NCBI GenBank assembly: GCA_027459485.1
Contig: DAIDIG010000004.1
Location: 1 to 64,000 of the forward strand
DNA from: Bdellovibrionales bacterium
GTDB taxonomy: Bacteria > Bdellovibrionota > Bdellovibrionia > Bdellovibrionales > UBA1609
Length of the DNA stretch: 64,000 nt
Reading direction: 5' to 3'
Shown here: positions 1 through 64,000 of the stretch, one piece after another
How the letters are laid out: every line of letters begins with the position of its first letter
Position numbering within the stretch: the stretch's first letter is position 1
Position numbers and translations under genes: made by a program
The notes under the pieces: model-generated
Seen by the model: the letters and a program-made list of their open reading frames with translations, nothing else
Databases searched by the model: none
What the model was told of the DNA's origin: nothing

Positions 1-390
1 GGCGTCGCTGCATCAGAGTTTCCTCCATTGTGTAATATTCCCTACTGCTGCCTCCCGTAGGAGTCTGGACCGTGTGTCAGTTCCAGTGAGGCTGATCATC
101 CTCTCAGACCAGCTACCCATCGTCGCCTTGGTAAGCCATTACCTCACCAACTAGCTAATGGGACGCGGACTCATCCTCAAGCGTCTTACGACTTTTACCT
201 CTCGGGCATTCGCCCGTGTGGTCTTACGAAGTATTAGCCAATCTTTCGACTGGTTATCCTTCTCTCGAGGGGAGATTATCCACGTGTTACTCTCCCGTGC
301 GCCACTAATGTATTGCTACATCCGTTCGACTTGCATGTATTAGGCGCGCCGCCAGCGTTAGCTCTGAGCCAGAATCAAACTCTCCACTTA
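1..390 (-). rRNA. rrs: 16S ribosomal RNA, 5' end (partial)
   Basis: The minus strand carries the 5' third of a small-subunit rRNA gene, cut by the window edge. The universal 5' signature (AGAGTTTGAT...TGGCTCAG) reads from 383 down to 364, and the universal V2/V3 site ACTCCTACGGGAGGCAGCAG reads from 64 down to 45. The distance between the two is about 11 nt shorter than in E. coli, so V1/V2 helices are somewhat reduced. The mature 5' end is placed about 7 nt upstream of AGAGTTTGAT, near 390. Short reading frames inside this interval are not genes. Confidence 0.97.
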
Positions 391-590
391 AAAGTAGATA
401 TTTGCTTATAGCTCAATCTAATCATTCTGTGTGATCACGAACATTTTAACATGTTCGTTAATTCTCAAATTTTTTGACCATTTGCTTAGGTCGGGCGACA
501 AAAATTTTATCGTCGACTTAGCAAAGGACCCAAAATCATATTTTGGACTAGCTATTCAGTTTTCAAAGAGCGGATTTCCAAAGACATGCA
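391..590 (-). other. rRNA operon leader with hairpins
   Basis: This is transcribed leader between the rRNA promoter and the 16S 5' end. Two inverted repeats are visible. One at 437-458 has an 8-bp perfect stem (ACGAACAT/ATGTTCGT) with a 6-nt loop. A longer imperfect one spans 481-525 with arms TTTGCTTAGGTCG and CGACTTAGCAAA. Such leader hairpins commonly take part in antitermination or pre-16S processing; the function here is inferred. No protein-coding signal is seen in the rest of the 391-718 gap. Confidence 0.5.
552..571 (-). promoter_or_regulatory. boxA-like rRNA antitermination site
   Basis: On the minus strand 571 to 552 reads GCTCTTTGAAAACTGAATAG. This matches the boxA motif (TGCTCTTTGAAAA-type) of rRNA leaders that recruits NusB/S10. 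It sits just downstream of the predicted start site and about 170 nt upstream of the 16S 5' end. A second weaker GCTCTTTG occurs between the -35 and -10 boxes (about 602-611). Confidence 0.6.
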
Positions 591-619
591 GGTATATTTG
601 AAACAAAGAGCGTGGTCAA
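591..619 (-). promoter_or_regulatory. rRNA operon promoter
   Basis: On the minus strand a -35 box TTGACC (619-614) and a -10 box TATACC (596-591) are separated by exactly 17 nt. This is a good housekeeping-sigma promoter, about 200 nt upstream of the 16S 5' end and directly upstream of the boxA element. A GC-rich discriminator is not obvious. No second promoter of similar quality was seen in the leader. Confidence 0.65.
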
Positions 620-718
620 GGCCTCTGATCAAAAATTTTTAGAGAAATTTTAATGCTTTGGGCGGGTTTCTCCAACCCATTGCCCAACATGGATTTGGGC
701 CTTATCCGAAAATCCGGG

Positions 719-1945
719 TTAACTGAGGGATTGGTGAAATGCGCGCACGTCGCCGCTTGCGCGTATGCCGTTCGGGCTCCATCCCGCAATAAATAGGCCT
801 TCTGGTGATCGAACTCGACTCAAGGCTACGTAAGCTTGCCCTTCTTCAAACACTCGAGAGAGATCCATCACGGCGCAATCAAGGGTCATCCCTTGGCATT
901 TATGTATCGTGGTCGCCCAAGCCAAATTGATTGGGAAATTTGTCGCTGCAGCGACCGGCTCGCCTTCACTGTTCATATACGAAAACGTTTCAGGTTCAAT
1001 TTCGACCGTCAGACCATTGAGCAATTCCACTTCAATAATGTCTGAACTTATTTTCTTTATTTTACCAAGTGTGCCGTTCACGTATCGCAGCTTGGGGTCA
1101 TTTTTTCGAATCATAATCAGGGCTTCATTCTTCAGGTACAAAGTCTCAGGCACGGGTGCTGATTTTCGAATCGCTTCGAGATAAGGGCCCTCGCCATCGT
1201 AAATAGTTTCTATTTTAGTTACTTCACCGGGCAATCTATCAAGCTCGCGAATATTATAATCTTCAACCGAGCGGCGGTGCGGAAAAACATGGGTTGCCAC
1301 ACTCATTTTTTCGCGAGATTTCATCCTCGAGTTTAAAAATTGGGTGACCTCTTCGTTGACCTCTCCTTCGCGCACGAAATTTAAGACGCGCAGAAAATCT
1401 CGATCTTCAGTTCGCACGATTGTGTTCAGGTAAGCGACTTGAAATGAACTTTCGAGCCACGCTTCGGATTTAAATGCCCAGTCCTTAGCCGTACCGTAAG
1501 TATTGACAGGCGGGAGCTGACCAAAATCCCCCACCGCCACGATTTTCATCCCTCCCCATGGGGCACCATTATCGCGTAATTTTCGACTGATCGATTCGGC
1601 AGCCTTTAATGCTAGACCTGGAATCATACTGACTTCGTCAATGACGACGAGTTGCGTTTTTCGCAGCCGCCTTTTCAACCTCTTGTCATCTAGCGCGCGT
1701 TTTACTGTTCGCTCGAGACCACCCTCCATAATGCCGAGACCAAAAAAGCTATGAAAGGTCACCCCACCGACAAGCACCGCCGCTGCACCCGTGCTGGCGA
1801 CTACACGATGGGTTTTAGGGTCCTTTTCTTTCAGAAATTGTTGAAGCAGGTAGGATTTACCAGCGCCGGCAACGCCGGTTAGAAAAACGTTATTTGGGCT
1901 GTTTAAAATTGCGAGGGCTTTTTGCTGGCATTCGGTCAATGACAT
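719..1945 (-). CDS. PIF1-family / AAA ATP-dependent DNA helicase
   Basis: A 408-aa superfamily 1 helicase of the PIF1/RecD2-like group, expected to unwind DNA 5'-3'. Visible motifs in order are Walker A GVAGAGKS near residue 24, Walker B VVIDEVSM near residue 100, motif III GDFGQLPP near 142, motif V ATTIHKCQGMT near 345 and motif VI YVALSRVRS near 375. The protein has the core helicase only, with no long N-terminal or C-terminal extension. The likely role is in replication restart, recombination or G-quadruplex resolution; this is from family knowledge. It stands alone between the rRNA promoter and a tRNA gene, and its stop lies about 100 nt from the rRNA -35 box, so the two units are transcribed in the same direction. 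Confidence 0.85.
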   Translation of the reverse strand: MSLTECQQKALAILNSPNNVFLTGVAGAGKSYLLQQFLKEKDPKTHRVVASTGAAAVLVGGVTFHSFFGLGIMEGGLERTVKRALDDKRLKRRLRKTQLVVIDEVSMIPGLALKAAESISRKLRDNGAPWGGMKIVAVGDFGQLPPVNTYGTAKDWAFKSEAWLESSFQVAYLNTIVRTEDRDFLRVLNFVREGEVNEEVTQFLNSRMKSREKMSVATHVFPHRRSVEDYNIRELDRLPGEVTKIETIYDGEGPYLEAIRKSAPVPETLYLKNEALIMIRKNDPKLRYVNGTLGKIKKISSDIIEVELLNGLTVEIEPETFSYMNSEGEPVAAATNFPINLAWATTIHKCQGMTLDCAVMDLSRVFEEGQAYVALSRVRSPEGLFIAGWSPNGIRASGDVRAFHQSLS

Positions 1946-2217
1946 TGTCGAAGATATTTACAGGTAATATATTCGATCGCAAGCAATAGATTTCATATCC
2001 GCGAATCCGCCGAACCGGCGGAACAGTTGGACAATCACGCAATAATCATTCATCAAACTAGTGGACCTATTCCACACGCAATTCTAAGCGAAATATTGAC
2101 CGAGTTAGTAGAAAACATCCATCAGGCCTTTAGAATGATCGGCCCGGCGAAATTTCAGATTGTCTACTTTAATCTCTAGCGTGCGATCAATCCGGCATAA
2201 CGACTAAACGTAGAAAT

Positions 2218-2293
2218 TGGTGGAGGCAACAGGGATCGAACCTGCGACCTTCTGAATGCAAATCAGACGCTCTCCCAACTGAGCTATGCCCCC
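2218..2293 (-). tRNA. tRNA-Ala (anticodon TGC)
   Basis: A complete 76-nt cloverleaf on the minus strand. The 5' acceptor strand GGGGGCA (2293-2287) pairs with TGCCTCC. The D arm is GCTCAGTTGGGAGAGC, the anticodon loop TTTGCAT gives anticodon TGC, and the T arm contains GGTTCGATCC. CCA is encoded at the 3' end (2220-2218). It is a stand-alone gene about 1.8 kb upstream of the 16S 5' end. This copy is not in a 16S-23S spacer. Confidence 0.97.
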
Positions 2294-2363
2294 AAGAAGG
2301 TTCGTCAAAATGATTAGATGGGGGACGGAATCGGGTCAAGGGAATTCGTGAATCGGGGAATGT

Positions 2364-2951
2364 TTATGCCGAGGCCTTCTGCTTCATCCCTGTGATTGGA
2401 TTCAGCCACGACTTCTCGTTATCGAGTTCGAACCCAACCGCTTCAGCGCCGTTCAGAACTGAATCGAAAACACGACGAAGGACATCGACTTCTTCGTTGC
2501 TTGTTCCCTTGGCTGTTAGGCTTTCTTCGATTGCCTCAACAACGCTAACGAGATCAGGCGTAGTCACGACTTTGGGCAATTTTTTAAGGTCAAGCCCAGC
2601 GGTTTCGGCCGGTTTGAACCCGATCAAGCGATCCGTGATCAAAATCTTTTTGCCGTCGATAAAATTGACTTGCAAAAAGGCCTGCCCGTCAGAGTCTTGC
2701 CGCTCCAGCACCTCTTCGATGGCTTCAGCGGAGAAGCGGATCGTTTTACCGTCCACACGTTGAAAGATCGCCATAATAGGTTCAACGCTTTTCGGGCGTA
2801 ACTCCAATCCTTGAGATCGCGCAATGTAATCGGCAATTATGTTTTCCGGTCGGCCGATCGCCGGTTTGTGAGAGTAATCCAAGTAGATGCCCCCAATAGC
2901 AAATCTAACTTTCTTTTCGACCTCGCGAATAAATACTTGAGAAAACGACAT
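2364..2951 (-). CDS. Hypothetical protein, 195 aa
   Basis: I do not recognise this family. The protein is soluble-looking, with no signal peptide or membrane segment. It has alternating short strands and helices, a central segment resembling a small beta sheet (around residues 60-110) and a helical C-terminal third rich in Glu. The start ATG lies 49 bp from the divergent GTG of the cupin gene, so the two share a short promoter region. The gene reads toward the tRNA-Ala gene, which begins about 70 nt downstream. Codon use looks like that of its neighbours. Confidence 0.7.
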   Translation of the reverse strand: MSFSQVFIREVEKKVRFAIGGIYLDYSHKPAIGRPENIIADYIARSQGLELRPKSVEPIMAIFQRVDGKTIRFSAEAIEEVLERQDSDGQAFLQVNFIDGKKILITDRLIGFKPAETAGLDLKKLPKVVTTPDLVSVVEAIEESLTAKGTSNEEVDVLRRVFDSVLNGAEAVGFELDNEKSWLNPITGMKQKASA

Positions 2952-3000
2952 ATTTTTGGGTTATTGTCCTGCATAGGAATGAGACAAAAGGAGTCCAATC

Positions 3001-3306
3001 GTGCTCGTGTTTAGATGGCAAGCCCCTGTTGTGCCTGATAAAAAGCAAATTTCGTCTTTGTTTGAAGCCGAGGGTTTGACCCCGACGGAAGAAGCGTTCC
3101 CTCCCGATACAGTCATTGACTGGCATCGACATAGGTTCGACGAAGTTCGCACAGTCGTCGAAGGAGAAATACTGTTTGATATTGCCGGCAACCAGCTGTT
3201 ACTCCGCCCGGGAGACCGAATCGTCATCCCGTCCAATACGAAGCATAGCTTTCGAGTTCACGGTACAAGCCCTTGTTTATGTATTGTCGCGAATAAAGCC
3301 CTCTAG
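3001..3306 (+). CDS. Cupin-domain protein
   Basis: A 101-aa single-domain small-barrel cupin. Cupin motif 1 is visible as H-R-H-R-F-D-E around residues 42-48, followed by the glycine of VVEGE, and motif 2 as LRPGDRIVIP...KH around 69-82. The His/Glu/His set would bind a divalent metal. The substrate cannot be told; stand-alone cupins of this size include isomerases, dioxygenase-like enzymes and sensors. The start is a GTG chosen because AAAGGAG sits 7 nt upstream. The gene converges on rarA with only 7 bp between the stop codons. Confidence 0.82.
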   Translation: MLVFRWQAPVVPDKKQISSLFEAEGLTPTEEAFPPDTVIDWHRHRFDEVRTVVEGEILFDIAGNQLLLRPGDRIVIPSNTKHSFRVHGTSPCLCIVANKAL

Positions 3307-3313
3307 GTCGCCC

Positions 3314-4639
3314 TCAGGATTCAGACCGTAACCACTCTAAATAGGTTCGAATCGTTTTTTCGAAACCATGCTCGCTTGGTTCGTAAAACCTCTTACCTTT
3401 AGCTGAGTCAGGCAGAAAGTCTTGTTTGATGAAGCCCTTTTCAGAGTTGTGGGAATATTTATATTCAGCGCCGTAACCCATATTCTTATTGAGTGGCGTC
3501 TTTGAAGAGCGCAATGAGAGCGGTATCGGGAGTGGCCCGGTTTTTTGAACGTATTGAGATGCGACTTGAATCGCGAGATAGGCTCGATTCGATTTCGGCG
3601 CTGTCGCCAAGTATGTGGTCACTTGCGACAGACTGATTCGACATTCGGGTAAACCAATGAGCTCCACCGCTTGTAGCCCGGCCACCGCAACTTGAAGAGC
3701 GCGTGGGTCGGCGTTGCCAATATCTTCAGATGCCAAAATCACAAGCCGACGGGCGATGAAAATGGGGTCCTCACCGCCCTCAAGCATGCGAGCTAAGTAA
3801 TACACGGCGGCGTCGGGATCGCTTCCACGCACGGATTTTATAAATGCCGATATTGTGTCGTAGTGCTGCTCGCTCGCCTTATCGTAGCGGAGATTACGCC
3901 CTCCCAGGGCGCTCTCAAGGAGTTCTGATGAAAGGGGCGACCTGTCTTCACATGGATTTTGCGAATAAAGATGCATCGCGATTTCAAGCGAATTGAGAAG
4001 ACGACGAGCATCACCGTATGCAATTTCTATTAACTGAGCCTGAGCCTCGGGTCGCAAGAGCTGCTCAAGAGTCAATCCGCATCTTTCGATGGCGCGATTC
4101 AGAATTGTCAATAGTTCAGGTTCTGACAGAGGTTCAAAAATTAGGACCTGTGCGCGACTTAATAGCGCTGCGTTCAGCTCATAACTTGGATTTTCAGTCG
4201 TGGCACCTATTAGGGCGATATCGCCGGCTTCTGTGAAGGGTAATAAAACGTCTTGCTGGCCCCGATTCAACCGATGAATTTCATCGACGAACACGACTGT
4301 CTTCTCTTGAAAGTGAATTCGCCGCTCATGGGCTTCGAGGCCTATTTGGCGAAGTTCTTTGGCACCCGTGTCGACTGCACTACAGCTGATAAATTGAGCT
4401 TTAACTTCATGGCTGAGAAGACGTGCAAATGTCGTTTTGCCCGTGCCTGGCGGCCCCCAAAGTATAAGATTCGGCAAAAAATTAGTTTCGCGAAGTTGCT
4501 TCAGAAGCAAAGCCTGTCTCTTTGCCAACCCTGTAGTCGATATCAAGTCACAAAATGATTGCGGCCGCAAACGCTCGGCAAGCGGTACAAATTTCGACGA
4601 GTCTAAATTTTCGGATTCTGCTGTCTCAAATAGATCCAT
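3314..4639 (-). CDS. rarA: Replication-associated recombination protein A (MgsA/RarA AAA+ ATPase)
   Basis: A 441-aa AAA+ ATPase of the clamp-loader-like RarA/MgsA/WRNIP1 family, which acts at stalled replication forks and at ssDNA gaps. Seen are Walker A GPPGTGKT (about residue 62), Walker B VFVDEIHR (about 116), the sensor-1 region IGATTENPS, and the MgsA C-terminal half containing LASEDIGNADP and the typical tetramerisation segment ending near KNMGYGAEYKYSHN. The length fits the family. The gene is monocistronic; its upstream region holds a 15-bp inverted repeat (4687-4701). Confidence 0.95.
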   Translation of the reverse strand: MDLFETAESENLDSSKFVPLAERLRPQSFCDLISTTGLAKRQALLLKQLRETNFLPNLILWGPPGTGKTTFARLLSHEVKAQFISCSAVDTGAKELRQIGLEAHERRIHFQEKTVVFVDEIHRLNRGQQDVLLPFTEAGDIALIGATTENPSYELNAALLSRAQVLIFEPLSEPELLTILNRAIERCGLTLEQLLRPEAQAQLIEIAYGDARRLLNSLEIAMHLYSQNPCEDRSPLSSELLESALGGRNLRYDKASEQHYDTISAFIKSVRGSDPDAAVYYLARMLEGGEDPIFIARRLVILASEDIGNADPRALQVAVAGLQAVELIGLPECRISLSQVTTYLATAPKSNRAYLAIQVASQYVQKTGPLPIPLSLRSSKTPLNKNMGYGAEYKYSHNSEKGFIKQDFLPDSAKGKRFYEPSEHGFEKTIRTYLEWLRSES

Positions 4640-4686
4640 ATCGATTACGTTTTAGTCTTTGTTTTGCTCAAATCACAATCTTTGTT

Positions 4687-4701
4687 GTCTCAAATTGAGA
4701 C
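4687..4701. promoter_or_regulatory. Inverted repeat GTCTCAAATTGAGAC, possible operator
   Basis: Two perfect 7-bp arms (GTCTCAA and TTGAGAC) flank one central base in the 181-bp region between divergent rarA and the lipoprotein gene at 4821. Placement between divergent genes suggests a regulator binding site. No convincing -35/-10 pair could be fixed around it on either strand. Confidence 0.35.
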
Positions 4702-4820
4702 TCTTAAACGACACAATGCAGAAGGTGCTAAGGTGAGTCAGAATTCACTCCGATAAGAGATGAAAGGCGTGGAGCGTATTTAGTGGGATAACATCGGCAC
4801 GCCGAGGAGATCAACGGGCA

Positions 4821-5549
4821 ATGCGAACATCTATTTTGCAAAATAACTGGATGCGGGCGTCCCTCCTAGGATTGGTGCTGATGAGTGTCGTTCAGTGCGG
4901 CGGCGCGTTTGGAGCATCGGCTAAGGTTAACCTACAACTCTTACCTAATCTGCCAATTGTGTCACTTGCCACGCTTAACATTACGTACACGGATCCGCTG
5001 ACCTCTCTACAAACACAATCCACTATTACGGCACCCTGGTACGAATTGACTATGAGTATAACAAACAATTCGACCGAATATCTCACCTTGGCCGGGTTCC
5101 TTTATAACGTCAGTTACTTATCGAGCGGTGGTTTACAGACAACCTATGGGCAGGAGTTTACGGTTACCAATTTGGACCCACGGTTTACTTGTCAGTCGCT
5201 CACCGGGGCCGTGCGCAGTATGATCGTGGAAGGCCTTGCTCCGAATGAAACGTACTCTGGTTTAAATGATCCATGCGACGATTACCTATCATCGAGTATT
5301 TCGTCGTCTAAGTCAGATATCTATTATGTCAGCAGCCTGCCGACCTCGGCAAGCGCCGGTGGGGGTTCGGGAGGATCGGGAGGAGGATCTAGCAACCCGG
5401 GCACAAACCCAGCCCTCGAATCAACATCTTACTTTCTGCAATTTTACGCTCAAGGTTGGTTCGAAGCGGACGGACGAAACAGCGATGGTTCACCAAAAGG
5501 CCCGCCTATCGAGCGCTTTATTTGGGAAGGTTTCATGACCACCCAATAA
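4821..5549 (+). CDS. Putative lipoprotein, 242 aa
   Basis: The N-terminus has a positively charged start, a hydrophobic stretch (about residues 12-25) and the lipobox-like tetrapeptide VVQC followed by GG, so a lipid-anchored envelope protein is likely. The -1 residue is Gln rather than Gly/Ala/Ser, which is non-canonical. The mature part looks beta-rich (residues 40-170), with a Gly/Ser linker (GGGSGGSGGGSS, about residues 186-197) before a short C-terminal segment. A GAGGAG lies about 11 nt before the ATG; an ATG ten codons later is a possible alternative start. The stop is 1 bp from the end of pilQ on the opposite strand. No known family is recognised. Confidence 0.7.
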   Translation: MRTSILQNNWMRASLLGLVLMSVVQCGGAFGASAKVNLQLLPNLPIVSLATLNITYTDPLTSLQTQSTITAPWYELTMSITNNSTEYLTLAGFLYNVSYLSSGGLQTTYGQEFTVTNLDPRFTCQSLTGAVRSMIVEGLAPNETYSGLNDPCDDYLSSSISSSKSDIYYVSSLPTSASAGGGSGGSGGGSSNPGTNPALESTSYFLQFYAQGWFEADGRNSDGSPKGPPIERFIWEGFMTTQ

Positions 5550-5550
5550 T

Positions 5551-7938
5551 CTAAGTGCCGCCATTAGCAGACCCTGCGGTTGCGCTGGCTGGCATTGTTA
5601 ACCCTCCGGTTGTGTCACCAGTTGAGGCGGCCTGCTCTTGCGAATTTAAAATTCGCGGAGTGAGAAAAAGCAGCAATTCCGCCCGCGAGCGATCGGAATG
5701 TTTGTAGCTAAATAGCCAGCCTATCCCCGGCAAATCTTTTAACCACGGTACACCTTGATTAGAGTTTGTCTCGTCGCTTTGGTAGATGCCGCCAATAACC
5801 GCGGTTTGACCGTTTGGTACGAGAACCTTTGTCGTCGCCTGCCGTGTATTGATCGGTCGAGCACCAGATGAAGGGTCGGCCACAGCACCAGGATATTGAC
5901 GGACCAAATCCACATCGAGAATGACACTCCCCTCGGCAGTAATTTGTGGAGTGACTGTCAAATGGAGCTCCCAATCTTTCATGACCGGCTGCGACTCGGT
6001 GGTCTGTGTTTGCGTGTCGATTATGTGTGTCACATAGATTGTCTGGCCCTTTTGGACAATTTCTGCCTTCTCTTTATTCATAGTTACGATACGAGGTGCG
6101 GAAATAATGCGCACGAGGTCATCTGTTTGCGCCAAGGCCAATGCAGCCTGCAGATCACCCACAAAATTGAGCACACCGACATTCAAACTCGCGTTGCCAA
6201 GACCACCCGCGTAGCCGCCCGAGCCACTGCTCGGAAGAGGTGAGACATTCAAGCCAGCCAAATAGGAAATGGGACTACCTGAGTAGCCGCCCGACGATGA
6301 AACCATCGTTTGGACGCCCGAGAAGCCCCAGTTGACACCGATGTCGCGCGAAAAGCCTTCGTCCGCCTCGACAACTTTGCCTTCGATCATAACTTGAGCC
6401 GGCGGGATATCGAGCGCTTTTATCAGGCGCGACACACGCGCTAATACGTCGGCTGTATCAGTAATAATAATCGAGCTCGTTCTCGGATCGCTAACGACTT
6501 GGCCGCGCGTCGGAGTCAAAAAAGGCTTTATCTGCTTCTCGAGATCTTGGACATTCGCGTAGCTGACAGGGATCACTTTAACTTTCATTGGGGTCAAGTT
6601 AGCCTGAGCATCCACAATTGCTTTTGCCTCTTTGGCCTCAGACTGTAAAGTCGACAGCTTGGTTATCCGCAGAACGTTACCCTGACGTATGTACCCTAAA
6701 TCTTTGGATCGCATGACGATCACCAATGCCTGATCCCACGGGACTTGACGAAGTTTGAGGGAAATTTTGCCTTGCACGTCATCGGCAATCACAATGTTCA
6801 CGCCACTTTCATCGGCAATGAATTTGATTACTTCGCGCACGTCCGCATCATCTGTTTCAATAGAAATGGGCCGGCCGAAGAACTTATTACTGCCGGTGAG
6901 AAACTCATCTAACGTGCGAGCACCCAAGATTTGTTCAGACGTTTTTGCGGCGCTTGTATCGTAAGATGCCTTATCGCCTGATGTGTACGTGACAGCCGCG
7001 CTATCGCCTTCGGCGACCGCTTGCGACGGCTGGGTCGACGGTGTCAGTAAGATAGAATTGTCAACTTGTGAGACGACCGGTTGGGCTGTCCCCTTCATCT
7101 GTACAACGATTCGAGCCACGTTTCCGCCAGGGTTTTCGTAAGCGTTGATAGCTCCGAAAGGAGTATCGAAATCTTTCATAATAAATGGCCGCTGCAGCTG
7201 CTGCGACAATTTCGAATTCGGAATTTCAACTACCGTTTGATTATTTGCGCGGTTAGTGCGGATTGTGTACTCCGTCGGCTGGTCGGTTTTGATTTCGACC
7301 GTGCCACCGTTTGGATTTGAAATAAATCGAATGCTTTTAACTATTGTTGAAGGAGCTTCATCCGCCGGCGCGGGCGGCGTTTCGGGAGAAATTGGCGCCG
7401 CGTCCGTTTGTTGGGCTTGCGACGACTGTTGGGACGATTGTTGCGGAGATTCGAGATCCTGTAGGTCGTTAGCTTGATCTTGAGATGGTTGCGCGGATTG
7501 GGAGCCGCCTTGTTGGGCAGTCGACTGGCCCTGCGTATTTTGTGCCGCCTTTTGAACTTGCCGATCTTTAGCTGATGGGGTGGCCGACGATTGGCTGTTA
7601 TTACTATCAAAGTCGCTAAAATCGGAATTATTTAGATCGCCAAAGTCCTGGTCACTGCTGTTATTCGCGCTAGAAGTTGCCGGACCACTATCTGCCCCCG
7701 TTGGGTCACTATTATCGCCCAAGGTGGCATCGCTGCTATCGCCCGTGGCATCGCTGTTGTCCCCCAAGGTGGCATCGCTGTTATCGCTAGCCGTTGTATC
7801 GCCGTTGTTTGTGGTATCACCGGATGCCGGGTTATTCGAAAGCTCGCTCATCAAACCTTGATCCTGCGGAGATGTCGAAGCGCATCGCACGAGCGCAAAA
7901 ATTGCGAGAATTCCAAACAGCAATTTAACATTGACCAT
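5551..7938 (-). CDS. pilQ: Type IV pilus secretin PilQ
   Basis: The outer-membrane secretin through which the type IV pilus passes. With the chosen start it has 795 aa. Order: a hydrophobic N-terminus ending in a lipobox-like ALVRC at about residue 18, a Ser/Asp/Asn/Gln-rich low-complexity region (about 30-180), an AMIN domain that would bind peptidoglycan (about 190-290), an STN/N0 domain, a secretin N1 domain (VIPVSYANVQDLEKQIKPF) and the C-terminal secretin barrel with VPNGQTAVIGGIYQ and a final LLLFLTPRIL. The start ATG at 7938 is preferred over an upstream extension (to 8046) because GAAAGGA lies 6 nt before it and it leaves 22 nt after the pilP stop. It is the last gene of pilMNOPQ. The Cys near the N-terminus is the only one seen in the protein. 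Confidence 0.95.
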   Translation of the reverse strand: MVNVKLLFGILAIFALVRCASTSPQDQGLMSELSNNPASGDTTNNGDTTASDNSDATLGDNSDATGDSSDATLGDNSDPTGADSGPATSSANNSSDQDFGDLNNSDFSDFDSNNSQSSATPSAKDRQVQKAAQNTQGQSTAQQGGSQSAQPSQDQANDLQDLESPQQSSQQSSQAQQTDAAPISPETPPAPADEAPSTIVKSIRFISNPNGGTVEIKTDQPTEYTIRTNRANNQTVVEIPNSKLSQQLQRPFIMKDFDTPFGAINAYENPGGNVARIVVQMKGTAQPVVSQVDNSILLTPSTQPSQAVAEGDSAAVTYTSGDKASYDTSAAKTSEQILGARTLDEFLTGSNKFFGRPISIETDDADVREVIKFIADESGVNIVIADDVQGKISLKLRQVPWDQALVIVMRSKDLGYIRQGNVLRITKLSTLQSEAKEAKAIVDAQANLTPMKVKVIPVSYANVQDLEKQIKPFLTPTRGQVVSDPRTSSIIITDTADVLARVSRLIKALDIPPAQVMIEGKVVEADEGFSRDIGVNWGFSGVQTMVSSSGGYSGSPISYLAGLNVSPLPSSGSGGYAGGLGNASLNVGVLNFVGDLQAALALAQTDDLVRIISAPRIVTMNKEKAEIVQKGQTIYVTHIIDTQTQTTESQPVMKDWELHLTVTPQITAEGSVILDVDLVRQYPGAVADPSSGARPINTRQATTKVLVPNGQTAVIGGIYQSDETNSNQGVPWLKDLPGIGWLFSYKHSDRSRAELLLFLTPRILNSQEQAASTGDTTGGLTMPASATAGSANGGT
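7718..7780. repeat. Short tandem repeat inside pilQ low-complexity region
   Basis: The 18-mer CCCAAGGTGGCATCGCTG occurs at 7718-7735 and again at 7763-7780, a period of exactly 45 bp, with a degenerate copy (GTGGCATCGCTG) between them at about 7745. It encodes the repeated peptide DNSDATLG/DNSDATG in the Asp/Ser-rich linker of PilQ. The 45-bp period keeps the reading frame, so copy-number change would alter linker length without truncation. Confidence 0.6.
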
Positions 7939-7960
7939 TATCATTCCTTTCGACCGCCTT

Positions 7961-8611
7961 TTAATTCGCATTTGTGGTCTCTTGCTCAATACGCAGCACT
8001 CGAGTTGAATACGTTTGTTGTCCGTTGTATTGGCTAGGTTCAACAATCACCACTTCGCCTTCACGAATGGCGGCAATGTAGCCGTGTTTTCTGCCGATTC
8101 GATCATCAAGCCCCAAGACGTGAACTTCACCGCCCGGATCGGCAAACATGGCCTTCGGATGTTTAATATTCCACATAATCCCAATTAATTTTATTTGGTC
8201 GAGGTCAAATCTCTCGAGTGGAGAACCCGGTAACATTTGACTTGTCGAAGAATTATCCATCACGACCGGGGGCTGGAACGGATTGCGACGGCCCGCCCGA
8301 GCGTCGTAAACAAACGGCGCTAGAAACGTGACATCGTCATCAAGTGCGGTGCCTTTCGGGGCGCCGGCATCATTCAGTGACTTTGCGCCGGTTGGAGCGG
8401 CCGCATCCGCGGTGGCGCCAGCACTGTTGGGAGCAACGGCATTAGGCGAATCGGACGTATTGGGTACAGTTGAGTTGTTAGCCGGCACAGTGGCCGTGGT
8501 GATGGCATTAGACGCTGAGCCGCCGGTCGGAGCCATATCTTGGGTTGCTTTAGAGAAAGGGGCAGCAACAATCATCAGAAATGTGAGGATTATGACCGAT
8601 CGGGCCGTCAT
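7961..8611 (-). CDS. pilP: Type IV pilus assembly protein PilP
   Basis: The periplasmic link between the PilMNO inner-membrane platform and the PilQ secretin. With the ATG at 8611 it has 216 aa: a signal peptide or N-terminal anchor (about residues 5-22), an Ala/Thr/Pro-rich flexible linker (25-90), then the PilP domain with the typical RRNPFQPP near the domain start, PLERFDLDQIKLIG, and a compact beta fold to the C-terminus. An earlier GTG at 8635 is possible, but the ATG one base after the pilO stop is favoured. Unlike PilP of Pseudomonas and Neisseria there is no lipobox Cys; no Cys is present anywhere in the protein. Confidence 0.93.
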   Translation of the reverse strand: MTARSVIILTFLMIVAAPFSKATQDMAPTGGSASNAITTATVPANNSTVPNTSDSPNAVAPNSAGATADAAAPTGAKSLNDAGAPKGTALDDDVTFLAPFVYDARAGRRNPFQPPVVMDNSSTSQMLPGSPLERFDLDQIKLIGIMWNIKHPKAMFADPGGEVHVLGLDDRIGRKHGYIAAIREGEVVIVEPSQYNGQQTYSTRVLRIEQETTNAN

Positions 8612-8612
8612 T

Positions 8613-9221
8613 CTACCCACCCGCCCCTTTCGCACTACTTATAAAGCGATACGCCGAGACCTCCGCCTTAAAATCAAGCTCTGGGGTCGTTGATTTTGGA
8701 TTGTAACTATTTTGCGCCGTCATTTCCAGCGAACTTACAGTCACGATTTTGTCGAGGGCCGTTAAAGCCGACATAAATTCCATGACTTGATTGTACGTGC
8801 CGGTCAATTGAACAGAAACCCCTACCGGCTCGAAAAACGCGCTGTTGTCCGTTTGCCCGCTGTTTGATCTAAAATCTCCGCTCGGTGCAACCGAATCAAT
8901 TTGTAACCCGACCGTCTTCGCTTGGTTCGAAATCGTCTGCATAAAATCCAAACTGGTGAGGTTACTCGGGATCGCCTTCTGAACAGTTTGCATTTCGCTG
9001 CCAAGAGACGCTTTTACTTTCACAAATATTTTCGCATCTTCAATTGCTTTATTGATGCCCGCTATCTGGGTTTTGTCCTGATTGACTTTTTGCTCGGCGA
9101 CCTGAATTTGCTTTTGCAGGGCCGAGCCGTCGTCATAAAGCAGAAAATAGTAACCGACGGCGATCGCCATACCGATGAGCAGCGCCTTACCCGCCGTGAG
9201 GTTGTATAAAAATTGCGCCAT
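8613..9221 (-). CDS. pilO: Type IV pilus assembly protein PilO
   Basis: A bitopic inner-membrane protein of 202 aa that dimerises with PilN. One membrane segment is at about residues 13-28 (a hydrophobic ALLIGMAIAVGYYFLLY run), then a coiled coil (about 32-65) and a ferredoxin-like periplasmic domain. The family signature LTGTYNQVMEFMSAL, with a preceding PVGVSVQ strand, is at about residues 130-150. Its start overlaps the last base of pilN, and its stop is one base before the pilP ATG, so the operon is translationally coupled. Confidence 0.94.
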   Translation of the reverse strand: MAQFLYNLTAGKALLIGMAIAVGYYFLLYDDGSALQKQIQVAEQKVNQDKTQIAGINKAIEDAKIFVKVKASLGSEMQTVQKAIPSNLTSLDFMQTISNQAKTVGLQIDSVAPSGDFRSNSGQTDNSAFFEPVGVSVQLTGTYNQVMEFMSALTALDKIVTVSSLEMTAQNSYNPKSTTPELDFKAEVSAYRFISSAKGAGG

Positions 9222-9844
9222 TAACTTGCCGCCCCGATCTCACTTGAGATCTCAAATGACTTTATGGTCCCCAATTTGGTATCGGCCTCATCCACAGCCT
9301 TGAGCAAAAGCACGTTTTGAAAATAAGATTTATTCTGTTCAAGTGAGTCCAAAAATCGATTCAATTGATCGTCAGTGAGGGCCGATCCGAACAACTCCAA
9401 GTGATTATCTTTAATTGTGATCGACGTGAGCCACAACTTATCGGGTATATTATTTTGTATGTAATCAATCGCTTTGATTTCACGCAGCCGTTTCTTAGAT
9501 AAATCTTTGATAATTTTAATCCGGCGCTTGAGCTCTTCGATGTCTTTTTGCATTTTTTTTGCCTGATCAGCCTCAGCCTGATGTTGCTGGATCTGTTGAT
9601 CAAGATTACTAGCCTCAGCCCGCGCATTCGCTAGACGGCCTTCAAGACTCGATATGTTGATTTTTTGATAAGTGAATATTGCGGCCAGCCAAATTAACAT
9701 GAGTAGCATTTTTGTCGCATTTTGCTTCGCATCGCTGGGGCCGGTCACCTCAGTCGTCGCGACATTAGCGACCTCACTGACTTGGGTGGCGACCGTCCCG
9801 ACATAAGTGCCGCCTCTGTTTTTTAGAAGATTGACTCGTAACAA
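9221..9844 (-). CDS. pilN: Type IV pilus assembly protein PilN
   Basis: A 207-aa bitopic inner-membrane protein. The cytoplasmic N-terminus MLRVNLLKNR is the conserved NLL-type peptide that inserts into PilM. A membrane segment lies at about 45-61, followed by a long coiled coil (about 65-115) and the PilN fold. There are about 20 extra residues between the PilM-binding peptide and the membrane segment (rich in Thr/Val). The start is TTG, directly after the pilM TGA, with an AGGTGGGGGA upstream as ribosome site; non-ATG initiation may set a lower translation level. Confidence 0.93.
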   Translation of the reverse strand: MLRVNLLKNRGGTYVGTVATQVSEVANVATTEVTGPSDAKQNATKMLLMLIWLAAIFTYQKINISSLEGRLANARAEASNLDQQIQQHQAEADQAKKMQKDIEELKRRIKIIKDLSKKRLREIKAIDYIQNNIPDKLWLTSITIKDNHLELFGSALTDDQLNRFLDSLEQNKSYFQNVLLLKAVDEADTKLGTIKSFEISSEIGAAS

Positions 9845-10891
9845 TCAGTCCCCCACCTGTCGAAGCCCAAGCCCGACCGCGACCGCGGCAAAGTCCCGTA
9901 CTTGATCGATATAATTCTGCGAAAAAGTCTTCGGATCGACTTTTATTTTTAGAAACGGATCGAGCTTTTCGCACGGCACGATTTGGTTGAGCCGTTCGAT
10001 GAGACCTACGGTTCGCGAGGCGCCGCCGGTCACAAAGCACCGCGATATCGTGTGCGAACTGGCAGAGTTCAAATAAAAGTCAAAGCTCGCTTTTATTTCA
10101 TCACTCACGACTTCTGTTGTGGCGTTGATGAGACCTTCCGCCTCGACAGGCGCAGTCTTGTCTTTTCCGATACTGAGCTTGAATGCCTCAGCCTCTTCTT
10201 GGCTGACGTTTAACCCCTTTTGCAGATCCACGGTGTAGTTCATCCCACCCACCGGGATATCCCGCGCAAACACAACTTCTCTATTGTCGATAACCACCAT
10301 GCTCGTACTGGTCGCGCCGATATTGAGTAGCGCGACCGATTGGCCATCAAGCTCCCCGTAATTGGCTTTGAAACAATTGGCCAATGCGAAACCCGACACA
10401 TCCAAAATTGTACAGTTTAACCCAGCGGCTGAAATCGCTTCGGCGTATTTGAATACGTGACCTTGAATCGCTGCCACAAGAAGTAAATCCATGCTTTCAG
10501 GTGACGGGCTTGTCTTCAGTACTTCGTACTCCAGGTTCACTTCATTGATATCATAGGGGATGTACTGTTCGGCTTCCCACCGAATTTGCTCAGGGATGAG
10601 TTTCGTATCGATTCGCGGAATAGTGATTCGCTTCACCATTACGGATGTCCCGCTCAAGGCGGTCGCGACGTGCGTGCGCTTTGTTTTTAATTGTTGAATA
10701 AGCGCCTGGATGGTTTCGGCAATCGCCTGCGGATTTAATATTTCGCCGCCGGCAAACGAATTTGCCGGTGTGGGGGCGATGCCCAATGCTAATAGGGTGG
10801 ATCGATTACGGGACGAATCAAGCTCCGCTATCTTAACGGTCGCTGCACCCACGTCGAGGGCTAGAATTTTCTTTTTATCAAACAAAAACAT
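9845..10891 (-). CDS. pilM: Type IV pilus assembly protein PilM (actin-like ATPase)
   Basis: A cytoplasmic actin/FtsA-fold protein of 348 aa that binds the N-terminal tail of PilN. Visible are the first phosphate loop ALDVGAATVKIAEL (about residues 11-24), the family segment RITIPRIDTKLIPEQIRWEAEQYIPYD (given here only as a landmark near 85-112), the second phosphate region LLNIGATSTSMVV (about 190) and the adenosine motif FVTGGASRTVGL near 285. It is the first gene of pilMNOPQ and has its own promoter in the 103-nt gap behind pilD. Confidence 0.95.
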   Translation of the reverse strand: MFLFDKKKILALDVGAATVKIAELDSSRNRSTLLALGIAPTPANSFAGGEILNPQAIAETIQALIQQLKTKRTHVATALSGTSVMVKRITIPRIDTKLIPEQIRWEAEQYIPYDINEVNLEYEVLKTSPSPESMDLLLVAAIQGHVFKYAEAISAAGLNCTILDVSGFALANCFKANYGELDGQSVALLNIGATSTSMVVIDNREVVFARDIPVGGMNYTVDLQKGLNVSQEEAEAFKLSIGKDKTAPVEAEGLINATTEVVSDEIKASFDFYLNSASSHTISRCFVTGGASRTVGLIERLNQIVPCEKLDPFLKIKVDPKTFSQNYIDQVRDFAAVAVGLGLRQVGD

Positions 10892-10942
10892 CGCCCTGAC
10901 CTATCCATGGCCTTTGGCCGTAAATACTCGATCCTACTAAAG

Positions 10943-10971
10943 ATTAGATCGGACGCGTCATCAAATGTCAA
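10943..10971 (-). promoter_or_regulatory. Promoter of pilMNOPQ
   Basis: Minus strand: a perfect -35 box TTGACA (10971-10966), a 17-nt spacer, and a -10 box TCTAAT (10948-10943). This is the best match to a housekeeping promoter in the window. Start of transcription would be near 10936, giving a 45-nt leader to pilM. A weak 5-bp stem (GCCCG/CGGGC, 10976-10992) between the pilD stop and this promoter may attenuate read-through from pilD. Confidence 0.7.
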
Positions 10972-10994
10972 ATGAGCCCGGTTGAGTCGGGCAG

Positions 10995-11789
10995 CTAGAG
11001 AGATGGAATAAAAAGGTGAATGTAAGCAAGACTTAAATCGCGACCAAAAAATATATAAAAAATTGCCGCGAGCGAAAGGTATGGCCCGAACGGGATCGCG
11101 TGACTCATGCCCTGCTTTCTCTTAAGCACGAGCGACAAGCCCACTAGACTTCCGACCAGACTGGAACAAATGATCACAAACGGGACAGATGTCCAGCCGA
11201 GAACCGCGCCAATCCACGCGAGAAGTTTAATATCCCCTCCGCCCATACCTTCTTGCTTTCGAAAGATTGCGTACAAGATAGCGATGGCCCATAAAAAACC
11301 GCCGCCAACGATGACCCCCCAAATGGCCGGCATGAACGGACGCTCAGGGTTGATCGCAGCGCCAATCAGACCTACCGCAATTCCGCCCAAGGTGAATTCA
11401 TCCGGCAAAATCATATGGTCGAGATCGATGAAGCTGACCGTCACAAGGCCGAATACAAATAGAAGATATTCTAAAAGCCGCCAGCAAAATCCAACCTTCA
11501 CGTAAACCGCGGCGAATAAGCCAGCCATAATCCATTCGACCAATACGTAGCGAATTGAAAAACGAGCACCGCAGTTGCGGCACTTGCCACTAAGAAAAAA
11601 CCACGAAAACAAAGGTACATTGTCATACCATGCGATTGTCTTTTGGCACGAGTAGCAGTGACTTCTCGGTTTGACGACGCTTAAGCCCTTAGGCAGACGG
11701 TAAATCACGACGTTGGCAAAGCTGCCCCATAATGCTCCGAGAATAAACATGATGTAAAGCAATGGATCAGTGAAAGTTACAGGCGTCAT
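10995..11789 (-). CDS. pilD: Prepilin leader peptidase/N-methyltransferase PilD (A24 family)
   Basis: An integral membrane aspartyl protease that cuts and N-methylates type IV prepilins. With the ATG at 11789 it has 264 aa. The N-terminal domain includes GSFANVVIYRLP and the zinc-binding pair CYSC...CRNC (about residues 43-73). The catalytic aspartates lie in FIDLDHMILPD (about 125) and in GMGGGDIKLLAW (about 185). Several hydrophobic segments follow. The start is fixed by the ATGA overlap with the upstream pilI stop; the longer reading frame upstream is Arg-rich and overlaps pilI. Confidence 0.94.
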   Translation of the reverse strand: MTPVTFTDPLLYIMFILGALWGSFANVVIYRLPKGLSVVKPRSHCYSCQKTIAWYDNVPLFSWFFLSGKCRNCGARFSIRYVLVEWIMAGLFAAVYVKVGFCWRLLEYLLFVFGLVTVSFIDLDHMILPDEFTLGGIAVGLIGAAINPERPFMPAIWGVIVGGGFLWAIAILYAIFRKQEGMGGGDIKLLAWIGAVLGWTSVPFVIICSSLVGSLVGLSLVLKRKQGMSHAIPFGPYLSLAAIFYIFFGRDLSLAYIHLFIPSL

Positions 11790-12553
11790 CCGAGATCGCG
11801 CTTCCCGAGAACCATGGCGCTGACGGAGATGAGCAACGCGGCCCACGCCAGACAATAAACACTTACCCAAACGACGTCGCCGTAACGGACGGGATCGCCA
11901 TAAACAAACAGCGAACGCCAATTAAAATATTCGAGATTTGGGAACACCGCGCGAGTCGCCCGCTCGACAAAAATGAACGCTTCGTTGTTGCTACGTTCAG
12001 CGAAATATTTGAGGCTGTCGAGCCAATGCCCGATTAAAAACACGCCAAGCGCGAACGAAACCGAGAGCATCGATGAAGAAAAAGTGCCAAAAAACATCGT
12101 GACACATAAAAGTACGGCCGCCTCGAGGCAAATGCCGTAAAGCCCGATGAGAAAAGCCATGTTGGGTCGCAAATTCAAAAGCAAAAGAATGCCGGCGAGC
12201 ACAAGCGCGAGCAGGCCGATCGACATCATAATGACCGCGAGTAAGCCCAGACTTTTGCCGACTACAAACTGAGTTCTTGAAATGGGCCGAACGAGCAGTG
12301 TCATGATAGTTTTCTTTTCAATTTCTCGGCTGACGAGCGTACTCCCGACAAAGATTGCAAGAATGACGGCGCTTAAATGAATGGCTGCGAATCCGAAATC
12401 GACCGTGATTCGAGCTTGCTCGGTAAAAGTCAATTGCCCTAAGGCCAGACTCAACGCAATGAGAAGAACAGCAACGACAAGTAAACCGTACAACACGCGG
12501 TTGCGCATGATTTCGCGAAAGGTATTTCGAGCAATGACCAAGACCTGTGTCAT
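11786..12553 (-). CDS. pilI: ABC transporter permease, PilI-like
   Basis: A 255-aa ABC-2 type permease with about six hydrophobic segments. The N-terminus (ARNTFREIMRNRVLYGLLVV) is typical of the NosY/GldF-like group. It overlaps the ATPase upstream and pilD downstream by 4 bp each (ATGA), so the three are coupled. In Myxococcus xanthus the order pilG-pilH-pilI-pilD-pilM-N-O-P-Q is established and PilGHI is needed for pilus function; this gene occupies the pilI place. The substrate is unknown. Confidence 0.82.
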   Translation of the reverse strand: MTQVLVIARNTFREIMRNRVLYGLLVVAVLLIALSLALGQLTFTEQARITVDFGFAAIHLSAVILAIFVGSTLVSREIEKKTIMTLLVRPISRTQFVVGKSLGLLAVIMMSIGLLALVLAGILLLLNLRPNMAFLIGLYGICLEAAVLLCVTMFFGTFSSSMLSVSFALGVFLIGHWLDSLKYFAERSNNEAFIFVERATRAVFPNLEYFNWRSLFVYGDPVRYGDVVWVSVYCLAWAALLISVSAMVLGKRDLG

Positions 12554-13428
12554 TGACCTTCTCCCCTAAGCCCGTGCTTAATAAACGCTTGCTCGAGGTT
12601 GCGATCTTTTTTGATATCCACAATGTGGGCGCCCTGGCTCAACAGCCTTTTCAGCTCATTTTGAAGAATAGAATCGGAATCAACTCGCAAAGTTTCTTCG
12701 CGTCCGTTGGCCAAAAACCGGATGATGGCGGCTTCGCCCATTTTGGCGAGAAACGGCTCAAGACCTCCTTCATAAGTGACCACACCGCTCTTCATGATCA
12801 CCAGCCGATCGCATAAAACTTCAGCATCGGGCAGGAGATGACTTGAAAAAAACACGCACCGACCTTCGCGCGCTGTCTCGCGAATGATCTCAGCTAAATA
12901 AAATCGCCCATCAGGATCAAGCCCCGACATGGGTTCGTCCAAAATGACAAGCTCCGGATCGTGAATGAGTGCCTGGGCGACGCCAATCTTTTGCACCATA
13001 CCTTTTGAATACTCTTTGAGTTTTTTGTCGCGAGCATGCCAAAGATCGACACGTTTGAGCAGCTTTTCAGACTTCTCTTTAAGATCGTTACGTTTTAAGC
13101 GAGTCGAAAGTTGCCCGTAAAATTCTAGAAATTCGAGGCCTGTTAAGTATTCATAGAAATACGGCCGCTCGGGTAGAAAACCGATGCGCTTTTTGACCTC
13201 TTCAGTGAGTTCTTCGTTGTTAAAAAAACGAACGGTGCCGGCGTTCGGGTAAGCCAGCCCTAACAAACATTTAATCGTCGTGGTTTTGCCGGCGCCGTTG
13301 CCGCCCAAAAAACCTGTAATCGAACGTTCGGGCAACTCAAAGTTGACCCCGTGCAAAACTCTGTGGGGTCTGGGGATAAATCCGAGGCGGTACGACTTCT
13401 CAAGTTGCGAAACCTTAAGAACGGGCAT
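12550..13428 (-). CDS. pilH: ABC transporter ATP-binding protein, PilH-like
   Basis: A 292-aa ABC ATPase. Visible: Walker A GGNGAGKTT (about residue 42), signature YSKGMVQKIGVAQAL (about 140), Walker B LVILDEP (about 162) and the switch His in FFSSHLLPDAE. The ATG at 13428 is chosen for the GTGGAG just upstream. It is the first gene of pilHI-pilD. By position it corresponds to myxococcal PilH. The third component, pilG, is not next to it; the neighbouring divergent gene encodes an unrelated importer permease. Confidence 0.85.
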   Translation of the reverse strand: MPVLKVSQLEKSYRLGFIPRPHRVLHGVNFELPERSITGFLGGNGAGKTTTIKCLLGLAYPNAGTVRFFNNEELTEEVKKRIGFLPERPYFYEYLTGLEFLEFYGQLSTRLKRNDLKEKSEKLLKRVDLWHARDKKLKEYSKGMVQKIGVAQALIHDPELVILDEPMSGLDPDGRFYLAEIIRETAREGRCVFFSSHLLPDAEVLCDRLVIMKSGVVTYEGGLEPFLAKMGEAAIIRFLANGREETLRVDSDSILQNELKRLLSQGAHIVDIKKDRNLEQAFIKHGLRGEGQ

Positions 13429-13502
13429 AAAACTCCACGGTTTTGGGCCGATGACGCCCAGCCAATATTCAAGCATGATTTTAAAATCGCGTCGAGGTGT
13501 AA
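13429..13502. promoter_or_regulatory. Divergent promoter region with palindrome GATTTTAAAATC
   Basis: The 74 bp between pilH (minus) and the importer permease (plus) hold a perfect 12-bp AT-rich palindrome at 13477-13488. It contains TAAAAT on both strands and could serve as overlapping -10 boxes. Clear -35 boxes are not evident. Ribosome sites are good on both sides (GTGGAG for pilH; GAGGTG for the plus-strand gene). Confidence 0.35.
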
Positions 13503-15260
13503 ATGCGGATTCGAAATTTCTATTGGCTTGGACCCTGGTCGCAAGACCGTGATCCGAACCGCCCGCAGTTTATCGACATACCGATTTTCATTTTGGTGGT
13601 CGCACTGATTTGGATCGTCGGCTCTATGGGTCGCGATATGAGTTCGTCATTCACAGGCGTGTCGCCAACAATAGACCTCGGCATACGGCATATCCCTTAC
13701 TACATTGCGCGCAGTACGCTCAGAATGTTTATCGCTTACGGGTTTTCACTCTTATTTACGCTGGTCGTCGGTTACATCGCGGCGCACTCCCAACGTGCCA
13801 GGACTTTGATACTGCCGGCACTCGACATTCTTCAGTCCGTACCCGTGCTCGGATTTTTATCCGTTACGATTACAGGTTTCATGAGCTTGTTCCCAGGCTC
13901 GTTACTCGGCGTCGAAACAGCTAGCATTTTTGCAATATTCACCGCGCAAGTTTGGAATATGACGTTCGGCTTTTACCATTCGCTTGTTACGATTCCGCGC
14001 GACTTGACCGAGGCCGCAACGGCGTTTGATTTAACGCCGTGGGAGCGGTTTAAAACCGTTGAACTCCCATCGGGCGCAATCTCGCTGATCTGGAACTCTA
14101 TGATGAGTTTCGGCGGCGGCTGGTTTTTCGTCGTACAGAGTGAAGCGATTTCAGTTCTCAACCATAAAATCGCGCTGCCAGGCCTCGGCTCTTATCTTTC
14201 GCTCGCGCTTGAAAAAGGCGACACCCATGCCGCCTGGTTGGCTGTCATCGCGATGATTTTCGTCGTCATTCTCATCGATCAAATTTTTTGGCGCCCGATC
14301 GTAGCGTGGTCGCAAAAATATCGCGTCGAACTGGTCGAGGCAACTGAGACGCAAAAATCGTGGGCACTCGAACTCGGTCGACGCAGCTGGCTCCTGCGAC
14401 GGATGTTTTCGTTCGTTACGTCAACATTTGCCAATGTATCCGACTTCATGATGAAAAACACGATGGACCGGGCCCAGACGAGATTGAATCGCAATCCGCG
14501 CTGGCAAAAGCTTGTGGACGGAATTTCAATGGTTTTGATTTTTGCTGTGTTGATGTCAATCGGATACGAGAGCGTACGACTGGTACGCGAAATTCATACG
14601 AACATGAATCTCGATGAAGTTCGACATATATTTAAACTGGCTTTACTTACGATGGGCCGGGTATTTGTTATGGTTGCCGTGGCGACATTGATTTGGACTC
14701 CCATCGGAGTGTGGATCGGTTTTCGTCCAACCGTCGCGAAATTCGCTCAGCCGCTCGCGCAAATCGCGGCCTCATTCCCCGTAAACATGGCATTTCCGTT
14801 CATCGTCGGATTTTTTATCGGTCATTCTATTTCGATTAACTACGGCAGTATTTTTCTGCTGGCACTTGGCACGCAATGGTACATTTTATTTAACGTGATT
14901 GCAGGCGCGAGTTCCGTGCCGTCGGATCTAAAAGAAAGTGCTTCGGTATTCGGTCTTCATGGCTGGAAATATTGGCGCACGCTGATCATCCCTGCGATCT
15001 TTCCGTATTGGGTGACAGGCGCCTGCACGGCAGCCGGTGGAGCGTGGAACGCCAGCATCGTGGCCGAGTACGTAAACTGGGGGAATAAAACTTTGATCGC
15101 TGACGGGCTCGGTGCATTTATCACCCAAGTTACGGCAAAGGGCGACTGGCCGGCGATTTTTTGCAGTATTCTTGTCATGTCGGTTTTTGTTGTTATTTTG
15201 AATCGACTGCTGTGGAGAAATTTGTATGATTTGGCCGAGAAGAAATTTCGATTGGAATAG
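13503..15260 (+). CDS. ABC importer permease, two fused BPD_transp_1 domains
   Basis: A 585-aa inner-membrane permease of the nitrate/sulfonate/taurine (SsuC/NrtB-like) class, with two homologous halves in one chain (about residues 70-265 and 385-575). EAA-loop motifs are seen in each half: DLTEAATAFDLTPWERFKTVELP and DLKESASVFGLHGWKYWRTLIIP (each shown as a landmark for coupling to the ATPase). About ten to twelve hydrophobic segments are present. A ribosome site GAGGTG lies 5 nt before the ATG. The downstream ATPase begins 3 nt after the stop. No periplasmic binding protein is encoded nearby, so the substrate cannot be assigned. Confidence 0.85.
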   Translation: MRIRNFYWLGPWSQDRDPNRPQFIDIPIFILVVALIWIVGSMGRDMSSSFTGVSPTIDLGIRHIPYYIARSTLRMFIAYGFSLLFTLVVGYIAAHSQRARTLILPALDILQSVPVLGFLSVTITGFMSLFPGSLLGVETASIFAIFTAQVWNMTFGFYHSLVTIPRDLTEAATAFDLTPWERFKTVELPSGAISLIWNSMMSFGGGWFFVVQSEAISVLNHKIALPGLGSYLSLALEKGDTHAAWLAVIAMIFVVILIDQIFWRPIVAWSQKYRVELVEATETQKSWALELGRRSWLLRRMFSFVTSTFANVSDFMMKNTMDRAQTRLNRNPRWQKLVDGISMVLIFAVLMSIGYESVRLVREIHTNMNLDEVRHIFKLALLTMGRVFVMVAVATLIWTPIGVWIGFRPTVAKFAQPLAQIAASFPVNMAFPFIVGFFIGHSISINYGSIFLLALGTQWYILFNVIAGASSVPSDLKESASVFGLHGWKYWRTLIIPAIFPYWVTGACTAAGGAWNASIVAEYVNWGNKTLIADGLGAFITQVTAKGDWPAIFCSILVMSVFVVILNRLLWRNLYDLAEKKFRLE

Positions 15261-15263
15261 CCG

Positions 15264-16559
15264 ATGAACCCCGAAAACATAACAGAACTCGAGAACGTCA
15301 GTAAAACTTTCTGGCTCGCCGACAGCCAGCCGATTGAGGTCCTTAGCCAAATCAATCTCGGGATTAAACCGGGCGAATTTATCGCGCTTCTCGGGCAATC
15401 GGGTTCAGGCAAGTCGACACTGCTCAGGATATTGGCCGGTCTCATCCCTCCGACGTCGGGCGTCGTGTATGAACGCGCCAAAAAACTTTCGGGCATAAAT
15501 GAGTCGCTCGCCATCGTGTTTCAAAGTTTCGCTCTGTATCCGTGGTTGACCGTGTACGAAAACGTGCGGATCGGGCTCAACAAGCGACAACTTGGGCCGG
15601 ATGAAGAGCGACAAGAAATCAACAATGCCTTGACGTTGATCGGGCTCAGCGGACACGACAACGCCTACCCCAAAGAGCTTTCAGGTGGCATGCGACAACG
15701 AGTCGGTTTTGCGCGTGCGCTCGTAGCCCGGCCGCCAATTTTGGCCATGGATGAACCTTTCAGCGCTCTCGATGTGCTCACCGCGCGAAATCTACGGGCG
15801 GAGATCATCGACCTTTGGGTCGAGAAAAAGAATGTTTTTCAGTCGGCATTCATGGTGACGCATAATATTTCAGAAGCCGTGTCGATGGCTTCTAAAATCG
15901 TTATTCTTTCAAGTAACCCCGGCCGCTTAGCCCATGTCATCCTCAACAATTTGCCTTATCCCCGTAACGAAAAATCATCGGCCTTTCTCGGAATGGTCGA
16001 TGAAATTCACGACCTCATTACCGCTTTGAACCTACCGGACGTCGCCGCCCGCGAGCGATTTACCCGAGCGGCCCCGACACGAGTCGAAAATTTACCGCGT
16101 GTCGAGGTCAGCCGAATGCTGGGTTTTCTTGAAGCGGTGGCCGCCGACGGTGGGCGAGCTGATATTTTCGCCCTCACTCAACAGATGCGTGAAGAATTCG
16201 GTTCGGTCATCGCCGTCGCCAAAGCTCTCGAGATTTTGGACTTAGTCGTGACCCCCGAGCACGAAGTCGTAATCACTCCACTCGGCCGTGAACTGATAGA
16301 TGCCGAACCGGAACGTCGAAAAGAAATTTTCAGACGACAGATACAGCGGCTCGCGCTTTTCCGCTCACTCAAGGATAAGCTTGCGGAGAGCGAATCTGTG
16401 ACGGAAGATGATTTCAAAGAGGAGATTCACGCCCAACTCCCCTACGAAAATGCCGATAAAATGATCGATACGATTGTGGATTGGGGCCGTTACGCTGAAA
16501 TTTTCGACTTTGACGCCAACTTAAAAGTTTTTACTAAACAACCCGACTCACCCGCGTAG
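15264..16559 (+). CDS. ABC importer ATPase with C-terminal AAA-associated domain
   Basis: A 431-aa protein. The N-terminal 250 residues are an SsuB/TauB/NrtD-like ATPase: Walker A GQSGSGKST (about 46), Q loop FQSFALYPW, signature LSGGMRQRVGFARAL (about 140), Walker B ILAMDEPFSALD and the H loop VTHNISEAV. The C-terminal 170 residues form a winged-helix-like 'AAA-associated' domain (about 275-420) known from a subset of these ATPases; it may gate transport or sense a ligand. The gene is paired with the double permease, and the two together would form a complete membrane unit. Confidence 0.85.
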   Translation: MNPENITELENVSKTFWLADSQPIEVLSQINLGIKPGEFIALLGQSGSGKSTLLRILAGLIPPTSGVVYERAKKLSGINESLAIVFQSFALYPWLTVYENVRIGLNKRQLGPDEERQEINNALTLIGLSGHDNAYPKELSGGMRQRVGFARALVARPPILAMDEPFSALDVLTARNLRAEIIDLWVEKKNVFQSAFMVTHNISEAVSMASKIVILSSNPGRLAHVILNNLPYPRNEKSSAFLGMVDEIHDLITALNLPDVAARERFTRAAPTRVENLPRVEVSRMLGFLEAVAADGGRADIFALTQQMREEFGSVIAVAKALEILDLVVTPEHEVVITPLGRELIDAEPERRKEIFRRQIQRLALFRSLKDKLAESESVTEDDFKEEIHAQLPYENADKMIDTIVDWGRYAEIFDFDANLKVFTKQPDSPA

Positions 16560-16686
16560 TCGCGGATGAGCTAGGCCGCTTTTTTCGCTGCCCGTCTTCA
16601 TCTAATGCGCTATAAGCTTCGCCCTTATCGAGAGCCCTCTCGCTTCTGAAGAAAGCTTCGAAATCACACTTGATAGAGTTTCAGGT

Positions 16687-19600
16687 TTAAATTTTATGTA
16701 ATTGTGGGATCGGCTCGACCGCAAACTCGCCGTGTCGCGATCTTTTGAGAGCCGTGAGAAAAGAAATCGCGGTATCGCTCTCGGTGATACAAGGAATTGA
16801 ATAGTCAATGCAACTGCGTCGAATGCCGAAACTGGCTTCGACAGAATGCCGGCCCGAAGTCGTATTGATCACAAGAGCAACCTGGCCGGAACGAATGCGG
16901 TCGACACAGTGAGGGCGGCCTTCATGCACTTTTTTAATCTCTTCGCATTCGACTTGATGATTACGTAGAAAGCGGGCCGTTCCACCTGTGGCCGAGAGCG
17001 TGTAACCCATACTCACCAGCTCTCGAGCGAGCGGCAAGAGTTCTTCCTTATCCTTCTCTCTCAACGAAAGAAAAACCTCGCCCTCTTTGGGCAATACCAG
17101 CTGGCTTGCTACAAATGCCTTCAAAAGCGCCTCCGAATAATCGCGGCCGCGCCCCATAGTTTCGCCAGTTGATTTCATCTCGGGCCCGAGAATTGAATCG
17201 GCTTCGAAAAACTTCTTAAACGGAAAAACAACTCCCTTGACCGAAACACGATCGATTTTACGCCACTGAAAACGCTCAGGTCGCACCTGAGCCGATGAAT
17301 GCCCGAGAATCGCACGTACGCCGAGGTCGACGATAGGAATGCTCGTTGCCTTCACAAGAAACGGAACACTTCGCGAACTTCGCGGGTTCGCTTCAAGCAT
17401 ATAGATAACGTCGTTTTTAATCGCGAGCTGCAAATTGAGAAAACCCAACACCTCGAGACGATCCGCCAATCGCACCGCGATTTCTTCAATTTTTCTCTCT
17501 GTTTCGGGCTTCAACCGCTGGGGCGGAACGACACCCATCGAATCACCGCTGTGTACTCCGGCAGCTTCGATATGTTCGACAATACCACCGATGACATGCC
17601 AATCCGGTCCGCGGACCAAGTCAACATCCACCTCGAGCGCCCGTTCAAGAAACTCGTCAACAAGGCACGGCGTTTTTTCCGAAATAAAATCTCGATGCCG
17701 ATCAAAATAGCTCTCGAGTTCCGCGTCGTTTTCGATAACCTCCATTCGGCGGCCGCCCAAAACATAACTTGGCCGACACAAAACCGGATAACCAATTGAA
17801 CTCACTATTTTGCTGGCATCGTTTACGCTGGTGGCCATGCCGGATTTCGGAATGGCAATTTGAAATGACCGGCAAATTTCGTTAAAACGACCGCGATCTT
17901 CCGCTAAATCAATTGTATTCAACGACGAACCCAACAGTTTAAAACCATCTTCTGCTAACATCGGCGCGAGCTGAATCGGCGTTTGGCCACCCAACTGGGC
18001 CACGAATCCGCGTGGCCGCGTATGACTGAGTACTTCGGCAAGGTGTTCGTGAGTGAGCGGCTCGAAAAACAATTCATCGGATGTGTCGTAATCGGTTGAA
18101 ACCGTTTCCGGGTTCGAATTCACCATGATGACATGGTAACCTTCGGTGCGAAATCGTTGAACGCTTCTCACGCAACTGTAGTCGAACTCTATCCCTTGAC
18201 CAATACGATTGGCACCGCTGCCCAAAATGACGATCGCCTCTTTCGAGGTCGCCGTGCGCGGAGCCGGTTTTGACCAATAACTAGAATAAAAATAAGGTGT
18301 TTGTGATGCAAACTCACCTGCGCATGTGTCGACCTGCAAGTAAGCGGGTCGAATGTTATGGCGCCATCTCACATCGCGAACGTCGCGTTCATTCATTTCG
18401 CGAATTTCGGCAATTGCGGCATCGCTGAAGCCGAGACGCTTGGCCTTTAAAAGTGTGTGGGCCGTCAATTCACGATCGGCGGAGATCACAAATTCAAATT
18501 CAACTATTTGCTGAAGCTGCTCCAAAAACCATGGCGCGATTTGCGTGAGCTTATTGAGATCTTCGACACTGCGACCATCGCGTAATGCCTGAACAATATG
18601 AAACAATCGCTCGCTATTCGGCGTGGCGAGACGATCTTCGCTGACGGCAACCGGAGCGAGCCCGCGCGGTCCGCGCTCGAGCGATAACGCAGCTTTTTGA
18701 ATCGACTCTTTGAACGTGCGACCGATCGCCATGACCTCACCGACGCTTTTCATTTGCGTGGTGAGTGAATCTTTACTGCCGGGGAATTTTTCAAAAGCAA
18801 AACGCGGAATCTTCGTCACTACGTAATCCAGCGCCGGTTCGTAGCACGACGGAGTGACTTTTGTAATGTCATTCGGAATTTCATCAAGGGTGTACCCAAC
18901 CGCTAGCAACGCCGCGATTTTCGCAATCGGAAAGCCGGTCGCCTTGCTCGCTAGAGCTGAAGATCGGCTTACGCGCGGATTCATTTCGATCACATACCGC
19001 TCGCCGCTAGTCGGGTGAATGGCAAACTGAATGTTGGCGCCGCCGGTTTCGACGCCAACGGCGTTGACGATTTTGCAAGCTTCGTCGCGCATCGATTGAT
19101 AGGCATCATCCGAGAGGGTTTGTTGAGGCGCCACCGTAATGCTGTCGCCCGTGTGCACGCCGCACGGATCGAAATTTTCGATCGAGCAAATCACGACAAA
19201 TGTGCCGCTTCGATCGCGCATCACTTCGAGCTCGAACTCCTTCCAACCCAAAATGCTTTCTTCGACCAACACTTCGTGGCTGGGGCTTTCGTGCAGTGCC
19301 AAGGCGATCTTATTTTTATATTCTTCAAGCGAAAACGCGATACCGCCGCCGCCACCACCGAGGGTGTAGTTGGGCCGCAACACCAGCGGCAAACCCAGTT
19401 CGTCTGCGATCGCCATGGCTTCATCAAATGACCGCACCATTTTCGAGCGCGGATACTTCGCCCCGACGGAATCTAAAATGCGGCAAAACCGCTCGCGATC
19501 TTCAGCCGCGCGAATGACGTCGCTTTTGGCGCCCAACATTTCAATTCCGAGCTCTTTCAAAGTGCCGGATTTTTCGAGAGCAAGGGCCAGATTGAGCGCG

Positions 19601-19881
19601 GTTTGACCGCCGAGCGTAGGCACGATCGCATCGGGCCTTTCTTTTTGGAGAATTGGCCGGATAAATTCCTCTTTTAGAGGTTCGATGTAAACCCGCGTGG
19701 CGATTTCAGGGTCGGTCATGATTGTCGCCGGGTTTGAGTTGATGAGGACAACTTCAAGGCCTTCACGCATAAGCGCTTTGCACGCTTGCGTGCCGGAGTA
19801 ATCGAACTCGCAGGCTTGCCCGATGACGATCGGGCCACTCCCCAAGATCACCACTTTTTTTACATGCTTAAATCTCGGCAT
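16687..19881 (-). CDS. carB: Carbamoyl-phosphate synthase large chain
   Basis: A full-length (1064 aa) CarB, which makes carbamoyl phosphate from bicarbonate, ammonia delivered by CarA, and two ATP. Both ATP-grasp halves are present: the first begins with [20 protein letters not shown], the second with the parallel [20 protein letters not shown] near residue 550. Each half retains its glycine-rich loop ([22 protein letters not shown]). The C-terminal methylglyoxal-synthase-like allosteric domain ([11 protein letters not shown], about 960) follows. It is the last gene of pyrB-carA-X-carB, 27 nt behind the unknown gene. Confidence 0.97.
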
Positions 19882-19908
19882 CCTTATGCTCTACCAGACT
19901 TCGCCCGA

Positions 19909-20598
19909 TTACACCCGTAGTCGCGAGTCGTTTGAATAAATTTCTTCGATCCCGACGTGCTGATACTGCTCGTGTTTATTGCGCATACGAAAAAGTCTCA
20001 AGACTAAGCGCTCGCGCGCGTCTCTCTGCTGCTCGTCGGGTAATTTGCTCACTCGCTTCACCTCAGAGCGTATAAATTTCGTGGCCTCAGGCGGGTGAAA
20101 ACAAAACGCGATCGAAAATAAAAACGAATCTTGATGGGGGATGAGCCGCGCCTGAAAGTATTCGTCAGGTGAGAAACCGTATGTTACCGGCGAGTCTTTG
20201 ATCACGAGCTTATATTTCGATAAAAGATCGCGAACGTAAACATCTTGGCCCTTGATTTTAATGAACTCGAACAAACTCAAGCGATTGTGCGACATATTTT
20301 TTAAATACGGTAAGTCAGCATCGTTCACTCGGGTTGGCCGATTTTCTAAATGATGAGCAATTGGAACCAGCCCCGAGGATTTAAGGGGGCGAGAAAACAA
20401 ATACCAGTCCGTGAATTGTGCCATGCGCATATCGAACGAAGGCGATTGCTCGTCGAATATCCCAGCTAAGTCGAAAAATTCGAGCTTCGCGGTCACCGCT
20501 TCGTCGGCAAAAGGGCCGGCGGCGTAAAATTGCATGAGTTCGTCGATGATTTCGTAGTAGCGTTTCACGTGGGTTGGTTTAATTGCTTCGGCTTCCAT
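19909..20598 (-). CDS. Hypothetical protein between carA and carB
   Basis: Unrecognised 229-aa protein, predicted soluble, rich in Phe/Tyr/Arg and largely helical. Features seen: FFDLAGIFDEQSPSFDMRM (about 40-58), WYLFSRPL, and a C-terminal basic stretch RERLVLRLFRMRNKHEQY. The ATG at 20598 lies inside the last codons of carA (20-nt overlap) behind a GCAGGGGTG ribosome site; a longer in-frame start is less likely. Being inside the pyrimidine/arginine operon suggests co-expression with carbamoyl phosphate synthesis, but no catalytic motif identifies a reaction. Confidence 0.75.
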   Translation of the reverse strand: MEAEAIKPTHVKRYYEIIDELMQFYAAGPFADEAVTAKLEFFDLAGIFDEQSPSFDMRMAQFTDWYLFSRPLKSSGLVPIAHHLENRPTRVNDADLPYLKNMSHNRLSLFEFIKIKGQDVYVRDLLSKYKLVIKDSPVTYGFSPDEYFQARLIPHQDSFLFSIAFCFHPPEATKFIRSEVKRVSKLPDEQQRDARERLVLRLFRMRNKHEQYQHVGIEEIYSNDSRLRV

Positions 20599-21706
20599 GA
20601 CACCCCTGCTCGGTGAAATAATCGAACAACAGCGACGATTCATGCGGGCCCGGGTGACTCTCGGGGTGAAATTGCACGCTTAAACAGCGCCATTCACGAT
20701 GGTAAATCCCCGCCACCGTCTGATCGTTCAGATTAACATGAGTTACGTCGACTCCGGTAGGTAAGGATTCGATATCGACATTGTAGCCGTGATTCTGACT
20801 CGTCACATAAACCCGATTGAGAAGCCGGTCGCGGATCGGGTGATTGCTGCCGCGGTGCCCGAATTTCAATCTATAAGTTCGCCCGCCGAGTGCCAAACCG
20901 AGCACTTGGTGACCCATGCAGATGCCAAAAATAAACTTTTTATCGCGTTCCTTTTTACAGCCCGCATTGTAGGCTATCAATTGCTTAACGGTCTCGATGC
21001 CGTCTCTCACATCCGCCGGGTCGCCCGGCCCATTCGTGAGGAGTATGCCGTCGGGTTGCCAATTCAGGATTTCGTCGGCTTTTGTGTCGGATGGGTATAT
21101 CCGAATTTCACGACATCGCAACTCTAGCTCGCGCAAAATATTTTCTTTCGATCCGAAATCGAGAACCGCCACGCGAGGGCCGGTCGTCTTGTGCCCCCTG
21201 CGATCTTCGACTTTTTTTCGCGACACGGCCTTGGTCCAGTCGGCAGTCGCTTTCGAGGTGCGTTCCTGTTTCGCCGTACGGATCAACCGGCGCGCCTCAT
21301 CTTGGGCAGCCGCTTCACTGTCGGCGCGCACGACGGCGCCCCATTGTGTACCCGCGCCGCGCAAATGGAGCACAAGCGATCGAGTGTCAACTCCGCTTAA
21401 CACCGGCACATTCGCATTTCTCAGTCTGTGCAGCCACCCTGAATCGCGGGCGCTGTTTTGAATTTCAAGGCAGATAAAGCCGCGAATCCAAATGTTTTTC
21501 GACTCCCAAAATTTGTCGGCAATGCCGTAGTTGCCCTGCTGCGTGGCGGTCAGGACTAAAATCTGTGAGTGATAGGAAGGGTCGGTCGCCATTTCTTCGT
21601 AGCCGGAATGTGAGGTATTAAACACGACTTCACCGACTTGCGCGTCACCCCCATGAAACTCCCCGTGAATTGTATAACCGTCTTCAAGCACTAAGTAACC
21701 GTTCAC
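20579..21706 (-). CDS. carA: Carbamoyl-phosphate synthase small chain (glutaminase)
   Basis: A 375-aa class I glutamine amidotransferase subunit that supplies ammonia to CarB. The N-terminal CarA domain includes EVVFNTSHSGYEEMATDPSY. The GATase domain has the oxyanion strand TNGPGDP, nucleophile Cys in FGICMGHQVLGLALGG (about residue 262) and the catalytic His/Glu in QFHPESHPGP near the C-terminus. Start overlaps the pyrB stop by 4 bp (ATGA), and its end overlaps the next gene. Length and motifs fit the family. Confidence 0.97.
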   Translation of the reverse strand: MNGYLVLEDGYTIHGEFHGGDAQVGEVVFNTSHSGYEEMATDPSYHSQILVLTATQQGNYGIADKFWESKNIWIRGFICLEIQNSARDSGWLHRLRNANVPVLSGVDTRSLVLHLRGAGTQWGAVVRADSEAAAQDEARRLIRTAKQERTSKATADWTKAVSRKKVEDRRGHKTTGPRVAVLDFGSKENILRELELRCREIRIYPSDTKADEILNWQPDGILLTNGPGDPADVRDGIETVKQLIAYNAGCKKERDKKFIFGICMGHQVLGLALGGRTYRLKFGHRGSNHPIRDRLLNRVYVTSQNHGYNVDIESLPTGVDVTHVNLNDQTVAGIYHREWRCLSVQFHPESHPGPHESSLLFDYFTEQGCHGSRSN

Positions 21707-22596
21707 GCTTTACCTACCATTTCAGCCATGATGGCAGCGCGGACATACACGCCATTTGTGACCTGATCGTGAATGGCACAACGCGGGTCACTTAATATTT
21801 CTTCGTCGAGATCTTCACCAGCGACAAACGGGCCGGGATGCATAATAAGAGCGTTCGAAGATAACCGCGCTAAGTTTCGGCGATCCAGCCGATAGTCTTG
21901 CACGGGCACTGACTTATTATCCGCATGTCTTTCTTTTTGAATGCGTAAACCGATGCAGACCGTCGCCCATTCGCTAGCTTCAGCCAAACTCGCGAATCGT
22001 TTGCACTTGGCCCAAGCGCCGTCTTTTGGCACCCATTCTACGGGAGCGGCCACTGCCACTTCAGCTCCCAGCATTTCAAACAGCAAAACCCCAGATCTCG
22101 CAACCCGACTGTGCAGTACGTCGCCTACATAGACAATACGTTGCCCTTCTATCTGATCGAGACGTTCAATGATCGTCATCGCATCGAGCAGCGCCTGGGT
22201 TGGATGCTCACCTTGACCGTCGCCGGCGTTGACCCACGCTACTTCGCAAGTTCGCAAAATTTCGGCCACGCGCACGTCACCGCCGTGCCGGCAAACCAAA
22301 AGATCTGGCTTCATGGCGAGCAAATTCGCCAACGTTTCGTGAAGACTTTCGCCCTTTTTAAGGCTGGTCGAGTGATCCGCCGCGAAGGCAACGGGCTTCA
22401 TGCCCAATCGATGCGCGGCCATCTCGAAGCTTGTGCGAGTTCGCGTCGATGGCTCAAAAAATGCCAAAAGTACGACCGCTTCACGCACATGGGTGAAGCC
22501 TGATTTTTTAAAACAAAACGCCTGTTCAATGATTTTATGAATGTTTTGAGATTGAAGATCTCGAACCGAAGCCAGAGATCGCGGATATCCGAGCAT
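21703..22596 (-). CDS. pyrB: Aspartate carbamoyltransferase catalytic subunit
   Basis: A 297-aa enzyme that condenses carbamoyl phosphate with aspartate, the first committed step of pyrimidine synthesis. The carbamoyl-phosphate site FFEPSTRTRTSFE is at about residues 47-59, HPTQALLDAM at about 130, and the aspartate-binding loop with HPGPF at about 250. No pyrI regulatory subunit or pyrC/pyrC' follows in this window. It is the first gene of pyrB-carA-X-carB; only 27 nt separate it from the unknown gene upstream, so it may belong to the longer lepA-lepB run. Confidence 0.96.
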   Translation of the reverse strand: MLGYPRSLASVRDLQSQNIHKIIEQAFCFKKSGFTHVREAVVLLAFFEPSTRTRTSFEMAAHRLGMKPVAFAADHSTSLKKGESLHETLANLLAMKPDLLVCRHGGDVRVAEILRTCEVAWVNAGDGQGEHPTQALLDAMTIIERLDQIEGQRIVYVGDVLHSRVARSGVLLFEMLGAEVAVAAPVEWVPKDGAWAKCKRFASLAEASEWATVCIGLRIQKERHADNKSVPVQDYRLDRRNLARLSSNALIMHPGPFVAGEDLDEEILSDPRCAIHDQVTNGVYVRAAIMAEMVGKA

Positions 22597-22623
22597 TAAA
22601 ATTACATTTAGCGTGGCCGAGGC

Positions 22624-23169
22624 CTAAAAGTCAAATTGCAGTAGATTAACCGCAACCTTTGGGGCCATCATTTCACGGCTGAGCCGCGGTTCTTCATTGG
22701 GCAGATTTGACTCTGGCATTTGACTTCGCGCCAGTGCTGGGTCAACTCCGTTATAAAGATTGATCGCACGCTGCAGATGGGCGTTCGCGTGGCCTGCCAC
22801 AATGATGCCCGAAATCCAAGGGACCAAAAAACTGACCCAGAACACGCCATCATTATAAACGTTGTTTGCCGTGCTCACGATACCGTAAGTGAGCGCAAGG
22901 CCCAAAGCGCCCCAATTGAGATACGGAAACCATACCATCAAATGCTGATAACGATTGTACTCGGCTTGAGCCATCGGGTTTGAAGCGAAGGTGTCGCCGA
23001 AATCGTATCTCGCCGACCAAAAATACGTGTCAATGGATTTGCCATTGGCCAGGTATTGCCCCTGCGCCGAACTGAAGAAGATTTTCGGTGCGGGTTCACT
23101 TGCTACAGCCGTTACCGCGAATGAAGAGAACAATACTGACACGATGATTGCGTAAATAATTTTAGTCAT
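22624..23169 (-). CDS. Hypothetical membrane/secreted protein, 181 aa
   Basis: Unrecognised. A signal peptide (residues 1-24, ending VASEP) is followed by a short exported segment and two hydrophobic stretches at about 80-97 and 110-128, so an inner-membrane or envelope location is likely. The C-terminal part lists HANAHLQRAINLYN and a Pro/Glu-rich tail ending in LLQFDF, a terminal aromatic pattern also seen in outer-membrane proteins. The ATG at 23169 is preferred because it begins the signal peptide. It lies between the signal peptidase genes (46 nt) and pyrB (27 nt). Confidence 0.65.
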   Translation of the reverse strand: MTKIIYAIIVSVLFSSFAVTAVASEPAPKIFFSSAQGQYLANGKSIDTYFWSARYDFGDTFASNPMAQAEYNRYQHLMVWFPYLNWGALGLALTYGIVSTANNVYNDGVFWVSFLVPWISGIIVAGHANAHLQRAINLYNGVDPALARSQMPESNLPNEEPRLSREMMAPKVAVNLLQFDF

Positions 23170-23215
23170 TTTGTACTTATCTACTGTATCGACGGCCAAG
23201 ACAAGCAATTACGCC

Positions 23216-23974
23216 CTACCGCGCCCAAAGAAAAATACGGTGACGGCGAAAGTGCGATTCGTAGCGGCCGTCGGGGCGCGGGTTCCACGCGAATGAGAGC
23301 GCCACCATTGCGATTCGAGCATCGATGGCGCGATCCGGGATTGCCCCCCAGTGACGCGAGTCCTCGCTGAAATCGCGATTGTCGCTCAGAGCAAAAAAAC
23401 TGTGTGGCGGGACGACATAAGGGCCAAAATTCGGCGCCGGTTGATCAGAAATCAAAATTGTATACGCGGGCTCACCGGGCAATTTCTCTCGGAGCGCCAC
23501 CACTCGCGCTTGCTTGCGAATTACTGACGAAATATGAAGATGGCTCCTCGTGTATCGGGCCGCATGCCCGTTGACTATTAGCCGTTGCCCTCGAATCTCG
23601 ATGCGATCGCCGCCGATACCGACGACGCGCTTAACGCACAATTGATCTCCAGTCGCCGGCGGGCTCGCGCTGGGGTCGGTTTGAGGGCACCGAAAAACGA
23701 CCAATCGGCCGCGTTGCGGTGTCGTCTGCCCAAAATGAAGATTCGTGAGCGGAACGTCGAGCCCGTACGGCAGCTTATAGCCAATTAGAAAATCGCCCAT
23801 TTCAAGCGATGGCTCCATCGTGAGGTCGGTCATTTTGTAAGTCGAAATAACAAACGAGCGCAGTACAAATGCAAACAATATTGCCAGCAGCAAGGCCTCG
23901 GTGTAGTCACGCAAAAGATGTAAAATCGAATCGCGGAGTTCGCGGCCGAGTTGATTGAGAAATTTAAATTCCAT
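23216..23974 (-). CDS. Signal peptidase I paralogue with divergent catalytic site
   Basis: A 252-aa S26 family protein, third of a tandem trio. A membrane anchor lies at about 25-45. The box that normally reads PSGSMxPTL reads here as YKMTDLTMEPSLEMGD, so the nucleophile Ser aligns with Thr (in LTMEPSL) and about five residues are added before it. The general-base Lys is kept (CVKRVVGIGGDRIEI), and box E reads SDNRDFSEDSRHWG with Gly replaced by Ser. The protein could be an altered-specificity or inactive paralogue; alignment with the two upstream copies supports homology over the whole length. It begins 5 nt after the second copy stops. Confidence 0.85.
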   Translation of the reverse strand: MEFKFLNQLGRELRDSILHLLRDYTEALLLAILFAFVLRSFVISTYKMTDLTMEPSLEMGDFLIGYKLPYGLDVPLTNLHFGQTTPQRGRLVVFRCPQTDPSASPPATGDQLCVKRVVGIGGDRIEIRGQRLIVNGHAARYTRSHLHISSVIRKQARVVALREKLPGEPAYTILISDQPAPNFGPYVVPPHSFFALSDNRDFSEDSRHWGAIPDRAIDARIAMVALSFAWNPRPDGRYESHFRRHRIFLWAR

Positions 23975-23979
23975 AAGAC

Positions 23980-24708
23980 CTATTCAATACGATGAATCAA
24001 TCCGTGCCAACGGATGTATCTTGGGTCACACAAAAAATTCACATCCGACAAAGTGGCCGTGCATCCCATCCAAACCCATGTGGCTTGACCGATCAGGTTC
24101 TTTAGCGGGAACTCACCCCAATAGCGGCTGTCACGCGAGTGATCGCGATTGTCGCCCATCACAAACAACTGACCCGGCGGGATCACCGTGTCCGGCTCCG
24201 AATAGTGATACGTGCCGCGCTCAAGAATCATCCAGTGCGGATGCTCACCGAGAGTTTCACGAAATAAATGGTACGAAGACGGCGGCCCTTCGAGATCGCT
24301 CTCCGTCCACCTCGACGAAAACGGCACTGGTTTTTCACTTACCGTTTTACCATTAACTTTAAGATCACCCGCTTCGGTGTACTCAACATGATCGCCCGGT
24401 AGCCCCACAACACGTTTGATAAGATAGTAATCGTCTTGATCAACCGATCGAAACACGACAACATCGCCTCGCTTCGGCACGTAAGGCCCCACCACCCAAT
24501 TTTTGGTAAACGGCACGCGAACGCCGTACGCAAATTTTTTGACGATAATGTGATCGTTGACGAGAAGAGTCGGGATCATGCTGCCCGAAGGAATCACAAA
24601 CGGCTCGTACAAAACCCAGCGAAAGAGTAAATACGCGGCAATAGCCAGAATAAACAGCCCGGCGCTACCCAAGAAACTCGCGCGTTTATCCCGCCCCGCG
24701 TTTGCCAT
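23980..24708 (-). CDS. lepB: Signal peptidase I (second tandem copy)
   Basis: A 242-aa S26 signal peptidase that removes Sec/Tat signal peptides at the outer face of the inner membrane. One N-terminal membrane segment (about 12-30) precedes the nucleophile box VIPSGSMIPTLL. The general-base Lys lies in YLIKRVVGLPGD, and box E reads MGDNRDHSRDSRYWG. All catalytic residues are in place. Its ATG shares one base with the stop of the first copy (TAATG), so translation is coupled. Confidence 0.94.
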   Translation of the reverse strand: MANAGRDKRASFLGSAGLFILAIAAYLLFRWVLYEPFVIPSGSMIPTLLVNDHIIVKKFAYGVRVPFTKNWVVGPYVPKRGDVVVFRSVDQDDYYLIKRVVGLPGDHVEYTEAGDLKVNGKTVSEKPVPFSSRWTESDLEGPPSSYHLFRETLGEHPHWMILERGTYHYSEPDTVIPPGQLFVMGDNRDHSRDSRYWGEFPLKNLIGQATWVWMGCTATLSDVNFLCDPRYIRWHGLIHRIE

Positions 24709-25463
24709 TAGTCCAAGACCGAGTGAAAAAATCGGCGCCAGCGGATGGTCGCCGGATTACAAAGAAAAGTCACAACCGGCAATGTTGTTTCGCAGCTGAG
24801 CCACACGAACATCGCGCGACCGACCAAATAATCACGCGGTACGAACTTTTGTGTTCGCCAATAGCGGCTATCGTTCGAATTGTCGCGGTTGTCGCCCATG
24901 ACAAAATAGCTGTTCGGCGGCACTGTGACCGGCCCAAAAACCGAATCGGTTTTGTCTTTTTTTAACAATATCGGAAACGTCTGTTCGCCCAGCTTTTCTT
25001 CAAGCTCGTTGTATTTTGAAAGCGCGCCGGGCCCATCGCCAGCAAAATCCGAATCGCGTAACCAAGCAAAATCACTTTTGGTCTCGCTCGGGATTTCATT
25101 TTTTATGAGCTCGTCGTTGATATAAAGATTTCCGTTTTCGTAGTAAATCTTATCTCCGGGCACGCCCACAATACGCTTGATATAAAAGATCGAAGGGTCG
25201 TCGGGGTAACGAAAAACAACAACCTCACCGCGCTTGGGGTCGGCAAACTGCGCCATCCAATGGTCGGTGAACGGAAAACGCAGACCATAAATGAACTTGT
25301 TCACGAATATATGATCGTGCACCAGCAGAGTCGGGAGCATACTGGGCGACGGGATCACGTAGGCTTCCATAAATGCCCAGCGAATCGTTAATGCGATAAG
25401 TACGGCGACTAAAAATGAGCCGGCGCCTTCCGTCCAAAAATGCTTTGAAAATATCTTTTTCAT
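24708..25463 (-). CDS. lepB: Signal peptidase I (first tandem copy)
   Basis: A 251-aa signal peptidase I. The nucleophile box reads VIPSPSMLPTLL, the Lys box YIKRIVGVPGDK, and box E MGDNRDNSNDSRYW. A single N-terminal membrane segment is at about 15-32. It follows lepA by 33 nt, the classical lepA-lepB pairing, so this copy is probably the housekeeping enzyme. Between the Lys box and box E it carries a longer insert (about residues 140-175) than E. coli-type minimal domains, shared in part by copy two. Confidence 0.95.
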   Translation of the reverse strand: MKKIFSKHFWTEGAGSFLVAVLIALTIRWAFMEAYVIPSPSMLPTLLVHDHIFVNKFIYGLRFPFTDHWMAQFADPKRGEVVVFRYPDDPSIFYIKRIVGVPGDKIYYENGNLYINDELIKNEIPSETKSDFAWLRDSDFAGDGPGALSKYNELEEKLGEQTFPILLKKDKTDSVFGPVTVPPNSYFVMGDNRDNSNDSRYWRTQKFVPRDYLVGRAMFVWLSCETTLPVVTFLCNPATIRWRRFFHSVLD

Positions 25464-25496
25464 CGTCCGGTTTTGTCGCGACCCCGATCGTCTTCT

Positions 25497-27308
25497 CTAG
25501 TCGTCCACTTTCAAAATGGCCAAAAACGCGTCTTGCGGAACTTCGACCGTCCCCACCTGCTTCATGCGCTTTTTGCCTTCTTTTTGCTTTTCAAGAAGTT
25601 TGCGCTTTCTCGATATATCACCGCCATAACATTTTGCTGTCACGTCTTTTCTTAAAGCGCCTTGTGTTTCGCGCGCGACGATTTTGCCGCCGATAGCAGC
25701 TTGTATCGCGATCTGGAACTGCTGTTTTGGTATCAACTCTTTGAGCTTTTCGCACAGCTGGCGGCCTTTGCGCTCGGCCTGTGTGCGGTGAACAATGACC
25801 GAAAGTGCATCAACCGGCTCGCTGTTCAACAGAATATCCAGTTTCACGAGTTCCGACGGCTCAAAGCCGATGAGTTCGTACTCCATCGAGGCATAGCCTT
25901 TCGAAATGGATTTCAATTTGTCATAAAAATCCATGACGATTTCATTGAGCGGAATTTTGTATTCGATGATGACTTTTTTGTCAGTGATGTACTCCATTTT
26001 AATTTGAATGCCGCGCTTGTTCTCGCACAATTTCAGAAGCCCGCCGATGAATTCCGTCGGAGTGTGAATCGTCACTTTCACGATCGGTTCTTCGAGGTGC
26101 TCGATTTTCGAAATTTCAGGCAGGTCGGCGGGGTTTTCGAGTCTCATTTCTTGCCCGTCCGTTGTGAACACTTTGTACACAACCGATGGCGCCGTTGAAA
26201 TGAGATTCAAATTGAATTCGCGCTCGAGCCGTTCTTGCACGACTTCCATATGAAGCAAGCCGAGAAAGCCGCACCGATAACCGAACCCGAGAGCGTTCGA
26301 TTTTTCGGGCTCAAACGACAAACTTGAATCGTTCAGCGCGAGTTTTTGCAAAGCTTCTTTGAACGCCTCGTAATCGGATGTATCGACCGGAAAAATCCCC
26401 GAAAAAACCATCGGCTGAATGCGCTTAAAGCCGGCGAGCGGCTCCGTCGCTTGATCGTGCTTTACCGATTTGACGTGGGTGAGCGTATCGCCGACGCGCA
26501 CGTCGCGAATATCTTTGATGCCGCAAATGACAAAACCCACTTCGCCGGCATCAAGCGAATCAAGCTGCAACGCTTTCGGAGTGAACACGCCGAGGCGCAA
26601 AACTTCGTACTCTTTACCTGTATCCATAAATCGAACGCGATCACCTTTGCCGATCGCACCGTCAACCACACGGCATAAAACGACGACGCCTTGATACGAG
26701 TCAAACCACGAGTCGAACACAAGCGCGCGAAGGGCTTTCGAGCGATCGGCCTCGGGCGGTGGAATTTTATCGATCACGGCCTCCAAGATATCTTTAATGC
26801 CGATACGTTCTTTCGCCGAGGCGAGAATGGCGCCTTTCGCGTCGAGCCCGATCGCATCTTCGATTTGTTTTTTGACTCCATCAGGGTCGGCCGAAGGCAG
26901 ATCGATTTTGTTAATTACGATTTGAATTGCGAGGTCGTTTTCGAGCGCGAGATATACGTTGGCGAGCGTCTGCGCCTCAACCCCTTGGGCCGCATCGACC
27001 ACCAAAAGCGCACCCTCGCAAGCCGCCAGCGAGCGCGACACCTCATAAGCGAAATCGACGTGCCCGGGCGTGTCGATCAAATTGAGCTGGTACGTTTTGC
27101 CGTCGTTCGCTTTGTAATTGAGTCGAACTGTTTGAGCTTTGATGGTGATGCCGCGTTCGCGCTCGAGATCCATGTTGTCGAGAAACTGTTCTTTTTTCTC
27201 ACGCTCTGAAATTGCGCCCGTCTCGAGAAGTAAGCCATCGGCCAACGTCGATTTACCGTGGTCGATGTGCGCTATAATTGAAAAATTGCGAATAAGTTCC
27301 GGTTGCAT
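25497..27308 (-). CDS. lepA: Elongation factor 4 (LepA)
   Basis: A 603-aa ribosome-associated GTPase that back-translocates or remodels stalled ribosomes. G1 is in HIDHGKSTL (about residue 15), the effector region has [11 protein letters not shown]3 is DTPGHVDF (about 79), and G4 is [11 protein letters not shown] (about 132). The LepA-specific C-terminal domain is present ([20 protein letters not shown] and [25 protein letters not shown] as landmarks near 500-585). It leads the lepA-lepB-lepB-lepB run. Confidence 0.97.
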
Positions 27309-27339
27309 AAGCCGTTCAGTGTAACAGGCAATTCAATGC

Positions 27340-27355
27340 ACGGCCAGCAGGCCGT
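27340..27355. terminator. Stem-loop between metK and lepA
   Basis: A perfect 6-bp stem (ACGGCC/GGCCGT) with a 4-nt loop lies in the 59-bp gap after the metK stop. No T-run follows on the minus strand, so it is not a classical Rho-independent terminator. It may act as an attenuating or mRNA-protecting hairpin. Confidence 0.35.
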
Positions 27356-27367
27356 TGTAAATGGCCA

Positions 27368-28522
27368 CTATTTCAACATCGACTTGAGAGCGTCGACTTT
27401 ATCTGTGCGCTCCCATGTGAATTCGGGCTCTGACCGGCCGAAATGCCCGTACGCCGCGGTTTTGTGATAGCGCGGTTTTAGCAAATCGAATTGTCGAATG
27501 ATGTCCGCCGGCTTGAGACTCCAGATCTCACGAACTGCACTTTGAAGTTTCGCGGGGTCGACCTTCGCCGTACCGTAATCGTTCACCATGACGCTCACTG
27601 GGTCGGCAACGCCGATGGCGTAAGCGAGTTGAACAAGGCAACGGTCAGCAAGACCTGCCGCCACGATATTCTTCGCGATATGGCGCGCGGCATAGGCGGC
27701 CGAGCGGTCTACCTTCGACGGGTCTTTACCCGAAAACGCGCCACCGCCGTGAGCACCGTGACCACCGTACGTATCAACGATGATCTTTCGGCCCGTTAAA
27801 CCGCAATCACCTTGCGGCCCGCCGACCACGAAACGGCCAGTCGGGTTGATATGAAATCTGGTTTTTTTATCGATTAAGCTTTTTGGTATAACTTTTAAAA
27901 TCAATTCTTCGGTGACATATGCCGCGATCTCATTTTGTTCGATATCCGGTGAATGTTGCGTCGAAAGAACAACTGTGTCGACACGGCTAACTTTGCCGTC
28001 GGTGTATTCGACGGTTACTTGGCTCTTCGCATCGGGCCTTAGCCAATTGACCTTGCCGCTTTTTCGGATGGTCGCAAGTTCCTTCACGAGTTTATGCGAA
28101 AGATCGATACTCAATGGCATGCTCTCGGCAGTTTCATTTATCGCATAGCCAAACATCAAGCCTTGGTCGCCGGCACCCTGCTCTTTATGGTCTCCGTCGT
28201 CGACCCCAAGAGCGATATCGGGGCTCTGCCGCCCGACCGCCGTAAACACGGCACAGTGTTGATAGTCAAAACCCTTGTCGACACTGTCATAACCGATTTC
28301 TTGAATGGTCTTTCGCGCCACCGATTGATAATCCACTTGCGTGCGTGAGGTGACTTCGCCGGCGATGACGACAAAGCCTGTGGAGATCAGCGTTTCGCAA
28401 GCGACCCGACTTTTAGGGTCAGATGCCAAGTGCGCATCCAATATGGCGTCGCTGATTTGATCGGCCACTTTGTCTGGGTGACCTTCTGATACGGATTCAC
28501 TGGTAAATAGATAATTTTTCAT
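27368..28522 (-). CDS. metK: S-adenosylmethionine synthetase
   Basis: A 384-aa enzyme that makes SAM from methionine and ATP. Seen are the N-terminal [19 protein letters not shown] with the ATP-binding His and metal site, the hexapeptide GAGDQG (about residue 117), and the P-loop-like [19 protein letters not shown] (about 255). Length and motifs fit the family throughout. It has its own promoter (28552-28580). No SAM-binding riboswitch could be fitted in the short leader. Confidence 0.97.
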
Positions 28523-28541
28523 GACGCAATCCCCACGTATA

Positions 28542-28580
28542 GAGTGAGCACTCCATACCGGGGACCACGCTTTACGTCAA
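28542..28580 (-). promoter_or_regulatory. metK promoter with adjacent inverted repeat
   Basis: Minus strand: -35 TTGACG (28580-28575), 17-nt spacer, -10 TATGGA (28557-28552). Overlapping the start-site side is the inverted repeat GAGTG-CT-CACTC (28553-28542), which could be an operator or a 5' hairpin. The expected leader is only about 25 nt. Confidence 0.5.
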
Positions 28581-28597
28581 TCGGGAATTGTGCGGTT

Positions 28598-28966
28598 TTA
28601 AGCCGATCGGCTCGTGCGGCTGTTGGCCTCCAAAATAAGCTGATCGTCAAGAAATCCCGCCGAAGAATTCTCGTAGGAGTGGTGATGTTTCAACTTGTCT
28701 TTTTCGCGCTCCATCTGGCGCTCAATACGTTTCACACACATGTCGAGAGACACGTAAAAACTGTCAGATCGAAAATGGGCTCGAAACTCTCCGTTCAAAC
28801 CATGAATGTAAACTTCGGCGCAGCAATTGTGCCGCTCCTCACTAAACGTCACATGCACCGTCACCGGTTTTATCGCGTAACGCTCGACTTTATCAAAACG
28901 CGCCTGAACGTACTCGACGAGAGCCGGCGAGTGATCAATGGTTTTGAACTTGATGTCGTATTTCAT
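28598..28966 (-). CDS. hpf: Ribosome hibernation-promoting factor (short HPF/RaiA type)
   Basis: A 122-aa protein of the short HPF family, which binds the 30S decoding centre in starvation. The N-terminus MKYDIKFKTIDHSPALVEYV fits the beta-alpha-beta-beta-beta-alpha fold, with CVKRIERQMEREKDKLKHHH as the final basic helix. There is no long C-terminal dimerisation domain. The ATG at 28966 is fixed by AAAGGAG 8 nt upstream; the reading frame extends further upstream without a credible ribosome site. In many proteobacteria hpf sits directly behind rpoN; here it is 5.6 kb away. Confidence 0.9.
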   Translation of the reverse strand: MKYDIKFKTIDHSPALVEYVQARFDKVERYAIKPVTVHVTFSEERHNCCAEVYIHGLNGEFRAHFRSDSFYVSLDMCVKRIERQMEREKDKLKHHHSYENSSAGFLDDQLILEANSRTSRSA

Positions 28967-29372
28967 AGTAGAGACTCCTTTCGTACCGTTTTGAGACCAA
29001 ACGTACCTCGAACCAAACACCATTCTAGTCCCGCCCCTCGGTGCCCACAAATGACGGTCTCATAAAGGAGCAAATTTTGTCGTGGATGGCTAAAATTTCA
29101 TGCGCCTTCTGTGCGAAAATGAATCCGCGCCAGATGAAATAATGCGTCTAATTTTTTGGCATAAAAATTGATTTTAGCTATGATAAATGCGCGGCGTGAC
29201 GGCTCTAAAATCGGCACTTTATGCAAACACGACAAGATTTATGTTTAAAAATCGCGCGCTGCTGTGTTTACTCGTTTTTAAGTAAACATACATTTAATAA
29301 ATGCTTGTTTTGGCGCGGCAAAAAGCAATACAGAAACTTATAATTTTACATAAAATTCCGATAAGTACAATT
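28967..29372. other. 406-bp intergenic region between hpf and the NHL lipoprotein gene
   Basis: A non-coding divergent region, AT-rich toward the plus-strand gene. An 8-bp inverted pair TGAGACC (28992-28998) and GGTCTCA (29055-29061) lies near hpf about 57 bp apart. A weak hpf promoter candidate (TAGAAT, about 29020-29025) is possible. A TTGGCATAAAAATTGAT segment (29156-29172, plus) is only a partial sigma-54-like match, lacking the -12 GC. No RNA gene was recognised. Confidence 0.5.
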
Positions 29373-31964
29373 ATGGGCAAGCGGCACGTTTTACTGTTAG
29401 CTCTATCGCTTTTGTTAGCCAGTACAATCGGCTGCGGAAAAGTCTGGGTTCAGATAAATATGAAATCAATGCCAGGCTCTGGCGGTAGCAGCGGCGGCGG
29501 CGGTGGCGGTGTAACACAAATTTATCGATCAGTCGGCCCAGGCAATACCTCTGCACTAGCTAGCGGAGCAGCAAACGCCATGACAATTTCGGGGACGACG
29601 GCGACGTTTGCGTCGCCTTTGCCCAACAACATTGGCGTCGGCGATGCAGTTGTTTACGGCAGCAGCTCTGACATCGCATTTATTGCAGGTCGTACATCAA
29701 GCACTCAGTACACGCTGCAATCGCCAACCGGCGGCACTCCGACCGCAGCGAGCAGCGATACGACCTGGTCCGTCTATCGCGCCTACACAAGTCTCGCGAA
29801 TGCCTTGGCCGGCAACTCATCAACGAATGGCAACTCGAGCATTCCGGCAGGCTTGCGTGGGTTTGATACATTTAGCGCCAACAACAACCTCGTCACAAAC
29901 AACGTCATCTGGAATGTTGCGTGCTATGCCGACGGCACTGATACAACGGGAGCCAACACGGCCGGGTGGACAACAGGTTCCACAAACTATTTGAAAATTT
30001 ATACCCCGTACCTTTCGACAGAAGTCGGCGTCTCACAACGGCATAGCGGTTCGTGGAACTCAGGCGGCTACGAGCTTGATGCATCAGGCGTCGATTACGA
30101 TATCAACATTGAGGTGAATTCGATTCGAATTGAAGGATTGAAACTCGGTGGTTCGTACGCGGGTTGTGCTGGAATTTGTTTTGATGATCCTGGCACTGGA
30201 ATCACCGGAACAGGTGACACCTACATAAATGATAACATTATAGATGTCCCGCAGAGCACCGATTGGCCGGCTGGAATATACATCGCGTCGGTCCCCACCA
30301 ATCTCACCGGCAATGTTTATCTTTACAACAACATCGTATTTATGCCCCTCGGTCCTTCGCCTACTTATACTCAAAATGGGATCGCTGACAATGATCCATC
30401 TCGTACTTCCACTTACGCTGCCAATATTTATGCCGATAACAATACTGTTGTAGGAGAATTTGGCTGTGGGTTTTGCATAAAAGACGGCAACGAGAATAAT
30501 TTTATTTTGAAAAACAATATTGTACAGGACACAGGTTCAACAACCGCGTACTTCACTTATAATATCTTCGGTGCCGGCAGCGATTACAACATTTCAAGCG
30601 ATGCCACCACAACAGGCGGCGCGCATGACATAACGAACGCCACCGTCGCTTTCGCCGATGCTCCGAGCGATAATTTTCTTCTCGCACCAACCGATGCCGT
30701 GGCCCAAGACGCGGGCACTAATCTCTCGAGTGATCCGAATTTGCCATTTAACTCAGACATTGCAGGCATCACGCGAGGTCAAGGCTCGGGGTGGGATATT
30801 GGCGCGGGCGAGGCTGTTCCGTCGTCGAGTAACGCAACCGAGATGACGGCGCTTACGCTAAGTAATTCGACGACTAGCCTTGTAGCGACAGCACTTTTCA
30901 GCGGCGACAGTAACGCCAACAACTCGGCGACGATTTATTATTGCGATAATACGGCGTCACCAGGTTGCTCTGCATTAGCCGGCTCAAGCGCATCAATGAC
31001 TCGAACGAGCGAAACGGCCACTGAGGCAGGCAACTTCACGGCAACCGTCACGGGGCTTACGACCGGCGACATTTATAATGTGACAATCGTAGTCTCTGAC
31101 TCCGATGGAGTAAGTAATAATGATTTATATGGAAAAATCACAGTCGGTACGCAATATACGTACGTGGCTGACGAAGGCAATAACCGTATTGAAGTCTTTT
31201 CTCTCAGCGGCTCCTATCAATCGCAATTCGGCAGCGGCATTCTTTCTCAACCCACGAGCGTCGCTTTTGACTCTACTGGAAATATTTGGGTTACCGATTC
31301 AAACCACAACCAAATTGCAAAGTTTAACTCAGCTGGCGGTTACATTGCTTCCTACGGAAGTTTGGGCTCAGGCAATGGCCAATTCAGTAGTCCTAACAAT
31401 CTGGCAATCAATTCGGCTGATGAAATTTACGTTGCTGATTACAGCAATTATCGGATTGAAGTATTTAACTCGTCCGGAAACTATTTGTTTAAATTCGGTT
31501 CGAAAGGCACCGGCAACGGCCAGTTCGAATCGCTATCGGGAGTCGCGATTGACTATGCCGGCAACATCTATGCCAGCGACGCTTCAAATAACAATATTCA
31601 AGTTTTTAATTACCTTGGCAAATACCTGAAAACGATCGGAACTTCAGGAGCTGGCAATGGGCAGTTCGACTATCCAACTGGCATTACCTTTGACCCGTTG
31701 GAAAATGTGTATGTCTCCGACAATGTGAACACTAGAGTACAGGTCCTTGATTCACAGGGTAGTTACTTATCGCAATTCACATACGCGGGCGCTTCCGCCT
31801 ATGACAATGTCTCATTTGACTCAGCCGGCAACATTTATCTCGATGACCAAAATAATGATAAGATATTCGTGTTCAACGCCGCCGACACCTATCAATACAG
31901 TATCGGTAGCGCCGGTACAGGAAATGGTCAATTGACCCAGCCAATGTACGTAAAAATTCACTAG
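29373..31964 (+). CDS. Surface lipoprotein with beta-helix, FN3-like and NHL six-bladed propeller domains
   Basis: A large (863 aa) lipoprotein. The signal peptide ends in the good lipobox STIGC (about residue 21), followed by a Gly/Ser linker (GGSSGGGGGG). Residues about 95-470 have the repeating short-strand, Asn/Asp/Gly-rich pattern of a right-handed parallel beta-helix. Residues about 487-590 resemble an immunoglobulin/FN3 module. Residues about 592-863 form six NHL repeats (e.g. YVADEGNNRIEVF, YVADYSNYRIEVF, GNGQF between blades), with N- and C-terminal strands able to close the ring. Carbohydrate or protein binding at the cell surface is inferred. An upstream ATG (29301) is possible, but the signal peptide begins at 29373. 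Confidence 0.85.
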   Translation: MGKRHVLLLALSLLLASTIGCGKVWVQINMKSMPGSGGSSGGGGGGVTQIYRSVGPGNTSALASGAANAMTISGTTATFASPLPNNIGVGDAVVYGSSSDIAFIAGRTSSTQYTLQSPTGGTPTAASSDTTWSVYRAYTSLANALAGNSSTNGNSSIPAGLRGFDTFSANNNLVTNNVIWNVACYADGTDTTGANTAGWTTGSTNYLKIYTPYLSTEVGVSQRHSGSWNSGGYELDASGVDYDINIEVNSIRIEGLKLGGSYAGCAGICFDDPGTGITGTGDTYINDNIIDVPQSTDWPAGIYIASVPTNLTGNVYLYNNIVFMPLGPSPTYTQNGIADNDPSRTSTYAANIYADNNTVVGEFGCGFCIKDGNENNFILKNNIVQDTGSTTAYFTYNIFGAGSDYNISSDATTTGGAHDITNATVAFADAPSDNFLLAPTDAVAQDAGTNLSSDPNLPFNSDIAGITRGQGSGWDIGAGEAVPSSSNATEMTALTLSNSTTSLVATALFSGDSNANNSATIYYCDNTASPGCSALAGSSASMTRTSETATEAGNFTATVTGLTTGDIYNVTIVVSDSDGVSNNDLYGKITVGTQYTYVADEGNNRIEVFSLSGSYQSQFGSGILSQPTSVAFDSTGNIWVTDSNHNQIAKFNSAGGYIASYGSLGSGNGQFSSPNNLAINSADEIYVADYSNYRIEVFNSSGNYLFKFGSKGTGNGQFESLSGVAIDYAGNIYASDASNNNIQVFNYLGKYLKTIGTSGAGNGQFDYPTGITFDPLENVYVSDNVNTRVQVLDSQGSYLSQFTYAGASAYDNVSFDSAGNIYLDDQNNDKIFVFNAADTYQYSIGSAGTGNGQLTQPMYVKIH

Positions 31965-31989
31965 CTCGCGTGCGCATCACGGGTTCTCA

Positions 31990-34254
31990 TCATGGCTGCA
32001 CAAACGGCGTTCCGGCCTCGAAGCGCGCCCGAGCCGGCAATGCCGAACAAGTTCCGCTGCTGCAGCCGGCTGGCCCAGTCTGAATCGGTTGAGCCTCTGT
32101 GGGCGTCACCCACGGCCACGGGTAGCCGCTGCCGGCATTGAAGAACGCCGGTTTACTTGATAAATAAAACGAGTTTGGAAGCGAATGATCGGCTGTATTT
32201 GAGTCCCACAAAACAGAATTATTTACATAATCAAAGTTGCCGTGACGAAAAATATACGACCCTTTGATACCATTAAGGTAAGGGTCTTGGCCTCCGGGGC
32301 CTTCGTTCCATCCAATCATAAAAATTCGATTTGCGTTCCAATCGCCTTGATACGTCCAGCCGTTAGCCGCTGTTGTCTTGCCCGAAGTACCGAGGGCGTT
32401 ACCGACAAAAGCAAACCAATAATTGTAGGCTGACGGCCCCGCGGCGCGCAACGGCCCGGGCGCCGTCGGCGTGCAAGACGAAGCGCCATTCCCGCAAGCA
32501 TAACCGACACCAGTAAAATCATTTACGAGTTTATTGTTGGATGGGTCAGTGAACGGCGTTCGCAACCCGGAGCCGTGGTTTCGAAAATAAGTCATGTACA
32601 TCGAGTTGCCGTGGGTGTGGTCGTTATCCAGATTGTCGGCCCAATTGCCCTCAAACAAAACATGGTGTGGGCCAGAGTAGTGACTCGCATTGAGCCCCAT
32701 ATCGACCCAATAGTCGCCGATACCGGATTCGGCATCGTACATCGAGTCATCAATGTCACTGTAAGAGATAACGGACCCCGCGCCACCGGCTCTTGCGACC
32801 ATGCCTTTGCCGGCAAAAGCGGTGATGCTGTTAGTGATAAGAATTTCGGTCGAGGCATTATCAAGAGCAATGGGGTATTCGCCGCCGTTGTTGACGGAAT
32901 CCCAACAATTATGGACATAGTCTGTGTTGAGTTCACTGCGGACGGAGTATTCAACATTTATACCGCCGCCGTACCAGCCGCCGACATCGACATCCTTGAG
33001 CCAGCAGTACGCGCAGAATTCCATCTCGATGCCTCCATTCGCTGCACGAAGGACCGAGAGATTCTCAACGCCGGCACTTTGAAGAAACGAGATCGGCGAA
33101 CCCGTACCCGACTGATTTGCGTAGAGGCCTGGGTACACCTGAGCATTGTGACCGCCACTCTTTCGAAAGCCAATGGTGAGAGGATCGTCAAATGTCAGCG
33201 TGCATGCCGTACCCGGGCATGGGCCACTACCAATCGAACCGATTCGGTGTAATTCGGCGGTCGGCCTGTCACAGTACGAATGCCAGCAACCGACTGAGTT
33301 AGCCTGATAAGGAAATTCGGTCGGACCAAAATCCCAGCTGCCGCCATTACTTTGGGCTTTCGCCCACATTACACGTCCGGTGGCGGGGCTGCCTGATGGA
33401 CTTAGCCAATCGGACGACGCCCATACACTACCGTATCCAGTCCACTGGTTCAAAGGATCGGCAATCCACTGAGCACCTGAAGCCTCATCGATCAATACCC
33501 ACTCACCAACCGAAAAGCTCTTAGTATTTGCAACCTGTATTGTCGTTTGGCCCTGAAAAGCATCAGCATTTAATGCGACCGCTCCGCATCCCGTGCCGAG
33601 ATCACCGCCCGCGCTGCCACATTGAGCCCAACTGTAATTGTAGTCGGGTGAAACCGGTGCGACCAAGATCACAGAAGGCCCGCCATTGGGGCACGCAACT
33701 TGAGTCGTGCCCGAACCGCACATGCCACCTGTGTAGGCGACAGCACCGTCTGACACACTTATAGATGTTTGACAATAAGGTGAGCTCTTGCCGCCGCAGT
33801 CACCTGTTCCGCGCAAGACAATTCCTTTTGAAACTTGAATGGGTAAATCGGCGAGGTGAACCGTGAAGGCGCCGGCGCCGAGTTGCACGACCTGACCGAC
33901 TGGGCAGTTGTTGATCGCGTTTTGAATGTTATTGAAATCATCTTTGCCGTTGCCGAGCGGGTTAACTGTCGCGCAAATTGTCGTGCGATTCGTTGGGATG
34001 CCTCCCAAAGTAAGAAGGCCGGCGTTCTTCCAATTTGCATAAGCGTCGTCGTAAGCCGGGAGTACTCCGGCGGTCGGGTCCGATGGATTTGTGCCCGATA
34101 CCGAGATGCTTGTTGATGATTGCGTGGCGGCGCCGGTTACGGCTTTGAACCCACCAGAACAATTGTTGAAGCACAATACGATTGATGAGAGCAAAGCAAG
34201 TTGTGCTATCGTACGGCGATTTTTACTCTGATAAAAGCTTTCAAGATTATTCAT
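31990..34254 (-). CDS. Parallel beta-helix lipoprotein (pectin-lyase-like fold)
   Basis: A 754-aa exported protein. The N-terminus has a signal sequence ending in a lipobox-like CFNNC at about residues 28-32, again with a polar -1 residue. Residues about 100-125 (NNIQNAINNCPVGQVVQLGAG) match the start of pectate-lyase/GH55-like beta-helices, and NSITAFAGKGMV and NYWFAFVGNALG fall in the helix coils. Many Cys residues suggest disulfides. No catalytic set for a specific lyase or hydrolase could be identified, so substrate binding or cleavage is open. It converges on the NHL lipoprotein gene (25 bp between stops) and follows a small lipoprotein by 15 nt. Confidence 0.8.
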   Translation of the reverse strand: MNNLESFYQSKNRRTIAQLALLSSIVLCFNNCSGGFKAVTGAATQSSTSISVSGTNPSDPTAGVLPAYDDAYANWKNAGLLTLGGIPTNRTTICATVNPLGNGKDDFNNIQNAINNCPVGQVVQLGAGAFTVHLADLPIQVSKGIVLRGTGDCGGKSSPYCQTSISVSDGAVAYTGGMCGSGTTQVACPNGGPSVILVAPVSPDYNYSWAQCGSAGGDLGTGCGAVALNADAFQGQTTIQVANTKSFSVGEWVLIDEASGAQWIADPLNQWTGYGSVWASSDWLSPSGSPATGRVMWAKAQSNGGSWDFGPTEFPYQANSVGCWHSYCDRPTAELHRIGSIGSGPCPGTACTLTFDDPLTIGFRKSGGHNAQVYPGLYANQSGTGSPISFLQSAGVENLSVLRAANGGIEMEFCAYCWLKDVDVGGWYGGGINVEYSVRSELNTDYVHNCWDSVNNGGEYPIALDNASTEILITNSITAFAGKGMVARAGGAGSVISYSDIDDSMYDAESGIGDYWVDMGLNASHYSGPHHVLFEGNWADNLDNDHTHGNSMYMTYFRNHGSGLRTPFTDPSNNKLVNDFTGVGYACGNGASSCTPTAPGPLRAAGPSAYNYWFAFVGNALGTSGKTTAANGWTYQGDWNANRIFMIGWNEGPGGQDPYLNGIKGSYIFRHGNFDYVNNSVLWDSNTADHSLPNSFYLSSKPAFFNAGSGYPWPWVTPTEAQPIQTGPAGCSSGTCSALPARARFEAGTPFVQP

Positions 34255-34269
34255 TCTTCAAACCCCTTA

Positions 34270-34467
34270 TCAGTCGCAGCGTGGAGTTTTACTGCCAAAC
34301 TCCGGCTTTAAAATCCTTACCGTAAACTCTTGGGTTGCAAGGCTGCTAGAGCCGGATGATGAAAGTCCGCTCGAGCAGAATTGAAATGAAAGAATGAGAA
34401 GTGTCGAAGCCCTTAACAGTGTTGCTGTTTTAGTCAGATTGAAACCACTCATTCCGCATATAATCAT
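34270..34467 (-). CDS. Small putative lipoprotein, 65 aa
   Basis: A short reading frame with coding character: a good ribosome site (GGGGGTG) 6 nt before the ATG at 34467, a hydrophobic segment (LLRASTLLILSFQF) and a Cys followed by Ser/Gly-rich SSGLSSSGSSS. This gives a plausible signal peptide II substrate with an odd -1 Phe. The mature peptide would be only about 35 aa. It lies directly upstream of the beta-helix lipoprotein gene in the same direction and may be its operon partner. It could instead be a remnant of a larger gene. Confidence 0.45.
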   Translation of the reverse strand: MIICGMSGFNLTKTATLLRASTLLILSFQFCSSGLSSSGSSSLATQEFTVRILKPEFGSKTPRCD

Positions 34468-34596
34468 GCGCGCACCCCCAATAACTATCGACTGCAATGG
34501 GCGTACCCTTTTGTGTATTAATATTGGACGGCGGGTGGTTTCTTTGAAATAAGTGTTTACCAACTGTCCGGTAAACGAAGCCGATCTCTAGTCCGC

Positions 34597-36045
34597 TCAG
34601 AAATATCGTTTGCGCTTGCTCGAAGGGAGTATCTTCAAAACGTCGCGGTATTTGGCGACGGTTCGGCGGGCGATGTCAATGCCGTCTTTCTGTAACAGTT
34701 CGACTATTTTTTGATCGGATAGCGGGTTCTTGGCATCTTCGTTATCAACGAGCTCTTTGATTTTCAGTTTCACCGATTCGCTCGCCACCGACTCGCCGTC
34801 TGAGGTGGTAATCCCCGAATTGAAAAAATATTTCAGCTCGAAAATGCCGCGAGGAGTGTGCATGTACTTACTCGTCGTCACCCGCGAAACAGTGGATTCG
34901 TGCATGCCGATGTCACCGGCAATGTCGCGTAAAATCATCGGCTTGATGAATGACGGGCCTTTGTCGAAAAATTCTTTTTGGTGCTTCACGATGCTCTCGG
35001 CCACTTTGTAAATCGTGCGCTGGCGTTGATGAATCGATTTGATCAACCAAATTGCCGAACGCAGTTTATCTTGCACGTACTCTTGCGTGCCTTTCGTGCC
35101 GTCGGCCGGTTCGTCGCCTTTAAGTAAACTGCGATATAGATTTGAAATGCGCAAACGCGGCAACCCGTCTTCATTGATTGACACCACGTAATCTTCGCCG
35201 ACTTTGTAAACGTAGACGTCGGGTGTGATGAATTGAGTGTCATTCGTCATAAACGCGCGACCGGGTTTAGGGTCCATGCTCAAAATAATTTTCGAAAGCT
35301 CGACAATCACTTCAACCGGCTTATCGAGGGCTTTGGCGATCGCCGGGTAATTTTTCTTTTCAAGATCGGGCAGATGCTTTTCGACGATTTCAACCAAGTC
35401 TTTGGTGTCTTCTTGCAGATTTTTCGCCTGAATCAACAGACATTCTTTTAAATCGCGCGCGCCGACGCCGGGCGGATCGAACTCCTGCAAAAACGGCAAC
35501 ATCTCGGCGAGCTCATTCACCTCGACGCCTTCTTCTTTCGCAATCTCTTCTAAAGACGCTTGAAGATACCCTTCTTCGTTGATGTAGCTGATGAGGATCG
35601 AAATGACCGACTCTTCTTCTTCGTTAAAGCCGAAAAGACTCATCTGCCACAAGAGATAATCGCTTAACGTTTGTGTGGTCGTGATGACGTTTTCATAATT
35701 CATGATCTCGTCACTCGACTCAGACGGTGTCGATTGAGCCGGCGGTTTGTAGAGACTTTCGACGTAGTTCTCCCACTCGAACTCTTCTTGCCGGCGCGGG
35801 TCGACGTCGCCTTGGACTTGCGCCTCGGCCGCCTTTAAATCTTCGGCCACCTGATTTTTCGCAGCCGGGTCGTCGTCGCTCGTTTCTTGGATCTCTTCAA
35901 GCACCGGATTTTCGGTTAGCTCTTTTCGAACCTCTTCTTCGAGCTCAACCCGCGAAAGTTGCAGGAGCTTAATCGCCTGCTGCAACTGCGGAGTCATCCG
36001 AAGCTGCTGCGAGAGTTTCATCGACATTTTAAGGTTCATTGCCAT
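34597..36045 (-). CDS. rpoN: RNA polymerase sigma-54 factor
   Basis: A 482-aa sigma-54. Region I is the N-terminal Gln/Leu-rich segment (LSQQLRMTPQLQQAIKLLQL, activator-interacting). An acidic region II follows (about 50-120), then the core-binding domain, the HTH (MHESTVSRVTTSKYMHTPRG landmark near 355) and the RpoN box ARRTVAKYRD (about 460) that reads the -24 element. All parts are intact. It follows lptB by 12 nt, as in many proteobacteria. Confidence 0.97.
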   Translation of the reverse strand: MAMNLKMSMKLSQQLRMTPQLQQAIKLLQLSRVELEEEVRKELTENPVLEEIQETSDDDPAAKNQVAEDLKAAEAQVQGDVDPRRQEEFEWENYVESLYKPPAQSTPSESSDEIMNYENVITTTQTLSDYLLWQMSLFGFNEEEESVISILISYINEEGYLQASLEEIAKEEGVEVNELAEMLPFLQEFDPPGVGARDLKECLLIQAKNLQEDTKDLVEIVEKHLPDLEKKNYPAIAKALDKPVEVIVELSKIILSMDPKPGRAFMTNDTQFITPDVYVYKVGEDYVVSINEDGLPRLRISNLYRSLLKGDEPADGTKGTQEYVQDKLRSAIWLIKSIHQRQRTIYKVAESIVKHQKEFFDKGPSFIKPMILRDIAGDIGMHESTVSRVTTSKYMHTPRGIFELKYFFNSGITTSDGESVASESVKLKIKELVDNEDAKNPLSDQKIVELLQKDGIDIARRTVAKYRDVLKILPSSKRKRYF

Positions 36046-36057
36046 TTAAAATAATCC

Positions 36058-36780
36058 CTACAACTTAAAATTTTCGCCTAAATAAAATTTTCGCGCAATT
36101 TGCGAATTCGCTATTTGCTCGGCAGTACCCTGGACTTCGATCTTGCCGTCACGAAGAATGTAAGAGTAGTCGCAGATTCCAAGCGTTTCGCGAACGTTGT
36201 GATCGGTAATCAAAATACCCAGACCATCGGCCTTGAGCCCGCGAATAATGCCCTGGATATCGCCGACGGCAATCGGGTCGATGCCGGCAAACGGCTCATC
36301 GAGCAAAAGAAATTTCGGCGAGCCGGCAAGCGCTCGAGCAATCTCGACCCGGCGGCGCTCACCGCCAGACAGCGCGTAGCCGTAACTGTCTTTGATATGC
36401 TCGATACCGAAATCGCTCAAAAGTTTATTGAGTCGCTCGTCAAATGCCGACGGTGGCACTTGGGCCGCTTCAAGACCGACCTTCAAATTTTCGGCGACCG
36501 TCAAACGTCGAAACACGCTGGCCTCTTGCGGTAAGTAACTAAGCCCCACTCGCGCGCGCTGGTACATTGGCATTTGGCTGATGTCTTGCCCATTCAGTTC
36601 AATTTGGCCGCGGTCCGGCGGCAAGATACCAACGACCATGTAAAACGACGTCGTCTTGCCGGCACCGTTTGGGCCGAGTAGACCGACCACCTGGCCGCCT
36701 CGAAGGTCGAATGAGACTGAATCCACAACCGCGCGCTGTTTGAATTTTTTAGAGATCCCGTTAATCGTGAGCCGGTTCAA
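36058..36780 (-). CDS. lptB: LPS export ABC transporter ATP-binding protein LptB
   Basis: A 240-aa ATPase powering LPS extraction with LptFG. Walker [10 protein letters not shown] (about residue 36), the LptB-typical segment [14 protein letters not shown] (about 88), signature [15 protein letters not shown] (about 140), Walker [17 protein letters not shown] and the H loop [10 protein letters not shown] are all visible. The start is a TTG lying inside the last 20 nt of the lptC-lptA fusion gene. LptF and LptG are not in the window. Confidence 0.96.
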
Positions 36781-37753
36781 GATTTTTACCCTTCTGTTTA
36801 ATTGTTTCGTCGCTGACTTTTACTTTGGCGTTGCGCACTTGTACCTTTTTGCCGCCATCCAAAAACACGATCTGATCTCCGCGAACTTCATCATTATCTT
36901 GAACCACGCGCGGTTGGCCATCAAAAACGAACTCATTTTTAGCTAAATTAATATTGAGCCTCTGCGAAGTCGCCCATTTGTTCACATCTTGAACTTTTAC
37001 CCCGCCGGTCAACTGAATCGAATCGGGCAAATCTGTCCCGTTCTTATAGTGAAAAAGCGCATCGGGGCCGTTGATGTGCACGCCGTGTAAATCAATATTC
37101 ACCTGACCTAAAAATTTCACTTCGTGACTTTTGCCGTACACTTCGGCTTGATCGGCATGCACGATCATGTCCTCGTTTTTTCTCACTCGTTTGGTCGCCT
37201 TCACGTCTTTTGTGATTGTCACGACACCTTTGTTGAGATCCGCCTGCATAGACTCTCCGCGAATAAACATGTGGCCACCCAGCGAATCGCGTGGGCCGTT
37301 CACGCGCACAGCGGTGGGCGAAGTTAATATACGGTCGCGGGAGTTGTATTGTACGCTGTCGGTGTGAAACACGTACCCGTTCGAGGATGTCGTTACGACT
37401 TTTCCGTTGATCGTCATATCTTTTGTCGCCGTTTTCACGGCACCCGTCTTGCCCGTGACGAGAAACGAAATCCCGTCGGTACCGAAAAAGCTCGCTTTAA
37501 CTTGATCCAGTGACAAATCGCCTTCCGTTTTAAAACCGATGGCTTGATCGGCCCATAGTTCCCATTCTTTACTTTCGTTTTTCGTTTCGACCACATGAAC
37601 ACCCTGCATTTGCTGCTGCACGTGTTTGCCGATGGCAGCGCTACCTTTCGCTGGGCTTGCGGTCGCCGTTTTCTCGCCGATGTTCGTCGGCGACATCAAC
37701 GCGACTTCGATAATCACGGCAAAGAAAAGAACCCCCAATAGGGTCTGGGTCAT
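36761..37753 (-). CDS. Fused LptC-LptA LPS transport protein
   Basis: A 330-aa protein that combines two Lpt bridge components. Residues about 1-20 form the LptC-type membrane anchor ([15 protein letters not shown]). Residues about 45-185 match LptC ([11 protein letters not shown]..., beta-jellyroll strands). Residues about 190-320 resemble LptA/OstA, with the repeated pattern [20 protein letters not shown] and [17 protein letters not shown]. Separate lptC and lptA are usual; here one chain would join the inner-membrane complex to the periplasmic bridge. The ATG at 37753 is chosen at the anchor and sits just behind an extended -10 promoter. It overlaps lptB by 20 nt. Confidence 0.82.
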
Positions 37754-37769
37754 GCGGCGCACACATAAA

Positions 37770-37798
37770 ATTGTATCACATTGAGACTTAGTTTTTAA
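37770..37798 (-). promoter_or_regulatory. Promoter of lptCA-lptB-rpoN
   Basis: Minus strand: -35 TTAAAA (37798-37793), 17-nt spacer, -10 TACAAT (37775-37770) with an upstream TGA that makes it an extended -10 (TGATACAAT). The start site would fall about 10 nt before the lptCA ATG, so the leader is very short and lacks a clear Shine-Dalgarno. Confidence 0.5.
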
Positions 37799-37829
37799 GT
37801 TTTCGCGACGTAAAACCGATGAGTAACCG

Positions 37830-38537
37830 ATGGATATCTGGTTTATTTGCGAAAATGAAGATGTGCGCGGGCCTTTCACGGCCAACGAGTTGAAGGCTAT
37901 GGTGACCGACGGTCAGATTGGCGAGTCGACGTTAGTTTGGGGGCGACCTCAGCAAACTTGGATGCCGGCCAATCGTTGGGCGTCTATGCTGCCGCAATTG
38001 ATGTCGCATAAGATAAGTGAATCTTCGTCGCAACAACAACTCTGGCATTACGCGGTCAATGGCACTTCGGTTGGTCCGTTGACACGAGCTGAACTTGTAA
38101 ACGAACTTAAGGCGGCAACTCAAAAGAATCAAATTTTAGTTTGGACCAAAGGCATGAAGGCCTGGGGCGATCTGTTCGAATTTCATGATTTGCTCGAAGA
38201 AATTGGGCTCAATCGTCGCGAGTCACCCCGATTATCCATTCAAGGTGCCGCGATTATCCGTTTTGAAGATAAGACCTTGTTGGGTCAGCTTCAGACGATT
38301 TCACCAGGTGGGGTCGGTATTACAAAACTCGATTCACGGTTGCCCATTGGGCAACTCGTCAGCATCGAAATTAAGTCTGAAGTCTTAGGAGAGCCAGTTC
38401 ATATGAAAGCACTGGTGCAATATTCAACCGAATCGGGTTTTTACGGTTTTAAGGCGCAATCACTCAGTATTGAAGCCAAATCGCGAATTATTGCCTGCAT
38501 TAAGCGCAAACAGTCTGAAGTAGCGCGAGCCGCTTAA
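37830..38537 (+). CDS. GYF_2-GYF_2-PilZ domain protein
   Basis: A 235-aa cytoplasmic protein. Two GYF_2-type modules lie at about residues 3-50 (WFICENEDVRGPFTANELKAM) and 70-120 (WHYAVNGTSVGPLTRAELVNEL); such modules bind peptides. The C-terminal PilZ domain (about 130-230) opens with the c-di-GMP motif RRESPR (RxxxR) but the second motif reads TISPGGVG instead of D/NxSxxG, so ligand binding may be weakened. PilZ proteins of this type link c-di-GMP to motility and surface behaviour; the location between the Lpt and Glt genes fits but does not prove this. Confidence 0.82.
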   Translation: MDIWFICENEDVRGPFTANELKAMVTDGQIGESTLVWGRPQQTWMPANRWASMLPQLMSHKISESSSQQQLWHYAVNGTSVGPLTRAELVNELKAATQKNQILVWTKGMKAWGDLFEFHDLLEEIGLNRRESPRLSIQGAAIIRFEDKTLLGQLQTISPGGVGITKLDSRLPIGQLVSIEIKSEVLGEPVHMKALVQYSTESGFYGFKAQSLSIEAKSRIIACIKRKQSEVARAA

Positions 38538-38561
38538 CTCTGAGCCTGGGTTATGCTAGTC

Positions 38562-38591
38562 TTGGCATGATCTTTTCATATGAAAGATAAC
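38562..38591 (+). promoter_or_regulatory. Promoter with palindrome in spacer, upstream of secreted protein gene
   Basis: Plus strand: -35 TTGGCA (38562-38567), 18-nt spacer, -10 GATAAC (38586-38591). The perfect 12-bp palindrome TTTCATATGAAA (38574-38585) fills the end of the spacer directly against the -10 box. A dyad in an overlong spacer is the layout used by MerR-family regulators, but simple repressors also use it. Confidence 0.4.
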
Positions 38592-38623
38592 TTCAGCTTA
38601 ATTGGGCTGTAGCATTAACCTTA

Positions 38624-39490
38624 ATGAATATGAGAAACGCTTGCTGTCTAACATTTTTACGATGGGCCGTTTTGGGCCTTCTTTTGATGCCTCTTAATGT
38701 TAAGGCCGATCATCTGACTTTGAAAAATGTCATGAGCCAAATTCCGCCGCAGGTGATTGCCAGTGCTCATGAATATGCCCTCGACATGATCAAATCCTGC
38801 CCCCCAGGCCAATGTATAGTACTCAGCCTTGGCCTCACGAATACGCTTGTCGATGCGTTTCTGCGAAACGAAATGAAAGGTCGAAAGATCAATGACTCAT
38901 ACATACGTTACTGGCCGTACGTGAAGTTAATGCGAATGGAATCGTGGGGCTCTCAAGATCGATTTAATTGGCTGGCGCAAAATTTCCCAAGCCGAGAAGA
39001 GAGTGCTGGAAAAAAGATTGTGATAGAGCGAACACTCATCATGGGCGGCACGATGAGATGGTTTCTCCCGACTCTGCGCGCGTACCTCGAATACGAACGG
39101 TACAATTGCAAAATTGAACCGTACGTCATTGTTTCATCGGATGTAAATTTCGACTTTGATATTTTACAACCATATCTGGGGGCTATCAGGCAGAAAGTAA
39201 ATGACCAATATGTTGAAACTTTCGGCTGGCGACGCTCATTCGAGCAGTTCAAACTTAAAGGGCAAGGCAACGACATAGAACATTATTATTCTCTGACACC
39301 GACCGAGATACCGGAATACGACCCCGAATATATGAATCCGCCAAACGTAAATAAACGATCGTTAGAACTGGATGCTTGGGTTGCCCATTGGGCAAAGCAG
39401 AGAACAAGAGTTAGTCGCATCGTAAACGCATGCAGAAGTCTTTTGGACGCCGCTAAATCGAAAAGCCGTGCGCGGTCGGCCGTTAACTGA
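38624..39490 (+). CDS. Hypothetical secreted protein, 288 aa
   Basis: Unrecognised. A signal peptide (hydrophobic LRWAVLGLLLMPLNVKA, cleavage about residue 28) leads a globular domain with a CPPGQC pair near 57-62 that could form a disulfide. The central part resembles an alpha/beta fold: CIVLSLGLTNTLVDAFL, then KKIVIERTLIMGGTMRWFLPTLRAYL, then IEPYVIVSSDVNFDF as landmarks. The C-terminal helix is basic. It might be a nucleotide- or phosphate-binding hydrolase, but no family signature confirms this. It converges on the end of the glt-like cluster with 13 bp between stops. Confidence 0.7.
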   Translation: MNMRNACCLTFLRWAVLGLLLMPLNVKADHLTLKNVMSQIPPQVIASAHEYALDMIKSCPPGQCIVLSLGLTNTLVDAFLRNEMKGRKINDSYIRYWPYVKLMRMESWGSQDRFNWLAQNFPSREESAGKKIVIERTLIMGGTMRWFLPTLRAYLEYERYNCKIEPYVIVSSDVNFDFDILQPYLGAIRQKVNDQYVETFGWRRSFEQFKLKGQGNDIEHYYSLTPTEIPEYDPEYMNPPNVNKRSLELDAWVAHWAKQRTRVSRIVNACRSLLDAAKSKSRARSAVN

Positions 39491-39503
39491 GACGATTGAA
39501 AAA

Positions 39504-40094
39504 TCACATCGATGGTTTGTCGCTGTTTGGTTCTTTCATAACTGCAAAATTGATTTCGACAATGCCGGCATCGGTGGCCGTGTACATCACTTTTTTCAAT
39601 GTTAAGAAGTCCATGTGTTTATCGGCTTGAATCGTCAGCTTCAAAAATGGATCGACCTGTTGCGCGACCGCCTCATCGCCGACTTGCATTCTTTCAACCG
39701 CTGACCGAATTTGATTGCCAAGCGCTTGCTTTTTTTGTTGCCCTTGCGCGATCAGCTCCTGAAGTTTTTGCTTGAGCGGCGCGAGCTCCCAATCGGCTTG
39801 ATTTCGAACTGTATTGATATCCATGATCTGATCGTTATTGACTTGAATACCTTGGTTCGAAACGATGACGACGTTGGCCGGCGTGAGATCTTTCACCTCG
39901 TGCGCTTGCGGTAATTTCACACCCGGCGGGATATCAATCACCTGCCCGGTTGTCGCGTAGTTTTGCAAAAGAAAAACCACGAGCACGGTGAAAAGGTCGA
40001 CCATCGACGCCATTGAAAGCGCCGCTATGACATCACGCCCGCCGCCCGATTCTCTTCCTCGCTTATCTCGATTACCCGGTACGTAAATTGCCAT
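39504..40094 (-). CDS. ExbD/TolR-family protein (AglS-like)
   Basis: A 196-aa bitopic inner-membrane protein. The single membrane segment (about 28-48) keeps the essential proton-path Asp in ASMVDLFTVLVVFLL. The periplasmic part contains a TolR-like fold with a helical insertion (about 95-125, Gln-rich). Last gene of the glt/agl-like operon. With the TolQ protein and the other TolR protein it would form the stator channel, equivalent by order to AglR-AglQ-AglS of Myxococcus. Gene names are by analogy only. Confidence 0.88.
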   Translation of the reverse strand: MAIYVPGNRDKRGRESGGGRDVIAALSMASMVDLFTVLVVFLLQNYATTGQVIDIPPGVKLPQAHEVKDLTPANVVIVSNQGIQVNNDQIMDINTVRNQADWELAPLKQKLQELIAQGQQKKQALGNQIRSAVERMQVGDEAVAQQVDPFLKLTIQADKHMDFLTLKKVMYTATDAGIVEINFAVMKEPNSDKPSM

Positions 40095-40117
40095 TTAGAT
40101 GACCTCGCGCTTAGAAT

Positions 40118-40594
40118 TCACTCGGCCGCTCCTGCCGTCGAAATCGCGATTTGCGGAAAGCCGGCCTGCAAGAGCGCATCCATCCCGTTAATCAGATTTA
40201 CGTAAGCTAAATTGTCTTGCATCGTAATCACGCAGTCGAGTTTGTCGGGGTAGATCTCCTTCACCTTTTTAAGTTCGGTGAGAAGCCCCGTCATATCATA
40301 TTGACCATTCACCTTCGGGATCATGACTTCATTTTTACCAATGACGACGCGATGACCCGTCTCAAGAATATCGACCCGAAACGCAACCTCAGCTCGCGGC
40401 GGGGGTTGCGCCTTTTGATCGGTGGATTGCTTCGCGTAAATTGAACTGCCTAGCTGAATCATTGAGACTTGCGACCAGACTGCCGTGATCAAAAGAAAGA
40501 TCACAAGAACGGACATAAGGTCAATAAAGGGGACTATATTGACATCTACGTTCGTTGCACGGCCGCCTTTTCGCGAATCTTCAATCTGAGCCAT
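40118..40594 (-). CDS. ExbD/TolR-family protein (AglQ-like)
   Basis: A 158-aa bitopic inner-membrane protein. Cytoplasmic N-terminus, then the membrane segment with the ExbD signature NIVPFIDLMSVLVIFLL (about 19-35), which carries the proton-binding Asp. The periplasmic domain (about 70-150) is a compact TolR-type fold ending in GFPQIAIST. It begins one base after the TolQ gene stops, so the subunits are co-translated. Confidence 0.92.
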   Translation of the reverse strand: MAQIEDSRKGGRATNVDVNIVPFIDLMSVLVIFLLITAVWSQVSMIQLGSSIYAKQSTDQKAQPPPRAEVAFRVDILETGHRVVIGKNEVMIPKVNGQYDMTGLLTELKKVKEIYPDKLDCVITMQDNLAYVNLINGMDALLQAGFPQIAISTAGAAE

Positions 40595-40595
40595 T

Positions 40596-41294
40596 TTATA
40601 CTTTCATCTTATCTCGATTAGACGCGACCAAATTCATCATCGTCATGCTGCCTTCGCGCATATCGTTTATCGCCCGACCGATTCGCAGCTGAAAGAAACC
40701 AAAGGCCACGATCGCGATAATGGCGACTCCCAAACCAAATGCCGTGCAGTGCAAGGCTTCAGAAATACCGGTTGAGAGCAACTGCGCTTTCTGTGCCGCA
40801 TCCGCTTTGGCGACCCCCTGAAACGACATGATCAGACCGACAATCGTTCCCATCAAACCGATCAACACCGAAATGTTGCCGAATACCGCCAAAAATGACG
40901 TCCACCCCTCAAGCCGCGGTGATTCGCGAAGTACCGAAGCATCCATCGCCACCTGAACTTCGTCATCGCCGCGCTTATTGAGCACCTGAACGAGGCCCGA
41001 CTTTACCGTATTCGTAAGTGGCGCCGGTTTGCGATCGCAGTATGCGATGGCCTGACGAAGCTCGCCGCGCAAAATCAAGCTAAATAAATTTTCATTGAGA
41101 GACGTTTTGTCGATAACGAGACGATTGAGCGCCAAAAACCGCTCAACGATGAGCAGAACGGTCAGCAAACCGACAAACGCGATCACGTACATCGCCCAGC
41201 CACCTTGGCAAAACGACGATGTGATAAAATTCGTATAGGCGTCGCACTTATTCGCGACGTCGACTGCTGTATGCACAGCTGTTGTTGGATCCAT
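40596..41294 (-). CDS. MotA/TolQ/ExbB proton-channel protein (AglR-like)
   Basis: A 232-aa polytopic inner-membrane channel subunit. Three hydrophobic segments are seen at about 33-52, 135-155 and 175-200, with the typical ISVLIGLMGTIVGLIMSF and the SEALHCTAFGLGVAI segment holding the conserved Thr/Ala positions. It would conduct protons with the TolR-like partners and drive the periplasm-spanning protein encoded upstream. Position in the cluster equals aglR of Myxococcus. Confidence 0.93.
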   Translation of the reverse strand: MDPTTAVHTAVDVANKCDAYTNFITSSFCQGGWAMYVIAFVGLLTVLLIVERFLALNRLVIDKTSLNENLFSLILRGELRQAIAYCDRKPAPLTNTVKSGLVQVLNKRGDDEVQVAMDASVLRESPRLEGWTSFLAVFGNISVLIGLMGTIVGLIMSFQGVAKADAAQKAQLLSTGISEALHCTAFGLGVAIIAIVAFGFFQLRIGRAINDMREGSMTMMNLVASNRDKMKV

Positions 41295-41308
41295 AAAATT
41301 CCCCCTTT

Positions 41309-43273
41309 TTACTGTATCGCAAACACAAACGGGTAAATGACATCAGCCGCGGTATCAGGCGGCGGTTCCGGAAACGTCAAACCGCTTATGACCCGTGCCA
41401 AACATCGACCCATTTCTCTATCACCCACTGAATTACTCTTTACGCGCACGTTCGTCGCACGGCCGTGCTCCACAATTTCCCAATGCAATTCGATTTTGCC
41501 GTACACATCCGAGTTGCGTCGCAACGCTTGATCGTAGCAAAACTGCAATTGCGCACGGTTTTGGCGGATAACCCGGCGGATTGCGTCTTTGTCGATACTC
41601 CCGGTGAACTCCGCTTCAGAATCGCCGACATTCAAATCAACTGTACCTTTCCGGCCAAGACCGCCGAGGCCCCCGCCGAATGTCCCGGTCCCTTTGCCGG
41701 TGGTGCCGATGCCGCCGGCGATACCGTACGTTGCCGCACCATTGCCGCTGGCTCCGACATTTCGGAGTCGCCCGCCGAGATCCCCCGCGCGTTGTTCGTT
41801 CGATCCCGAGTACCCGGTCTTTTGATTGGCGTCGCCGACGAGTTCGCCCGCTCCAGCAGCGGCTTGGGACAATTCCTTTTGCGTACCCTGATTTCCAAAT
41901 ACTCCGAGTAGACCTAATTTATTTATATTTCGCGGCTTTTGCGTACGCAATCCGGCTGCAGCTTTGCCTGTTTTAACCGTGCCACCGCGCTTGACGATCG
42001 AACTCGCCACCGCTGATTTTTTCAATTTCGCGACGCGTTTCAGTTCCGCCGCTCGGCCCGCATCGTGACGAGTGGCCGTCTGCGCATGTTCAGAAACTTT
42101 TATGATGCGCTTTTTCTGTGTCGTCGCCTGTTCGGTCACCGGCACAACAACCTTTGGTCGATCGAATTGTATCACGGCAATTCGCGCCGGCTGCTCGACG
42201 TTTTTATCCGGTTGCAGCGCCGTCGGATTATAAATGAGCATGTACAAACCAAAAATCGCAGCCACCACCGCGGATGTTAGAATAGCCGTTGCTTCTGAGG
42301 TGGAGAAATCCAACAAAGGACCAATCATCGGTGCCGGCATTTCATTTACATATCGAATGTAAATCGAGACAAGATCGCCCATAAGCCCCAAACGAATCAT
42401 TTCACCTTGCGCCAACTCAATTTCAGAATCTGTTCCATTTTGGATGATACGATTTTTGCGTTTCAATTCGGCAAGAGACAGATGTTCTTCGTCGCGGTAG
42501 TAGTCGCCGGTCATTTCGTGGGTCACTCGAACTTTAGCAAGACTCTGTATATCAAGAAGAGTCATCGCTGTGCGATTGAGCCCGAGAAGCGGCAAATTGA
42601 TAGTCGCACTTTCTTCGGCGCCGATAGTGACGATTTGCTTGTCGTGAAAGTGAACCGTGTCTATGACGATATCCTTCCACGCCACAATGACTTCGACGAC
42701 CGGGCCGCGCGACGACTTAAAGCGTGCGGCTAAAGCATCATCATTTTTCGCGCTCGTACCCGGAGAAGTGATCGTCGTTTCGTCTGAAATCACCGACGCC
42801 GGTACGTTTGTCGTCACAGGCGTTGACTTTGCGGCCAACGATGATTTCAAAGGCACAGGTGAAGCGGCAGGCTTGTCGGCCGGCATCGGTGTCGACGGGA
42901 CCGGCGGCGGTTGGGTCGGCTTTAACGAAGTCGCCGTCAGCACCACTGACGGCGGCGGTGCTTGGGCAGGTTTCGGCACACCAATAAAAAACTCGATCTT
43001 ATATGGCCCGACCTGAATTTCATCGCCCGATTTTAGTGCTTCATCAAAAACTTTTTGACCGCCGCGAAACGTGCCGGCCGCAGAGCCAAGGTCGACAATA
43101 TAATAGCCCGTATCGCGTTCTTCAATAACCGCGTGCAAAGCTGAAACGCCATCAGCGGCGAGCGACACTTGCGCATCGGAATTGGCGCCGATTACGATCT
43201 GTTCGAGATCGAATTGCTTCGTCGACTCGATCTTACCGTTGCGATAAATTCGTAAAATAATCGGTGTTTTCAT
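41309..43273 (-). CDS. FHA-domain, TonB-like gliding protein (GltG/AgmX_PglI C-terminal)
   Basis: A 654-aa protein spanning the inner membrane. An FHA domain lies at about 5-95 but is degenerate: the strand-loop reads IGANSD rather than GR, and DLGSAAGT replaces SxNGT, while S-x-x-H is kept. A Pro/Ala-rich linker (100-185), a second FHA-like beta domain (about 195-315), a membrane segment (about 333-354), a Lys-rich then Gly-rich periplasmic linker (390-555) and a C-terminal AgmX/PglI-type TonB-like domain follow (CYDQALRRNSDVYGKIELHW; final FPEPPPDTAADVIYPFVFAI). M. xanthus GltG has the same plan. It overlaps the next gene upstream by 4 bp. Confidence 0.88.
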   Translation of the reverse strand: MKTPIILRIYRNGKIESTKQFDLEQIVIGANSDAQVSLAADGVSALHAVIEERDTGYYIVDLGSAAGTFRGGQKVFDEALKSGDEIQVGPYKIEFFIGVPKPAQAPPPSVVLTATSLKPTQPPPVPSTPMPADKPAASPVPLKSSLAAKSTPVTTNVPASVISDETTITSPGTSAKNDDALAARFKSSRGPVVEVIVAWKDIVIDTVHFHDKQIVTIGAEESATINLPLLGLNRTAMTLLDIQSLAKVRVTHEMTGDYYRDEEHLSLAELKRKNRIIQNGTDSEIELAQGEMIRLGLMGDLVSIYIRYVNEMPAPMIGPLLDFSTSEATAILTSAVVAAIFGLYMLIYNPTALQPDKNVEQPARIAVIQFDRPKVVVPVTEQATTQKKRIIKVSEHAQTATRHDAGRAAELKRVAKLKKSAVASSIVKRGGTVKTGKAAAGLRTQKPRNINKLGLLGVFGNQGTQKELSQAAAGAGELVGDANQKTGYSGSNEQRAGDLGGRLRNVGASGNGAATYGIAGGIGTTGKGTGTFGGGLGGLGRKGTVDLNVGDSEAEFTGSIDKDAIRRVIRQNRAQLQFCYDQALRRNSDVYGKIELHWEIVEHGRATNVRVKSNSVGDREMGRCLARVISGLTFPEPPPDTAADVIYPFVFAIQ

Positions 43274-43599
43274 TTACTCGTGTTGCTTGTTCCCACGTTG
43301 GTACGGCCGATGTCCTCTGATGTCTGATTCATTTCTGGTAAAAAGTTTTCACGCAGCTTGATAAGGCGCTTGAAATTGAACTCGCGCTTTTGCAGCAGAT
43401 ACATGAGATCGGGCTTTTGCACGTCCCCTTGAATGAGTTCGTCTTCAAAATTGATCGACTGGGTGCGCTGCGCCCCCTTATCCGACGAAGCTTTTGTATG
43501 ATCCGATGCCGTCGGTGCCAGCTGTTGTCCCCATGCCGAGGCCGGGCCGCACGCCGCAATCAGAATAATGGTGAAGAGCCAAACACGTTGCCGAATCAC
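43270..43599 (-). CDS. Small secreted protein of the glt-like cluster, 109 aa
   Basis: A short exported protein: signal peptide about 1-22 (WLFTIILIAACGPASA), a polar linker, then the compact helical motif EDELIQGDVQKPDLMYLLQK and FKRLIKLRENFLPEM. No cofactor or catalytic motif. The Cys at residue 17 sits before the Ala-Ser-Ala cleavage site and is unlikely to be a lipid anchor. Both neighbours overlap it by 4 bp (ATGA), so it is made at matched levels with the spanning protein and TPR lipoprotein and is probably a structural periplasmic component. Confidence 0.75.
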   Translation of the reverse strand: MIRQRVWLFTIILIAACGPASAWGQQLAPTASDHTKASSDKGAQRTQSINFEDELIQGDVQKPDLMYLLQKREFNFKRLIKLRENFLPEMNQTSEDIGRTNVGTSNTSK

Positions 43600-44522
43600 T
43601 TAAGCGACTCCACTTCTTGTTCTAGAGCCGACGCGCGCCGAAGAATGCTCGCATCCTCTGTCATAAATTTTAATTTACTTATGACCCGTATCGCATCATT
43701 TTTCTTCTTCAAGACCTCGACCAGAAGAATGGCGTCATTCAAAACGGGAATAGGGTTTTGCTGGTTTGAACGAAGTATTTCATTGAAAACGCCCTGGGCC
43801 TTCTCGGCGTTGCCAATACCCATAAGCGCTACAGCGTAGTTGTTCGCGATTGCCACAGCGTTGGGCGCCCCCTGCTCGAGCTGCGTTTGCGTGTCGTTGT
43901 AACTTTGTTCAAGCGGAGCTAGACCTCGACTATAGTCGCGGTAATCTAAATAAATAGAACTTAAGTTTGTGGCTGCAATTCGATACCCAGGCTTCAAACG
44001 AAGCGCTTTATTGAACGACTCGAGTGCGGGTTGCATTTCGCTTTCGGCCAAGTAGACAACGCCCAAATTGTTGTACAACGCCGGCTCATTGGGGTGGGTT
44101 TTGAGCGCTCGCTTTAGTAGAATCTCGGCCATGCCGTATTTCTTATTGCGATAATAAAAAACCGCGAGCGCGTTGAGTGTCTCTAGCTGGTTGGGGTCAC
44201 GACTGAGAATCGCTGATGCAGCTTGCATGAGCTTAGACTCTGAGCCTGATTTAAGTGCGTCCGAGATAGGCAAAAGATCGGATCGCGCCACGCCCTGCTG
44301 TGAAGCGAAATCATCTCCGCTAGCCTGGCCGGAGATTGTCGTTTGATCCGATGAGCTTTTTGAAACTTTGCCCTTGCTTGATTGCACTCCAAACGAATCG
44401 GCAAGATCGCTATCGCCAGCTGAATTGGTGTCGCTCAACTTTGCACGGGCGCAGCTCAATATTGCAAGTGCGCAGGCGAAGCCAAGGATTGAACGAGTTG
44501 CAAACTTAATGGTCATTCTCAA
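43596..44522 (-). CDS. TPR lipoprotein (GltE/AglT-like)
   Basis: A 308-aa lipoprotein: signal peptide ending in lipobox ILSC (about residue 24), a Ser/Gly/Asp-rich linker (about 30-80) and at least four TPR repeats (about 95-300), e.g. ALYNNLGVVYLAESEMQPAL. The -1 Ser is canonical and position +2 is Ala, which would permit outer-membrane sorting under the enterobacterial rule. In M. xanthus the gliding cluster contains the TPR lipoprotein GltE (AglT); this is the likely counterpart. Confidence 0.85.
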   Translation of the reverse strand: MRMTIKFATRSILGFACALAILSCARAKLSDTNSAGDSDLADSFGVQSSKGKVSKSSSDQTTISGQASGDDFASQQGVARSDLLPISDALKSGSESKLMQAASAILSRDPNQLETLNALAVFYYRNKKYGMAEILLKRALKTHPNEPALYNNLGVVYLAESEMQPALESFNKALRLKPGYRIAATNLSSIYLDYRDYSRGLAPLEQSYNDTQTQLEQGAPNAVAIANNYAVALMGIGNAEKAQGVFNEILRSNQQNPIPVLNDAILLVEVLKKKNDAIRVISKLKFMTEDASILRRASALEQEVESLK

Positions 44523-47500
44523 AGCCCCATAGTATCCGTTAATTTTGCAGCCATGGCGCGAGTCCCAAGATCGACGTGAGACTCGCCTTTCATCACACTC
44601 AAATTTTTCAATGCCACAGTTAATGTGGGAGTATATGCCTGAAGCTCACTGCCCTTCGTAATCGCCGTCTGATAGGTCTCAAGGGCTTCCGTTTTGAAAG
44701 GCTCGGCCTTTTGCTGAAGAAGGGCTCGGTATTGTTCAACTTCAGAGGGTTTCAACCCACCCGGCACCGGCGCCGTAACAATGGTAGTGTACATATTCTG
44801 CAAGGCTTCACCCAGCAAAGTAAGTGCCGACACGATCTCCGGACCATCGTTGTAATTAATGACGGTTTTAAGTTGAGCACGAAGTTGATTCAGTATCGCA
44901 ATTTTTCTCGTCAATGCCGACTTCTGTTTTGCGGGATTTTTTGGCATACGAATCGCGACAAGCTCCTGATAGGTCGGATAAACGAGCTTGTATTTCGCTT
45001 GCGCTGCGAACGATACCCCTACGGGCACGCTCGGGCGGGTTAGGCGTTTCTGAACCGCGACCGTTTTATGATACCACTTTTCGGCTGACTTGTGATTGCC
45101 CAATTGATCTTCAAGTGTGGCCAAGTCAAAGGTAGCTTCAACCACCCCCGCGCGATCGTGAGGGTTAAACTGCAAATACTGATTGAACTCACGAATCGCT
45201 TGGCTCGGTTGCCCGAGCCGCTGATAGAGCTTGCCCATTAAAAATAAAGTTTCAATTCGATCACCGCCGCGCTTTTTATTAAAATAAATTTGATAATTTC
45301 GAATAGCTGGCGAGTAATCGTTTAGCCCGTCATAAATCACAGCCGCATTGTAGCGGTACTCGAGAGCCAGCGGCGCTTTGGGATTTTCTGCGGCATAAGC
45401 CTCGTACGCACGCGCTGCTTGCGGATATTGCCCGGTCTTTTCATACAGAACAGGCAAGAACTCGCTCGATTTGCGGCGCATGTCGGGCGGTACTTTGCCG
45501 CGAATGATAGCGTGCCCGGCGGCGAGAGTTGAATAAATCCCGATCGCTGGCAAAATTTCATTCGCGCGCTCGTAGTTTACCGCAGAGTTGAATAATGCGG
45601 GGGCCGCGAGATCGCTGCGCGGGTTATTTCTGGCAAATTGTTGATACGATTTTGCCGCGCCTGCGTAATCCTTTTTCTTTTCTATATCTTTTACCATGTT
45701 AAATTCGGTTCGCGTTTTAATTTGGCGAACTTGCGGACCGATATTGGAGTGAGCAAGAGCCGGTATACTCAGGATTTCATTCGCTTCACGTTCTAAACCA
45801 GTGTAATCCTTTTTTAAATTATAAATATCCAGAAGATGGTTCGCGGCATAACGCGCGTAAGGTGTATTCGGATAGTTGTGAACGATATCCGTTAAATATG
45901 TAATAGCGTCGTCGAAATGATTAAACAAATAGTAGAGGGCGCCCAACCTGTACTTGACGGCCACGACATCACTACCTTTCGGGCTGTGCACAAGATATGT
46001 CTTCGCCGCTTCTTCGAAACGCGTAATGGGCGGAGTAAACGGCACGTATGTCGTCGAGCTGCCGACCATTCTTCGAATCTGCGCGTCTGACGGCAGTCGC
46101 TTTTCATAAGCCAAGAGCGCGTTGAGCAGTGCCTTATTGTAGTATGGCGATTTTGGAGAGTTATCGACCACCCAAGTGTAGTGAACGGCGGCGCGATTGT
46201 ATTCTTGCAAATCATAAAGAAGTTCGCCGTAGAAGAAATGCATTTGATCCATTTCCGGACCTTGTTGAAAAGTATGAAAATACAGTTCGTAACCGGCCTG
46301 CGCGCGCAGGTAAGCCGCCTTTACGTGCGTCTTTTGTGCGATCTCATGATTGAGCAACACGTGATTGCGCAAAAGAGATTCCATAAGTTGATTCGCCTTG
46401 GTTATCACTTGAGGGTTGTTTCGATTGGCCATTTGCCACAATCCCTTCGGTCCGAACTGCTGAATCCACCGATGCAATTCTTCGTGAAAGATCTTCGGAT
46501 TACCCGACTGACTATAAGTTTTTACAATCGCATATTGATAATCGAATGCTTTGACTGAATTTGGATGCTCAGCGATCAAATCGCGAAATACGTAGAGTGC
46601 GGCATCGCGATTACCGATATCGATGTAGAAGTAGCCCAGTTTTTCGAGATTCACATCCGTGCTGCGCGGGCCAATGACCCGGCTAAAATAGGAGCGTGCC
46701 GCACGCGGGTCACCCGCCTCGGCAAAAAACACGATAAGATCTTTTATCGCTTCCGTGGCGAGGCGAATTCGGCTCACCCCTCCAATAGAACGATCGTGCT
46801 CACCCTTTGCGCGACGGCCATCTAGAATAACCTGCTCGAGGTATTTCATCCCGCTTTTAGATTGGTTCAGCTTGTAGTAACACCAGGCCATTTTATACAT
46901 CGAAAAAGAGTATAAGCGGTTGTGACGGTTCGCCGCCACTCGGCCATAATAGGTCAAAGCCGGCTTGAACTCATTATTTTCAAAATAATATTCGCCCAAC
47001 GCAAAATTCGACTCGGCAACGTACATCGAATTCGGATATTCATTTGAAAGACGCAGATAGTAAGTTTCGCCCTTCTTTGTATCGCCTAATTCGAAAAAAT
47101 TGAAACCCAAGAAAAACAGAGCCTGGTCTTCTTTGGGATCTTTAGGGAAATCCCTCACAAACCATTCATAGAGCTCAAGAGCTTTGCGGTTGTAGTTTCG
47201 CGCGGCTGTTAGATCTACCGGCGGCGGCTTCGGCCCCTTGCCCTGTTCGTAAAGGGCCTGGGCCCGATCGTGTTCGCTCATCAGGCGATATTCAATAAGT
47301 CGCGCTTTGTCGACGTATTGTTCGCCCAACCGTAACCAGAGTTCACCTCGCCGAGGGCTACTGCGATACTCTTTTGCAAGTTGATAAAGTTGATTGATGC
47401 TCTCATCTGTTGTCTCTTCTAACGCTGCTTCGTCGGTACCGGCGGGATAATACAATCGAGACGATGACGGCGGCCTGACCTGCTGCAAATTGATGACGGC

Positions 47501-47683
47501 TTTCTTCGGCTTTTCTTGATGGATGGCCGGCAAAGCTTCATGGGTTTTCTTTTTAAAACTCACTTTTTCAGATCGCTTCTCAATGTGCTTCAGGATATCG
47601 CCGATTGTCTGCTGTTGAGCGAATGCGCGCGGCGCAACGAGTCCCATCACTATTATTGAGGTGAAAAGCGTGTTTAATTGCAA
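44519..47683 (-). CDS. Large TPR-repeat periplasmic protein (GltD-like)
   Basis: The biggest gene of the cluster, 1054 aa. A signal peptide (about 1-22, cleaved after AFA) is followed by a Lys/Pro-rich stretch and then TPR/Sel1-like helical repeats over nearly the whole length (e.g. ALFFLGFNFFELGDTKKGETYY, FALGEYYFENNEFKPALTYYGR, and VKYRLGALYYLFNHFDDAITYL as examples). It would be a long solenoid scaffold in the periplasm connecting inner-membrane and outer-membrane parts. It overlaps the TPR lipoprotein gene by 4 bp and the preceding TPR gene by 10 bp. Confidence 0.85.
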   Translation of the reverse strand: MQLNTLFTSIIVMGLVAPRAFAQQQTIGDILKHIEKRSEKVSFKKKTHEALPAIHQEKPKKAVINLQQVRPPSSSRLYYPAGTDEAALEETTDESINQLYQLAKEYRSSPRRGELWLRLGEQYVDKARLIEYRLMSEHDRAQALYEQGKGPKPPPVDLTAARNYNRKALELYEWFVRDFPKDPKEDQALFFLGFNFFELGDTKKGETYYLRLSNEYPNSMYVAESNFALGEYYFENNEFKPALTYYGRVAANRHNRLYSFSMYKMAWCYYKLNQSKSGMKYLEQVILDGRRAKGEHDRSIGGVSRIRLATEAIKDLIVFFAEAGDPRAARSYFSRVIGPRSTDVNLEKLGYFYIDIGNRDAALYVFRDLIAEHPNSVKAFDYQYAIVKTYSQSGNPKIFHEELHRWIQQFGPKGLWQMANRNNPQVITKANQLMESLLRNHVLLNHEIAQKTHVKAAYLRAQAGYELYFHTFQQGPEMDQMHFFYGELLYDLQEYNRAAVHYTWVVDNSPKSPYYNKALLNALLAYEKRLPSDAQIRRMVGSSTTYVPFTPPITRFEEAAKTYLVHSPKGSDVVAVKYRLGALYYLFNHFDDAITYLTDIVHNYPNTPYARYAANHLLDIYNLKKDYTGLEREANEILSIPALAHSNIGPQVRQIKTRTEFNMVKDIEKKKDYAGAAKSYQQFARNNPRSDLAAPALFNSAVNYERANEILPAIGIYSTLAAGHAIIRGKVPPDMRRKSSEFLPVLYEKTGQYPQAARAYEAYAAENPKAPLALEYRYNAAVIYDGLNDYSPAIRNYQIYFNKKRGGDRIETLFLMGKLYQRLGQPSQAIREFNQYLQFNPHDRAGVVEATFDLATLEDQLGNHKSAEKWYHKTVAVQKRLTRPSVPVGVSFAAQAKYKLVYPTYQELVAIRMPKNPAKQKSALTRKIAILNQLRAQLKTVINYNDGPEIVSALTLLGEALQNMYTTIVTAPVPGGLKPSEVEQYRALLQQKAEPFKTEALETYQTAITKGSELQAYTPTLTVALKNLSVMKGESHVDLGTRAMAAKLTDTMGL

Positions 47684-49341
47684 GACGACGTCCCCAAATA
47701 AAAATAATCCCCGAGCTCATCGAGCCAATACTCCCCACGAAACGGCCAATACTGGTAGCCATTCTGTACGTAGTAATCTCGCGACTGTTTCTCATTAATC
47801 TGGGTTTGCGGCAGTTCTTTACCCGCGACCAATTTTTTCAAATATTCTTTTTTGCTATTCAGCATCTCGTAACGAATAAAGCCTTCTTGCTCAAACAAGT
47901 CGACCAGGTCAGCACGAACTTCGAGCATATGATTGCGTATTTCACGACCCGCTTTTTCTCGCGCTCTTTGAAAACGGCGATCTAACGTCATCATGGCGTA
48001 TCGGCCGATCGCCCCCCGCCGCCAACTAAACGGCATCGACAGAACACGATGGCGTTCGCGAACTAACATCTTGATGTAAGACAGCGAGCGATGAAAATCG
48101 CCTTCTTTCATTACTTTTCTTATTACGAGATAGGGGATGCGAAATCTAGCATGTTCCGGGTTAAAGCCGACTTGGCTCGCCGTGATCATAATTTTAATTT
48201 GATCGGCGAAGTATTGCTGTGGGTTGTCGACTTGATTCAAGTAACTGTTCAGCGAATTATACACCGGTCGATAAAGCCGTTCGAACAGCCCCAGGGTCTT
48301 ATCCATTTCTGTGTACTTACAAATATAAAGATACACGATCGAGCGAAGCAGAAGCGACTCGGGGATGTAACTGTCTTCAAAATACGGCGAGTGCAGCGAC
48401 TGAAAATTACTCATCGCGGATCGAAATCGCCCGTCACGGAACATCGCCCAACTCGATTCGAACAGCATGGCGTGCCAATATTGCGAATCGCGAGGGACTT
48501 GTCGATACGCCTCAATGGCATCGGCCCAATCTTTAGCTTGATACAGTGCCCGCGCTTTGCCCATCAAAGCCGCGACTCGAGTTGTATCCGTCACAGGCCG
48601 ATCTTCACGATCATCGATGAGCTCTTGAAAATATTTAGCCGCGACCTTCGGTTGATTGTTTTCGGCATATGCGAGCGCAATCATGTAGAGAGCCTTATCG
48701 TACTTCGGGCTCGATGGCGGCACTTGATTGAGACTCTTGATTGCATCCAGATATTGTTGATTGTGAAGTTGAAATTCACCGATACGATAATAGAGCATAT
48801 CTCGGTGCGCCATCGGAAAGCTTTCAACTTTGATTCTCGAGATCGCATAATTGAGCAATGTATCGTCACCCAAAGCGTCCGCCGCGAGTGACAACTTTTG
48901 TAGACTGCGCCCGACATACGGATTGTTGCCGTCGCGAATCACGTCGATGAACTGAAACGCGGCGAGCTGGTACATTTTCATTTGATAGAACACGACCCCA
49001 AGAAGAAATCGTAGTTGCATACGACGGTTTGCGAATCTCGGGTCGAGGCTCAATTGAAACAGCCGAGACGATGCTTCGGCATAATTACCACGTCGGGCGA
49101 AACCCAATGCATTTTGTAAATCGTGCCCTTGCCCGAGTGGAAGACGCCGACTAGCCGGCGCCCGCACCGCATACGCACTTGGCTCGGACTGTGTCATGCT
49201 CGACTTTGTCGTAGCACCCTGCGCGGCCGCAGAAATTGCCGACGGAACAGCTAGTGACAATACACAAAGCACGGCAAGTACGAAGCCGAGCACAGTGTAC
49301 TTCATGTTAGGCAAACGCGCCTTTTTGAACAGCGTTTTCAT
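47674..49341 (-). CDS. TPR-repeat exported protein (GltC-like)
   Basis: A 555-aa exported protein with an N-terminal hydrophobic signal (about 15-38; an internal ATG twelve codons in could also start it). TPR-like repeats occupy about 70-330 (e.g. FLLGVVFYQMKMYQLAAFQF and ALYMIALAYAENNQPKVAAKYF), then a helical region rich in Arg, Tyr and Leu to the C-terminus. The start ATG at 49341 overlaps the stop of the barrel gene (ATGA). Equivalent by order and repeats to a GltC-type periplasmic component; function inferred. Confidence 0.82.
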   Translation of the reverse strand: MKTLFKKARLPNMKYTVLGFVLAVLCVLSLAVPSAISAAAQGATTKSSMTQSEPSAYAVRAPASRRLPLGQGHDLQNALGFARRGNYAEASSRLFQLSLDPRFANRRMQLRFLLGVVFYQMKMYQLAAFQFIDVIRDGNNPYVGRSLQKLSLAADALGDDTLLNYAISRIKVESFPMAHRDMLYYRIGEFQLHNQQYLDAIKSLNQVPPSSPKYDKALYMIALAYAENNQPKVAAKYFQELIDDREDRPVTDTTRVAALMGKARALYQAKDWADAIEAYRQVPRDSQYWHAMLFESSWAMFRDGRFRSAMSNFQSLHSPYFEDSYIPESLLLRSIVYLYICKYTEMDKTLGLFERLYRPVYNSLNSYLNQVDNPQQYFADQIKIMITASQVGFNPEHARFRIPYLVIRKVMKEGDFHRSLSYIKMLVRERHRVLSMPFSWRRGAIGRYAMMTLDRRFQRAREKAGREIRNHMLEVRADLVDLFEQEGFIRYEMLNSKKEYLKKLVAGKELPQTQINEKQSRDYYVQNGYQYWPFRGEYWLDELGDYFYLGTSSCN

Positions 49342-50177
49342 CGGTACGTGGCCTCCGGGAAGAAGTAGCTGACCCCTACCCCCAAAAATAAATCACTGTG
49401 AGAGGTCGACGTCGTGCCGCCGCTGATTGTACTCACGTTACTTGAATAGTAATTCCAGTCGAAATCCCAACGGATTCCGAACGATTTGCTGAGCGAGAAA
49501 AGTTGGCCGACCCCAAGCATGAGCGTTGTATCGCCGCTGTCATTGCTCGTTTGGGTCATACCGATGCCAGGGGTGAAGTAAATATCAAACGGGATGATCT
49601 GCTGCTGAAACCAAGCCATTTTGCCGTAAACGGGCGACCACTTAAATGTCACGCCGTAAAATCCCTTTGGCTCAACGAGAGACTGCGTGCCGATGCTTTG
49701 ATTGTTAATTAAACCTTGTGTGATCGGGCGATTTGAACTCGAAAGAAAACTGTAGACGCCTTCGATACCGTACTTTTCGTTAAAATAATAGGCGAGACGG
49801 GCGTTGAAGCCGATATCGTTAAAAAAGGCGTTGTTTGTACTGATTAAACCGCTACCAGAAATTTCAAATCGCCCCGTTTTTGGCAGATATCTCCTTTGAA
49901 TCACGGCGATATCAGTAAAAGGTGCGAGGTTCACAAGCTCCGAGAGCTTTTTCGGCTGGTAATTTTCAAGAGTTGATTGCGATTTTTCAGCGCTCCATTG
50001 CTGCTGTTGTTTTTTTTCTAATTTGCTCTCTTTGTTTTCGTATTGATCATAGAGGTTTTCGGTACCGGCATCGGATTGCTGGGCTCGGTTTTCGGGCAAA
50101 ATCTGAGCGCGCGCAACGCGGGCAAATGCCCAGGTGAGCGACGTTGCAATAAAAAGACCTACGATGACGTTTCTCAT
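49338..50177 (-). CDS. Outer-membrane beta-barrel protein (GltA/GltB-like)
   Basis: A 279-aa exported protein. Signal peptide about 1-24 (cleaved after ARA), a Gln/Lys-rich helical linker (about 30-75), then a beta-barrel domain with alternating strands (FEISGSGLISTNNAF, FNARLAYYFNEKYGIEGVYS, FGIRWDFDWNYYSS), ending in SDLFLGVGVSYFFPEATYR with terminal aromatics. It belongs to the small outer-membrane barrel group found in myxobacterial gliding clusters. The tandem neighbour upstream is a paralogue with the same design. Confidence 0.83.
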   Translation of the reverse strand: MRNVIVGLFIATSLTWAFARVARAQILPENRAQQSDAGTENLYDQYENKESKLEKKQQQQWSAEKSQSTLENYQPKKLSELVNLAPFTDIAVIQRRYLPKTGRFEISGSGLISTNNAFFNDIGFNARLAYYFNEKYGIEGVYSFLSSSNRPITQGLINNQSIGTQSLVEPKGFYGVTFKWSPVYGKMAWFQQQIIPFDIYFTPGIGMTQTSNDSGDTTLMLGVGQLFSLSKSFGIRWDFDWNYYSSNVSTISGGTTSTSHSDLFLGVGVSYFFPEATYR

Positions 50178-50184
50178 TCACTCC

Positions 50185-50931
50185 TCAAAACAAATAAACA
50201 TACGCGAGAGTCATAAACGGGCGCATATAGTATGTCGTACTGAAATCCGAAGAACTCAGCTTCGTCGAACCCGTTAAAGCTTTGCCAGTGGTATTTGGAT
50301 TGGTCGGATCCGGCCCCGTGTACATCGCCAAAATCATGTCAAACCGCAGGCCTTGGTGAGGTGTGAAATAAAGTTTTTGTCCGAAACCAACATCAAACCC
50401 GAACGTCGAATGATCGGACCATTGCACAAGCCCGGCACCGGCTAATCCGTAAAGAGACAAATTCATCACGGTTTGTTTGGTGAGACTGACTTTGCCATAG
50501 TAAGCAGTTAATTGGTAATTGCCGAACAGCATCTCTTGCACAGTAGGGGCAAGGCTCGCATCGAACACTTTGCCGGCCGGCGGCACGTTGCCGCTCTTTA
50601 AATCTTGCCCGGCCTGAGATAAACCGCTCGATAGAAAGAGCGCGTTGACATTAATGCCGTTCGTTTCATCTAAGTGATACGTGCCCGTGATATTGAATAC
50701 AGTCTGCGAATATAAAGGTTCGGCTAAGTTCAGCCCCGTGCCGACCCCTATTTCAAATCGACCTGCGGTTTTGACTGCGCGATCGCGTATCACGACGGTT
50801 TTGTCGAACACTGGCAAAACCGATTCGGTCGGTAGCTCTTCTTCAGGGAATTCAATTGTTTCCGCATACGCGGTGAGCGACAGAAGAATGCCCGCGATGA
50901 GACTCAAAGTTGCAACCATACGAAGGGACAT
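50185..50931 (-). CDS. Outer-membrane beta-barrel protein (GltB/GltA-like), first gene of cluster
   Basis: A 248-aa exported protein: signal peptide ending LTAYA (about 23), short acidic N-terminus, barrel strands (FEIGVGTGLNLAEPLYSQTV, TYHLDETNGINVNALFLSS, QGLRFDMILAMYTGP) and a terminal strand YYMRPFMTLAYVYLF. It is paralogous to the next gene. The ATG at 50931 is chosen because it begins the signal peptide. No Shine-Dalgarno is visible, and the predicted -10 box is exactly 7 nt upstream, which suggests a leaderless transcript. First gene of the ten-gene glt/agl-like operon. Confidence 0.82.
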   Translation of the reverse strand: MSLRMVATLSLIAGILLSLTAYAETIEFPEEELPTESVLPVFDKTVVIRDRAVKTAGRFEIGVGTGLNLAEPLYSQTVFNITGTYHLDETNGINVNALFLSSGLSQAGQDLKSGNVPPAGKVFDASLAPTVQEMLFGNYQLTAYYGKVSLTKQTVMNLSLYGLAGAGLVQWSDHSTFGFDVGFGQKLYFTPHQGLRFDMILAMYTGPDPTNPNTTGKALTGSTKLSSSDFSTTYYMRPFMTLAYVYLF

Positions 50932-50937
50932 GCAACC

Positions 50938-50967
50938 ATCGTATGCAAAAGTCTTATGGTTGGCCAA
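50938..50967 (-). promoter_or_regulatory. Predicted promoter of the glt/agl-like operon
   Basis: Minus strand: -35 TTGGCC (50967-50962), 18-nt spacer, -10 TACGAT (50943-50938). The start site is expected at about 50931, the A of the first ATG. The -35 box lies inside the palindrome GGTTGGCCAACC. The whole non-coding gap to kdsD is under 100 bp. Confidence 0.45.
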
Positions 50968-50985
50968 CCGGTTCGGTTGCAACCG
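50958..50985. promoter_or_regulatory. Clustered perfect palindromes, probable operator
   Basis: Three palindromes built from GGTT/AACC half-sites overlap in 28 bp: GGTTGGCCAACC (50958-50969), AACCGGTT (50966-50973) and CGGTTGCAACCG (50974-50985). They cover and extend upstream of the predicted -35 box of the glt/agl-like operon. Binding of a dimeric or oligomeric repressor or activator is inferred. The regulator is not identified. Confidence 0.5.
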
Positions 50986-51029
50986 GACTTTGAGCCGGTC
51001 AAAAGCTGAAGAGTACCCAACGAATACTA

Positions 51030-53713
<2,684 letters not shown>

Positions 53714-53740
53714 TTAAACTCCTTCGCGAGTACCGTCGAC

Positions 53741-54478
53741 TCACGCCTTTTTCTTTTGCATCAGCGATTCGACTAGTTTTACGTCATCAACGGTGTCGAC
53801 GCCGACCGAAACGGCGTCAAGCGTTGCGACATGTATGCGTTCACCGAGCCACATGGCCCGCAATTGTTCTAAACTCTCGGCCCGCTCAAGAGGTGTCGCC
53901 GCCTGCGCGCAAAATACGCGCAGAAATTCACGTCGATACGCATAAAGACCGATGTGCTTCCACGCCAAATCGGGGTAACGCTCCATCGTCTCTCGCGAAT
54001 ACGGTATGCCAAACCGGCTGAAATAAATCGCCTCATTGTGCCGATTGAGAATGACTTTGACCACACCTGGGGTGCTCAGTTCTTCGGGAGCTAACCGGTG
54101 CGCCAACGTCGCCATTTGCGCCTCGGGATTCTTAAAAAAAATGTCAACCAAGCGATCGATCCAAAACGGCTGGATGAGCGGCTCGTCGCCTTGAATATTC
54201 AAAACCAAGTCGGCCGTCTGTTCACGTGCCGCCGCCCAAACTCTATCACTACCCGATGGCAAGTTCGGATCGGTCATGACGGCGCGCACGCCTAGTTTTT
54301 CGGCTAAATTCGCGATGTCTTCATGATCGGTCGCGACAACTAGTTCGTTGAGTGCGCGAGAAGATCGAACACCGTTTACAACCCACTCGAGGAGAGGCCG
54401 GCCGTTGATTTTTAATAGGGGTTTCGCAGGTAGACGGGTCGACCCATATCGGGCCGGAATCACTCCCAAGACTTGCAT
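53741..54478 (-). CDS. kdsB: 3-deoxy-manno-octulosonate cytidylyltransferase
   Basis: A 245-aa enzyme that activates Kdo as CMP-Kdo for lipid A core assembly. The nucleotide-binding start VIPARYGSTRLPAKPL, the region PSGSDRVWAAA and the metal/substrate loop NIQGDEPLI are all present. Length is typical. It leads kdsB-pyrG-kdsD, 30 nt before pyrG. kdsA and kdsC are not in this window. Confidence 0.96.
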   Translation of the reverse strand: MQVLGVIPARYGSTRLPAKPLLKINGRPLLEWVVNGVRSSRALNELVVATDHEDIANLAEKLGVRAVMTDPNLPSGSDRVWAAAREQTADLVLNIQGDEPLIQPFWIDRLVDIFFKNPEAQMATLAHRLAPEELSTPGVVKVILNRHNEAIYFSRFGIPYSRETMERYPDLAWKHIGLYAYRREFLRVFCAQAATPLERAESLEQLRAMWLGERIHVATLDAVSVGVDTVDDVKLVESLMQKKKA

Positions 54479-54519
54479 TCGCTATTGTTAACACTTTAGC
54501 GTCTGCCTGGCAATAGAGG

Positions 54520-54993
54520 CTATATACCGCTGCTCGAAAGCGTTGATGCCAAGCCGCCAATCGTCTGAGTCAGCGGTAGCAGACTGGCGTCGCGATCGTT
54601 GTCCTTTAAAACATGGGCCAAGTGCCATAAAAGGTCATCGGTCGTGATAATTCCTACAGCAATATCGTTTTCATCCGCTACAACGAGCGACGAGATCTTT
54701 TTTTCGAGCATTTTGAAGATCACATTTCGCACCGGCATATCTTCACTCACATATTCGACCGGAGCGTTCATGAAATATTCAACCGTTAAATCTTCTAATG
54801 AAAACCCGTCTAAATCCGACAATTGACCGTAATCACGGGCGCTTAAAACGCCCACGATAATTCCACCCTCGTCGATCACCGGCAGGTGCCGAAATCGATT
54901 TTCATCCATTATCTCTTGGGCCTCGGCGAGCGACGTGCCGACAGGGATCGTAACTAATTTTGGCGTCATGACATCTCGTGTACGTGTAATCAT
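54520..54993 (-). CDS. CBS-domain pair protein
   Basis: A 157-aa protein made of two CBS modules (about residues 5-60 and 70-130), a unit that binds adenine nucleotides. First module: RDVMTPKLVTIPVGTSLAEA and NRFRHLPVIDEGGIIVGVLS; second: VEYFMNAPVEYVSEDMPV and ISSLVVADENDIAVGIITTDDL. A short C-terminal tail follows. GAGGAGG lies 7 nt before the ATG at 54993. It reads toward kdsB and is divergent from the sigma-54 activator gene. The partner is unknown. Confidence 0.85.
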   Translation of the reverse strand: MITRTRDVMTPKLVTIPVGTSLAEAQEIMDENRFRHLPVIDEGGIIVGVLSARDYGQLSDLDGFSLEDLTVEYFMNAPVEYVSEDMPVRNVIFKMLEKKISSLVVADENDIAVGIITTDDLLWHLAHVLKDNDRDASLLPLTQTIGGLASTLSSSGI

Positions 54994-55178
54994 AAAAGTA
55001 ACCTCCTCGGGTTGAATTCTACAATTTTGCACCGCTGATTGCACTGAGTTAGCGATCACGTTATCTTGATTTTTTTGCGTCGAAATGTCTCAGCTGCGGG
55101 AAATCACGTCCAAAATTTTGGAATCAGCAAGCAGTGATGGGACTGTACGGCCCATATTTGCGTCATTGGCGGCCAGTT

Positions 55179-55225
55179 TGTCCGTGGTACGAATTTTGAA
55201 ACGGCCGAACATGTCCGTGCGGACA
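55179..55225. promoter_or_regulatory. Inverted repeat TGTCCG-TG-CGGACA and upstream half-site
   Basis: A perfect 6+2+6 dyad (55212-55225) lies 21 bp before the ATG of the activator gene. The same half-site TGTCCGTG occurs at 55179-55186, 33 bp upstream, close to three helical turns. Sites on the same helix face upstream of a sigma-54 activator fit autoregulation by its Fis-like HTH. This holds only if the gene starts at 55247; a longer frame from 55085 would make these codons. Confidence 0.35.
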
Positions 55226-55246
55226 CACATTGGATATGGGGGCGAA

Positions 55247-56620
55247 ATGAAAACAATGAATTTGAACATGAAAGACTTCGGAACCGAAAATGGTTTTATC
55301 TCGACAGTCTCAGAAAGCATTCGAAGGACGTATGAAATAAAAAATTACGCCCTTATCGGCCGGGACCCGCAAAGTACGATTTGCCTCACTGATTCGTTCA
55401 CCTCAGTTCGACATGCCCGCATTGAAAAGGTCGGTCGCGGTTATATCGTGCGTGATTTGAAATCGAGAAACGGGACATTTGTAAATGGCAATCGCATCAT
55501 CGAGGCCCATTTGCACGACAACGATAGAATCCGGATCGGACTGACTGAATTCATCTTCACCTTTGAGCGTGACCCATCGGTAAACCCCCTGTTCATTCGC
55601 AGCAAAAACGCGGCATGGGACGAACAATTGTCCCGACTGCCAGCCATGGCCGCGAGCCCGTACCCAATTCTAATTTTAGGCCCTTCGGGGACAGGCAAAG
55701 AAGTGCTCGCCAATCTCACTCATCGATTTTCGAACCGCAATCATGGCCCTTTTCTCAGCGTCAATTGCAGCGCTCTCAGCGAATCGCTCGCCGAGAGCGA
55801 GCTGTTCGGTCACGTGAAGGGCAGTTTTACCGGCGCGACCTCCGACCGAAAGGGGGCGTTTGAGTCCGCTCGTGGCGGTACTCTTTTTCTGGACGAAATC
55901 GGCGATCTGCCGATGAGCATCCAACCAAAACTACTTCGCGCTCTCGAAAATAATGAGATCAAACCGGTGGGTGCGGATGAACCTCTGGCCATTGACGTAA
56001 GAATCGTTGCGGCCACTAACCAAAATCTCAAGCAACGGGTCGAGTGCGGCAAATTCCGCGAAGATCTTTATTTTAGGCTTCATGTTTTGCAACTCACCCC
56101 CGCCGCGTTAAAAAACAGAATGGAAGATTTCGATGATCTCCTGAAGCATTTCGCCGGCGGCCAGACTTTACAATTTAATTTGGAGGCCTACACAATTCTG
56201 CAAAACTATGCCTGGCCCGGTAACATTCGGGAACTCAGAAACACAATCATGCGAGCGTCAGCGCTCTTTTCAGGTCGAACGATCACCGCTGACGACTTGT
56301 GCCAATTGATTGACCATCCTTATGAAGTTTCAGTCGAAGGGATTTCAACAAACCTATCCGTCGAAGGCGAAAAGCCGAAAGGAGTCATCTCGGTTCGACA
56401 AAATATTATGGAACTTGAAAAACGTATGATCATCGACCGGCTGCGCTTTTTCGGCGGAAATCAGCGCCGGGCGGCGGCCGCACTGGGAATTCCAAAAAGC
56501 ACGTTGCATGATCGCATCAACCGGTACAACATTGACGCACGGGCCATTAAGGACCGGGTGCGATCTGCCATTGAGGGAACAGACAATTCGCAATCATTCA
56601 GTTGCCCGAGTAAAGAATGA
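55247..56620 (+). CDS. FHA-domain sigma-54-dependent transcriptional activator
   Basis: A 457-aa enhancer-binding protein. N-terminal FHA domain (about 35-105) with intact GRDPQS, SVRHARI and KSRNGTFVNG, so phosphothreonine binding is likely. AAA+ domain (about 120-350): Walker A GPSGTGKE, the sigma-54 contact loop GSFTGA (GAFTGA with one change), Walker B GGTLFLDEIGDLP and ATNQNL. C-terminal Fis-type HTH (RRAAAALGIPKSTLHDRINR, about 412-431). The start at 55247 follows GGGGGCG; a frame from 55085 exists but has weaker support. It would activate sigma-54 promoters with the rpoN product encoded in this window. Its end overlaps the convergent FliL-like gene by 23 bp. Confidence 0.88.
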   Translation: MKTMNLNMKDFGTENGFISTVSESIRRTYEIKNYALIGRDPQSTICLTDSFTSVRHARIEKVGRGYIVRDLKSRNGTFVNGNRIIEAHLHDNDRIRIGLTEFIFTFERDPSVNPLFIRSKNAAWDEQLSRLPAMAASPYPILILGPSGTGKEVLANLTHRFSNRNHGPFLSVNCSALSESLAESELFGHVKGSFTGATSDRKGAFESARGGTLFLDEIGDLPMSIQPKLLRALENNEIKPVGADEPLAIDVRIVAATNQNLKQRVECGKFREDLYFRLHVLQLTPAALKNRMEDFDDLLKHFAGGQTLQFNLEAYTILQNYAWPGNIRELRNTIMRASALFSGRTITADDLCQLIDHPYEVSVEGISTNLSVEGEKPKGVISVRQNIMELEKRMIIDRLRFFGGNQRRAAAALGIPKSTLHDRINRYNIDARAIKDRVRSAIEGTDNSQSFSCPSKE

Positions 56621-57518
56621 TGTTATTGAAATAAATATTGTAGATAAACCCCTGGTTGAGGATCGCGTTGATACGGTCGCGCAGCACCTCTTTAATTCGC
56701 TCTTTGCCGACCAAGCTATTCGCCTCGTCATATGTGAAAGATTCGAGCGCCCTCTGAACCAGATCGCGAATTTCTTGCTCCCGGTCTTTCACTTCTACGG
56801 CTGTGTCTTGCGAATCGGCCCCAACAAAAACTTCGAACGCGCCCATCGGATTTTCGCCGCTTGTTTCACTGGGTTGTAAGTTCACAATCACTTTCGGTAA
56901 GAGGACGTAGTACTCCACCTCCGGAAACGCTTGAAACAAATCCTGCACATCAGCCTTCGATTTGACTTCGCCCATGATCGAGCCGCCGTCGGCCAAGGTA
57001 TGCGGCAGATTGATTTGGTAGCGCGGCAACCAGTGCCCGGTGAAAGTTTTGTCGATGAAAAAAAGTGCGGCAAAAGATGCGAGCACCATGAACGCAATAG
57101 CCAACTTCTGGGTCCGATTGAGGGCGCGGAATTTCCGCCACTCTGAAACCAGCCAAGCTTTCAATATCTTCAATCGAGCCCATGTGTACTTTATGCGTTC
57201 AGGCAATTCGTGTCGAAAAAACCGCACCGACGCATCGAATAACATTCGGGAGTTGTTTTTAACGCGAATCCAGCGAAGCCGGACAAAAGTGCGGACCGAA
57301 AGCCAGGGCAGCAATACGAAGTGAACGATCTTCTTACGAGCCGTGAGCTGCTCGTCGTCGTCTTTAACGATTTCGTCTTCTGGCTCGAGTTTTAGATTCT
57401 CGATCGAATCCGTCCCAACGACCTGCTGCTTTTTTATATCGGCGAGCTCGTTTTTAAAAGACGGGTCTTCGGTCTCGATAATTTTATCAATGTCGTCGAG
57501 CGAAAACGTCTCTGCCAT
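56598..57518 (-). CDS. FliL-like single-pass membrane protein
   Basis: A 306-aa inner-membrane protein. Residues 1-130 are an acidic then basic cytoplasmic part (about 75-125 predicted helical, Arg/Trp-rich). One membrane segment at about 138-156 (LAIAFMVLASFAALFFI). The periplasmic C-terminus matches FliL: VIVNLQPSETSG, FEVFVGADSQDTAVEVKDRE, EIRDLVQRALESFTYDEA and ILNQGFIYNIYFNNIILY. FliL tunes flagellar stators. The cytoplasmic part is far longer than in canonical FliL, and no flagellar gene lies nearby. It may serve the TolQR-type stator. The ATG at 57518 is preferred over an upstream frame start. Confidence 0.75.
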   Translation of the reverse strand: MAETFSLDDIDKIIETEDPSFKNELADIKKQQVVGTDSIENLKLEPEDEIVKDDDEQLTARKKIVHFVLLPWLSVRTFVRLRWIRVKNNSRMLFDASVRFFRHELPERIKYTWARLKILKAWLVSEWRKFRALNRTQKLAIAFMVLASFAALFFIDKTFTGHWLPRYQINLPHTLADGGSIMGEVKSKADVQDLFQAFPEVEYYVLLPKVIVNLQPSETSGENPMGAFEVFVGADSQDTAVEVKDREQEIRDLVQRALESFTYDEANSLVGKERIKEVLRDRINAILNQGFIYNIYFNNIILYSGN

Positions 57519-57578
57519 ACGATTTAGTTTTTCACGTCTTATTCCGATACACAATCAGGTTCAGCGGAGGCAATAGCC

Positions 57579-58241
57579 ATGAAATCTCAATTATCTTTGC
57601 GACTACTTCTGCTTGCAGGACTTTTGGCTGGAACGGCATGCGCGCAAATCCAGTTTCAGCGCAGCGAAGCGAGTGGATACGGTGATTCAATGACTGAGTC
57701 GTCTTCGTCCGCTAGTGATTACTTTCAAGCGAAATACAAAGACGAGTGGAATTACGCACGGCAAGATCTCGGCATACCCGCAGGCCAGCCGCTCACGGAC
57801 GCTCAAAAGCAAGAGATTCGCACGCGGATGCAGTTGATCCGACTTGAAAAAGGCCTGCGATACGAGCAAGAGCGCAAACAATACTATTCACTGAAGCCTT
57901 ATTTTCATGATGACCTCGAGAGAATCGCTTTCTTAGAACAACCGACTCGCGAGGCGCGCGCGCAATGGGCTCATCTGCACGGTATAACATCCAATGACAC
58001 CAAAGTTGATCCGACCGTTTCGACTATCATTCAAAACAACGACCTGGCGCGAGGGATGACGCCATCCGAAGTGCGAGAAAGCTGGGGCGAACCCGATACC
58101 GTTGAATACGCCGGCGACCCGGTTTACGAGAACGAACGTTGGCAATACACGACGCAAGTTTCAACCGAAAACGGCTACAAACAAGAAACTCGGTATGTGT
58201 ACTTCGAATCCGGCCGCGTCGCTGGCTGGGAAACGAACTAG
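57579..58241 (+). CDS. Lipoprotein with BamE/SmpA-like C-terminal region
   Basis: A 220-aa exported protein. Signal peptide with lipobox GTAC (about residue 21). Middle part is helical and charged (about 45-135). The C-terminal part (about 148-218) reads DLARGMTPSEVRESWGEPD...WQYTTQ...RYVYFESGRVAGWE, the layout of the SmpA/BamE/OmlA fold, which binds other outer-membrane proteins. It is divergent from the FliL-like gene (60 bp) and ends 6 bp from polA. AGCGGAGG lies upstream of the ATG. Confidence 0.75.
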   Translation: MKSQLSLRLLLLAGLLAGTACAQIQFQRSEASGYGDSMTESSSSASDYFQAKYKDEWNYARQDLGIPAGQPLTDAQKQEIRTRMQLIRLEKGLRYEQERKQYYSLKPYFHDDLERIAFLEQPTREARAQWAHLHGITSNDTKVDPTVSTIIQNNDLARGMTPSEVRESWGEPDTVEYAGDPVYENERWQYTTQVSTENGYKQETRYVYFESGRVAGWETN

Positions 58242-58247
58242 CCCCCA

Positions 58248-60869
58248 CTAAGCGTGGGCGTCGTCCCAGTTTTCGCCCCAAGCGGCGTTGACTTGTAATG
58301 GGACGGACCAGTTGACGACGGACTCCATGATTTTGCAGGCTAGTGCCGCTTGAGCTTCGACTTTTTTCGCCTGGCACTCGAGCACAAGTTCGTCGTGCAC
58401 TTGCAAAATCATCGGCGCATCGCTCGACCGATAGACTTCGATCATCGCTTTTTTAATGATGTCCGAGGCCGTGCCCTGAATGGGCGCATTGATGGCCGCA
58501 CGTTCGCCGAATTTGCGGATATTGCCATCGTGCGATTTAAACTCATCGATATATCGCCGACGCCCGAAAAAAGTCTCGACATAGCCTTTCTGTTTGGCCG
58601 TCTCAACGATGTTGAACATGTACTCTTTGACGCCTTTAAATTTATTAAAATAATTTTCGATAATTTCTTTCGCTTCGTCGCGGCCGATCTCAAGCGTTTC
58701 GGCCAAACCGTAAGCGCCTTGCCCGTATGCAATACCGAAGTTCACGGCTTTCGCCATTCTTCGTTGGTTGGGTGTCACATCTTTTAATGCCACATCAAAA
58801 ATCTCAGACGCGGTGGCCGCGTGAATGTCGAGATTTTTAGCAAACGCCGCCTTGAGACCGCTGTCGCCGGCGATTTCAGCGAGAATTCGAAGTTCCACTT
58901 GGCTGTAATCGAGTGAAAGGAGCACGTGACCCGCGGGTGCAACAAATGCCTTTCGAATCTCGCGCCCGCGTTGCGTACGCACCGGGATATTTTGTAGATT
59001 CGGATTCACGCTTGACAGCCGGCCGGTCAGAGTCACCGCCTGCTCGTAACTCGTGTGAATTCTGCCGTCGCTCGCATCGACCAGCCCCGGTAGGGCGTCG
59101 ACGTATCCTGACTTCAATTTCGAAAGTTCGCGAAATGAAATGATTTCGCGGCAGATCGGATATGTCGGCGCCAGCTTTGTCAGCACATCGCTGTCGGTCG
59201 AATAGCCGGTCTTGGTTTTTCGAACGACGGGAATTTTCATTTTTTCAAATAAAATGGCACCGAGTTGCTTGGGGCTTGAGATATTGAAACTTTCGCCGGC
59301 CTGCCGAAAAATTTCTTTTTCGAGGGTCTCGAGATCGCGCGCTAGGCCGAGGCTCTGTTCTTCGAGGGATTTTTTGTCGACGAGTACACCTCGACGCTCC
59401 ATCTCATATAGTACAGGCACAAGCGGCAATTCGATTTCATTGAGTACGGCGTCACAGCGCGTGCCCGTGAGCTGACGGCGAAGCTCGATCTCAAGTTCGC
59501 GTTCGCAGAGAAGCAAATCTTCGGGCGAGGCTAAGTCGGGTGTTTTTTTACCGCAATAGGTATTGTAAATTTCAGAAAGACCGTTGATCTCACCCGCATG
59601 CGCGACGTACGAAGCGAGCATGGTATCCCACACCGGGGTTAGCGGTTCAGTGAGGTGGATTTTCTTCCATAAACTTTTAACGTCATAGCCCTTCCACTTT
59701 AAAAGTTTAGGCCCGAGCACTTCGCCGATTTGCTCGAGAGGAGCATCGACCTGAATCGCTTTACCGCTGTGGCCCAGGCAAAACCCGCGCTCATTTTGCA
59801 CGGCCCAAATTTCGCTGTAGGGTTTGACGAATTTTTTCAACTCTTCGATTGACCACTGCTCACGCGGCCATGGCGACAAACTGGTGATTTGCACGGTCGC
59901 CCGTTTGGTTTCAGTCGCCGGGGCGCTTCGTTTTGCGCGCGAGCTCTTAGGCATCTTTACGCCGGCGGCGGCTGTTGCCGCGCTCGTCAGATCACCGACG
60001 GCCCCTTCGCTTGCGGGAGTATCGGGGAACAACCGGCGCGCGAACGCGTCGAATTCGAGCTCCTTTAAGAGCGCGACGATTTTCTCTCGATCGATAGGTT
60101 GCAGCCGCAATTTTTCGAGATCGTCGCAAACATCGAGATCGGTTTTGATCGTAACTAGCTGTTGGGCGAGAAACGCTTCTTTTTTGCTCTCAAGAAGTTT
60201 ACCGCGCAGGCTTTCGCTTTTAATTTTGTCCAGGTTGTCGTAAATATTTTTGAGTGTTTTGAATTCGGCTAGTAATTTTTGCGCGCCTTTCGGGCCCACT
60301 CCCCTGACGCCGGGGATATTATCGCTCGTGTCACCGACAATGGCGAGGTAATCGATCATTTGCTCGGGCTCGACGCCCCATTTTTCAACAACCCCTTGCC
60401 GGTCGTAGCGAATCTCTTTCATCGTGTCGTAGAGAGCAACATGGCCATTCACGAGTTGGGCGAAATCCTTATCACCGCTCACGATCGAAACGTCGCACTT
60501 GTGTTGAGCGCCGAACACGGCCAAACTGCCGATCACGTCGTCAGCTTCATACCCTTTGCGATCGAGCGCATGAATGCCGAGAAGCTCGGTCAATTGCCGG
60601 ACGTAAGGAATTTGCGGCTCCAAATCGTCGGGCATTTCGTCTCGATGGGCTTTGTAATCGGCGTAAATTTCACTGCGAAAAGACGGTTCTTTACGATCAA
60701 AACAATAGACCATGTAATCGGGCCGACTTTCGCGCAAGAGTTTGATACTCATTGAGAGAAAGCCGTAAAGCGCGTTGGTCGGCAGCCCCTTCGACGAGCG
60801 CAAGGGCGGCAACGCGAAAAACGCTCGGAAGAACATCGAGCTTACGTCAACTAGATAGAGTTTTTTCAT
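58248..60869 (-). CDS. polA: DNA polymerase I
   Basis: An 873-aa repair/replication polymerase. The 5'-3' nuclease domain (about 1-290) has the acidic metal sites in YLVDVSSMFFRAF, YCFDRKEPSFR and KGYEADDVIG and the HhH motif GVRGVGPKGAQKLL. The middle 3'-5' exonuclease region (about 325-440) lacks the DxE of motif I (reads IWAVQNERGF), so proofreading is probably lost, as in Taq. The polymerase domain has motif A LSLDYSQVELRILA, motif B RRMAKAVNFGIAYGQG and motif C LQVHDELVLE. Start overlaps the HTH gene by 4 bp (ATGA). Confidence 0.96.
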   Translation of the reverse strand: MKKLYLVDVSSMFFRAFFALPPLRSSKGLPTNALYGFLSMSIKLLRESRPDYMVYCFDRKEPSFRSEIYADYKAHRDEMPDDLEPQIPYVRQLTELLGIHALDRKGYEADDVIGSLAVFGAQHKCDVSIVSGDKDFAQLVNGHVALYDTMKEIRYDRQGVVEKWGVEPEQMIDYLAIVGDTSDNIPGVRGVGPKGAQKLLAEFKTLKNIYDNLDKIKSESLRGKLLESKKEAFLAQQLVTIKTDLDVCDDLEKLRLQPIDREKIVALLKELEFDAFARRLFPDTPASEGAVGDLTSAATAAAGVKMPKSSRAKRSAPATETKRATVQITSLSPWPREQWSIEELKKFVKPYSEIWAVQNERGFCLGHSGKAIQVDAPLEQIGEVLGPKLLKWKGYDVKSLWKKIHLTEPLTPVWDTMLASYVAHAGEINGLSEIYNTYCGKKTPDLASPEDLLLCERELEIELRRQLTGTRCDAVLNEIELPLVPVLYEMERRGVLVDKKSLEEQSLGLARDLETLEKEIFRQAGESFNISSPKQLGAILFEKMKIPVVRKTKTGYSTDSDVLTKLAPTYPICREIISFRELSKLKSGYVDALPGLVDASDGRIHTSYEQAVTLTGRLSSVNPNLQNIPVRTQRGREIRKAFVAPAGHVLLSLDYSQVELRILAEIAGDSGLKAAFAKNLDIHAATASEIFDVALKDVTPNQRRMAKAVNFGIAYGQGAYGLAETLEIGRDEAKEIIENYFNKFKGVKEYMFNIVETAKQKGYVETFFGRRRYIDEFKSHDGNIRKFGERAAINAPIQGTASDIIKKAMIEVYRSSDAPMILQVHDELVLECQAKKVEAQAALACKIMESVVNWSVPLQVNAAWGENWDDAHA

Positions 60870-61150
60870 TCTCCGATTTCGGCCAGAGTATCGGAATGGA
60901 TCTGTTCGCGGCCAAGTTCGCTGAGTCTTAGTTCAGCAAGCGGCTCGCGCAAAATGGCTTGGGAGTGCGACTCGGCATGAAACGACAATCGATCGAACTG
61001 TAAGTTGTCGTCTGGGCCTGGCGCGATTTCGCCCCGCTCCCATTGCATGATCAGATCAGCAGGCCCGCCAAAAAACCGGGCGAATTCGGCTGCGGACCAA
61101 CCCAAGCGGAGTCGTAAACTTTTGATATCGTCAGCTGCCCATTTGTTCAT
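60866..61150 (-). CDS. Small HTH (XRE-like) protein upstream of polA
   Basis: A 94-aa protein with one XRE/lambda-repressor-type helix-turn-helix (about 5-45: LRLRLGWSAAEFARFFGG, then QWERGEIAPGP). The C-terminal 45 residues are Leu/Glu-rich and may dimerise. The ATG at 61150 is preferred; a TTG seven codons earlier is possible. Its stop overlaps the polA start, so it is coupled to polA. DNA binding is likely, but whether it controls polA or acts elsewhere is unknown. Confidence 0.75.
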   Translation of the reverse strand: MNKWAADDIKSLRLRLGWSAAEFARFFGGPADLIMQWERGEIAPGPDDNLQFDRLSFHAESHSQAILREPLAELRLSELGREQIHSDTLAEIGE

Positions 61151-61184
61151 CGCATGAAGTTTTTCGCACAAACTGCGCTTGCGA

Positions 61185-61400
61185 TCAAGCCGATAGTGCC
61201 GACAGCATTCGTACGTGGAAGGCCTCTAGGCCCAACTCAGTGGTTATGACGTCAAAAGAGACGCCAGCGCCGATCGCGATATCGTTTGCTGTGGCGCCTT
61301 CGACCGCCGTCAAATGAAAGTAGACTTCACGGCCGTCGTAATCCTCGATAAATCCGTACCCTTTGTTCTCAAAGTAGCATTTGACTCGTCCGTGGATCAT
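61185..61400 (-). CDS. Cold-shock-domain protein
   Basis: A 71-aa single-domain OB-fold protein. RNP1 reads KGYGFIED (about 13-20) and RNP2 VYFHLTAV (about 26-33), so it should bind single-stranded RNA or DNA. The rest is divergent from CspA, with DIAIGAGVSFDV in the place of the usual GPQAVNV segment. A strong ribosome site AGGAGGTG lies 8 nt upstream. It is 13-34 nt before the HTH gene, in one operon with ftsB and polA. Confidence 0.85.
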   Translation of the reverse strand: MIHGRVKCYFENKGYGFIEDYDGREVYFHLTAVEGATANDIAIGAGVSFDVITTELGLEAFHVRMLSALSA

Positions 61401-61424
61401 GTAAAAGGCACCTCCTATTTATAT

Positions 61425-61766
61425 TCAGTTGTCGGAAAAAACAAAAACCAGATCTCCTTTGTTGGCTAAATCGAGACGATCGCGGGCTTGCAGCTCTAAG
61501 AAGTTCGGGTCGCGCGTCTGGCGCAACTCATGGTCCACTTTCATGGTTTCAACCTGAAGATTCGAAATGCGAGCCGCAATTTCGTGGGAGTCCCGGTTGA
61601 GCCGCCAGAGACGGATCAAAGTCCCGTCGAGAAGAAGGCCCGCCGAAACAAAAATCAAACAGGTGAGAAAAACACGTATGGGGTGCTGAACAAAGTCGGA
61701 AATATTTTGGCCGATGCGCGTGAAAAAACGACGGATCATCCAAACTAAATTATAGGTAAAAATCAT
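61425..61766 (-). CDS. ftsB: Septum formation initiator FtsB/DivIC-like protein
   Basis: A 113-aa bitopic cell-division protein. Cytoplasmic N-terminus of about 25 residues, one membrane segment (about 28-50, [15 protein letters not shown]), then a coiled coil (about 55-80, [20 protein letters not shown]) and the FtsB-type C-terminus [22 protein letters not shown]. The ATG at 61766 overlaps the eno stop (ATGA), which fixes the start. eno-ftsB is a common pairing in bacteria. Confidence 0.88.
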
Positions 61767-63037
61767 CGAAAGCGAAAGGCGTCGGTTCCCCAAAACTGGA
61801 CCTTTGGTCCAATCTCAGCCTCGATTCGCAAAAGCTGATTATATTTTGCGATACGTTCGCTGCGGCAGAGGCTACCGGTTTTGATTTGTTCGCAATGAAA
61901 GCCTACACTAAGGTCGGCGATCGTCACATCTTCTGTTTCACCGCTTCGGTGAGAGATTACCGTATGAAAACCCGCCGAGTGAGCGAGTTCCACGACGTCT
62001 TTGGTTTCTGAGTAGGTGCCGATCTGGTTCAATTTTATGAGGATGGAATTAGCCGCACGAGATTCGATGCCCTTTTCGAGGCGTAGGCGGTTTGTAACGA
62101 ACAAATCATCACCGACGATTTGCAGTCGCTTGCCATGAGCCGCCGTGAAGGCCTGCCACGAACCCCAGTCGTCTTCGGCAAATCCGTCTTCTATGCTGGC
62201 GATCGGGAATTTTTTCGACCATTTGTTATAAATTTCGCCGAGCTCTTGGCCGGTGAGCTTTTGCCCTTCCCACATATAAGTGCCGCTATCGAAAAGCTCG
62301 TTGGCGGCAACGTCGAGCGCGAGCATGACTTGTTCGCCCAATTTGTACCCGGCCTTTTCAACGGCGGTGGACAAGAGTTCAAGTGCCATTTCATTCGACG
62401 CGAGTTTTGGTGCAAATCCGCCTTCATCGCCAACCGAGGTCACAAGCGATTTTGCGCTAAGAACTTTTTTAAGTGTGTGAAATATCTCACTGCCGGCCCG
62501 CAAAGCATCTGAAAACGTCGCAAATCCCGCTGGAGCAATCATAAATTCTTGCACGTTGAGGCCGTTATCGGCGTGCGCGCCGCCGTTCAACACGTTCATG
62601 AGCGGTACCGGAAGCCGCAATTCACGATCGCCGGCGACATAACGATACAAAGGGGTCCGTTGACTCAAAGCTGCGGCTTTGAGCGCTGCAAGCGATACAC
62701 CGAGAATAGCATTGGCCCCGAGACGGCTTTTGTTCGGGGTGCCATCGGCTTCGAGAAGTATCTTATCAAGCTTCGCCGGATCGCTCACATCAACACCAAG
62801 AACTTTGGGGGCGAGAACCGTATTTACGTTGGAGATGGCTTTTGAAACGCCTTTGCCATGAAACCGCTTTGGGTCGCCGTCGCGAAGTTCGATCGCTTCA
62901 TGCGCACCCGTCGATGCCCCTGAGGGGACCCCGGCGCGACCCGTAAACTGGTTGTCAACTGTGACTTCAACTTCAACCGTTGGAAAGCCACGACTGTCGA
63001 GAATCTGCCGCGCGAGTACTTTTGTGATTTTCGCCAT
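61763..63037 (-). CDS. eno: Enolase
   Basis: A 424-aa glycolytic enzyme (2-phosphoglycerate to phosphoenolpyruvate). N-terminal [19 protein letters not shown], substrate loop [23 protein letters not shown] (about 155), metal-site [30 protein letters not shown] with the catalytic Lys, and the C-terminal [15 protein letters not shown] are all present. The ATG at 63037 has GGAGGAG upstream; a longer frame to 63064 is not needed. The start lies inside the 3' end of the upstream gene, an overlap of 65 bp. Confidence 0.97.
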
Positions 63038-63947
63038 AAAACTCCTCCAATAGTTCACGCGCAACTTGCGGGAAGGCCTCTTGAACGTGTTCCCAATTCA
63101 CTCGCTTCATCGCTTCGCGGACTTGTGCCGACATGCGGTCTTGACCGATCAAAAGCGTGATCAGTTGTTGTGAGCGCGTAAAGTAATCTTGCAATTTCAA
63201 AAGATGCTGTTGGATTTCGGACCGCGCCGGGCGGACGAGCGACTCGGCCGGTACCGGCATCGACTTGGCCGCCAGCTCATTTTCTTGTTTAATGCGATCA
63301 AGCTCGCGCGTTTTTTCAAGAAGTGCTTGTTCGGTTTTTTCAAGCGTCGAGATCAAATTCTCAACGATTTCAGGCGCCATTTGCCGTTGCGCAAGCACAT
63401 CACCTTGAAACGCGTTTTGCGCTTGGTTCCAATTCACACTGACGCGGTTTTGGCGCCATCTCGTCTCGGCCATCGGCAAACCCATGAATAACGGGATCGC
63501 CTCGACCGCCGACAAAATATAAGTGGCGACGTGAGGATATTCTTCAAACGAAATAGGCAAATCAAATGACACACTTGATTCAGTCCTTTGAATATTGGCG
63601 ATCGGAGGGGCGGGTGAAATGAAATACGAAATAAATCGTTGCGGCTGAAGAAAAATATCGTGGGGCTTTTCTATCATCCGCAGGACGCTATCGAGTACCC
63701 CCCAAGCTTTGAGGTCTTTGGCCGTGTGCCCGATTAATTCGAGCGGGTTTTCGATTTTGCGTTGCTGAAGACACCACGCTTCGATTTTGCCCAGAAATAC
63801 ATCGACCGACGCGGCTTCGAGCCAACTACTCGAGTCTTTTAAAAATTCCATAGGCAGATCGGTCAGATCGTAAATATCGTGTAGGTCTTCGCCCCGATTA
63901 TTGAGAAAAGTGAGGATGGAGTTTGTTATCTTGCCGCTGAAGAACAC
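62973..63947 (-). CDS. Hypothetical protein with C-terminal coiled coil, upstream of eno
   Basis: Unrecognised 324-aa soluble protein. Residues about 1-190 form an alpha/beta sensor-like domain ([51 protein letters not shown]), similar in outline to N-terminal sensory regions of deltaproteobacterial regulators. Residues about 195-250 form a coiled coil ([20 protein letters not shown]), followed by a helical C-terminus (about 250-310). No kinase, cyclase or DNA-binding output is attached. The start is a GTG at 63947. Its 3' end overlaps eno by 65 bp, so the two are coupled. Confidence 0.7.
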
Positions 63948-64000
63948 GGAAGCTTTCTAGCTTCAGCAATTAGACGTGACAAGTTGGATCAGAGACCCGG

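Follow-up and report, generated by a model that had tools for sequence, protein, structure and literature searches.

A ten-gene Agl-Glt-type cluster conserved across the Bdellovibrionales, probably a further member of the Bd0828-Bd0838 type

Gene content and organization of the cluster

The window, which here means the whole analyzed stretch of 64,000 nucleotides, comes from a Bdellovibrionales genome of 2.75 Mb. Ten contiguous open reading frames (ORFs) lie on its minus strand between 39504 and 50982. They are given below in order of transcription, followed by the neighboring genes.

50185..50982, minus strand: outer-membrane beta-barrel 1 (GltB/GltA-like), 265 aa (248 aa from the ATG at 50931); TIGR04565, 73.0 bits (cut-off 60)
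49338..50177, minus strand: outer-membrane beta-barrel 2 (GltA/GltB-like), 279 aa; TIGR04565, 96.3 bits (cut-off 60)
47674..49341, minus strand: GltC-like periplasmic TPR protein, 555 aa; NF033756 GltC, 5.1e-54, 184 bits (cut-off 450)
44519..47683, minus strand: GltD-like large secreted TPR protein, 1054 aa; TPR families, GltD-like position and size, kept in 29 clusters
43596..44522, minus strand: GltE-like TPR lipoprotein, 308 aa; NF033758 GltE, 4e-17, 62 bits (cut-off 225); lipobox ...AILSC
43270..43599, minus strand: CglF/GltF-like small secreted protein, 109 aa; NF033764 CglF, 1e-14, 54 bits (cut-off 90)
41309..43273, minus strand: GltG-like FHA/TonB-tail protein, 654 aa; NF033760 GltG, 1.1e-76, residues 1-652; PF00498 FHA
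40596..41294, minus strand: AglR-like TolQ/ExbB/MotA-type proton-channel subunit with three TM helices, 232 aa; PF01618, 5e-26
40118..40594, minus strand: AglQ-like TolR/ExbD subunit, 158 aa; PF02472, 2e-15; channel Asp25
39504..40094, minus strand: AglS-like TolR/ExbD subunit, 196 aa; PF02472, 1.2e-12; Asp33
51030-52001, 51998-53710 and 53741-54478, minus strand: upstream neighbors kdsD, pyrG and kdsB (Pfam); setting, not part of the machine
36058..37885, minus strand: downstream neighbors lptB and an LptC protein with an LptA/LptD_N domain (PF06835, PF03968, PF00005); setting
37830..38537, plus strand: GYF_2 and PilZ gene, convergent to aglS (PF14237, PF07238)

The original prediction had described ten genes on one strand with five overlaps and had listed their products as two barrels, three TPR proteins including a lipoprotein, a small secreted protein, an FHA/TonB-like protein, one TolQ and two TolR proteins; the gene arrangement, the overlap positions and the part list were all borne out. 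The overlaps at 49338 and 43270 are of the ATGA kind and the one at 43596 is GTGA. Two of the five are contingent on TTG starts, namely a 10-base overlap at 47674 and a TTGA overlap at 44519, where an alternative ATG lies 2 bases beyond the stop. At the remaining four junctions the genes are separated by 7, 14, 1 and 23 bases. For barrel 1 the ATG at 50931, with a signal peptide, is a more likely start than 50982 or 50985.

Promoter and terminator scans returned no more sites than were found in shuffled sequence, and the limits of the operon are therefore drawn from gene spacing alone. The transcription unit may exceed ten genes, as kdsB-pyrG-kdsD lies directly upstream on the same strand.

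Identity of the envelope-spanning proteins

Pfam domains of the MotA/ExbB, ExbD (two), FHA and TPR families were found in the cluster, and the proteins were compared with those of Myxococcus xanthus through NCBIfam profiles instead of by direct sequence comparison. The profile search that the original prediction had proposed as a check yielded matches for GltC, GltE, GltG, both barrels and CglF, which is another name of GltF (PMC4488436). None of the GltC, GltE, GltG and CglF matches reached its equivalog cut-off (184/450, 62/225, 259/650 and 54/90 bits, respectively), so that the window proteins count as relatives of the M. xanthus equivalogs and fall outside these families themselves.

The GltG-like protein, with 259 bits on NF033760 (cut-off 650), consists of a cytoplasmic FHA domain, one TM helix at 329-347 as judged by hydropathy, a periplasmic linker and a TonB-like tail, the last of which matched NF033768 (myxo_SS_tail) with 92 bits, above the cut-off of 40. 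Every alignment row that covers the FHA domain retains Gly29, His47 and Gly67. The canonical Arg was found in just 8 of 30 sequences, and phosphopeptide binding by GltG is therefore doubtful. In the gene at 41309-43273, as in most orthologues, this Arg is missing and the Ser-x-x-His pair is mostly kept.

Both barrels matched the same family, TIGR04565 (OMP_myx_plus), above its cut-off, and the gene order differs between glt (B-A-C) and nfs (A-B-C); the two were therefore not assigned individually to GltA and GltB. A model of barrel 1, built from 25 related sequences, has eight strands and a mean pLDDT of 88.4, and the nearest solved folds identified by Foldseek are OmpA and OmpW. The lipobox Cys is present in the GltE-like protein; it is missing in several split (unfused) relatives within the window's family.

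GltH, GltI, GltJ, GltK and the adhesin CglB were not found in the cluster. Searched against the genome, the GltJ profile detected essentially the shared C-terminal TonB-like tail, with a best score of 40.9 bits against a cut-off of 450. The set had been called complete in the original prediction, a description that does not hold for GltH, I, J and K.

Motor proteins and paralogues in the genome

AglQ Asp25 and AglS Asp33 were invariant in 30 of 30 sequences, as were Gly149, Thr150 and Thr184 of AglR (TM2-TM3). Both TolR-like proteins hence carry an Asp and the TolQ-like protein a Thr in TM2 as well as in TM3, as in an AglRQS-type motor. The genome encodes further TolQ homologues at five places. 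At least two of them belong to other glt/agl-like sets (L057 and L058), and a third set (L059) is divergently arranged. On the same profiles the paralogues scored below the window proteins (GltG 172 and 126 vs 259 bits; GltC 107 and 23 vs 184 bits). In an AglR tree, which took in no named B. bacteriovorus sequences, the window AglR and 32 AglR from other clusters formed one group of 33 with a support of 99/99, and all paralogues fell outside.

Since TolQ, TolR and TonB-like domains are present, an ordinary Tol-Pal or TonB/ExbBD system acting in envelope integrity or nutrient uptake was considered. We regard this as highly improbable and rejected it on the scores, the missing partners and the presence of a separate TolQ. 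The window TolQ obtained 74.8 bits on the TolQ profile, for which the cut-off is 221, whereas the Tol-Pal TolQ at L061 exceeds that cut-off with 227.9 bits. Neither TolB nor Pal nor a TonB receptor is encoded in the cluster, and the matches to the GltC, GltE, GltF and GltG profiles likewise argue against such a system.

Elsewhere in the genome a relative of MglA is encoded directly after recR (L077:1393-1983), with 291 bits to solved MglA chains, a P-loop GPSLGGKT and Ser at position 21. Ser in place of M. xanthus Gly21 is a substitution described in Bdellovibrio MglA (PMC3983030). Six flagellin-domain genes and three PilT-family genes above cut-off are also present.

Conservation across the order and the phylum

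Another 29 clusters, which come from about nine families of the Bdellovibrionales, keep the order barrel 1, barrel 2, C, D, E, F, G, R, Q, S, with the exceptions that barrel 1 is inverted in L068 and that E is fused to D in ten clusters. This recurrence argues that the arrangement is not due to chance. The synteny that the original prediction had proposed as a check extends over the order. In a phylum-wide draw, a strong GltC match (E <= 1.3e-66) was obtained in all 54 genomes of the order. Four-base overlaps were counted at the barrel 2/C junction in 24 and at the F/G junction in 23 of the 29 clusters, counts that lean upward because start codons were picked for their closeness to this spacing.

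Nine structural clusters from other orders of the phylum show the arrangement barrel-C-D-(E)-F-G, with one recognized barrel and without in-line motor genes. In L086 the motor genes adjoin the structural cluster in the opposite direction; in others the best-matching TolQ is kilobases distant or sits on a different contig. According to published work, the core genes are joined in Gammaproteobacteria and Geobacter and split in Myxococcus (PMC3169522). As to the suggestion that the joined cluster may be ancestral, the joined cluster may be either the ancestral or the derived form.

GltD and GltE are fused in 10 of the 29 clusters of the order (L044, L045, L049, L050, L054, L066, L068, L093, L094 and L095) and in six of the nine outside it (L081-L084, L086 and L087), which gives a protein of about 1150-1300 aa. 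Well-supported branches of a tree of GltC, GltD and GltG force at least six changes between the fused and the split state. From this repeated fusion we predict that GltD and GltE work together as a single rod and that GltE can do without its lipid anchor.

Genomic setting

In most Bdellovibrionales clusters the ten genes lie between kdsB-pyrG-kdsD and lptC-lptB, all on the same strand. Of the 29 other clusters, 19 have kdsD upstream and 22 have lptC downstream on the same strand, and several of the remaining ones are truncated by the limits of the sequence that was examined. A GYF_2-PilZ gene recurs beside many clusters, and its product is a candidate cyclic-di-GMP regulator. Two further observations were made in the window. 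The gene at 36761-37885 encodes LptC and LptA/LptD_N domains in one protein and thus appears to be an LptC-LptA fusion, and a secreted-looking protein of 288 aa without Pfam match is encoded at 38624-39490, between aglS and the PilZ gene.

Across the order, the position of its genes ties this machine to the synthesis (kdsB-pyrG-kdsD) and export (lptC-lptB) of lipopolysaccharide. As a speculation, which we consider quite unlikely, its primary task could be to link proton force with the lipopolysaccharide surface in prey contact; gliding would then be a by-product or the task of a paralogue, and the PilZ-GYF neighbor would be its cyclic-di-GMP switch. A non-exhaustive search of the literature yielded no mention of the kds/lpt setting, the D-E fusion or the PilZ-GYF neighbor. 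We regard this setting, the recurrent fusion or splitting of GltD and GltE and the PilZ-GYF neighbor as new but minor.

Comparison with known systems

In M. xanthus the Agl-Glt genes are distributed over three loci (PMC3169522), in line with the statement of the original prediction that they are split over more than one locus. The window cluster encodes the same ten kinds of protein; its D-E-F-G and R-Q-S orders are those of G1 and M1, and its barrels adjoin gltC as in G2. It differs from the M. xanthus system in being a single locus, in the lack of GltH, I, J and K from the cluster and in its scores below the equivalog cut-offs.

Such joining is, however, not novel. Bdellovibrio carries four tonB-like/agl operons (Bd0412-0420, Bd0828-0838, Bd1473-1483 and Bd2368-2377; PMC2797640), of which Bd0828-Bd0838 was described in papers of 2010-2011 as holding the gene set in one locus (PMC2797640, PMC3169522), and nfsA-H of M. 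xanthus also forms one cluster (PMC3858216). A study from 2011 named Bd0828-0838 the best candidate for the gliding apparatus, with many homologues of gliding genes and without gltH, I, J and K (PMC3169522). Like the window cluster, Bd0828-Bd0838 of B. bacteriovorus unites homologues of AglRQS and GltA-G in one locus, and its last locus tag is aglS. The gene order of the window cluster is that of clusters L062 and L091 from family f8, the genomes of which are probably Bdellovibrio. The last position of aglS (Bd0838) fits the window order, whereas in the other three sets of one genome of this family (L063-L065) the motor genes come first. The GltC of the f8 genomes shares about 46% identity with that of the window, and a further difference is that two additional convergent genes precede lptC in the window.

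The window cluster thus shares with the Bd0828-0838 type the presence of AglRQS and GltA-G in one locus (with GltD recognized just from its position, its size and its TPR content), the gene order with aglS last and the grouping of AglR. We therefore consider that the cluster is probably the Bdellovibrionales form, of the Bd0828-Bd0838 type, of the Agl-Glt gliding machine. The machine is well kept and conserved across the order and, as a further member of a published Bdellovibrio type, is largely ordinary.

Two other systems are related. The spore-coat machine of M. xanthus, Nfs, is a paralogous machine whose eight genes, nfsA-H, are homologous to gltA-H and lie in one cluster without GltI-K (PMC3858216). 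It resembles the window cluster in being such a single cluster, but it has no motor within it (AglRQS is used in trans), includes a GltH homologue and serves sporulation. The group B core complex of Gammaproteobacteria and Geobacter likewise has GltC, D, E and G together with AglRQS in one region; unlike the window cluster, it comes without GltA, B and F and with an extra gene that has no homologues in Bdellovibrionales (PMC3169522).

Proposed function

The reading as a glt/agl-type trans-envelope machine agrees with the profile matches, the gene order in 29 clusters and the invariant proton-path residues. Gene content and order, the family relationship at profile level, the invariant residues and the conservation across the order were observed here; proton use, force transfer, gliding and prey attachment would follow from published work on relatives. 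In M. xanthus AglR binds GltG (PMC3169522), and the exchange D28N in AglQ abolishes proton conduction, motility and sporulation (PMC3858216). As the same residues and domains are found in the window proteins, we infer that proton flow would move GltG. AglR, AglQ and AglS would form a proton channel in the inner membrane, the shape of which would change with proton flow. GltG, anchored in the inner membrane with its FHA domain in the cytoplasm and its TonB-like tail in the periplasm, would take up the force, and the TPR proteins GltC, GltD and GltE together with the small GltF would relay it across the peptidoglycan to the two small barrels. There the force would act on the surface, by which the cell may glide and grip prey or substrate.

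By analogy, the job of the machine would most likely be surface gliding and prey contact. Bd0838 is annotated as AglS, and a transposon insertion mutant fails in prey attachment, killing and rounding (PMC6561027). Against this explanation we counted that the four Glt matches stay under the equivalog cut-offs, that the cluster lacks GltH, I, J and K, all four of them essential in M. xanthus, and that the operon Bd0828-0838 is up-regulated in host-independent growth and not at 30 minutes of predation (PMC2797640). Moreover, Bdellovibrio gliding is not tied to one named operon (PMC13104615, PMC9140294), and the aglQ that is induced on surfaces is bd1480, which belongs to another operon (PMC9140294).

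The same kind of machine might instead have another main job. It might transport or position a polymer of the surface or a component of the envelope, in the way that Agl-Nfs handles the spore coat of M. xanthus, or it might serve prey contact only, with gliding performed by a paralogous operon. This is unlikely in our view, although several findings point to it: with its gltA-H homologues in one cluster and no GltI-K, Nfs is in that respect nearer to the window cluster than Glt is, Kdo-synthesis and Lpt genes flank the cluster through most of the order, the same genome holds at least two further glt/agl-like sets, and what the Bd0838 mutant loses is prey attachment. On the other hand, neighboring genes by themselves do not show function, and in the 2011 phylogeny Bd0828-0838 came out closest to the gliding motor aglRQS (PMC3169522).

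The path that bears the force in bacterial gliding has so far been poorly resolved, and a review from 2026 calls the gliding machinery of Bdellovibrio unidentified (PMC13104615). In this context, the order-wide set of ten genes without GltH, I, J and K in the cluster provides a compact part list from which the smallest set that works could be sought.
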